A stretch of DNA of 30,681 nucleotides. Origin: a virus. Numbering within the stretch: position 1 is the stretch's first letter; every line of letters starts with the position of its first letter. The notes beneath the pieces were generated by a model that saw only the letters and a program-made list of their open reading frames with translations, was not told the origin of the DNA and ran no database searches. The DNA lies in the IMG/VR virus record IMGVR_UViG_3300049846_001171, positions 1-30,681 of that record, one strand, 5' to 3'. The position numbers and the translations under genes are program-made. This document shows, piece after piece, positions 1-30,681 of the stretch.

Positions 1-803
1 ACACCGCTCTGCGCGTCAAGCATTTCAGCAGCTTGTTCATCGAATAGAATATTTGCTGGCCAACGGCCTTTCGCTCCCAACTGCGAAGCCCCTACGTTCA
101 CTGATTTTATCTCTTCTTTAGATCCGAATGTTGATCCCAAGGTTGTCTTGTTTGAAATGCTTCTATGGTTTGGGTCATTTTCATTTACAGGTATTCTACA
201 CCCATCGATATTCAAAGCACCAGTGCCATACTTTAAAACATTCTCAGCGACGGTGAGATTTTTCTCTAATGGCTTTCGCGCGAGACAGATAGGTTCATTT
301 GCTGGCTTTAAAGCAGTGCCCCAGCCTTGCCATTGTTTTGCGGATTCGGTCGATGGTGCTGTGATTGGATTGTATGCCGCTACTTTATAGCCGATACTTC
401 CAGCGGTAGATTCTGCACCCAAGTGACAATTTGGTCTCGCGTTTGGATTCTCGCCAATCACCTCGCGCTCTGCCCCTGCTTCTTTATCAATGCGCTTTGA
501 AACATCTGTCGACTTCGGGAATCCTGATCCATAAATCCATTGAATCTGATCTCTAATTTCAAAGCCTGCATCTTCAATGTTAACAACAAGCCTGTGATAA
601 GTCCTTGTGCCGCCAAATGCGAGTAAGTGACCGCCTGGTTTTAAAACCCTTAAGCACTCACGCCAAATTTCAATCGATGGGACATCATAGTCCCAGTGCT
701 TGTTCATGAAGGCTAAGCCATAAGGCGGATCAGTCACGATTGAATCGACTGAGTTTTCTTTTAGTTGCTTTAGAGTTTGTGAGCATTCACCAAGTAAAAT
801 CAA
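1..803 (-). CDS. DNA methyltransferase, 3' end outside window
   Basis: Site-specific DNA methyltransferase of the N4-cytosine/N6-adenine type, modifying phage or host DNA in the cytoplasm. About 267 residues are visible. The N-terminus carries the catalytic motif DPPYGL at residues 25-30, preceded by a VDSIVT strand. It is followed by LRVLKPGGHLLAFGG and later by KGRWPANILF, a stretch typical of phage DNA methylases. With DPPY near the N-terminus, the SAM-binding FxGxG motif should come at the C-terminus, which is outside the window (beta-class order). The start is TTG at 803, three bases after a GGAGGG ribosome site; no ATG or GTG fits the frame. It is separated from the upstream gene by a terminator, so it may have its own transcription. 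No restriction partner is visible. The target base and site cannot be read from sequence. Confidence 0.88.
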   Translation of the reverse strand, partial: MILLGECSQTLKQLKENSVDSIVTDPPYGLAFMNKHWDYDVPSIEIWRECLRVLKPGGHLLAFGGTRTYHRLVVNIEDAGFEIRDQIQWIYGSGFPKSTDVSKRIDKEAGAEREVIGENPNARPNCHLGAESTAGSIGYKVAAYNPITAPSTESAKQWQGWGTALKPANEPICLARKPLEKNLTVAENVLKYGTGALNIDGCRIPVNENDPNHRSISNKTTLGSTFGSKEEIKSVNVGASQLGAKGRWPANILFDEQAAEMLDAQSG

Positions 804-832
804 TATCCCTCCACTGGAGCCCCACAGGGGTT

Positions 833-864
833 TGAAAAAACAAAAGGCCTAGTTTCCTAAGCCT
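833..864 (-). terminator. Rho-independent terminator after the Lys/Ala-rich peptide gene
   Basis: On the minus strand AGGCTTAG and CTAGGCCT pair (one G-T) around a GAAA tetraloop, followed by TTTTGTTTTTTC. It lies just after the 20-residue peptide gene and before the methyltransferase. A second small hairpin (AGGGT/ACCCT, 873-886) sits between the stop codon and this stem. Confidence 0.8.
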
Positions 865-886
865 CTCTCTATAGGGTTAAAACCCT

Positions 887-949
887 TTATTTTGCTTTTG
901 CTTTGGCTTTTTTAGGGCCTTTAGCTTTAGCTTTTTTTGATGCTTTCAT
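887..949 (-). CDS. 20-residue Lys/Ala-rich basic peptide
   Basis: The ATG at 949 is preceded by AAGGAG nine bases upstream and the frame ends in TAA at 887. The product has 20 residues, ten of them lysine and six alanine, with one Gly-Pro in the middle (KGPKKAKAK). It has no acidic or aromatic residue. The composition resembles the tails of histone H1-like and other nucleic-acid-condensing proteins, so binding to DNA or RNA is a reasonable inference, but no family is recognised. It has its own candidate promoter (977-1005) and a clear terminator directly downstream, which argues that it is a real, separately transcribed gene and not chance. It is too short for most gene callers. The alternative is a non-coding RNA that happens to contain a short frame. 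Confidence 0.6.
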   Translation of the reverse strand: MKASKKAKAKGPKKAKAKAK

Positions 950-976
950 AATTCGACACTCCTTGTCTATGGCTCA

Positions 977-1005
977 ATGCTTCACTGGGCTTAAGTCTGT
1001 GTCAA
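977..1005 (-). promoter_or_regulatory. Candidate promoter for the Lys/Ala-rich peptide gene
   Basis: A perfect TTGACA (1005-1000) lies 17 bases from AAGCAT (982-977), a poor -10 match (three of six). The -35 box overlaps the TGA stop of the upstream gene. Predicted transcription would start near 970, about 20 bases before the ATG, leaving room for the AAGGAG site. Confidence 0.4.
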
Positions 1006-1208
1006 GAAAATTTAGCGGTGTCTTGGATCATGATTCGAAATCTCTTCTCACCTATTTCGACCATGAGAATTTCATCACCGAGCATGGTTGTGAAGATGCG
1101 TTCACCGTCATCTGTTTCGAATGCGGATAGGATTGCAGAGAAGGCTTTGACTAGATCTATCGGGTTTGATTTTTCGTTAAGCTCAAACTCTGCTTCGTCG
1201 ATGTCCAT
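1002..1208 (-). CDS. Small acidic phage protein of unknown function
   Basis: The product has 68 residues and is rich in Asp and Glu in its first half (MDIDEAEFELNEK), then has alternating hydrophobic positions (LVKAFSAILSAF) that suggest a helix and a short beta segment (GDEILMVEIGEKRFRIMI). No family is recognised. The ATG lies directly after the stop of the RusA-type gene with no obvious ribosome site, so translation may be coupled to it. It is the last gene of the recombination block before the Lys/Ala-rich peptide unit, whose -35 box overlaps its stop codon. Position and strand support a real gene; function is open. Confidence 0.6.
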   Translation of the reverse strand: MDIDEAEFELNEKSNPIDLVKAFSAILSAFETDDGERIFTTMLGDEILMVEIGEKRFRIMIQDTAKFS

Positions 1209-1211
1209 GAT

Positions 1212-1724
1212 TTATTCTGTGCTTGGAATGAAAGAAAGTCGAACAGAACAATGACCATCGGGATATTGGATTAGACTTTGGTCTCGAGGCATTGAGTGTT
1301 TTGATGCCCAGATAAAGAAAAAGTATTTATCATCAATGCCTATGTTTTCTGAAATGCGGTCTTCTAGCGGTTTGATTCTGTTGGAGGCGTCTTTCCTTTT
1401 CGGTTCGCCGATTTCTTCTGACTTGTTTTTGGGTTTACAGAAGAGGTCTGTCTCTGGAAAATATAATCTTGCTTCGAAGAGAATTTTCCTGTCTTTGGGT
1501 CTCTTGCTTGAGAGTTCTTCTTTAAATATTTCCACTGATCTATTTTGTTTTGCTGACATAGTGACAAAGTAACTTCGTACCTGTCTTTCAAAGAGTCTTG
1601 CAATACTTGTTTTGATAAGGCGACCGCGTACAGAGGTGAGAGTTTTGTTAACAGACGGTGGCATAGGCAGAAAATTGAACTCAAGAACTCTATCAGTAGT
1701 GTTTTCATTAGAAGTGTTTTCCAT
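1212..1724 (-). CDS. RusA-type Holliday junction resolvase
   Basis: Endonuclease that cuts four-way DNA junctions made during phage recombination and replication. With the ATG at 1724 it has 170 residues, somewhat longer than classical RusA (about 120). The N-terminus has the strand-plus-loop LEFNFLPMPPSVNKTL (residues 14-29). The catalytic segment is KDASNRIKPLEDRISENIGIDD (111-132). By eye, D112, K118 and D131/D132 match E. coli RusA D70, K76 and D90/D91, but the residue equivalent to D72 is Ser114. A TTG at 1754 in the same frame would add ten residues; I prefer the ATG because the family begins close to this strand. The gene overlaps the zinc ribbon gene by 17 bases, and Erf lies further upstream, which fits a recombination module. 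Confidence 0.8.
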   Translation of the reverse strand: MENTSNENTTDRVLEFNFLPMPPSVNKTLTSVRGRLIKTSIARLFERQVRSYFVTMSAKQNRSVEIFKEELSSKRPKDRKILFEARLYFPETDLFCKPKNKSEEIGEPKRKDASNRIKPLEDRISENIGIDDKYFFFIWASKHSMPRDQSLIQYPDGHCSVRLSFIPSTE

Positions 1725-1950
1725 CTTGTTTATGCTTGAACCTTCCTGTTCCAATCATATTTCTTTTGCTAGGTGCTCTCTGTCTTATCTTATCTTGTTT
1801 TGACCAATAGAGTGCAGAGCCACAATCGGGACAATCAATTGGCATACCTGTTATGTTTGGTTTGAGTTTTCCCTCTGCTTTATATTTAGAGCATCTGATG
1901 CTTGAACAGAATGCGTAGTATTTAGTCTGCCTGGCTGTAGAACCAATCAT
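1708..1950 (-). CDS. Zinc ribbon protein
   Basis: An 80-residue basic protein with two cysteine pairs, C15-x4-C20 and C40-x2-C43 (CPDCGS), the layout of a zinc ribbon. The tail is rich in Lys, Arg and Gln. It probably binds nucleic acid or a protein partner; no named family is recognised. The ATG at 1950 is preceded by GGGTGGGG. An in-frame GTG at 1959 would add three residues and has a worse ribosome site. The start overlaps the end of the upstream gene and the end overlaps the RusA-type gene, so all three are probably translated together. A role in DNA processing is inferred from this setting only. Confidence 0.65.
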   Translation of the reverse strand: MIGSTARQTKYYAFCSSIRCSKYKAEGKLKPNITGMPIDCPDCGSALYWSKQDKIRQRAPSKRNMIGTGRFKHKQDGKHF

Positions 1951-2242
1951 TTTCCCCACCCTTTATTTTCTCGATCTTTTTCTTAATTAACAATTCAATC
2001 TGCTCGACTGTTGTCTTGAGCAATTCGCTATGTTCATTAGCTTGTGCATCTGGGCTTTTGTCGTTTGAGTCTGTCGCTCGGTCTGTGGCAAAATAAAGAG
2101 TGTGACTTGGGGAGTTTGCGCTCTTCTTATTTTGATTTTCATAGATGTAGACGAAGACTTTCTTATCGATGTCGCCTGAGAAGTACTTAGTCCCTTGCTT
2201 TGATACTTTTTCCCATAGCCCTGTTACTTGTAGCAATGCCAT
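1922..2242 (-). CDS. Small recombination-block protein of unknown function
   Basis: The product has 106 residues and a very strong ribosome site (AAGGAGGAGACA directly before the ATG). The N-terminal half reads like a small beta domain: LWEKVSKQGTKYFSGDI, then KVFVYIYENQNKKSANSPSHTLYFA. This resembles small uncharacterised phage and plasmid proteins of the LW..G..Y.SG type and loosely the DUF736 pattern. The C-terminal half (ELLKTTVEQIELLIKKKIEKI) is likely helical and basic. It lies between Erf and the RusA-type gene. A nucleic-acid-related role is possible but not shown. Confidence 0.65.
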   Translation of the reverse strand: MALLQVTGLWEKVSKQGTKYFSGDIDKKVFVYIYENQNKKSANSPSHTLYFATDRATDSNDKSPDAQANEHSELLKTTVEQIELLIKKKIEKIKGGENDWFYSQAD

Positions 2243-2618
2243 TGTCTCCTCCTTGAGAAGGCGCTTTGATGACGCCTGTTCTGATCCAGTCCTGGAATGT
2301 TTTGAGTTGTAGTTTTGTGATGATGGCAGAACCTATTTCGTTTTGCACATCTTCAAGATCATCCTTTAAAAACTCATGTAATTCATCATAGTGATTTACT
2401 AAGTATTTCGCTGCGCGTAGGTGAATGATCCCTTCTATGAAGGCTCTGAAGATGAATGCATTCCAGACTGTGAAGCTGAGTTTGTGGAATGATGTTGTGA
2501 ACTTTACTTGGCGACAGTGGACGGTGGTGTATTCCTTTTTCTTCGGCCGTATGTTGTTCGCCTTTAGGTAGTGATTTACGAAGTCTATTGTCCAAGATGA
2601 TTTCCCCTCCGATTTCAT
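2187..2618 (-). CDS. Unknown basic protein next to Erf
   Basis: The product has 143 residues and no recognised family. It is basic at the N-terminus (NIRPKKKEY) and then has aromatic-rich helix-like segments (KLSFTVWNAFIFRAFIEGIIHLRAAKYLVN) and a helical C-terminal part (LQLKTFQDWIRTGVIKAPSQGG). The ATG follows AGGAAAG of the Erf gene's end, so the two are one transcript, two bases apart. The last 56 bases overlap the next gene, which has its own strong ribosome site inside this one. The overlap is unusually long. The residues beyond GVIKAPSQGG look less structured. Confidence 0.65.
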   Translation of the reverse strand: MKSEGKSSWTIDFVNHYLKANNIRPKKKEYTTVHCRQVKFTTSFHKLSFTVWNAFIFRAFIEGIIHLRAAKYLVNHYDELHEFLKDDLEDVQNEIGSAIITKLQLKTFQDWIRTGVIKAPSQGGDNGIATSNRAMGKSIKARD

Positions 2619-2619
2619 C

Positions 2620-3150
2620 TTACTTTCCTAGATTGTTCATAAGTGCTGCTTCGGCTGCTGTTTGTGGAGCGTAGTTTGTGACAGGCCTTGCTTGGGTTTG
2701 AGTTGCCGGACGCATGGCTGGTTGAGCCGGTCTTGCTTGCGGTGTTTGAATTTGATTACCGATTGTCTTGCCAGTTGCATGATTGCCATCATCATCGATT
2801 TGAGCAACGCCAACAAGTGATGAGAGTTGGTAGCGCCTAAAGTATGTGATTGCTGATCCAAAACCTTGAGCATCGCGCTTTGAAATGAGGACTTCTAGTT
2901 TGCCGCTTGAGATTGATTGACCAGAGGCATGGGCTAGAATTGTTTCAATGTAGTATTTATCATTCTCAGAGTATGTCTTTTGAATGTATGAAAGACCATT
3001 CTTAGTAAGCGGTCCTCGGCATGAATCCATGACTGATCCGAGGTCAGCGTACTTTGATTTAAAGAATGGATTGTCTGAGTCTTTGAGTGCGCCTGAGATT
3101 TCTGTTTGAGCCTTTGCGAGTGCTGCAAAGAGGTCTTTTGATTCTATCAT
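2620..3150 (-). CDS. erf: Erf-type single-strand annealing protein
   Basis: Recombinase of the ERF superfamily, which anneals complementary single strands during phage recombination and genome circularisation. It has 176 residues, close to the usual size. The core carries the family signature: DNPFFKSKYADLGSVMD near residues 26-42, GPLTKNGLSYIQ (46-57), TILAHASGQ, and QGFGSAITYFRRYQLSSLVGVA with DDDGN near residues 95-122. The C-terminal third is rich in Gln, Pro and Ala and probably disordered, as in other Erf proteins. The ATG has an AAAGGA site nine bases upstream. It is followed by two unknown genes, a zinc ribbon protein and a RusA-type resolvase, together a plausible recombination operon. 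Confidence 0.9.
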   Translation of the reverse strand: MIESKDLFAALAKAQTEISGALKDSDNPFFKSKYADLGSVMDSCRGPLTKNGLSYIQKTYSENDKYYIETILAHASGQSISSGKLEVLISKRDAQGFGSAITYFRRYQLSSLVGVAQIDDDGNHATGKTIGNQIQTPQARPAQPAMRPATQTQARPVTNYAPQTAAEAALMNNLGK

Positions 3151-3173
3151 TTCATAGTCCTTTCAAATTGTTT

Positions 3174-3368
3174 TTATTCTACTGCTTTTTTCATTTCCTT
3201 TAATTGATTTTTAGTACGATGCTTAGAGAAAAGGCAAATCATTTGATGATAAGTTTCAGGATCTAAGTTGACTAGAATGTTGATAACTTCTTTCATCTGC
3301 GCGATGTTGATTTGTTTTTTCTTGCCTTCTACTTCACAGAGTATTTTGGCTAATTGATGAAGCGTCAT
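3174..3368 (-). CDS. Small helical protein of unknown function
   Basis: A basic 64-residue protein that is predicted helical throughout (LHQLAKILCEVEGKKKQINIAQMKEVINILVNL). The ATG at 3368 lies inside the end of the upstream gene, with AGAGGA a few bases before it. It is 24 bases upstream of Erf and in the same orientation, so probably in the Erf transcript. No family is recognised. A role as a small regulator or Erf partner would be a guess. Confidence 0.55.
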   Translation of the reverse strand: MTLHQLAKILCEVEGKKKQINIAQMKEVINILVNLDPETYHQMICLFSKHRTKNQLKEMKKAVE

Positions 3369-3642
3369 TCATGTCCTCTATCTTTTTTATTTGTTGTTGG
3401 ATTAGGTAGATGGCTTGATTGAGCTGCATCTTTTGATCATTAAGAGTTAGGTCTGTTGGGTTTAGAATTTGATCTGCAGAGACAAGATAAAGAACGGCAA
3501 GCGCCATGTTCTTAGAAAACTCTAGATCTTTAATTGTTTGAAAGTTTTGATGAGACTGAGCTAGGACTTTGGTCGCGTTACTCATAGCCACAAGGAGTTG
3601 TTGATAGCGCTTGTCTTCGCAAGTAGTGTCATCATTGCTCAT
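3334..3642 (-). CDS. Unknown helical protein, first gene of the Erf block
   Basis: From the ATG at 3642 the product has 102 residues, nearly all helix-forming: YQQLLVAMSNATKVLAQSHQ, FSKNMALAVLYLVSADQIL and KMQLNQAIYLIQQQIKKIED, with a coiled-coil feel at the C-terminus. A TTG at 3678 would add 12 residues but runs into the divergent lipoprotein gene start. No clear ribosome site precedes either start, which lowers confidence in the exact N-terminus. It heads the leftward Erf block, back to back with the rightward lipoprotein gene, so the roughly 36 bases between them and the gene ends themselves must hold both promoters. Confidence 0.6.
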   Translation of the reverse strand: MSNDDTTCEDKRYQQLLVAMSNATKVLAQSHQNFQTIKDLEFSKNMALAVLYLVSADQILNPTDLTLNDQKMQLNQAIYLIQQQIKKIEDMNDASSISQNTL

Positions 3643-3678
3643 GAGGTGAGCATTCAACAACCCAATGGAGTTAATCAA

Positions 3679-4401
3679 ATGAAAAAGAGTTGCATTGTGC
3701 TATGCGTTTACTTATCTGCGTTTGTATTGTCTGCGTGTGAACCTAAAGGCGAGTCACCTAATGTGCCTAATGAACCAGTGACTACGACTTTGCCGAGCGC
3801 ACCTACGACGACTATGCCTGTTGTTATCGATGAGCCTGGGCTTGATCCTGTGCGAATTACGGAGCTTGGTTTAAAGGTTGGTCAGTGTAAGCAGGCTAGT
3901 GCTGATTTGAAGTGGGTCTCTATGCCTCCATACAGTGGGTCTTTAGAGGCCTGTACAGATGCAGTTGTTGGTCAGGCTTGCGCGGTTGAGCATAAGGCTT
4001 GTAAGCAAGGTAACTCAGTATTGATGTGCCACAATCATGCTCCAAAGACTTGCTATGGTTGGGTGTATGAGAAGGATGTTTTGACTGGAGTAAGTAAGCC
4101 AATGAAAGATGTAAATGTTGATCTGTGGAACATGCCTCTTTGCATGGTTGGAATGTGTAATTCACTCCTTGGTCCAGTGAAGACAAATGAGTTTGGATAC
4201 TTCGAAATGGTTGGCAATGGCATTCCAGAATCTACAAATGTTAGAGCTTGGGTTGATGGTTACTACGGCGTATGTGGTTCTAACAATAAACCATCTTGCA
4301 TTGGTGGTAAATGTTCGACAGGTGATACTTTGGTTGATTCTAACAAGTGGGAAATCAGACCGATTCAATTAATGAAGATCACTGCGACGTCCTGCAATTA
4401 A
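3679..4401 (+). CDS. Cysteine-rich secreted lipoprotein (moron candidate)
   Basis: The only plus-strand gene in the window. It has 240 residues. Residues 1-20 are a lipoprotein signal peptide with lipobox LSAC, Cys20 being the lipid anchor. Residue 21 is Glu and not Asp, so outer-membrane sorting is expected. A Pro/Thr-rich linker follows (22-55). The mature part has 12 further cysteines (70, 92, 101, 108, 117, 125, 155, 160, 199, 207, 212, 239), enough for six disulfides. Residues 127-180 (GWVYEKDVLTG, VNVDLWN, KTNEFGYFEM) resemble a carboxypeptidase-regulatory/prealbumin-like beta domain. The ATG has TGGAG eight bases upstream; an earlier ATG at 3598 is rejected because it would bury the signal peptide. 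A weak promoter could be TTGATA/TAGTGT at 3601-3629. Orientation and secretion suggest expression from the lysogen or early surface modification, such as superinfection exclusion. This role is inference. Confidence 0.8.
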   Translation: MKKSCIVLCVYLSAFVLSACEPKGESPNVPNEPVTTTLPSAPTTTMPVVIDEPGLDPVRITELGLKVGQCKQASADLKWVSMPPYSGSLEACTDAVVGQACAVEHKACKQGNSVLMCHNHAPKTCYGWVYEKDVLTGVSKPMKDVNVDLWNMPLCMVGMCNSLLGPVKTNEFGYFEMVGNGIPESTNVRAWVDGYYGVCGSNNKPSCIGGKCSTGDTLVDSNKWEIRPIQLMKITATSCN

Positions 4402-4609
4402 TATATCCTGGGCCGATGGGAATACTTATCGGCTCATTTCTAATGCCGAATGTTTCATCTTTCAGGATCTCTACACCTTTAAGTTTGTCATAGGCAAACA
4501 TTGCGCCTTCAACGTAGTTGTCTGCCTCTTTAATGTCGATGGTTGTGTCCTCGCGGTGAGCACGCAAGTACTGTCCATAAGCTAGTGTTCTAAAGTCTTC
4601 TCTGTTCAT
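4379..4609 (-). CDS. Small protein convergent with the lipoprotein gene
   Basis: The product has 76 residues. The ATG at 4609 follows GAGGGGATATTAA, a good ribosome site. The first part is likely helical (FRTLAYGQYLRAHREDT, ADNYVEGAMFAYDKLKG) and the end is Gly/Pro-rich with a single Cys. Its last 23 bases overlap the end of the opposite-strand lipoprotein gene. It is the last gene of the leftward chain of small early genes. The YVEGAMFAYDKL pattern recalls other tiny phage proteins of unknown function, such as its neighbours at 5.7 and 5.0 kb. Function unknown. Confidence 0.65.
   Translation of the reverse strand: MNREDFRTLAYGQYLRAHREDTTIDIKEADNYVEGAMFAYDKLKGVEILKDETFGIRNEPISIPIGPGYINCRTSQ
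4412..4433 (+). terminator. Weak hairpin after the lipoprotein gene
   Basis: GCCGAT and ATCGGC form a 6-bp stem with a 10-base loop 11 bases after the lipoprotein stop, followed by TCATTTCTAAT. It could end plus-strand transcription, but the T-run is poor and it lies inside the coding region of the convergent gene. Confidence 0.25.
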
Positions 4610-4654
4610 TTAATATCCCCTCACTCTATTAAAGAAAAACATTAATTCTTTTAA

Positions 4655-4750
4655 TTAAACTCTTCTCCTGGGCTTTCTCTTTTTCTTTCTAATTTCGGCA
4701 ATCTTCTTTTCTAATTCGCTGTCTTTTTCTTTTTCGCCTGGCTGATTCAT
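4655..4750 (-). CDS. 31-residue charged peptide
   Basis: The product has 31 residues, almost all charged. The first half is acidic/basic and helix-prone (EKEKDSELEKKIAEI), the second strongly basic (RKKKRKPRRRV). The ATG at 4750 overlaps the stop of the upstream gene as ATGA, and GGGGG lies five bases upstream, so it is probably translated by coupling. The basic tail suggests nucleic acid binding; nothing more can be said. The 45 bases between it and the next gene hold only an A+T-rich inverted repeat (TTAATT/AATTAA). Confidence 0.5.
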   Translation of the reverse strand: MNQPGEKEKDSELEKKIAEIRKKKRKPRRRV

Positions 4751-4977
4751 AAATCCCCCAGAAAGATAAGTTTGCTTTCTAACCATTCAGCACTAACGAC
4801 TTCGCAAGCAAAATCCATATCCAAGATGTATGCTAGCGGTCTTTCTTGTTCTGCCACAACCTTGAAAGTTACGCCATCGTTCATGCTTGTAAGGCACTCG
4901 TTTTCAATCCTTCTAAACAGAGGGATTGCTATACAGACTTCAGCATTGTTTGGTGACATGACTAATTGGTCTTTCAC
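4747..4977 (-). CDS. Small early protein, GTG start
   Basis: The product has 76 residues. The frame is open to 5061, but the GTG at 4977 overlaps the upstream stop as GTGA with GGGGTGG just before it. That is the pattern used all along this operon, so I place the start there; an ATG at 4959 is the alternative. The sequence looks like a compact alpha/beta fold (VCIAIPLFRRIENECL, GVTFKVVAE, LAYILDMDF, EWLESKLIFLG). No family is recognised. Confidence 0.6.
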   Translation of the reverse strand: MKDQLVMSPNNAEVCIAIPLFRRIENECLTSMNDGVTFKVVAEQERPLAYILDMDFACEVVSAEWLESKLIFLGDL

Positions 4978-5249
4978 TTTCCACCCCGATACTTGAGCAA
5001 GGCGGCTCGGGCTGGATCTTGTACCCAAATTTTCCACCATACTGATTGTGGATGTGCGCAAGAATCATAGCACTTAGCCGCTACCACTGCCTCAAGTGCT
5101 TGAACAAGCCCTTTGCTTTTCTCTTTTTCGTGGGCGATGCCAGCGAGGAAGGCGTCACGCAGAAATATCTCAGGACAATCAGTTGTTCCGTGTCCGCCTG
5201 CGTACTCATCCGCCGCCGCTTCATCTGCGTTCTGTGGGGTATGGGTCAT
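4974..5249 (-). CDS. Small early protein with F.RDAFLAG pattern
   Basis: The product has 91 residues. The ATG at 5249 forms ATGA with the upstream stop, and its own TGA overlaps the GTG of the next gene. The N-terminus is Ala/Asp/Glu-rich (NADEAAADEYAGGH). Then comes FLRDAFLAGIAHEKE, a pattern found in many tiny phage proteins of unknown role. It continues with a helix (GLVQALEAVVAAKC), a CYDSCAHP segment and a WWKIWVQDPARAALL tail. Three cysteines are present but no complete metal site. Function unknown. Confidence 0.6.
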   Translation of the reverse strand: MTHTPQNADEAAADEYAGGHGTTDCPEIFLRDAFLAGIAHEKEKSKGLVQALEAVVAAKCYDSCAHPQSVWWKIWVQDPARAALLKYRGGK

Positions 5250-5503
5250 GACCCACCTAATTTGACGGAAACTTCTTGAGAAGCATATTCTTTTGAGCGC
5301 TCTATTCTAGCTTGGTCTTGTGCTTCTGACATAATTCGTACACAAACATCAATCAATTGCTGATAACCAAGGTCTCCATAAGTTGAAACGTACTCGCGTA
5401 TTTTGGCATAGTTGACGAAATCAATCTCGCCAATTTGGTAGTTTCCGCAGTCGTGGTCCACAACTTTTTTAAGCTCGAAAAATGTTTCTAATTTTGCGCT
5501 CAT
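5246..5503 (-). CDS. Small early protein of unknown function
   Basis: The product has 85 residues. The ATG at 5503 overlaps the upstream stop (ATGA) and its stop overlaps the next start. The N-terminal 55 residues have mixed helix and aromatic content (FFELKKVVDHDCGNYQIGEI, YGDLGYQQLIDVCV). The C-terminal part is a charged helix (MSEAQDQARIERSKEYASQ). No family is recognised. Translational coupling with its neighbours is likely. Confidence 0.6.
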   Translation of the reverse strand: MSAKLETFFELKKVVDHDCGNYQIGEIDFVNYAKIREYVSTYGDLGYQQLIDVCVRIMSEAQDQARIERSKEYASQEVSVKLGGS

Positions 5504-5694
5504 ACTCCCTCATCCTTTCTTTCTGCTTCGGGTGGGGTGGGAATTTGATCCTCGTATTTGATTATTCTTGCCATAGACTCGAAGTAATCAGCGATCTCTC
5601 CGCACTTAGCAGAGTCCCTTCCAGATAAAACAAATTGTAGCACTCGCAACCCCCGAAGAATTAAAACACACTCATAATTTGAAAACTCTCTCAC
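5500..5694 (-). CDS. Small early protein, GTG start
   Basis: The product has 64 residues. The GTG at 5694 forms GTGA with the upstream stop. The N-terminal half is hydrophobic and basic (YECVLILRGLRVLQFVLSG) and probably a helix rather than a true membrane segment because of its two arginines. The C-terminus is acidic and Pro-rich (QIPTPPEAERKDEG). No family is recognised. Confidence 0.55.
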   Translation of the reverse strand: MREFSNYECVLILRGLRVLQFVLSGRDSAKCGEIADYFESMARIIKYEDQIPTPPEAERKDEGV

Positions 5695-5912
5695 CCATCC
5701 CCCAATTTCTTCAGCCGCTCAGATGTTGCGGTGAGGGTTTCGGTGAACGCCTTAACGCCTGAAACAAACCCGTATTCAAAATAAATTTTTGAATCAATAA
5801 GCCTGTTTGCACAGTGGTCGCAACAACGCCTAGCTTTCGCTAACTCTTGTTCAAATGATTTTTCCATTTGCTCATTCACATTCGGCAGCGTTGTGTATTC
5901 GTCGTGGGTCAT
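5691..5912 (-). CDS. Small early protein with CCDHC motif
   Basis: The product has 73 residues. The ATG at 5912 overlaps the upstream stop (ATGA). A helix (NEQMEKSFEQELAKARR) leads into CCDHCANRLID, which has cysteines and a histidine close together but no second pair for a full zinc site, and then YFEYGFVSGVKAFTETL. The YGFVSG pattern is similar to that of its neighbours, which suggests a set of related small proteins. Function unknown. Confidence 0.6.
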   Translation of the reverse strand: MTHDEYTTLPNVNEQMEKSFEQELAKARRCCDHCANRLIDSKIYFEYGFVSGVKAFTETLTATSERLKKLGDG

Positions 5913-6175
5913 GGGGATTTTTCCTTGGATTTATTGGCCTTGTATTTTTCAATCGCGGCACCAACTCTATGCTCAGATTGAATACGAATGGCTGTTTGAT
6001 GGATCAGCTCTTCAGAAATATCTCTGTCATAATTATACTCTGCCGCTGTCAAAATAAATGGAAACACGTCAATCAATTGTCGCAATGCCTTCGCCTCTGG
6101 ACCGATCTGTTTTTCATCTTGCGGTAATTCTAAAATCCTGCGCTCTGCCGCAGTAAACTTAATTTCTTCACTCAT
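5909..6175 (-). CDS. Small helical early protein
   Basis: The product has 88 residues from the ATG at 6175, which has GGGAAGGA eight bases upstream. The frame is open further, to 6247, but those codons belong to the preceding small gene read in another frame. The sequence is helix-rich (TAAERRILELP, AKALRQLIDVFPFILTAAEY, ELIHQTAIRIQSEHRVGAAIEKYK) with a basic tail. The stop overlaps the next ATG. No family is recognised. Confidence 0.65.
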   Translation of the reverse strand: MSEEIKFTAAERRILELPQDEKQIGPEAKALRQLIDVFPFILTAAEYNYDRDISEELIHQTAIRIQSEHRVGAAIEKYKANKSKEKSP

Positions 6176-6177
6176 GC

Positions 6178-6321
6178 TCAATCCTTCCCATCTGCTGATT
6201 TTGCGGCGGGGGTGTGTTTGATTAAACCAATAGCCCAATTGTCCCAAGCAAAAATGCTAAAGAAGGACCATTCGGTATTGGTAACTTCTGAAGTGAATTT
6301 AGATTTCCACCAGCCCACCAT
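6178..6321 (-). CDS. 47-residue tryptophan-rich protein
   Basis: The ATG at 6321 is preceded by GAGGAGAA eleven bases upstream, which is the end of the zinc-binding gene above. The product has 47 residues, six of them tryptophan. The central stretch EWSFFSIFAWDNWAIGLI (residues 17-34) is hydrophobic enough for a membrane or interfacial helix, though it has an Asp in the middle. It ends two bases before the next gene. Phage-encoded small membrane proteins in early operons are often host-takeover factors. Here that is only a possibility. Confidence 0.5.
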   Translation of the reverse strand: MVGWWKSKFTSEVTNTEWSFFSIFAWDNWAIGLIKHTPAAKSADGKD

Positions 6322-6325
6322 AATA

Positions 6326-6505
6326 TCACTTCTCCTCATTCAGCGCGGCGATTAGTTTGGATTTATCCACTGGCCACATCATGTTTTTGCATTTGGTGCA
6401 TGTGTAAATAGGCAACACTGACTCACTTCCGCCAACTGCCAACTCGTGATTGCCGCATACGGTACACCAATGATCTGGGTCGTTTATGGTTTTCGTTTCA
6501 CTCAT
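6326..6505 (-). CDS. 59-residue zinc ribbon protein
   Basis: The ATG at 6505 overlaps the upstream stop (ATGA). The product has 59 residues with two CxxC pairs, WCTVCGNH (Cys14, Cys17) and YTCTKCKNM (Cys36, Cys39), spaced as in a zinc ribbon. The C-terminus is a short helix (KSKLIAALNEEK). It is probably a nucleic-acid or protein adaptor. It is unrelated at sequence level to the zinc ribbon protein near 1.8 kb beyond the cysteine pattern. Confidence 0.65.
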   Translation of the reverse strand: MSETKTINDPDHWCTVCGNHELAVGGSESVLPIYTCTKCKNMMWPVDKSKLIAALNEEK

Positions 6506-6759
6506 ACAACCTCCTCAAAGCGGCATTTCCAGCGGCGGCCCTCTAACCACTTGTGATCTCCGCTAGAAATCAGTGTGACGAATTGCTTGCCGTTAACTTT
6601 GTCAACATCGTAAACCTCTGCCTCTATCTCGCGCGTTTCAGGCTCGACGGGAATCACTAGCTTGGCTTTGCGGTATAGATCTGCGTGAATAACTGGACTG
6701 GCGATCATAATATGGTAGTTGTCTTCTCTGAACCAAACATCAATCTCGCGTGTTTTCAT
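6502..6759 (-). CDS. Small beta-rich early protein
   Basis: The product has 85 residues. The ATG at 6759 overlaps the upstream stop (ATGA), and its stop overlaps the zinc ribbon start. The sequence alternates in beta fashion (EIDVWFREDNYHIMIAS, KLVIPVEPETREIEAEVYDV, QFVTLISSG, RWKCRFEEVV), suggesting a small barrel or sandwich. No family is recognised. Confidence 0.6.
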   Translation of the reverse strand: MKTREIDVWFREDNYHIMIASPVIHADLYRKAKLVIPVEPETREIEAEVYDVDKVNGKQFVTLISSGDHKWLEGRRWKCRFEEVV

Positions 6760-7070
6760 TCTGCATTCCTTTCGTGATAGTCGGAAAATCTATCGTCGTG
6801 TTTTCCTAAAAGGACTTCTGTTATCACGTCGTATGGGATTGCTCTTTTTTCTAAATCTTCTGGCAACTCTTTTTCACGCCCCATGTAGCTCCAGTTTTTT
6901 AACTCGTCTTTCGTTATGTACGCCATCACTTCGGCTGCTTCCCATGCATAGCGATTGTTTGCATTGTCGCAAATACAGTAAAGCCACGTTTTTCCCTTTA
7001 CAAAAACCACATCGACCACAACATACCACCAGTTGTCGGTTGAGATGAGCATACCTCTTTCCAATTTCAT
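6756..7070 (-). CDS. Early protein of unknown function
   Basis: The product has 104 residues. The ATG at 7070 has GAGGGTG four bases upstream and follows a 37-base gap, so this gene begins the strictly overlapping run down to 5.2 kb. The N-terminal half is a likely beta domain with many aromatics (LISTDNWWYVVVDVVFVKGKTWLYCICDN). The C-terminal half is charged and helical (ITKDELKNWSYMGREKELPEDLEKR). It looks like a domain for a structured RNA or protein partner; no family is recognised. Confidence 0.65.
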   Translation of the reverse strand: MKLERGMLISTDNWWYVVVDVVFVKGKTWLYCICDNANNRYAWEAAEVMAYITKDELKNWSYMGREKELPEDLEKRAIPYDVITEVLLGKHDDRFSDYHERNAE

Positions 7071-7107
7071 TTCACCCTCTCAGGCCTTAGCGCCCAGTAA
7101 ATAAATA

Positions 7108-7419
7108 TCATTTCAATCTCTCTAACGTGCATTTCCAAATAGAATTTCTATCCTCACTCAACTTCTTAAATACATCTGCAGAAAAGAGTGCGGGTGCACC
7201 AACACTAACCTTGGTCTCAATGACTGTTGTGCCATCTGGACACAGAGAAAATTCTTGAGGTGGTTGTTGAAGAAAAATAAGATTACCTGGTATTGCCTCA
7301 CCATTCTTAAAACAAAACAGCATTCCTTCATGCAATCTAAAACTTAAGTTCTTATCATAGTTAAGCCGAATAGTCTTTCCATCAAGAAGGGCCTCCATGA
7401 TTTCAGCATGATCTTTCAT
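7108..7419 (-). CDS. Early protein of unknown function
   Basis: From the ATG at 7419 (ATGA overlap with the upstream stop) the product has 103 residues. An upstream in-frame ATG at 7431 would add four residues but loses the overlap. It begins with a helix AEIMEALLDGKTIR, the E.L..GK.IR pattern common at the start of small phage proteins. It then has short strands (LSFRLHEGMLFCFKNGEAI), QQPPQEFSLC and a helix (ADVFKKLSED). The pattern is loosely like small single-domain anti-defence or inhibitor proteins of phages, but identity is too vague to name one. Confidence 0.6.
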   Translation of the reverse strand: MKDHAEIMEALLDGKTIRLNYDKNLSFRLHEGMLFCFKNGEAIPGNLIFLQQPPQEFSLCPDGTTVIETKVSVGAPALFSADVFKKLSEDRNSIWKCTLERLK

Positions 7420-7757
7420 TTCATAACCCATCTTTCTACGCGAGTGAAAAACAACTCTGCATCTTTAGTTAACAAGAAGGCATTGAACCAGAATTGAAAT
7501 GCATAGAACTCAGAATCATCTGATCTTACTCGGTCCTCGGTTAACTCTTCAGGACCATCATAAAACTTATTCCCAAGCTCATCATAAGTCCAACCACCAG
7601 AACGGTGAATGATTGTGCGATCAATGATTGAAACAGGACGTGATCTCTTAAAGACTTTACCCTCGATACTATGAACCAATCTAAGCATGTGCTTATCTTG
7701 AATGTCGAAAGTATCAATGGGCTCTAGAACAATCTTATCAAATTCATCCAAGTACAT
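7416..7757 (-). CDS. Acidic early protein of unknown function
   Basis: The product has 113 residues. The ATG at 7757 has GAGG five bases upstream. The sequence is acidic, with mixed strands and loops (DKIVLEPIDTFDIQDKHMLRLV, GKVFKRSRPVSIIDRTI) and a long helix rich in aromatic residues (DSEFYAFQFWFNAFLLTKDAELFFTRVERWV). Its last codons overlap the next start. No family is recognised; an acidic, compact host-takeover protein is one possibility. Confidence 0.6.
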   Translation of the reverse strand: MYLDEFDKIVLEPIDTFDIQDKHMLRLVHSIEGKVFKRSRPVSIIDRTIIHRSGGWTYDELGNKFYDGPEELTEDRVRSDDSEFYAFQFWFNAFLLTKDAELFFTRVERWVMK

Positions 7758-7764
7758 TTCATCC

Positions 7765-8040
7765 TCATTGCTTTAATTTATCATTCAACGCTTTATCTAA
7801 GTATTTCAACAAGAATGTTTTCGAATGAAAAGAAGATTCCCCAAGATAACAATCTAAGTACTGTTGCAGAAAGTACGCAATCGATGCTTGAGTTGTTAAT
7901 TGAAACTCATCAACAGTCATCGCAACATTACCCGATCTCTTTATGTGGTTTTGAAATGCATTTAAAAGCTCAAGCGAGAAGTCCTTAGACAACTCCAACT
8001 TCTCTTCATGACTCTCAGTGATTCCAGATTCATTTCTCAT
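7765..8040 (-). CDS. Helical early protein of unknown function
   Basis: The product has 91 residues and is predicted helical in two blocks (KDFSLELLNAFQNHIKRSG and ASIAYFLQQYLDCYLGESS). The ATG at 8040 overlaps the end of the upstream gene by 11 bases. The nearest ribosome-like site, AGAAGGGAA, is somewhat far (about 14 bases), so coupling is likely. No family is recognised. Confidence 0.6.
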   Translation of the reverse strand: MRNESGITESHEEKLELSKDFSLELLNAFQNHIKRSGNVAMTVDEFQLTTQASIAYFLQQYLDCYLGESSFHSKTFLLKYLDKALNDKLKQ

Positions 8041-8263
8041 ACTGACGTAAATTCCCTTCTATTAAAAATATTTGCTCCTCACATCTAGATACCATTTCTT
8101 GATATCTTGCCAAAGACACCTTGTAATTTGAAAGAGCGCTTTTAAGGTTATCAAAAGTTTCAGCTCTATCTCTAGCTGCTTTTTCATTCTGTTTTTTTAT
8201 ATTCCTTTTCATGTAGTTAGAGAGTTCTCTTTCTTCCTTTTTAGTAAGAACTGTTTTCTTCAT
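8030..8263 (-). CDS. Basic coiled-coil protein
   Basis: The product has 77 residues, strongly basic at the N-terminus (KKTVLTKKEERELSNYMKRNIKKQNEKAARD) and helical throughout, with heptad-like leucines and valines (FDNLKSALSNYKVSLARYQEMVS). A dimeric coiled coil is likely. The ATG has AAAGGAAATAGA directly upstream, a good site. It lies 15 bases after the winged-helix gene. It could be a replication accessory or DNA-binding factor; this is inference from charge and place. Confidence 0.65.
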   Translation of the reverse strand: MKKTVLTKKEERELSNYMKRNIKKQNEKAARDRAETFDNLKSALSNYKVSLARYQEMVSRCEEQIFLIEGNLRQYEK

Positions 8264-8278
8264 TCTATTTCCTTTCGG

Positions 8279-8866
8279 TTATCCTTTCGTTGTTTGCATA
8301 AGGTGCGCTCTAAATTTAAGCAACTGCTCATTCTTTTTGTTGTTCAACTGAACATCCGTTAACGGTTTCTTAACACTCATTTGTTTTATTCCCAGAAATT
8401 CAAACTTTGATTGTGTATTAATAATTGAAATGTTTTCTTCTTTAATTGGTTCGGACGTGTATGTCCGATAAGACTTTTTACGAAAAGAATTAGATAGTTG
8501 CGTGAGCCATGATGTTGCAGCTGCACCGATTGTTTTCTTTACAATGTTCTTTCTTTGGTCAAAAACCGTGATCCTGTTAAGGACGATGTTTTTCCAGATC
8601 TGAATCTGTGTTTCTAAACTAACCAGAAAGATCCTAAGCTTCTTGTAGAAAGTATATCGCCTAACAACTAAGCCCTTACCTTCTAGCCTTTTTAAGATCC
8701 TTCTTAGATTCCTGTCTGTCATGCCAAGATTTGAAGCCATGTGCGACATTAGTCCAGGACAACAGACATCTGAGTATGTGTTGATGTAAAGCAAGACGGC
8801 GCGGTCTGCCACATTTACATACTTAGATCGCATCAATTCAAAATGCAGAGCATTTCTTTTCTTCAT
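8279..8866 (-). CDS. Winged-helix DNA-binding protein, replication initiator candidate
   Basis: From the ATG at 8866 the product has 195 residues. Residues 1-85 form a winged helix: VADRAVLLYINTYSD, then the helix-turn-helix MASNLGMTDRNLRRILKRL and the wing GLVVRRYTFYKKLRIFLVS. The basic C-terminal part has a linker (SYRTYTSEPIKEENIS) and a helical tail. This layout (N-terminal winged helix, poorly conserved C-terminus, first gene of the early block) resembles phage replication initiators or an early regulator. The frame continues to a TTG at 9034, but those codons cross a hairpin and inverted repeats and look non-coding. The ribosome site at 8866 is weak (AGAAAGA). The upstream repeats could be its binding sites. 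Confidence 0.65.
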   Translation of the reverse strand: MKKRNALHFELMRSKYVNVADRAVLLYINTYSDVCCPGLMSHMASNLGMTDRNLRRILKRLEGKGLVVRRYTFYKKLRIFLVSLETQIQIWKNIVLNRITVFDQRKNIVKKTIGAAATSWLTQLSNSFRKKSYRTYTSEPIKEENISIINTQSKFEFLGIKQMSVKKPLTDVQLNNKKNEQLLKFRAHLMQTTKG

Positions 8867-9052
8867 AACTATCTTTCTGATCGAATCGATTTGACAAATT
8901 TTGAGATCTGAACGATCTCTTGATCTATCATAACGACTGCTAATCGTTTGATCGTGCGTCCTGAGTCTCCATAACTCGAGGATTGCAAGAACCGGCGGGA
9001 ATGCCCCGCCTTGGTTCTGTTTTTCCAAAATCAAGATAACTTGTCAAATGAT
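8867..9052. promoter_or_regulatory. Regulatory gap with inverted repeats before the early block
   Basis: This 186-base gap lies between the metallopeptidase gene and the winged-helix gene. On the minus strand it holds GAGATC-5-GATCTC, AACGA-7-TCGTT, the odd palindrome ATTTGACAAAT (8889-8899) and a second copy of most of it (TTGTCAAAT at 9041-9049), besides the hairpin described separately. These look like operator or replication-initiator sites. A perfect TTGACA lies at 9047-9042 but has no acceptable -10 at the right distance, so I cannot place the early promoter. Confidence 0.45.
8988..9024 (+). terminator. Strong hairpin with T-run on the plus strand
   Basis: AGAACC-GGCGGG pairs with CCCGCC-GGTTCT, with a 5-base AATGC loop and two bulged T's, giving 12 bp. 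It is followed on the plus strand by GTTTTTCC. It is a textbook intrinsic terminator for rightward transcription, yet no rightward gene is near. On the minus strand, the direction of all genes here, no T-run follows. Confidence 0.6.
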
Positions 9053-9346
9053 TTACTTGATCGACTTAAGCGCACCAAGATTCGCGACTATAGCCCTGCC
9101 TATACAATCAACTATGATTTCTTGAACATCCTCTGAAACATTTGCATTCATTATGCCACAATGCAACATAGCTGCATGTCCTATCTCATGGGCTAGGGTC
9201 TCTTGCATGTTCTTCTTATCTTTAGTCCTTAACACCCATATCTTCGATTCCTCAGGTGAAAAGATTCCCATGGCATGTTCATACCCCTCGGGCATTACAT
9301 CGACCACCACGACCTTAATACGAAGCCCAAACACATGTATGATCAT
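9053..9346 (-). CDS. Mini metallopeptidase with HExxH motif
   Basis: Small zinc-dependent peptidase-like protein of 97 residues. The helix TLAHEIGHAAMLHCG (residues 50-64) carries HEIGH at 53-57, giving two zinc ligands and the catalytic Glu. The third ligand is probably an acidic residue in SEDVQEIIVD (71-80). Before it lies a beta sheet (MIIHVFGLRIKVVVVDV and SKIWVLR). This is the layout of the short ImmA/IrrE- or SprT-like proteins found near phage replication modules. The start is the ATG at 9346, forming ATGA with the phosphoesterase stop. An in-frame GTG at 9427 is rejected because it runs 80 bases back into that gene. The substrate is unknown; a role in cleaving a host regulator is speculative. 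Confidence 0.75.
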   Translation of the reverse strand: MIIHVFGLRIKVVVVDVMPEGYEHAMGIFSPEESKIWVLRTKDKKNMQETLAHEIGHAAMLHCGIMNANVSEDVQEIIVDCIGRAIVANLGALKSIK

Positions 9347-10056
9347 GGGAGTACCTTGGACCATCGTCCACCTGGAGATAAGATCATTGGAATCAATTGG
9401 GGAATTCCGTTGACTATGACGCCACACCCAATAAGTGGGCGCTTTAAGTTTGTCTTGTTGTACCTAAAAGCAAGTGAGTCATCCTCAATCATACAACCAA
9501 CAAACATCCCCCAGTAAAGCCCCAGACTATTTGCCCAGTACCTAATCTCAAACTTCTCATGGTGATGCCCTTGAACAACACTCATGCCCATGCTCTGAGA
9601 AACCCTCAAAACATCACCGCCAATACTATGACAAATGTAAACATTCATTCCGTTGCTCATCTTGATTGTAATATCCTTATGCCACTTCCAGCCCTTTGGA
9701 GCCTCTAGGATCTCTCGATATGACTTAAGCACATGCGCAGGCAAACCGTTTGCCTCAGCTCTTCTATAGACTAAAGACCCGTGGTTAGATTCACACACAT
9801 CCATCTGAGGAAACATTTCGTAAATAGGTTTTAACCGATTTATCGCAGTTATGAGTTCATCATTAGGGGAGAGTAAATCAGGACTGTGATTGTGAAAACT
9901 TAGACTATGAAGATCAACCTCATCACCGACCGAGACAACCCGATCAGGCTTGTACTTTTCTTTACATGCTCTTAAGAATTCAACGCAGTCGGGATGATTA
10001 TAGGGAAAGTGGCAATCGCTCAGAACAAGAATCGTGTGGTTCTTTTTTCCAAACAT
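9343..10056 (-). CDS. Calcineurin-like metallophosphoesterase
   Basis: The product has 237 residues and all metal-site motifs in order: D14-x-H16 (SDCHFP), G44-D45-E46-V47-D48, S90-N91-H92 for the usual GNH motif, H143 (ICHS) and G163-H164-x-H166 (GHHH). It should hydrolyse phosphomonoesters or diesters using two metal ions. Phage members of the family include nucleotide phosphatases and nucleases, and the natural substrate here cannot be read. The ATG at 10056 has only a weak site (GGGCA). It ends overlapping the metallopeptidase gene, so the pair forms a small unit between the late genes and the early block. The Ser in place of Gly in GNH is a mild variation. Confidence 0.88.
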   Translation of the reverse strand: MFGKKNHTILVLSDCHFPYNHPDCVEFLRACKEKYKPDRVVSVGDEVDLHSLSFHNHSPDLLSPNDELITAINRLKPIYEMFPQMDVCESNHGSLVYRRAEANGLPAHVLKSYREILEAPKGWKWHKDITIKMSNGMNVYICHSIGGDVLRVSQSMGMSVVQGHHHEKFEIRYWANSLGLYWGMFVGCMIEDDSLAFRYNKTNLKRPLIGCGVIVNGIPQLIPMILSPGGRWSKVLP

Positions 10057-10069
10057 TGCCCATTATTTA

Positions 10070-10099
10070 AGATAATTTAAGAAAACTAAAGTCTAGTTT
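10070..10099 (-). terminator. Weak A+T-rich terminator after the late genes
   Basis: On the minus strand AAACTA-GACTT-TAGTTT is followed by TCTTAAATTATC. The stem overlaps the TAA stop of the last virion gene. The stem is only A+T-rich, so it is a weak candidate, but the position at the change from virion to non-structural genes fits. Confidence 0.3.
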
Positions 10100-10580
10100 A
10101 TGTTGAGCTGTATTCAATGTACTTTAAAGTGAATCTGACATTCCCAGAGTTACCATTAAAAAACTGGATCTTTTGCCCAGCCAATAGTCTAACTGGATCA
10201 AGATACTCACTCACCTGATTAGTCAACGCTCCAGGCGCCCCTCCAACAGGTGTTTGATAGTTTATACCCGGCGATCCTGGCACAGAACTTAATAGATGCG
10301 CTCTGCCTGTAATTGCACCGCCAGATGTCCAAACCGAAGTTCCGCCACTCAGCTTTAAAAGATAGTAGGACTGCATAAACCCGCCAACACCATCTGGAAC
10401 TCCAACAGCAACGTGAATTGATCCTGTCGCGATTGATACCAATGGACGCACCGATTGAATGTACATATCGCAGTATTTGTTTGATGGACATTGGTAAACA
10501 TCGGTCCAAGTACCAGGGGCACTGACATCAACAGAGGTTTCAACCAAGATAAAATTAGATGCAGAGAAAATTGTAGACAT
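10098..10580 (-). CDS. Virion-associated protein, tail type
   Basis: The product has 160 residues and is a beta-rich protein with Gly, Ser, Thr and Asn abundance (VDVSAPGTWTDVYQCPSNKYCDMYIQS, SIHVAVGVPDG, GQKIQFFNGNSGNVRFTLKYIEYS). Such content is typical of small tail or fibre decoration proteins with a jelly-roll fold. The ATG overlaps the upstream TAA (TAATG), with GGGAGGG nine bases before it. It is the last gene of the late block. It shares style with the upstream neighbour, and the two may form one complex at the tail tip. No family is recognised. Confidence 0.6.
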   Translation of the reverse strand: MSTIFSASNFILVETSVDVSAPGTWTDVYQCPSNKYCDMYIQSVRPLVSIATGSIHVAVGVPDGVGGFMQSYYLLKLSGGTSVWTSGGAITGRAHLLSSVPGSPGINYQTPVGGAPGALTNQVSEYLDPVRLLAGQKIQFFNGNSGNVRFTLKYIEYSST

Positions 10581-11122
10581 TATGAAACCCTCCCAAAAAG
10601 TCTAAATACAAAATCATATGGCGTGCCAGATTGTACAGCCGTAACATTCATTTCCAACTGTTCTCCAGCGGAAATTGAACTAGCAGACAACACACCAAGC
10701 GTCGTACCGCCAGTTTGAACCAAAGTCGTGCTGTCAGCAACTCTATAGATCATCCTTGCATTGTTGCCAGATGCGGCTGGAATTACTGGCTTTGTACTCC
10801 ATATGCTGGACGTCGGTCCTGATGTCGGCCTTCTGATAATATCAATCTCAAGAGAGCCTCCAGATCCAGCCGTGACCACACTAAATCCAAATCCATCAAT
10901 CACAAATGATCTGTAAACATGCTTCGGCAAATCCATTGCCAATCTTGGCAAGCCTAAGTTTGCGTAGTTTCCATTTACACACCATTCAAACACAACGTGC
11001 TGTTTGTCCGTGTTGTGATTTAATGCCTGCCCAATTTTTTGAATTGTGCCAGATGAAGCTGCAGCGCTTTCTGCCGTTTCAATATCATTAATGTAAGCCC
11101 GAACATTCAGTAAATTTGCCAT
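10580..11122 (-). CDS. Virion-associated protein, tail type
   Basis: The product has 180 residues. The N-terminus is helical (LNVRAYINDIETAESAAASS, GTIQKIGQALNHN), followed by beta-rich sequence (KQHVVFEWCVNGNYANLGL, SLEIDIIRRPTSG, EQLEMNVTAVQSG, FVFRLFGRVS). It could assemble onto the large hub-like protein encoded just upstream, 12 bases away. The ATG has AGAGGGG nine bases upstream. No family is recognised. The combination of an N-terminal docking helix with a beta body suggests a small tail fibre or tail tip subunit. Confidence 0.6.
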   Translation of the reverse strand: MANLLNVRAYINDIETAESAAASSGTIQKIGQALNHNTDKQHVVFEWCVNGNYANLGLPRLAMDLPKHVYRSFVIDGFGFSVVTAGSGGSLEIDIIRRPTSGPTSSIWSTKPVIPAASGNNARMIYRVADSTTLVQTGGTTLGVLSASSISAGEQLEMNVTAVQSGTPYDFVFRLFGRVS

Positions 11123-11134
11123 GCAATCACCCCT

Positions 11135-13879
11135 CTATAACCAGCCATAAGGCGCACCATTGTCACTCACAAATCCTACAAATGAAACAGACTGTGAAGC
11201 CGCAGGCGTAAATCCTAAATCATCTTCTACTGTCACAAGCGTCCCAACAACTGACAAGACCTTTGTCCCATCAACTCCAGAATCAATTGAATAGTCCTCA
11301 TTGTGAACTCTCACAAGAGACCCAACAAAAAGCTTAGCGGCATCACCTAAAGATACATTAAACGAAGTTGCATTGACACCAGATGTGACCGTAAGTACAG
11401 GCGTCCAGAACTCATGCACAGCTTTTAAGAACGTATCGCCAACATCAATAGAATCGTAATTCTCAACATCAACAATAAATCCAGCTGGAGGCGCTCCGCC
11501 AATCACATCAATGTAAACAGCAGAGTCATCACTAGGATCAATTCCTGTGGTCTTTGTTGAATAGACAACAGAGTAATCCTCATCGTGAATGATGATGTTT
11601 TTATTTATGTAGTCAGGATTCCACTTGTCCCGCTCTTTTTTAGGGAAGTAAGTGTATGGACTGGTATCTAATAGCAGTCTTGTTGTTGTCGAGCCAGCCT
11701 TAAGCTTAGACGTTGGAGACCAAACGCCATACCTCAAAAGCTGATTGTAGGCCGTATCTACAATGTAGAGCCGGACCTCGCCCTTTTGCCAGTTGTACTC
11801 TTTATTCTGCACCTCAAACACCCGAGGTTTAAAAGCCCTCGAGCCCTCGTTAATATCAGGCAAGTTTAGATCTGGATCGCCGAAAATAATCGAGTCACCA
11901 ACCTCAACAGTAAAGCCATCCTTCACAAGTGGCTCAACCCACAACCCTTCAGCTGCAAATTGATACCTCTGAAGCATTCTCTTTGAGGCTCTATCAACAA
12001 TAGAAAGTGAAGACTCTGACGGCCGAATCCCCTCTGCAGCAATTTGAATTGGCTTGTTCGGAGCACCAATCCTGGCATTAGAATCACCACTCACTGCAAT
12101 CCGACCAGACAGATACTTGTCCTCAACCGAATCAATATTCATTTTCCATATAATTGAATTTGCAAAGTGTCTATTTAAAGACCTTGTGATTTTAAGCTTT
12201 GATGCATTCTGCACATTCTGTACAGTCAAAGTCTTTGTTCCCGCCGAGTATAAAGGAGGAGCTGTCATGTTAACAGAGATTCGACCTTTTCTTGGAATAG
12301 AATAAATTGCAGAAGGTCTTAAGATCTGCTCATTCACAAGCTGTTGAGAATTAACAGTGTCTTTAAGATAAAGCTCATAAGACTGAATGCTTGAAATAAA
12401 CACGTTCTTAATATTTTCAAACTGATCAACATCTACCTGCGCAGGTATTAATCCAACACCATCTGGCAACACGTTAAACCTAGATTGAAATGTGACGGTC
12501 GCACCTGAATCTAACTCTTCAACAAGGCTCACACCACTCACAGTAAAGTAAGTACCAGTGTCTGTCTTGATGACTGAATCAATCACCTTTTCAGTAAAGT
12601 TGTTTGCCCCATTTGATGCACCAGTTGTAGAGCAAGTATCACCGACAGTTACATTCTCGAATCGAATTAAGTCCTGCTTCTCTAGGTAAATTGAATTTGC
12701 AACTGTAGTTGTTGGGTCAATTCTCACAAAGTTCTTAACAGACTTAGACGCATAGTTAGCAGGACCATTTGATAGTAACACTCTAAGAGCTAGATCACAC
12801 GCATTCGAATTATCGAACGTGGCATCGCCTAGCTTATAGAAAGATTGAACCTCATCATCCTCAGAATGGTTTGCTCCAAATGAAGTGAGCGCCGCTCTAG
12901 TCACACCCGTTAAAGTATTCGTGCCGGTATCTATCCCAGTGTATTCACATATCTCATCGTTAATTCTTGCATAAGTTCTAAACCAAGGAAGGACTGGAAG
13001 CTTAAACCCTTCAACGCTGGTAAGCTCCAATGTTGTTGGAGTGGTCAGAGTAGTAAGCCCAAGATATGTTTGAACAGTGTTTCCATTGCCAACAATTCGA
13101 ACCGCCACAAGCTGATTGGCATCCTCATTGTTTTCAATCTTCTTTCGAATAGTTTTAGCCTTGGTAAATACAGTGTCTATCTGGACAGTGATATTATTCC
13201 CGACCACGGTTACAATCGCATCATCGCCGAGACCTGCAAAAGTATAAGTCACCGTGATTGTTCCAGTCACATCGCCGCGCTGAGAATAGAGAAGATCTTG
13301 AATCTTTGCCGACAAGTAGAAAGCATCGGCAGCAAGTGTCGTCTCTGCTCTATAGAAGATCTCTGATCTGGTTAAATCCTCTGGATGCACAATAGTAAAA
13401 TCAACATAACCAGGACCTGGCTGTATTGTTTGAACCTTACCATTAAACAACAAGATGTAGTCCTCTGGGAAAGCGCTCTCAGATGATGGTGAGACATACA
13501 GTTCTGCATTATCATATAGCAACTCGAAACCAATTTCTGGACTGATCATTTCAGAAATCTCTTGGTTCTTGTCCACCAATCGCACAACCATTGTCTGGGT
13601 TGAGCTTGTCGCGCCCTTGTCTGGTTCGATTAATTGAGAGATCGATGCAGATGTTCCGTTAAGCGAAATGTAAGGCTTCTGAAAATCATCGACAACATTT
13701 CCTCCGTAGAGCAAACCCTCTTGCCCATATACAAGACCGCCCTCACCATAGCGAGCGATCACCTTCAATATCTGAGCAGAGAAGTTAGAATCTACCTTGG
13801 AAAACTTAAGCACGATGTTCGGCTCTGAGACTCCAGAGTTTAAAATGCGCTTAGCGTTTTCCGAGATAATGAATGCCAT
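11135..13879 (-). CDS. Large tail hub / baseplate-like protein
   Basis: The product has 914 residues and is the largest protein in the window, placed after the lysis genes. The N-terminal half has hub-like features (beta-rich, FSKVDSNFSAQILKVIARYGEG, MVVRLVDKNQEISEMISPEIG, YILLFNGKVQTI). Near residues 305-345 comes NDEICEYTGIDTGTNTLTGVTR, a motif common in large tail proteins of siphoviruses. The C-terminus has two short similar units (IIHDEDYSVVYSTKT and RVHNEDYSIDSG) within beta-sandwich sequence. By size and place it should be the central tail hub or the main receptor-contacting tail tip protein. No peptidase motif is seen. The ATG follows the endolysin stop directly and uses GGAG inside that gene. 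Confidence 0.7.
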   Translation of the reverse strand: MAFIISENAKRILNSGVSEPNIVLKFSKVDSNFSAQILKVIARYGEGGLVYGQEGLLYGGNVVDDFQKPYISLNGTSASISQLIEPDKGATSSTQTMVVRLVDKNQEISEMISPEIGFELLYDNAELYVSPSSESAFPEDYILLFNGKVQTIQPGPGYVDFTIVHPEDLTRSEIFYRAETTLAADAFYLSAKIQDLLYSQRGDVTGTITVTYTFAGLGDDAIVTVVGNNITVQIDTVFTKAKTIRKKIENNEDANQLVAVRIVGNGNTVQTYLGLTTLTTPTTLELTSVEGFKLPVLPWFRTYARINDEICEYTGIDTGTNTLTGVTRAALTSFGANHSEDDEVQSFYKLGDATFDNSNACDLALRVLLSNGPANYASKSVKNFVRIDPTTTVANSIYLEKQDLIRFENVTVGDTCSTTGASNGANNFTEKVIDSVIKTDTGTYFTVSGVSLVEELDSGATVTFQSRFNVLPDGVGLIPAQVDVDQFENIKNVFISSIQSYELYLKDTVNSQQLVNEQILRPSAIYSIPRKGRISVNMTAPPLYSAGTKTLTVQNVQNASKLKITRSLNRHFANSIIWKMNIDSVEDKYLSGRIAVSGDSNARIGAPNKPIQIAAEGIRPSESSLSIVDRASKRMLQRYQFAAEGLWVEPLVKDGFTVEVGDSIIFGDPDLNLPDINEGSRAFKPRVFEVQNKEYNWQKGEVRLYIVDTAYNQLLRYGVWSPTSKLKAGSTTTRLLLDTSPYTYFPKKERDKWNPDYINKNIIIHDEDYSVVYSTKTTGIDPSDDSAVYIDVIGGAPPAGFIVDVENYDSIDVGDTFLKAVHEFWTPVLTVTSGVNATSFNVSLGDAAKLFVGSLVRVHNEDYSIDSGVDGTKVLSVVGTLVTVEDDLGFTPAASQSVSFVGFVSDNGAPYGWL

Positions 13880-14296
13880 TTACACTCCATTTAAAGGCCA
13901 GCGATAATCCAACACTTGCCAAACAGGAAACCACTTTTCGTTCACAGCATTTGATTGATTTCCACCAAGAACCTTAACCATAAGAAGCTTTTTCTCTACA
14001 CCAAAGCCGACATGTCCACTCGCGGGATCATTGCCGCGCTTTAAAACAACAATGCATCCTTTTCTAAACTTTGTTTTCGAACCCCACTTAAGCCAAGACC
14101 TGGCTCTAGCTGAATTGGTACCAACCATACCAGCACCAGTAATGCACCAATTTACGAAAGATGAACACCATGGAACAGTCTCGCTCTTAGCAGAAAGACT
14201 TGTAGTTTTATGATATTCCAAAATCCTCTGACTCTCACCAGAGCCATCAATTTCTTTTACGCCATATTCCTTACGAGCAATGTCAAACCATTTCAT
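13880..14296 (-). CDS. Endolysin, TIGR02594/CHAP-like peptidase
   Basis: Peptidoglycan hydrolase that lyses the host at the end of infection. It has 138 residues, the usual size for the TIGR02594 family (NlpC/P60-like). The catalytic Cys is Cys44 in VPWCSSFVNWC. The His is His95 in SGHVGFGVEK, and GGNQSNAVN (111-119) supplies the third position. The segment NSARARSWLKWG (61-72) is the family's usual linker between the two. There is no signal peptide, so it depends on a holin. The ATG overlaps the o-spanin stop as ATGA. The gene follows the spanin pair and ends directly before the tail hub gene. Confidence 0.88.
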   Translation of the reverse strand: MKWFDIARKEYGVKEIDGSGESQRILEYHKTTSLSAKSETVPWCSSFVNWCITGAGMVGTNSARARSWLKWGSKTKFRKGCIVVLKRGNDPASGHVGFGVEKKLLMVKVLGGNQSNAVNEKWFPVWQVLDYRWPLNGV

Positions 14297-14538
14297 TTTT
14301 TACACCGATCCTCATACCAGTCCACAAGAGATTTCCTGTCATCTGGGCTCATAGCTAAATAAGCTTTTTCATTCGCCTCATCAAGGCTGACTTCTTTTTC
14401 TGCTTTTGTTTTATGATTAACACAGAACAAAGCAGGGCCATTGAACACACACTCAAACACATCTGGCTTTTGAGATCTAGGGCATCCAGTAAGCAGAATG
14501 CTAGTCGCGATTAGAATCAACCCAGTCACGAAGTGCAT
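14293..14538 (-). CDS. o-spanin, outer-membrane lipoprotein
   Basis: Outer-membrane subunit of the spanin complex, which fuses the two membranes in the last lysis step. It has 81 residues with a lipoprotein signal peptide (MHFVTGLILIATSILLTGC) and lipobox LTGC at 16-19. The mature part has Cys30, Cys39 and Cys79 and a helical C-terminus (SLDEANEKAYLAMSPDDRKS). The ATG at 14538 lies inside the i-spanin gene, in another frame, with GAGGAGAG seven bases before it. This nested arrangement is the hallmark of spanin pairs. The open frame to 14607 is not used because it would bury the signal peptide. Cys pairs may form disulfides in the periplasm. Confidence 0.85.
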   Translation of the reverse strand: MHFVTGLILIATSILLTGCPRSQKPDVFECVFNGPALFCVNHKTKAEKEVSLDEANEKAYLAMSPDDRKSLVDWYEDRCKK

Positions 14539-14713
14539 CTTTTCTCTCCTCTGTGTTTGGCTTTGAAGCCTTAATCTTTTCAATAGCATCTTTTTGCTGC
14601 TGCTCAATTTTCTTTTCCTTCATCCTTCTTAACTCATCCATGATCGAAGTAAAGATCGACCACACCTTAGGTAATGAAATAATGAATTGAACTAACAAAT
14701 TGAGCGCAGACAT
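14501..14713 (-). CDS. i-spanin, inner-membrane subunit
   Basis: Inner-membrane partner of the o-spanin. It has 70 residues with one N-terminal transmembrane helix (ALNLLVQFIISLPKVWSIFT, about residues 3-22), then a charged coiled coil in the periplasm (DELRRMKEKKIEQQQKDAIEK). This is short but typical for i-spanins. The ATG at 14713 has AGGTGA close upstream; a TTG one codon earlier is possible. The last 38 bases overlap the o-spanin gene in a different frame. It could also be read as a holin because of its single TM, but the overlap with a lipoprotein gene makes spanin the better call. Confidence 0.8.
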   Translation of the reverse strand: MSALNLLVQFIISLPKVWSIFTSIMDELRRMKEKKIEQQQKDAIEKIKASKPNTEERKDALRDWVDSNRD

Positions 14714-14720
14714 CAATCAC

Positions 14721-14999
14721 CTACTTCTTAAGAGCTTGCATCAACTTCATGATCTCAGGCACAAGTGATGGTAATACGACCAACACATCCATGAGTTCGA
14801 TTTCTTTCACCTCTGAAGGCACTAATTCAATGCCATTGTAAGCTGCCACAAGCTTAGCTTTAACCTCTTCAGATTGAAGCTTTGCCAACACTGGGCCAAG
14901 ATCTTCTACTTGAACTCCATCTTTAAAATGCTCAGCTAATACTGTCGCCAGAGCCAAGAATCCTGTTAATGCCTCAACGCCTTCTTTTGGATATGCCAT
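14721..14999 (-). CDS. Lysis-cassette protein of unknown function
   Basis: The product has 92 residues and is predicted all-helical: VEALTGFLALATVLAEHFKDG, then VEDLGPVLAKLQSEEVKAKL, and a long amphipathic C-terminal segment (MDVLVVLPSLVPEIMKLMQ). Small helical proteins of this type appear beside spanins in several siphoviruses. It has no TM segment strong enough to be a holin. The ATG follows AAGGGGAATAAA, a good ribosome site, one base after the upstream stop. It lies between the TM/coiled-coil gene and the i-spanin. Function unknown. Confidence 0.6.
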   Translation of the reverse strand: MAYPKEGVEALTGFLALATVLAEHFKDGVQVEDLGPVLAKLQSEEVKAKLVAAYNGIELVPSEVKEIELMDVLVVLPSLVPEIMKLMQALKK

Positions 15000-15000
15000 T

Positions 15001-15225
15001 TTATTCCCCTTTATGTGATTTCTCTAATGCCCGAAGCCTATCTTCATGGTCATCAATGTCCACTCTTGCTTGTTCATCTTTTTCAATCAACAAAACAATT
15101 TTACCGTTTAATTCAATGACGCTTTCCTTCATTTGAGACAATGAGTTCTTCATGTCCCAAAATATGAATAGAACGCCGCTTAAGAATCCTAAAAAAGCCC
15201 ACTCAACAAATTCAGAAAAAGCCAT
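15001..15225 (-). CDS. TM/coiled-coil protein, holin candidate
   Basis: The product has 74 residues. A hydrophobic helix (FVEWAFLGFLSGVLFIFWDM, residues 6-25) is followed by a coiled coil (SLSQMKESVIELNGKIVLL and RVDIDDHEDRLRALEKSHK). It has one membrane span. The endolysin lacks a signal peptide, so a holin must exist, and this is the best candidate in the cassette. Single-TM holins with a soluble coiled coil are known, but an accessory membrane protein is equally possible. The ATG has GGAGG five bases upstream, within the end of the preceding gene. Confidence 0.6.
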   Translation of the reverse strand: MAFSEFVEWAFLGFLSGVLFIFWDMKNSLSQMKESVIELNGKIVLLIEKDEQARVDIDDHEDRLRALEKSHKGE

Positions 15226-15226
15226 C

Positions 15227-15820
15227 CTAGCCTCCGTGAATTAGCTCAATTTTACTATCTATTAAAGAAACAATTGCATTCTTTTCAGCCGCAGAAAACA
15301 GATCTCCAGCATAAGCTTGAATCAATGATTTCGCAGATCTTAACGATCCATTCCAAAGAAGTCGCTCAATTAGCGCAAGACTTTGGTCTGCCAAGATTGC
15401 CTGAAATTGTTGTGCCGTTAATGTTCCAGCCGAAAGTTTAACTTCATTCATAGCCCATACTGCAGCGATGATTTCAGCGCCAGCATTCTGAGAGTTTAAT
15501 CCTCTTGATTTTACATTAGCCGATTCAACCTCTGCCGTGATGTCCACGTACTCAACAGAAAACTCAGCAGGAAATTTATAGATCATATATGTTAGTGGCT
15601 CGCCGTTTCCTGGAAATGGATTCTGCATTTCTGAAACATCTACTGCATCTGCGATGTCTTTGCCTTCTGCAATTGCCTGAGCTTCTGTGAGCCATCGCGA
15701 TAGTTTTCCGAATGCACCCGTGAACTTGGTCTCATTCACCCAAGCTGTAGCTAGCTCTTGTGTTAGAAAATCAGCTTGATTCGTAACTAAGCTCGATTTA
15801 ATTATTTTTGCCCTGATCAT
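15227..15820 (-). CDS. Fibre-adjacent protein of unknown function
   Basis: The product has 197 residues. The N-terminal part mixes helix and strand (TNQADFLTQELATAWVNET, FGKLSRWLTEAQAIAEGKD), the middle is acidic (PAEFSVEYVDITAEVESANV), and the C-terminal 80 residues are helical (AGTLTAQQFQAILADQSLALI and SAKSLIQAYAGDLFSAAEK). The ATG overlaps the fibre stop (TAATG) with AGGAAA upstream. Genes placed directly after a tail fibre are often fibre assembly chaperones or caps; this is a reasonable but unproven role. No family is recognised. Confidence 0.55.
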   Translation of the reverse strand: MIRAKIIKSSLVTNQADFLTQELATAWVNETKFTGAFGKLSRWLTEAQAIAEGKDIADAVDVSEMQNPFPGNGEPLTYMIYKFPAEFSVEYVDITAEVESANVKSRGLNSQNAGAEIIAAVWAMNEVKLSAGTLTAQQFQAILADQSLALIERLLWNGSLRSAKSLIQAYAGDLFSAAEKNAIVSLIDSKIELIHGG

Positions 15821-17775
15821 TAGTAATTTCCTGTTCTGTTAATATCAACCCAGTTGAATAGAGCATCATTGAAAAGATTTGAATTTGACCCTCGGTCATG
15901 ATCAACGCGAATATCAATATAATCACCTGCAAGCATTTTCACCTGGGCAGAACCGCCTGATAGTGACAATAAAAATGTATTTGTCGCGTGAGCTGTCGAT
16001 CTATCTAGATTGGTGTAGTAAGACCCATTTTTCCAAACCTGTAAATTTGATTTCTGAGCCACCGTCCATGCATAGGAATCAAATAAAACACGCGCCGAAA
16101 CAGAGTATGTTCCATTGTCCGGTGCTACAAATTTCCAACTTGCTCCAGTCGTAACGCTATTTCTAGAATCGAAAACCTTTGTGCCGAAATCGATAATTGT
16201 ATTTGTTGACGTGGCAATAGTCTGAGCTGCTGCAGTTGTGTATCTTGCGCCAATTGTCTCGCTGGCGGCGATGGTCGCTGGACCTTGGATCATATTGATT
16301 GAAAAATTGTTATAAGTTGATGTCGCCTCTAAAAGCTTAGCTCCCCCTGAGTTTTGAGATGCGGTTACAACAATCACATCTCCTGGAACAAGATCAACAA
16401 TACCATCGGCCTGAACTGCCATGTAATATGATCCAGTAGTGTGGGCCGCCGTCACAGACGCAACAAGACCACCGCCATTTTTTCTAATAACAAAATCGAT
16501 AATGTTTCCAGCGGTCCACGCACTTGATTGAAATAAAAGCTTAGCAGAAATATGATATTTTCCTGGCACCTTGATTGTGTATTTTGGATCAGATGCCCAT
16601 GTTCCTGCTCCAGCATTGTAAGTAACTCCATTTGACCAAGCTCCATGAGTATCTGTGGCAACTTGTGTCGCAAAATCAATAGGAGTGTAAATTGCGTGCG
16701 GAATAGATTGTGCAACACCACTTCCGCGACTTACTGCCACAACCCGAGTATCAGCATCAGAGCTAACGACTGTTGATGAAGAAAGACCAACAATAGGAAC
16801 AGAAAATTCGATATTAACTTCGTCAGATGCTCCGAATGTATGCGGAATTGCTTGGGTTACAAATACTCCGGTCGCGTAAGTTCCAGATGCATTTAATGCA
16901 TGAACTCCTACGGAAGTGGTTGATTGATACCAAACGCCCAAAGGATAGTTGTTTGTCGCAGCATCTAGAGAGTTACCAAAACCAATCATGTTGCCGGTGC
17001 TAGATGTAGACTGTAGTTTTGCCGTATCAATTGTTCTACCACTCGGTAAATTAATCGTTAGTGAAGCAGATGTTGGCGCCCCAGATGTAGCAACTTTCAC
17101 TTTGTAAAAAGCGGTATCTCCAACAATTTTTTCAAAAGCTGTATATGTCGCATTTGTAACCCATGAACCAGTGACCGTTACTGATTTCCAATCGTTCCCA
17201 GAAAAGCCATAAACACGCTCAACTTTTCCAAGGAAAAATTGATCCGCAACCAATGTCCAAGCCGCTGTCGATGTCGTAGCCTGATAAATAAACATCTTTA
17301 CTTGAGCGGTGTTAATTGGAAGCTGAAACTCACCGGTGGCAATCGCAGCAATTCCGATAGAATTAATTGCCATATGTCCTGAAGGTTGAATCCATGCAGA
17401 ATTTGTAATGTCGTAAATTGCAATCTTAATGTCGTGGGTTGTGACTACACCTGTAAGCGAAAGAGTTCCAGAGACTTGAGTCAGATTGTAACTAAACTCA
17501 AACTTACAAACATTGCCTTGAAGCTCTTTATCAATTTGCAAGACTTCACTTTGGAAACCTTGTCTCTGATAATTTGCAGCGCCCTTTGCCCACTTACCAG
17601 AGGTTCTGCCCTCTAAAGCTTCGGCCGTAGTAGATGAGCTTTGAGTGAATCCTGCGGCACCGGCACTTAAAGTACCAGTCACCCAGTTGTTTGAATCTAG
17701 AGTTGAAACAGTCTGCAAAGACCAGTCTCTCATTGCATCTTTGAAGTCACCATTTTGAAATAGATTCTTTTTCAT
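15820..17775 (-). CDS. Tail fibre with two C1q-like C-terminal domains
   Basis: The product has 651 residues. The N-terminal part (about 1-190) looks like a carbohydrate-binding jelly roll (NLFQNGDFKDAMRDW, then QLPINTAQVKMFIYQATTST). Residues 191-335 form a second beta region. Residues about 346-498 and 507-645 are two related C1q/TNF-like domains: compare PGKYHISAKLLFQSSAWTAG (405-424) with NGTYSVSARVLFDSYAWTVA (554-573). C1q-like domains form trimers and often sit at fibre tips, so host recognition is the likely task. The ATG has AGGGGAATAA directly upstream. It follows another large fibre gene, suggesting two fibre types or a fibre and its extension. Confidence 0.75.
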   Translation of the reverse strand: MKKNLFQNGDFKDAMRDWSLQTVSTLDSNNWVTGTLSAGAAGFTQSSSTTAEALEGRTSGKWAKGAANYQRQGFQSEVLQIDKELQGNVCKFEFSYNLTQVSGTLSLTGVVTTHDIKIAIYDITNSAWIQPSGHMAINSIGIAAIATGEFQLPINTAQVKMFIYQATTSTAAWTLVADQFFLGKVERVYGFSGNDWKSVTVTGSWVTNATYTAFEKIVGDTAFYKVKVATSGAPTSASLTINLPSGRTIDTAKLQSTSSTGNMIGFGNSLDAATNNYPLGVWYQSTTSVGVHALNASGTYATGVFVTQAIPHTFGASDEVNIEFSVPIVGLSSSTVVSSDADTRVVAVSRGSGVAQSIPHAIYTPIDFATQVATDTHGAWSNGVTYNAGAGTWASDPKYTIKVPGKYHISAKLLFQSSAWTAGNIIDFVIRKNGGGLVASVTAAHTTGSYYMAVQADGIVDLVPGDVIVVTASQNSGGAKLLEATSTYNNFSINMIQGPATIAASETIGARYTTAAAQTIATSTNTIIDFGTKVFDSRNSVTTGASWKFVAPDNGTYSVSARVLFDSYAWTVAQKSNLQVWKNGSYYTNLDRSTAHATNTFLLSLSGGSAQVKMLAGDYIDIRVDHDRGSNSNLFNDALFNWVDINRTGNY

Positions 17776-17783
17776 TTATTCCC

Positions 17784-19742
17784 CTACAAGATCCAATATG
17801 TTGAGCCGTCGCAGTAGTAATTTACAAAGTCATATTGATTATCGATGAAGTTATCAGTTGCACCATCAATGTTCTGAGCTGACGTCACCTTCAGTGCATT
17901 CGCAGTCGCATGAGTGCGCTTTACTGTGAATGTCTTTCCTGTCGCAGTCGATGCTGTCGGCAAAGTTAAAGTGATGTCGCCAGATGTTGGATTAGCTAAG
18001 ATCACAGAATCGTTTGTGGTAATAGTGTAATCCGCTGTCTTTACGGCAGACACTCTAGTTCCACCGCCACCAGACCCACCAACCACCTGCCATCTTGAAG
18101 CATTGTAGTTGTAAATAATCATGACCGCAGCATTGTTTGCCACGTCCATGTTGTTTCCAGTACCAGTCAATATCCTACGAGCCGCAGTGATCGTACCTTC
18201 TTCGTTTACTATGCTAATTGCATTACCAGTATTGTTGATGATTATTTGCACACGACAATTCAATGCTGGCTCAACCATTCCAGCAATTGAAACCAACGAG
18301 GCATTCGTCATGCGCTTAACAGGATTCACATTGGTTGTTAGCTCTGCCAAAGATCCAGATGCAGAGTCATTAGAGATATTAAGTCTAAAGTCCTCCTCAA
18401 CCATTAATCCATCAGTGAATTCCTTGTAGCCAGCAAAAGACTGACCGCCAGTAGTCATCACGCCGCCGAACGAAGCATTTGCAGGCTGAAGATTAAAAGC
18501 ACCAGTTCCAGAGTTGTAAGACGCACCATTGGCATTCGGAGTCGCGCCAATTGCAGACAATGAAAATAAAGATCCACCAGAATCGCCAGCCAATGCCCAT
18601 CTAGATGATGTCGTATTGTAAATAAAAGTAAATACTTGATTTGCCTTCCAGTCCATATCCAAACCGGTAGGGGTTTGAATGCGATCTGTAGCACTTGCTG
18701 CAACATTCTCATGCTTAAGAGAAAGGGTTACGCCAGTTTTGTTTTGTACATATTGAAGCTTATTTCCACCGCCGCCACTTATTCCAGCAACAGATACAAG
18801 ACCACCGTTTGTTAAAGCAAAAAGGGTATTAGTTGGAGCAATGGTCTGATCTGATCCAGTTGTTGAAGAGTCATCGGTTTGAGCCAGTCTAATTAAATCC
18901 TCAACTACAAATCCATCTGTCAAAGTCTTAAGCCCAGCAAAGCTCTGCGTGCCTGTACTTACAACACCACGCTGAGAAACCGTTGCGTCAACAACGTCTC
19001 CAGTAATGTCAAGAGTTCCAAATTCTAAAGGATTTGATGGAATGGTAGGTCTGGTCTCAGCCGTGTACACCTGATAGTAAACAATCAAAATGTCTGTTGC
19101 TGATAAATTGTGCGCAGTCTCTACGCCAGCCTCATTTGTATAAAATGAAAGTGTCCAAACTGTAGCTGCCTCAGTTAACCGAGCATAAACTCTCTGCCCG
19201 CCAGCATCTTCAATTGCTGTAAGAGTCGAGGCATTAACGATTGAGATCTTATTGTATGGCGCTGTGGTTATGACACCAATGTTTGAAGTTCCACCACCTG
19301 GAGATTCTCCAGAAAAATTTGAGCTAACATTGAACGTGGTTCCGCTAGCTGCAGTTATTGTTTTTGACTGAAACTCTGCAAAATAATTATTAAATCCTGC
19401 AAGGTTTCCTGCTGCTATTTTTGGACCGTTTCCAGATGTGCCATCATGATTGTGACCAGTGGTCTCATGAAACTCTTCATCTAATCGAACAATGCTTTCT
19501 TTATAAGACTCGCCATCAACAATGACTTCATTGCTTGAGTATAGATTAGCATTAGCATCATTCTCGCCAGCCATACCAACAGCATCAAAGATATCGTTAA
19601 TATCCTTCTGAGTATCATTAAGCGTTGGCGAACCAGAATTTAGAAGAGCAATCTTTCCGGTGGTAGATGTATCTGATGTGCGGGACATCAGCTTCGAATT
19701 TGTGTAAGCCGCATTAACCGGATTTGTGTCGACTACTGCCAT
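17784..19742 (-). CDS. Tail fibre / receptor-binding protein with internal repeats
   Basis: The product has 652 residues. It begins with a helical docking region (DINDIFDAVGMAGENDANAN, residues 47-66) and HNHDGTSGNGPKI (98-109), a segment often seen after fibre attachment domains. Two units of about 130 residues follow: 259-388 and 426-557. Each starts with QSFAG(L/Y)K..TDG..VE..R and ends with SRW.(L/V).G.SGG. The C-terminus (565-652) is a beta domain ending in GSTYWIL, common at the end of phage fibre proteins. It should be a trimeric fibre contacting the host surface. The ATG has GGTGGAG five bases upstream. Confidence 0.75.
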   Translation of the reverse strand: MAVVDTNPVNAAYTNSKLMSRTSDTSTTGKIALLNSGSPTLNDTQKDINDIFDAVGMAGENDANANLYSSNEVIVDGESYKESIVRLDEEFHETTGHNHDGTSGNGPKIAAGNLAGFNNYFAEFQSKTITAASGTTFNVSSNFSGESPGGGTSNIGVITTAPYNKISIVNASTLTAIEDAGGQRVYARLTEAATVWTLSFYTNEAGVETAHNLSATDILIVYYQVYTAETRPTIPSNPLEFGTLDITGDVVDATVSQRGVVSTGTQSFAGLKTLTDGFVVEDLIRLAQTDDSSTTGSDQTIAPTNTLFALTNGGLVSVAGISGGGGNKLQYVQNKTGVTLSLKHENVAASATDRIQTPTGLDMDWKANQVFTFIYNTTSSRWALAGDSGGSLFSLSAIGATPNANGASYNSGTGAFNLQPANASFGGVMTTGGQSFAGYKEFTDGLMVEEDFRLNISNDSASGSLAELTTNVNPVKRMTNASLVSIAGMVEPALNCRVQIIINNTGNAISIVNEEGTITAARRILTGTGNNMDVANNAAVMIIYNYNASRWQVVGGSGGGGTRVSAVKTADYTITTNDSVILANPTSGDITLTLPTASTATGKTFTVKRTHATANALKVTSAQNIDGATDNFIDNQYDFVNYYCDGSTYWIL

Positions 19743-19744
19743 GT

Positions 19745-20521
19745 CTACTCCACCAATCTAAAGGTCAAAAGACCTGTGCTATAATATCCTACAAATCCTT
19801 GCTGAGTTTTTTCTCTAAGTCGATACCCAAGACCAAGATTGTTCGATTGCGTTCTTTCAATTTGAATTGTATAGAACGTACTTGAATCATCTCTATCTGG
19901 CATAAACTCAATGTTTGCTTTTTGAATTACCTCAGCCATAAATGATCTTGCATTCTCAACACCACTTAAGTCTTGCTCGATATATTGCTCATCAGATCTT
20001 GGATCATTGTTGATGAAATCAATTGTAAACTCTATGAATGATTCAAGACCATACTTCACAACCTCGATGACTCCGGCCGCCGATTTATTTATCGAGCCAT
20101 CAACGGCCTGTTCATTGTCCTCTGGCGCAAGGTAATCCAATAGATAGAATTGCGGCCTGTATTGATACCCCGAAGGGTTAGAAAATGTGTATGAAGATGC
20201 CCCCGAAACATCGCCGCCGGTCATGCCAAGGACATCATAGATAGGATTCTCTGCGTGTGAACCAGTTGATTTCAAAATGCTAAATGTTCCAGTCGCTGAA
20301 ATAGTTATGATTCTAGTCGAGCGATTGAATGAACATGTGTATGTCAAAGCACCTGCTGAGTTAAGAGCGCGAGTTACCTCGGCACAAAACTGAGTTGGTG
20401 AATAGTAGTTTGGCACAAGAATTGCGGTTAACTCTGGACCGCCTTCACTAAAGTCAATGTAAATGCCATCCGTTGTAACAAGCTGCCCGAAGTAGAATGA
20501 AGATCTTGTGTGTAAAGCCAT
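19745..20521 (-). CDS. Distal-tail-like protein
   Basis: The product has 258 residues and lies directly after the tape measure gene, where the distal tail protein normally is. The N-terminus begins with strands (SSFYFGQLVTTDGIYIDFSE) and then VPNYYSPTQFCAEVTRALNS and RIITISATGTFSI. The C-terminus is beta-rich (FYTIQIERTQSNNLGLGY). Members of such families form the ring that ends the tail tube and carries the fibres. I see no decisive motif, so the call rests mainly on gene order. The ATG overlaps the tape measure stop (TAATG) with GGGGAG upstream. Confidence 0.55.
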   Translation of the reverse strand: MALHTRSSFYFGQLVTTDGIYIDFSEGGPELTAILVPNYYSPTQFCAEVTRALNSAGALTYTCSFNRSTRIITISATGTFSILKSTGSHAENPIYDVLGMTGGDVSGASSYTFSNPSGYQYRPQFYLLDYLAPEDNEQAVDGSINKSAAGVIEVVKYGLESFIEFTIDFINNDPRSDEQYIEQDLSGVENARSFMAEVIQKANIEFMPDRDDSSTFYTIQIERTQSNNLGLGYRLREKTQQGFVGYYSTGLLTFRLVE

Positions 20522-22389
20522 TAAGCTAATACTCCCCTTCGAACCTTAACTCCTTGAGAGTCAAATGCCGAGTTGATGAGATCGACGATGCGTCTACCTG
20601 CAGACTCATCACCGAGAATGTCGCCTTCGAAGTTGACCACAATTTCAGTCTGAGGTCCTCTCTCTTCAGTCGGCTCATTGTCTGTCGCTAATCCTGGTGC
20701 TGTTCCAACTCCAGACTCGGCAAACGTCGCACCACCAGCGCCCCCTGCAGCATCAACACCACCTGTTGAATTTCCAGACAAACCTTGAAGCGCACCACCC
20801 AGTACAGTCAAGCCAATACCTGCAGCAATTGCAGCACCACCAGACAGACCAAGCAAAGCAGTCGTTCCACTTAAGCCAGCACCAACCAAGATAAAGAATT
20901 GTCCGAGTTGAATAGCAAGGCCTCCGATAGAGTTTAGAACTGACTTTCCAAAATCCTCCATTGCATTACCGCCAGTTGCAAGTGATCTACCTAAAGTAGA
21001 AAATGCAGCTGACATTCCATTTACAACAGCACTGTTGATTGTCTTAGCGAGATCACCAAAAGTGACCTTGATGTTATTCGCTTCGATTCTCATCGCCGCG
21101 CCAACAGTCGTTAAGTGATTTCCAAGTCCTTCAATTGCAGCATCTGTTTCAAGAGCCGCTGCAGTGATAGGACCGAATGGATTCTGGTTAAGCTGTTCTA
21201 GTTTTTGTTGTTCTAGAAAAAGCTTAGCCGCTGCTTCAGCTGCCTTTTCATTAGCAATCCGAAGCTGTTCTTTTTTGTCTATGTCTGCTCGGTCGCCAAT
21301 GCTTGCGGCGGCCGCCGCTTCTTGTTCAATCAATTTCTTTTGAAGCTCAACTGTTCTATCAATCTCAGCATTCCACTGCTTCATGATAGCGACGTTTCCA
21401 GGTAAATCAGCGCCAGCTTTTCTGCTTAGCTCAATGATCTGCTCTTGGATTGTCTTAATCTTCTCTGCGGCTTGAGCAGATGTTTCAATTGCTTTTGGGT
21501 TTAATGCATTAGCTACACCAGAGACTGCATCAGCAGCAAGTCTTGTGATACCAGCAAAGATACCACCAAAAGCTTGATTAGCCCTGACACCAATTGCATC
21601 AATCAAATCATCAAATGCAACTTTCAACTGAGTGAACGCAGTCTTAACCGGAGCAAGGCCAGCGCCTGAGTTAGCGAACTGAGCGTTAAGCCTTCCGGTA
21701 ACCTCTTCAAGCAATGCCGTTTGTCTTACTTGTTCTGTGATGTTTTTATCAGCGACGCCAATACTGTCAGCATACTTCTTGATGACCTCATCAGCTTTAA
21801 TGAAGACGCCGATCTGTTGAAGTGCTCTTGTGTTGCCTGTAAGGATGGCTCTATTTAATGCCTCAAACACCTCACCAACATCACGACCAGTTGCTACACC
21901 AATGTTTCTTGCGGTCTCTAAGATCTGAGGTAGCCTTGCTGCATTTGTTCCAAGCTCTGCAAATGTCGCTGCAGATGTGTCTAAGATTCTTTCTAGATCA
22001 ACCAAACCACCTGCCGCTTGCTCTAATCCTTGTCGTATCTGAGGACCAAAAAGACCTGCGTTTGCAGCGAACCTGTCAAACTGACCAGTGACCCTTTGAA
22101 CCTCTTCACCAATTAAAGTGAACTTGAAGGCTTGCTGAATTGCTATTCCTGCGGCTACAGCAGCGGCAGAGATCACAACCATTCGGCTTGATACGGTGAC
22201 GCCAATTCTTTCAAATGCAGATGTAATTGGGGAGGTGAGATTGTCAGCTAGTTTCTTGCCGGAAATCTCTGTGTTCTTTGAAACGTCTTCAGTTGCTTTT
22301 TTTGCTTCTGACTTAACTCTGGCAAAGCCCTGCTTTATCGAGCCATCATCTAGAACTATCTCAATTACTAACTGATTTTCTGAAGCCAT
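20521..22389 (-). CDS. Tail tape measure protein
   Basis: The product has 622 residues from the ATG at 22389; a TTG two codons upstream is less likely. It sets tail length and is ejected with the DNA. The N-terminus is helical (GFARVKSEAKKATEDVSKNT), with a hydrophobic segment (MVVISAAAVAAGIAIQQAFK near 70-90). The middle has the family's long helices and TAGNTRALQ-like repeats (FEALNRAILTGNTRALQQIG). A second hydrophobic block lies near 490-545 (ALLGLSGGAAIAAGIGLTVL). The C-terminus (TEIVVNFEGDILGDESAGRR) is typical of tape measure ends. At about 0.15 nm per residue a tail of roughly 90 nm is expected (inference). It follows the frameshift chaperone gene, as in most siphoviruses. Confidence 0.88.
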   Translation of the reverse strand: MASENQLVIEIVLDDGSIKQGFARVKSEAKKATEDVSKNTEISGKKLADNLTSPITSAFERIGVTVSSRMVVISAAAVAAGIAIQQAFKFTLIGEEVQRVTGQFDRFAANAGLFGPQIRQGLEQAAGGLVDLERILDTSAATFAELGTNAARLPQILETARNIGVATGRDVGEVFEALNRAILTGNTRALQQIGVFIKADEVIKKYADSIGVADKNITEQVRQTALLEEVTGRLNAQFANSGAGLAPVKTAFTQLKVAFDDLIDAIGVRANQAFGGIFAGITRLAADAVSGVANALNPKAIETSAQAAEKIKTIQEQIIELSRKAGADLPGNVAIMKQWNAEIDRTVELQKKLIEQEAAAAASIGDRADIDKKEQLRIANEKAAEAAAKLFLEQQKLEQLNQNPFGPITAAALETDAAIEGLGNHLTTVGAAMRIEANNIKVTFGDLAKTINSAVVNGMSAAFSTLGRSLATGGNAMEDFGKSVLNSIGGLAIQLGQFFILVGAGLSGTTALLGLSGGAAIAAGIGLTVLGGALQGLSGNSTGGVDAAGGAGGATFAESGVGTAPGLATDNEPTEERGPQTEIVVNFEGDILGDESAGRRIVDLINSAFDSQGVKVRRGVLA

Positions 22390-22399
22390 AGACAAAAGG

Positions 22400-22947
22400 C
22401 TAACGGTTTCTCATAGCCTCTGCCAACTCCTTAGTGCTAACACGCCGGACGTTTTTCGAATAATTCGCTGGGTACGCTTGCTTGTGAATCTCTTTCCAGC
22501 GCTTTGATCTATCCTGATCCTTCATGTTTGGATAACAAGCTGTACTAAAGCCGAGAAGTATTTCTTGAGCCTCAAGCATTCTCATTGCGCGTGTGTACTG
22601 CTCAAAGTCTTCTAGATCTAATTGATTTATTTCATCAGGCGACCAACCGTAGAACCTTGCAAGCTTTGCCTTGATAAGGAAGCGGTCGGTTAATTCTTTT
22701 TTTTTGGTGATAACCAGAGAGTGATCAAATCAAGAGCAGACTCAGAGTCGAACTCACTGAAGAAAACTTCTTTAGGTAAGCCATGCTTTGCCATCACTTC
22801 GGCATAAAACTGCATGGCCTTACCTGGTTCAATTCCTTTAAGGCCTTCCTCTAATTGCTCATGCTCTAAGATCGATAAGCAGGCTAATTCATAAACCTGC
22901 TCACCGACTGACACCTTCAACTTTTTCTTGCTTGCCTTAAAGTCCAT
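22400..22947 (-). CDS. Tail assembly chaperone, long form by -1 frameshift
   Basis: Fusion product of about 182 residues made when ribosomes slip back one base on A AAA AAG at 22702-22696. The zero frame (22947 to 22696) gives the first 84 residues, ending SPKKK. The -1 frame then runs on as ELTDRFLIKAKLARFYGWSP, EQYTRAMRMLEAQEI and ends at 22400. As in the gpG/gpGT pair of lambda, the long form should bind the tape measure while the short form coats the growing tail tube. The -1 frame has no ribosome site or suitable start near the junction, which supports reading by frameshift. It sits exactly between the tube and tape measure genes. Confidence 0.85.
22690..22947 (-). CDS. Tail assembly chaperone, short form
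   Basis: Zero-frame product of 85 residues, ending in SPKKKN and a TAA two codons after the slippery site. The sequence is helical and acidic (ILEHEQLEEGLKGIEPGKAM, FYAEVMAKHGLPKEVFFSEF) with a basic start (MDFKASKKKLKVSVG). This matches the size and style of the short tail chaperones of siphoviruses (gpG-like). The ATG has AAAGGAATGA directly upstream. It lies 11 bases after the tail tube gene, so expression is coupled with the structural genes. Confidence 0.85.
   Translation of the reverse strand: MDFKASKKKLKVSVGEQVYELACLSILEHEQLEEGLKGIEPGKAMQFYAEVMAKHGLPKEVFFSEFDSESALDLITLWLSPKKKN
22696..22702 (-). promoter_or_regulatory. Slippery heptamer A AAA AAG
   Basis: Nine A's followed by G (22705-22696) place A AAA AAG in the frame X XXY YYZ. 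This is the most efficient -1 slippery site known in enterobacteria. The zero frame ends six bases after it (AAT TAA). I see no obvious strong downstream stem-loop in the next 40 bases. Confidence 0.85.
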
Positions 22948-22958
22948 TCATTCCTTTT

Positions 22959-23894
22959 CTAGACGCTAGGGATAGAAGCTGCGTCACCATAAGACCACAA
23001 GTTAACTTGAGAAGTCTTAGTAGTGTCAAGGTAGCCCATCGCTTCAATTGGCAAAACCAATTCATTCTCAGAAGAGAAAGTGATCTCACCCAGTTTCAAG
23101 CGTGCTTTATGGATTGAGAAATCCTCTGCAGGATTCGCATCAGCAGCAAACTTGGTTGGTCTAAAGATCAAACGAGTCGCCGCTGGCAATGTGCTCTTGT
23201 AGAGGTTACTAGAGCCGTAACCAGCAATTGTCTTAGATGCCGCGTCATCAGTTACGATAACTTGTCCATAAAAGCCGATTGCTTGGCGAACTGATTCTTG
23301 TGAAGTGTCCTTCAAAGAGAAAGCTGCAGAAACAGTTGAACCTTTGTTGATTTCATCCAACACATAGTCACCAGTTTGTGGAGCTACAACTTCGAGAGTT
23401 GACTCTTCAATTGTGAATGTAGTGTCGCCATCAGTAGATCCCATGTCCGCTTGCACTGAGCCGTACTCAGTCACAACAATTGTGAACAAAGTTTTAGAAG
23501 CAGTCGCCAGAGCATCACGCGCAGGATAAGCATATCCATTTGCAGTGAATGTAGTCTCCATGTGATCGCCTGAAGCAGTCGCAGTACCGATATGCCCAAG
23601 AGCATTCAGAACAGCTGCAGTCGCAGTCGCAACAGCCGCAGCGGTCGCATTTGTGGCGATGTCTACCATGTGACCTGTGGCGTTTGGAACCGCGGGATCT
23701 ACTCCGCCGGAACCTCCAACTTGATACCATACATAGTGCTTCGCGAATGTTACCGGCTCATGATAGACCCAGTATTTATTCTCGAGTGAACCTGATACAT
23801 CTGCTTTAAAGGTGGTACAGAACTTTTGAACTCTGTCTTCACCAAGAAGGATGTTCACCACACCTAAATTATAAGTTTGCGTGTTACAAGCCAT
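22959..23894 (-). CDS. Major tail tube protein
   Basis: The product has 311 residues and lies directly before the tail chaperone and tape measure genes, the standard place for the tube protein. It is beta-rich with a Gly/Ala/Thr bias (AKHYVWYQVGGSGGV, TTFTIEESTLEVVAPQTGDY, LKLGEITFSSENELVLPIEA). An alanine-rich helix (MVDIATNATAAAVATATAAV, near 75-95) and a GSTVSAAFSLKDTS stretch are seen. The length is somewhat greater than for minimal tube proteins (about 150-250), consistent with an added domain. The ATG has AAGGAGG eight bases upstream, one of the best ribosome sites in the window, as expected for an abundant protein. Confidence 0.75.
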   Translation of the reverse strand: MACNTQTYNLGVVNILLGEDRVQKFCTTFKADVSGSLENKYWVYHEPVTFAKHYVWYQVGGSGGVDPAVPNATGHMVDIATNATAAAVATATAAVLNALGHIGTATASGDHMETTFTANGYAYPARDALATASKTLFTIVVTEYGSVQADMGSTDGDTTFTIEESTLEVVAPQTGDYVLDEINKGSTVSAAFSLKDTSQESVRQAIGFYGQVIVTDDAASKTIAGYGSSNLYKSTLPAATRLIFRPTKFAADANPAEDFSIHKARLKLGEITFSSENELVLPIEAMGYLDTTKTSQVNLWSYGDAASIPSV

Positions 23895-23927
23895 TGCTCA
23901 ACCTCCTTGTTGGTTTATGGCATTAAT

Positions 23928-24347
23928 TTAAAAACAAACTGAAACTCTAACCTCAAATCTCATTTCTAGTTTTATCACGTTATCATTTAAGTCTTCATCA
24001 AGAGGCACAGGCCTCATGCTGGCAAGCTCAACCCTCTGCACATCAGATCCGTAATTTGCAGGATTGCAAAGCTGTACTACAATATCCTCACCCCTAGAAA
24101 CCGCTCGGTCAATGTTGGTCTTCACATCACGGTATCCATTAAAGAAGACATCAACCGTATAGCTCACATTAAAGCCATGATCTAAAGCTCCAAGCTGACT
24201 TCCTGAGATCTCTTCAATGTTGTGCTGATAAGACTCCTCTACTAATGTCGAGGGAATGTTGTCAGAAGGAAAACCATCGGTCCACTCATAAAGACCGAGT
24301 GAGTTTAAGCCAGATCTAAAGTAAGGCTTAATGAGAGTAATGCTCAT
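23928..24347 (-). CDS. Tail completion/terminator-like protein
   Basis: The product has 139 residues, close to the size of tail terminator proteins (gpU-like), and is placed just upstream of the tube gene as expected. It has LIKPYFRSGLNSLGLYEWTD at the start, a helix (TNIDRAVSRGEDIVVQL), then strands (RVELASMRPVPLDEDLN, IKLEMRFEVRVSVCF). These proteins cap the tail tube and bind the head connector. The start overlaps the upstream stop (ATGA). Call made on position and size; sequence signal is modest. Confidence 0.55.
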   Translation of the reverse strand: MSITLIKPYFRSGLNSLGLYEWTDGFPSDNIPSTLVEESYQHNIEEISGSQLGALDHGFNVSYTVDVFFNGYRDVKTNIDRAVSRGEDIVVQLCNPANYGSDVQRVELASMRPVPLDEDLNDNVIKLEMRFEVRVSVCF

Positions 24348-25057
24348 CTTCTCACCATGGTAAATGAGCGCATGTCTTGAGAGTCTTCGTTAACACCATC
24401 GTCGGTTTGATTGTCGTTGAAGTCAGCTTGAATGCGTCCTCGGTTCTTAGCTGCCTGAACAAGCTCAGCGTATGAATCAGCTTTGAACCTAAAGATGTCA
24501 TCTGGTTTGTTTGAAAGATCCTCAAAGATCAATTGCAAAGTCCAGTAAGCAGATAGTTGGCGAACATCATTAGTCACCGAGAAGTCAGCCTTCGTCAAAC
24601 GAGTGCCGTCTTGCTTCCAAACTCTGATTGAATCAAGCCAGTCCAAGATCAACACTTGTGCTTTTCTGTGCACATTAAGCCATGAGTTTCGTCCTTGAGG
24701 CACCCACTTCATGATCTGATTTTCATAACCAATTAAGTCTTTATCGCTAGACCAAAGCGCATCTGTCGCAGCACTGACTACAACAATTGTGCTTGAGTAA
24801 GTTGTGGTTGTACCTGCAGTCACTTCAACTTGAACAACCTTTGTCCCAGCTGTTGCATACTGCCAATCAAGATACCAGTTGCTTGAGTTAAGCGGCGCGC
24901 CGCCTGTCACATCAACAAAACCATTGCCAGCTTCAGGCTCGATACGAACCATTGTGATAGCAACATTGTCTTTAGAGACAAAAGTCTTGGTCGCATTAAG
25001 CCTGGTCTTGTCGTTTACTTGAACAAGCTCTTCAATTTCTAAGTTTGGAAAGATCAT
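24344..25057 (-). CDS. Head-tail joining protein
   Basis: The product has 237 residues. A beta-rich region with an Ig-like feel lies near residues 55-95 (WQYATAGTKVVQVEVTAGTT), then a helical region (WLNVHRKAQVLILDWLDSIR) and a helical C-terminus (LSNKPDDIFRFKADSYAELV). The helical part resembles head-tail connector or stopper proteins that bind the portal end. The start overlaps the upstream stop as ATGA and its stop overlaps the next start in the same manner. The order connector, terminator, tube supports this. The exact role is uncertain. Confidence 0.5.
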   Translation of the reverse strand: MIFPNLEIEELVQVNDKTRLNATKTFVSKDNVAITMVRIEPEAGNGFVDVTGGAPLNSSNWYLDWQYATAGTKVVQVEVTAGTTTTYSSTIVVVSAATDALWSSDKDLIGYENQIMKWVPQGRNSWLNVHRKAQVLILDWLDSIRVWKQDGTRLTKADFSVTNDVRQLSAYWTLQLIFEDLSNKPDDIFRFKADSYAELVQAAKNRGRIQADFNDNQTDDGVNEDSQDMRSFTMVRR

Positions 25058-25548
25058 TCAAATACCTCCGAAGCACCATTCTCAATGTCTTTAAGTGAGA
25101 GCCAATCAGGAAACTCATTCCACTTCTTATCGAAGAACCTAGTCATCCAAAGCCCAACAGCTTCTGTGCAAATTAAAGCTTTAGACCCATCGAACTCTCT
25201 GCCTGAGACTAGATTCTGAACCTTCTTAGAAGAAATGGTAAGTCCAATTGTTACTAAATGCCAAAGAGAATATGTCTTTCCGATGACGGCATCGACAAAC
25301 CAAGACTCCATTTCTTCGGCTAGTTCTGAGCTTACAGCCTTTTCCCATTGCTTAGTGATGCGATACTTTTTAAGCCAGTCCGCTTTTTTGATCACACGAG
25401 CTTCAGGCCAGACAGACTCGTACACAAGACCATCAATCTCTACAGCGCAATGAGAGAATGGAACTCCCTCCCAAGCCATTAAGATCTTAGATCCTACCGC
25501 CCACCACTCTCTTCTGTGCGCTAACAAAACTCTTGTTGTTACCATCAT
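25054..25548 (-). CDS. Permuted papain-like (NlpC/P60-type) protein
   Basis: The product has 164 residues from the ATG at 25548 (overlap with the upstream TGA, AAGG before it). A frame open to 25611 would run further back into the upstream gene. His33 in PFSHCAVEIDG comes first, then GLVYESVWPEA, and Cys127 in KALICTEAVGLW comes last. This His-before-Cys order is that of circularly permuted NlpC/P60 enzymes (YaeF/YiiX- and LRAT-like). Segment KTYSLWHLVTIGLTI (91-105) is a hydrophobic helix between them, as in that family. It may cleave amide or ester bonds of peptidoglycan or lipids. It is encoded within head-tail joining genes and not next to the tail hub, so a virion-carried entry enzyme or a maturation enzyme are both possible. 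Confidence 0.7.
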   Translation of the reverse strand: MMVTTRVLLAHRREWWAVGSKILMAWEGVPFSHCAVEIDGLVYESVWPEARVIKKADWLKKYRITKQWEKAVSSELAEEMESWFVDAVIGKTYSLWHLVTIGLTISSKKVQNLVSGREFDGSKALICTEAVGLWMTRFFDKKWNEFPDWLSLKDIENGASEVFE

Positions 25549-26321
25549 GGTGCCTTGAAAAATTCTAGCATGATCGACATCTGATGCTGAAGCCCTGCGT
25601 TGTGTTTGCAAATGAATCGAAACTTATTTGAACCAATACCGCTATTGTATGAAACAAGCTTTGATGTCTTGCCATCAGTGTCAGCGCCATTGCCATCGCC
25701 CAAAAGCTTGAGATTTATTCCGCCTTGTCCGAATACAATCTGACCACCATATATTGCAGGAATGTCTGGAGCAGCTACAACCCAAAGCCTTAAATCACTT
25801 GCTGATTTCTGATTTTGAAAGATCTTCGCCCCAAAAATTTCATAGTCATGTGTTGGCATAAAGTCCACAACAGTAGTGACAATGGTCCCTTCATCGGCTG
25901 GATCTGTGACCTCTGTGCCTCCAGCATTGTAGAATTTAATGGTCGAGAAACCTAAGCTTTCTTCTGCGAAAGTAGAGAGATTGATTTTCTTGTTATATAA
26001 AGAACCAATTTTAGCAGTTTGCCATTCAACCCAATGTGGTTGATAGTGCCATCCATCAACTGTCGCAGCACCACGATTTATCTTTCTACCAGATGCATCC
26101 CTTTGCTCAAGAAAGTCCTCAACGGCTTCCCAAGCCTCATCGCCTTGATACTCTCTAACATCATCAGAAACAATAACAAGTCCAGAATCCAAATCATGGT
26201 TGAACTGAGCGTCTTTCCATAGCGTTGCAAATTGTGTATTCGTCAACGAGACAAAAGACGTTGTGATTGTGACACCTGAGTAGGTAGAATTTGAATCTGT
26301 TTTCTTAGCCTTCAATGGCAT
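25545..26321 (-). CDS. Head or neck structural protein
   Basis: The product has 258 residues. The ATG at 26321 has GGAG six bases upstream; a GTG one codon earlier is possible. The sequence is beta-rich with an acidic helix (DEAWEAVEDFLEQRD, near 60-76), then HYQPHWVEWQTAKIGSLYNK, strands (TIVTTVVDFMPTHDYEIFGA) and GQIVFGQGGINLKLLGDGNG. The end (FRFICKHNAGLQHQMSIMLE) is also beta. It resembles capsid decoration or whisker proteins more than connectors. Place (after capsid and accessory genes, before the permuted papain gene) supports a virion role. No family is recognised. Confidence 0.5.
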   Translation of the reverse strand: MPLKAKKTDSNSTYSGVTITTSFVSLTNTQFATLWKDAQFNHDLDSGLVIVSDDVREYQGDEAWEAVEDFLEQRDASGRKINRGAATVDGWHYQPHWVEWQTAKIGSLYNKKINLSTFAEESLGFSTIKFYNAGGTEVTDPADEGTIVTTVVDFMPTHDYEIFGAKIFQNQKSASDLRLWVVAAPDIPAIYGGQIVFGQGGINLKLLGDGNGADTDGKTSKLVSYNSGIGSNKFRFICKHNAGLQHQMSIMLEFFKAP

Positions 26322-26324
26322 CAC

Positions 26325-27059
26325 TTACTCCGTTGTAAATATCAATCTTAAGTTAAAAGCACCAGCCGTTGAGTTTGTAGCAAATCGAACATGAACACCT
26401 TGATTTTGTCTAATCACCAAACCTTTTCCATTTGGTGTCTGCTTCCAAAATGGTTCTGTGTTCTGAAAACCATGATCGCTTGCTTCAACGTCTAGTGTTC
26501 CAGTTCCCCATTCATCTGTAGACCATTTTCCTGTCCTAAGAAGAGTTGTCTCTGTCGCTATTGTCGCTCCGGTTGCCGCAGTAATTCCGGCAGGCAAACT
26601 GTCTGTGGTATCAAAAGACGCTGGAGTTATGGCAGTTCCTCCAGAAAAGCTTGCGATTCTATGCACTCTAAATTCACCAGCAATACCTGTCACAGCAGTG
26701 GTTTGATCATTAATGATCCAAATTTCTCTCAAAGTTAATTTACTTGTACCGGTGTTTTGAATCGCGACCATAGACTTATTGTTACCAACAACAATGTTTT
26801 CCGCCGTCACAGAAAAGGTTGGTAATTCAAACGGCACCTGCCTTACAACTAAACCTTGAGCCGCAGATCCTGGAGGCGATGTTGTAACATTTAGATTTGC
26901 AAGCACGGCCGCCAGAGTTGTTTGAGTCGCTGCCCCAGTTGGCAAAACACTTGCCGTCACATTAGAATTTAAAGAAGATCCAGAATTTCCGATCATAGTG
27001 CCATCGGTGCCACCCTTGATCTTAAGCCATCCTTGAACCTGTGAAAGAATCCCGAACAT
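26325..27059 (-). CDS. Virion decoration-type protein
   Basis: The product has 244 residues from the ATG at 27059, which shares its A with the upstream TGA (TGATG); a TTG at 27062 would add one residue. The N-terminus is helical and variable (GILSQVQGWLKIKGGTDG), then come beta strands with a jelly-roll pattern (SKLTLREIWIINDQTTAVTG, GEFRVHRIASFSGG) and a C-terminal VHVRFATNSTAGAFNLRLIF. Such Thr/Gly/Asn-rich proteins downstream of the coat gene usually decorate the head. No family is recognised. Confidence 0.5.
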   Translation of the reverse strand: MFGILSQVQGWLKIKGGTDGTMIGNSGSSLNSNVTASVLPTGAATQTTLAAVLANLNVTTSPPGSAAQGLVVRQVPFELPTFSVTAENIVVGNNKSMVAIQNTGTSKLTLREIWIINDQTTAVTGIAGEFRVHRIASFSGGTAITPASFDTTDSLPAGITAATGATIATETTLLRTGKWSTDEWGTGTLDVEASDHGFQNTEPFWKQTPNGKGLVIRQNQGVHVRFATNSTAGAFNLRLIFTTE

Positions 27060-27382
27060 CAAGTCACCTCTACCTTAGTCAATAGATCAGCGGTGTATGT
27101 GTAAGCAATAGACTCTGTGCTAACAGCAGTCACACCATCTGGACCGTAGTAAGTGTTTACTTGAGTCGAAACATTGTCACCCGAATAAGTAAAGTCAGCC
27201 TTGCTTATACGGTTGGCATTAACTTGAGTGAGTGAATTGTAGTACTCAATTGATGAGATTAGATCTCCTGAATAAGTAGGCTTTGAGCTTCTAATTAACG
27301 ATACAATAGAGTCGGGGAGAATTACCTCCCCAACCCTAATGCCGTTTTCAGTTTCAAAAGCCTTCGTTAGATCAACCGCCAT
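27059..27382 (-). CDS. Small virion protein with Tyr-rich strands
   Basis: The product has 107 residues and is beta-rich with regular Tyr, Ser and Thr (SIEYYNSLTQVNANRISKAD, FTYSGDNVSTQVNTYYG, SIAYTYTADLLTKVEV). The alternation resembles a two-stranded YD/RHS-like repeat, each unit of about 20-25 residues beginning near YSGD (YSGDLISSIEYYNS and YSGDNVSTQVNTYY). The ATG has AGGATGG directly upstream. It could be a small fibre or decoration element. Function unknown. Confidence 0.5.
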   Translation of the reverse strand: MAVDLTKAFETENGIRVGEVILPDSIVSLIRSSKPTYSGDLISSIEYYNSLTQVNANRISKADFTYSGDNVSTQVNTYYGPDGVTAVSTESIAYTYTADLLTKVEVT

Positions 27383-27390
27383 TTACCATC

Positions 27391-28824
27391 CTACAATACT
27401 GATTTAACAACTTCGATTCTGCGAGCAGTGACAGTCACACCAGCTGATGAGCTTGCTGCGCGAAGTCTCATGTCAGCCCCTGAGATATCAACAGACAATG
27501 TTAAGTTAAAGTTAGCCCCTACTTTCAAAAGAGAGTAGGCGGTGTCATCAACTAAAGTTCCATTGTTCAAAGCAAAGATTTCAAATGCTTTTCTGTTCGC
27601 GGGTGTTGCTTCCTCAAAAGCTTCAACAAGCCATTTGCAGGCTTTAACAGTTGCGTGAGGAACAGAGTCAACAGTGGTTGCCGCCGTGATTCCAGTTGCC
27701 TGAACACCGCGCATCTGCTCCAAAAGAACTTCAATGCGTTGAAACAATTGCTTAGAAGTCTGATTGTCTGCAAGAGAACTTCCTGTGAATGTGCCGAAGC
27801 TTGTAGCGTTCTCAGCTACACCCGAAAGAGTGATCAGGTCGTTTACATTCTGATCGACTTCCTCATGTGCCGTTTCTAAAGCTTGAAGCGCAGCTTTGAT
27901 TGTTGAAGAATCTGGGATTGTTGCTCCGGTGAAAGTACCAAGATCAACAGAGTTTTCTGTAACACCGCTAAGAGTGATCAAATCATTTACGTTTTGATCA
28001 ACCTCTTCATGCGCGGTTTCTAATGCCTGCAATGCTTGCTTGATTGTTTGAGAATCTGGAATAGTTGCGCCGGTAAAAGTGCCGAGACTTGTTGAACCCT
28101 GAGCAACGCCGGAAAGAGAAATCAAGTCTTGCTGATTTCCATCCAATTTCTCGATTGCAGAATTAACTGTATCAGCTGAAGAAATAGATCCATTCTGTGC
28201 AGCATAGCCAGCCGCCATGTTGATGCCATCAGCAAAATTCCAGTTAACATCTGAAATCTTGATCATCACTGTGCCGTTGAAGTTTACAATCGCTTCGCCC
28301 TCTTGAGCTGCAGGGCTGTCCGGCAAGTAATGTTTTGCGACGAATGTGTCGTTAGAAACCAAAGGTGAAGATGCAACAGCATATGTTACGTTGTTTCCTG
28401 CCACGTTGGTGATCTCTAAAAGAACAGGTGTGCCGTTTGCTCCAGAGATAATATATTTTCCGACAACATAGTCACCGATTGGAACTGCAGAACCTTCATC
28501 ATCAGAGAAGGGACTTGCAACCATGTCTCGTGTGCCAGCTCCTTGAACGGCATTGGTAACAAGAACAAGACTCTCAGGACGCCATGTTCCGATGGTCGCA
28601 GACGTTGCACCATTTAGCTGGTAGTCAGATGAGTTTCCAGCATTTGCGATTTTTTGGTAAAGTTCGCCGGTGCCAGATCTAACATACAATGAACCGATTG
28701 GAGCAGAGCTCTGATCTCCAAGACCGTCTGGAGCCGCTGTGCCGGATAGAATATCAATTAACTCATTGCCATTTTCTGCAAATAATCTGACACCTTTTTC
28801 GATGCCATGTAAAACTCGAGCCAT
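27391..28824 (-). CDS. Head-fibre-like protein with 48-residue repeats
   Basis: The product has 477 residues. An N-terminal head region (about 1-225) contains SSAPIGSLYVRSGTGELYQK, a pattern common in head fibre and dispensable capsid proteins. Residues 233-370 hold three tandem repeats of 48, 48 and about 42 residues (GTFTGATIPDSQTIKQALQA, then LETAHEEVDQNVN). Each unit has a turn plus a helix, suggesting a rod-like coiled-coil trimer. A C-terminal beta domain (about 405-477) ends in VTARRIEVVKSVL. The repeat number may vary among relatives. The ATG has GGGGG six bases upstream. A capsid-attached fibre binding host surface is the likely role. Confidence 0.65.
   Translation of the reverse strand: MARVLHGIEKGVRLFAENGNELIDILSGTAAPDGLGDQSSAPIGSLYVRSGTGELYQKIANAGNSSDYQLNGATSATIGTWRPESLVLVTNAVQGAGTRDMVASPFSDDEGSAVPIGDYVVGKYIISGANGTPVLLEITNVAGNNVTYAVASSPLVSNDTFVAKHYLPDSPAAQEGEAIVNFNGTVMIKISDVNWNFADGINMAAGYAAQNGSISSADTVNSAIEKLDGNQQDLISLSGVAQGSTSLGTFTGATIPDSQTIKQALQALETAHEEVDQNVNDLITLSGVTENSVDLGTFTGATIPDSSTIKAALQALETAHEEVDQNVNDLITLSGVAENATSFGTFTGSSLADNQTSKQLFQRIEVLLEQMRGVQATGITAATTVDSVPHATVKACKWLVEAFEEATPANRKAFEIFALNNGTLVDDTAYSLLKVGANFNLTLSVDISGADMRLRAASSSAGVTVTARRIEVVKSVL
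27715..28128 (-). repeat. Tandem 144-bp coding repeat
   Basis: Copies at 28128-27985 and 27984-27841 encode nearly identical 48-residue units (DLI(S/T)LSGV ... AHEEVDQNVN), with a third diverged, shorter copy to about 27715. The phase is exactly three-divisible, so copy number can change without breaking the frame. Confidence 0.8.
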
Positions 28825-28839
28825 ATTTAACCCCCTAGT

Positions 28840-29202
28840 TTATATCAACATGCGTTTCATTTTATACGAAACCGCCGTTGCTTCGTTGTTAGTTACGCTC
28901 AAAATAATATCAGGGCCTGAAATATTCGCAACAACCGATGCCGATAGATTACCCATTCGAGCGTAAATACTATCTGTTAGTCCAGTGCTCTTCTTCGTAA
29001 TGTTCATGTCGAAGCTTTTATTTTTAGTTAGATCTGCAAAGTACAGCTCAAAACTAACCCTGCATCCAGTGAAGTTCGCATCATCATCAATCTTAATGTT
29101 TGTCGACGCAGCTGGAGCAATTGTGCCGGTGTACAGAGTGAATTCGGCATCGTTAACGCGATCTAATCCAATCTTTAGTAAAGGATTAAATTTAAAACTC
29201 AA
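28840..29202 (-). CDS. Small virion protein, TTG start
   Basis: The product has 120 residues and is beta-rich (AEFTLYTGTIAPAASTNIKI, CRVSFELYFADLTKN, ANISGPDIILSVTNNEATAV). The pattern is that of a small jelly-roll decoration or accessory capsid protein. The start is TTG at 29202, overlapping the upstream stop as TTGA, with GGAGG five bases before it, a strong site that decides the start. No family is recognised. Confidence 0.6.
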   Translation of the reverse strand: MSFKFNPLLKIGLDRVNDAEFTLYTGTIAPAASTNIKIDDDANFTGCRVSFELYFADLTKNKSFDMNITKKSTGLTDSIYARMGNLSASVVANISGPDIILSVTNNEATAVSYKMKRMLI

Positions 29203-29510
29203 ACGATCCTCCGCACCTCAGAAAGAACATTCTTTGTTGAGTCGGTGTAGTCAACCTGCAAGGTTAACACAACGGTCAAGTCCTTTCTGAACTCATAAGT
29301 CTCTCTAGTTGCAGTTGGATAGTTTGCTTTAATATTATTATCAACAGCCAAAAATGGCCATTCTGAAAGAAGGTTCAAATAAGATATGCCATCTAAAGAA
29401 GTTGTTAGCAGTTCGCCATTTGCGCCTACTGCTGTCACTCTCTGATGAGCTTCGGCCGTGTCTGTTTTCTCATATGTCCAATACTCTAATTGATGTCTTG
29501 TCTCAGCCAT
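29199..29510 (-). CDS. Small virion protein
   Basis: The product has 103 residues. The ATG at 29510 lies inside the end of the upstream gene with GGAGG eight bases before it. The sequence is beta-rich with aromatic residues (QLEYWTYEKTDTAEAHQRVT, GISYLNLLSEWPFLAVDNNI, DLTVVLTLQVDYTDSTKNV). Its stop overlaps the next start. Position just after the capsid block suggests an accessory head protein. No family is recognised. Confidence 0.55.
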   Translation of the reverse strand: MAETRHQLEYWTYEKTDTAEAHQRVTAVGANGELLTTSLDGISYLNLLSEWPFLAVDNNIKANYPTATRETYEFRKDLTVVLTLQVDYTDSTKNVLSEVRRIV

Positions 29511-29730
29511 CTTCTTGGCCTCCTACTTTAGACCCCATCTGAGCATCGAACTCTTGCATGAAAGATACCTCTTCGTAAAACCATGCAATCCAGTCAGTAC
29601 CATCAAAAACTATTTGGAAATAATTAACCTGCGCACCGAGTCTGATGTTGTTACGAAGCATAAGGCGGCGGAGCCCAATCGGACTCCCCGCCTTAATATA
29701 ATTTGGGATTCTGGAAAGTTTAGCTTCCAA
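29503..29730 (-). CDS. Small protein after the capsid gene, TTG start
   Basis: The product has 75 residues from the TTG at 29730, which has GAGG seven bases upstream. An ATG at 29661 would give 52 residues but has no ribosome site. The first third is basic (RIPNYIKAGSPIGLRRLMLR) and the rest beta-like with aromatics (VNYFQIVFDGTDWIAWFYEE). The strong hairpin at 29662-29694 lies within its codons 13-23. No family is recognised. Its place 14 bases after the major capsid stop suggests a head-associated role. Confidence 0.55.
   Translation of the reverse strand: MEAKLSRIPNYIKAGSPIGLRRLMLRNNIRLGAQVNYFQIVFDGTDWIAWFYEEVSFMQEFDAQMGSKVGGQEDG
29662..29694 (-). other. Strong RNA hairpin after the capsid gene
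   Basis: On the minus-strand RNA the arms AAGGCGG-GGAG-UCC and GGG-CUCC-(G)-CCGCCUU form 14 bp with one bulged G and a GAUU loop. The plus strand would have one mismatch instead of the G-U pair. No U-run follows, so it is not a classical intrinsic terminator. It may protect or process the capsid mRNA, or lower expression of the next gene. Confidence 0.6.
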
Positions 29731-29743
29731 ACCCTAACCTCAA

Positions 29744-30583
29744 TTACATTTCTACGATCAATGGAGATTGTGTCGCGCCTTTTCCAAGCTGACCCAATTG
29801 CAAAGCTGACAAGCCAAACAATTGATCCAAAACAGCTTGAACCGATCCAACACCGTATTGGTTGGCTGGGTTTTCGCCGTAAGCTGGAGCACGTTGCATC
29901 GCGATTCCAACTGCATCTTTGTCATACATAAATGCTTTACCAGCGGCAACGCCCTGGTGAACAAGTACGTTTACGCCATAGATGCGACCGATTTGGCCTG
30001 AAGGAATGTTGCTTGATCCGTAAGCGTCAGCGCGAACGAAGTCGTTGATTGCAAGCATTGCCTTCTCTTGGTCTGGACCAACCAACAAGAACAACTGATC
30101 CATTTTCGCAAAGTTCTTTAAAAGCTCTTCGCGCATGTCGAGGATCAATGGTTGAGTGATTGGAGCTGCACCAACGTCTAAGCCAGCTGCCGCATCAAGT
30201 ACTGCGATGATTTGTTCATCGATGTATCGAGCGTGTGAGCTTGCTGCACGTTGAATGTACAACTGCTGTACTGCAGGTGTAGATTGCAATGCATCCATTG
30301 AATCGATCAACCAGCTAACAGTTGCACGCTTATCAAAATTGATGGTGTCGTTTGTAACAACTCCAAGATCTTGAATGGTCGCAGCCGCAGCAGATGCGCG
30401 GTTTTCAACAGTGAAAGATCCAAACTTAGGCAACGCAACAGAACGCGAACCAGGCGCCGCAAGAGCACTGAAGTCCGTAACTGTAGGCATAAGTTTAGAT
30501 TGAAATTTAAGCTCTCGTTGAACGAGTTCAGAAATCAGCTGGGCTTTTGCCAAGACTAATTCTGTATTACCAGTAACTGCCAT
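29744..30583 (-). CDS. Major capsid protein, HK97-type candidate
   Basis: The product has 279 residues and should be the shell protein of the head. Helix-rich N-terminus (ELVLAKAQLISELVQRELKF), then FSALAAPGSRSVALPKFGSF, strands (ATIQDLGVVTNDTINFDKRA) and a long helix (AVQQLYIQRAASSHARYIDE) with a following IIAVLDAAAG. The segment QLFLLVGPDQEKAMLAINDF and later RIYGVNVLVHQ are typical of small HK97-fold coat proteins. It is close to the size of mature HK97-type subunits. No delta-domain or protease cleavage site is visible in it. The ATG has AAGGAG eight bases upstream, a very strong site. It is followed by small head genes. Confidence 0.8.
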   Translation of the reverse strand: MAVTGNTELVLAKAQLISELVQRELKFQSKLMPTVTDFSALAAPGSRSVALPKFGSFTVENRASAAAATIQDLGVVTNDTINFDKRATVSWLIDSMDALQSTPAVQQLYIQRAASSHARYIDEQIIAVLDAAAGLDVGAAPITQPLILDMREELLKNFAKMDQLFLLVGPDQEKAMLAINDFVRADAYGSSNIPSGQIGRIYGVNVLVHQGVAAGKAFMYDKDAVGIAMQRAPAYGENPANQYGVGSVQAVLDQLFGLSALQLGQLGKGATQSPLIVEM

Positions 30584-30606
30584 TTGAACACTCCTTGTTC
30601 GTTAGT

Positions 30607-30681
30607 TTATTTAAGTTTTCCCCAAGCATCCAAGATCTCGTCCTTTGACATCTTAGACAAATCAATTCCGTTAGAGACTTT
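30607..30681 (-). CDS. C-terminal end of a pre-capsid gene (partial)
   Basis: Twenty-four codons and a TAA are visible, ending in SKMSKDEILDAWGKLK. The 5' part is outside the window. It lies 23 bases before the capsid gene in the same direction, where a scaffold or capsid-assembly protein normally is. The charged helical end would fit a scaffold, but too little is visible for a call. Confidence 0.55.
   Translation of the reverse strand, partial: KVSNGIDLSKMSKDEILDAWGKLK

Follow-up and report, generated by a model that had tools for sequence, protein, structure and literature searches.

The window examined here is the whole of a 30,681-nucleotide stretch of DNA from an uncultured virus contig (IMG/VR record IMGVR_UViG_3300049846_001171), the majority of whose genes lie on the minus strand. 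The major head protein is encoded at the right end, followed by other structural genes and then by an early/recombination block. Within this block, a leftward operon runs in the order Erf, 143 aa, 106 aa, 83 aa, RusA-like, 68 aa and mini-ORF (Table 1), and the first gene behind the mini-ORF terminator is that of a DNA methyltransferase. Searches for phage relatives of the 68-aa and 143-aa genes returned none. Genome contigs searched with the 68-aa protein and with TerL likewise contained no relatives, and we therefore assign no host.

Table 1. Coordinates of features in the window and in related loci.
Feature	Position or locus	Strand	Details
N6/N4 DNA methyltransferase	1..803	minus	start TTG 803; runs off window end
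Tandem hairpins	809..830	minus	CCCC-UGU-GGGG (830-820) and CUCC-AGU-GGAG (819-809)
Intrinsic terminator	835..867	minus	11-pair stem 867-842, GAAA loop, T-run (GTTTTTT)
Small hairpin	873..886	minus	AGGGTTTTAACCCT; directly 3' of mini-ORF stop codon
Mini-ORF	949..887	minus	20 codons, MKASKKAKAKGPKKAKAKAK; 10 Lys, 6 Ala
Shine-Dalgarno AAGGAG	964-959	minus	9 nt before mini-ORF ATG
TTGACA (-35-like)	1000..1005	minus	overlaps stop codon of 68-aa gene; probably no promoter
68-aa gene	1002..1208	minus	same operon; 93% identical in L002
RusA-like Holliday-junction resolvase gene	1212..1724	minus	170 aa; Pfam score just under gathering cut-off
Erf-like ssDNA annealing protein gene	2620..3150	minus	upstream, same operon as mini-ORF
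Mini-ORF of relative	L002 3261-3323		20-codon frame, MAKSKKAKAKGSKKTKAYAK
Lys-rich slot ORF, 31 aa	L232/L248		directly before terminator of Erf operon
Lys-rich slot ORF, 30 aa	L238/L240/L246		directly before terminator of Erf operon
phrog_2423 protein, 49 aa	L229/L230/L241		slot before early-operon terminator
Tandem hairpin sites	L227 3432, L238 3382, L241 3068, L247 3405
Tandem hairpin sites	L004 3690 and 8442, L252 8988, L253 1188 and 6181
Tandem hairpin sites (more besides)	L255 9020, L274 8673

The mini-ORF carries the signals of a small gene: a Shine-Dalgarno (SD) sequence at proper spacing, a start codon and an open frame, which extends no further since an in-frame TGA lies 27 nt upstream of the ATG. 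Its peptide is Lys/Ala-rich and free of acidic residues, a composition matching that of H1-like Lys-rich tails. Among 200 dinucleotide shuffles of the window, none yielded an ORF of 15-40 aa with K+A of at least 75% or K of at least 40%, so that an accident of composition is not the explanation. The first-pass annotation had described just such a 20-residue frame behind AAGGAG, with ten lysines and six alanines but no strand, and we recovered it on the minus strand. Searches of Pfam, PHROGs, PDB and the phage collection gave no match to the peptide, as its low complexity would lead one to expect. Two further interpretations of the frame were set aside. Firstly, a 75-aa frame on the opposite strand (903-1130, plus) was judged incidental, being the complement of the Lys/Ala frame together with the 68-aa gene. 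Secondly, -1 or transcriptional slippage at the A7 run of the mini-ORF was rejected, the run being interrupted by AAG in L002.

That annotation had also proposed a free-standing transcription unit with a perfect -35 box. The TTGACA (1005-1000) is indeed present, but it shares bases with the stop codon of the 68-aa gene. At a spacing of 16-18 nt downstream of it there is no acceptable -10, the promoter listing is empty there too, and the hexamer is rarer in the window than expected (13 observed vs 30). Given this overlap, the missing -10 and the lack of enrichment, a sigma-70 promoter of its own is unsupported, and the mini-ORF is instead the last ORF of the leftward operon. The strong terminator behind it, which serves the whole operon, bears out its earlier description as a textbook one: the 55-nt segment folds with z = -3.45, and none of 200 shuffles folds equally well. 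Rfam returned no match for the mini-gene region (E up to 1).

Conservation of the mini-gene in a distant relative

The same block occurs in only one IMG/VR contig besides the window (L002/L004), and the 20-aa form is carried by two genomes only. L002 keeps the gene order, SD, ATG, length, 20-codon frame, K/A character and terminator, in agreement with the coding mini-gene first proposed; loss of the frame with retention of the hairpin, the pattern which that proposal had set against itself, is not what is found. The sequence TAGACA(T)AGGAG is common to both genomes, with 7 nt between SD and ATG in L002. A hairpin (CGGGGTTTACCCG) stands at the same site directly after the mini-ORF stop, and the terminator is retained with a compensatory C-G to G-C change. 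The spacer between the 68-aa gene and the mini-ORF has decayed and can hardly be aligned.

Across the mini-ORF, 51 of 63 nucleotides are identical, for which the binomial P is at most 1.4e-5 at a neutral identity of up to 0.55. The neighbouring genes are near saturation at synonymous sites (dS 0.81-1.72), and mini-ORF dN (0.09-0.19) falls in the range of these real genes (0.04-0.23). Synonymous sites of the mini-ORF are themselves fairly conserved (dS 0.33-0.42), and its dN/dS is not significantly below 1, the 3-4 synonymous and 4-8 nonsynonymous changes making the ratio too imprecise to decide. When the same 12 substitutions were placed randomly in the mini-ORF, an open frame with at most five amino-acid changes was kept in 0.6% of simulations and a K+A count of at least 14 in 0.1%; with codons 2-3 accounting for five of the 12 changes, a single in-frame event could inflate this test. 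The frame alone survived in 18%, so that openness by itself is little proof. Second codon positions vary least, and the alignment of the two peptides outscored 1000 of 1000 composition shuffles. The amino-acid sequence is thus conserved beyond nucleotide expectation (placement 0.1-0.6%), in a comparison of two genomes only.

Downstream of the mini-gene, L002 carries a convergent 75-aa gene and then TerS-TerL, which places the methyltransferase outside the unit. The link to that enzyme drawn at first pass is accordingly unsupported, the neighbour not being conserved, and a leader peptide controlling the methyltransferase was rejected, no such enzyme gene lying behind the mini-gene in L002.

Since it is kept at the protein level in one distant relative, the mini-ORF is probably a real, tiny gene for a nucleic-acid-binding peptide rather than a product of chance, with binding suggested by composition, as are the DNA compaction and host takeover proposed at first pass. 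The full proposition, in which it is translated, selected, situated at the early operon end and encodes a 20-residue cationic peptide likely to bind nucleic acid, we hold with middling confidence. The mini-gene would form the 3' end of an early recombination operon (Erf ... RusA - 68 aa - mini-gene), and would be transcribed from an upstream promoter and ended by the intrinsic terminator, its expression and timing being presumed. The product would be strongly cationic (+10 by Lys count) and probably unstructured, with two KKAKAK-type blocks, and would most likely bind DNA or RNA electrostatically in the early phase of infection, in the manner of other lysine-rich tails; its ten lysines, zero acidic residues and H1-like KKAKAK blocks are the grounds for this expectation. 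The C-terminal tails of histone H1 and the bacterial H1-like proteins share this KKAKAK/PKKAK-type composition, a compositional resemblance and not homology. In H1 and H1-like proteins such Lys-rich regions belong to larger proteins, as tails or as long repeats. If translated, the mini-gene would rank among the shortest phage protein-coding genes whose sequences give evidence of selection. Like others among the phage proteins of under 100 aa reviewed in PMC11323111, it is a small phage gene of unknown function; the words 'lysine', 'cationic' and 'positively charged' do not occur in the text of that review, and a literature search on Lys-rich phage peptides produced nothing usable.

Two kinds of Lys-rich sequence elsewhere deserve mention. 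A terminase-small-subunit-like protein begins with MAARKKAKAKGGRP in L003 (2940-2971, minus) and L005 (8835-8866, minus); these hits to the strict peptide pattern were rejected as mini-genes, and their KKAKAKG string is apparently convergent with the mini-ORF peptide. A collection by Lys pattern also yielded Lys-rich ORFs of 17-25 aa with plausible SD in unrelated viral contigs; those of L148/L164, L136, L154, L102/L118, L133, L146 and L161 are nearly pure Lys and 20-25 aa long, and several of them immediately precede the next gene or overlap it. Those of L148/L164 (MAKKKKNKKKDKKKKKNKKKR) and L133 (MAKKKKAKAKKKKKTKKKKIKRKR) resemble the mini-ORF in size, charge and SD, but are almost pure Lys and lie in unrelated contexts; convergence is the likely explanation.

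Occupants of the operon-end slot and alternative readings

The wider clade was sampled with TerL of L002, L208 and L209 as queries, giving 80 loci. In those of these distant terminase relatives whose sequence reaches the end of the Erf operon, a Lys-rich ORF often occupies the final place ahead of the terminator. One occupant of this slot is phrog_2423 (~49 aa, function unknown; MPLKKGxSxKTISxNIxxEMxxGKPQKQAVAIALSVAKKAKKAA-KKKK), which shares with the mini-gene the final ORF position ahead of the early-operon terminator and a Lys/Ala-rich character, here in its tail. The AlphaFold model of phrog_2423 consists of two helices (mean pLDDT 74); its PDB profile hits were to TALE or designed repeats on short pieces and were judged spurious. 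In a complete Manatee Spring phage (MW202867), phrog_2423 lies behind the coat gene, and this phage is without tandem hairpins. The 30-31-aa ORFs are also Lys/Ala-rich and last in the Erf operon with a terminator next, but differ from the mini-ORF in being longer, in their KKKK end and in being in frame with an upstream ORF. The slot has no Lys-rich ORF in L252 or L235, and in L252 the ortholog of the 68-aa gene precedes another gene, with no mini-ORF.

Comparison of L241 (974-1120) with L246 (112-204) revealed a nearly identical leader and terminator around a differing interior, L246 being without 57 nt in frame while keeping the KKAKK...KKKK tail. This suggests allelic exchange or in-frame loss of the phrog_2423 core, and hence that Lys-rich small ORFs are swapped or trimmed in the slot. 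In L232 (1206-1445) and L238 (1216-1443), an upstream ORF with an amphipathic FLDSLLSRFL start, where changes look synonymous, runs in frame into the Lys-rich segment for a total of 75-79 aa. As the frame extends upstream, the Lys-rich part may be a tail, and these loci possibly encode one small protein ending in it; no such continuation exists in the window or L002.

The mini-gene could on this basis be a terminal cassette, translated and selected but derived by shortening or replacement from a larger Lys-tailed protein of the phrog_2423 type, and sharing its function in place of generic binding. The occupation of the same slot by phrog_2423 (two predicted helices and a KKAKKAA-KKKK tail) in three loci, by its apparently trimmed counterpart in L246, and the absence of phrog_2423 elsewhere in the window and L004 are consistent with such a relationship. 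We nevertheless consider it rather doubtful. The 20-aa peptide aligns with the Lys-rich slot ORFs and phrog_2423 no better than its own shuffles do; alignment-based homology to the slot ORFs was set aside for this reason, and position and composition are all that they have in common. The peptide has no phrog_2423 HMM match, no QKQAVAIAL motif and no trace of the two-helix core, and the leaders and terminators of the window and L002 are unlike those of the slot relatives, as is the in-frame arrangement of L232/L238. Furthermore, phrog_2423 is patchy, occurring in 5 of the 21 contigs searched whole, and the window-type peptide pattern occurs only in the window and L004. The differing slot occupants of 49, 30-31 and 20 aa offer a means of asking which part of a Lys-rich small protein persists.

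What is conserved may alternatively be RNA, either the operon-end terminator region or a small RNA, with an A-rich stretch that happens to read as Lys/Ala. Conservation of both post-stop hairpins, the compensatory change in the terminator and the low dS of the mini-ORF would all fit. Nevertheless, protein-level conservation above random placement of the same changes, the least-changed second codon positions, the retention of SD and ATG beside a decayed spacer and the lack of an Rfam match make this unlikely in our view. A functionless chance or decaying ORF in the operon 3' tail, as its shortness, low complexity, few relatives and patchiness in the clade might imply, is improbable in the face of a K/A composition never reached in shuffles and of conservation beyond neutral expectation. 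The translated, cationic peptide thus remains our preferred reading.

Tandem hairpins behind the terminator

A few bases behind the T-run begin two tandem hairpins of the form CC-DGU-GG, which adjoin the mini-gene without being part of it, and the second of which (819-809) overlaps the SD of the methyltransferase gene. Such pairs recur in the TerL clade, mostly at a spacing of 21-24 nt (11 nt in the window and L002). We counted 30 distinct pairs with pairing flanks in the clade vs none in control loci amounting to 3.4 Mb, both strands included; this and the other hairpin counts given here include related contigs and are thus partly non-independent. When the pairing filter is dropped, the sense strand carries 27 of 28 distinct pairs, and the first outer position is paired at 51 of 56 sites. 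Stem covariation greatly exceeds that of the shuffled and slid controls, a value biased upward because the sites were mostly selected for pairing. Rfam contains no match for these hairpins.

Pairs precede the methyltransferase or TerS gene or coincide with its start, at the head of the packaging operon, and in most cases lie 18-22 nt into a ~200-aa coiled-coil gene, situated downstream of TerL and scaffold-like by position and sequence. In this gene the motif is translated in two different frames (ASG, APV), and the constraint is thus on the nucleic acid. The tandem hairpins look like a translational operator pair, for which they are candidates. Autoregulation of scaffolding protein synthesis is known from P22; our literature search on such autoregulation found nothing relevant. 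Translational control of head-assembly genes would become directly testable in these phages through a covarying RNA element placed at terminase/methylase and scaffold-like gene starts, and the hairpins are a more novel lead than the mini-gene, and one that would matter more.

As a lambda-N-sized basic peptide from the last gene of the early operon, the Lys/Ala peptide might bind these adjacent hairpins as their trans-acting partner and switch translation of the packaging and scaffold genes (or read-through); we think this highly improbable. Neither phrog_2423 nor the mini-ORF pattern is present in three hairpin-bearing contigs (G007-G009; L252, L253, L255), so that the peptide is at least not the conserved partner. 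Single hairpins with at least three outer pairs are skewed towards the sense strand (55 sense vs 3 antisense; control 9 vs 9), and cluster around gene starts.
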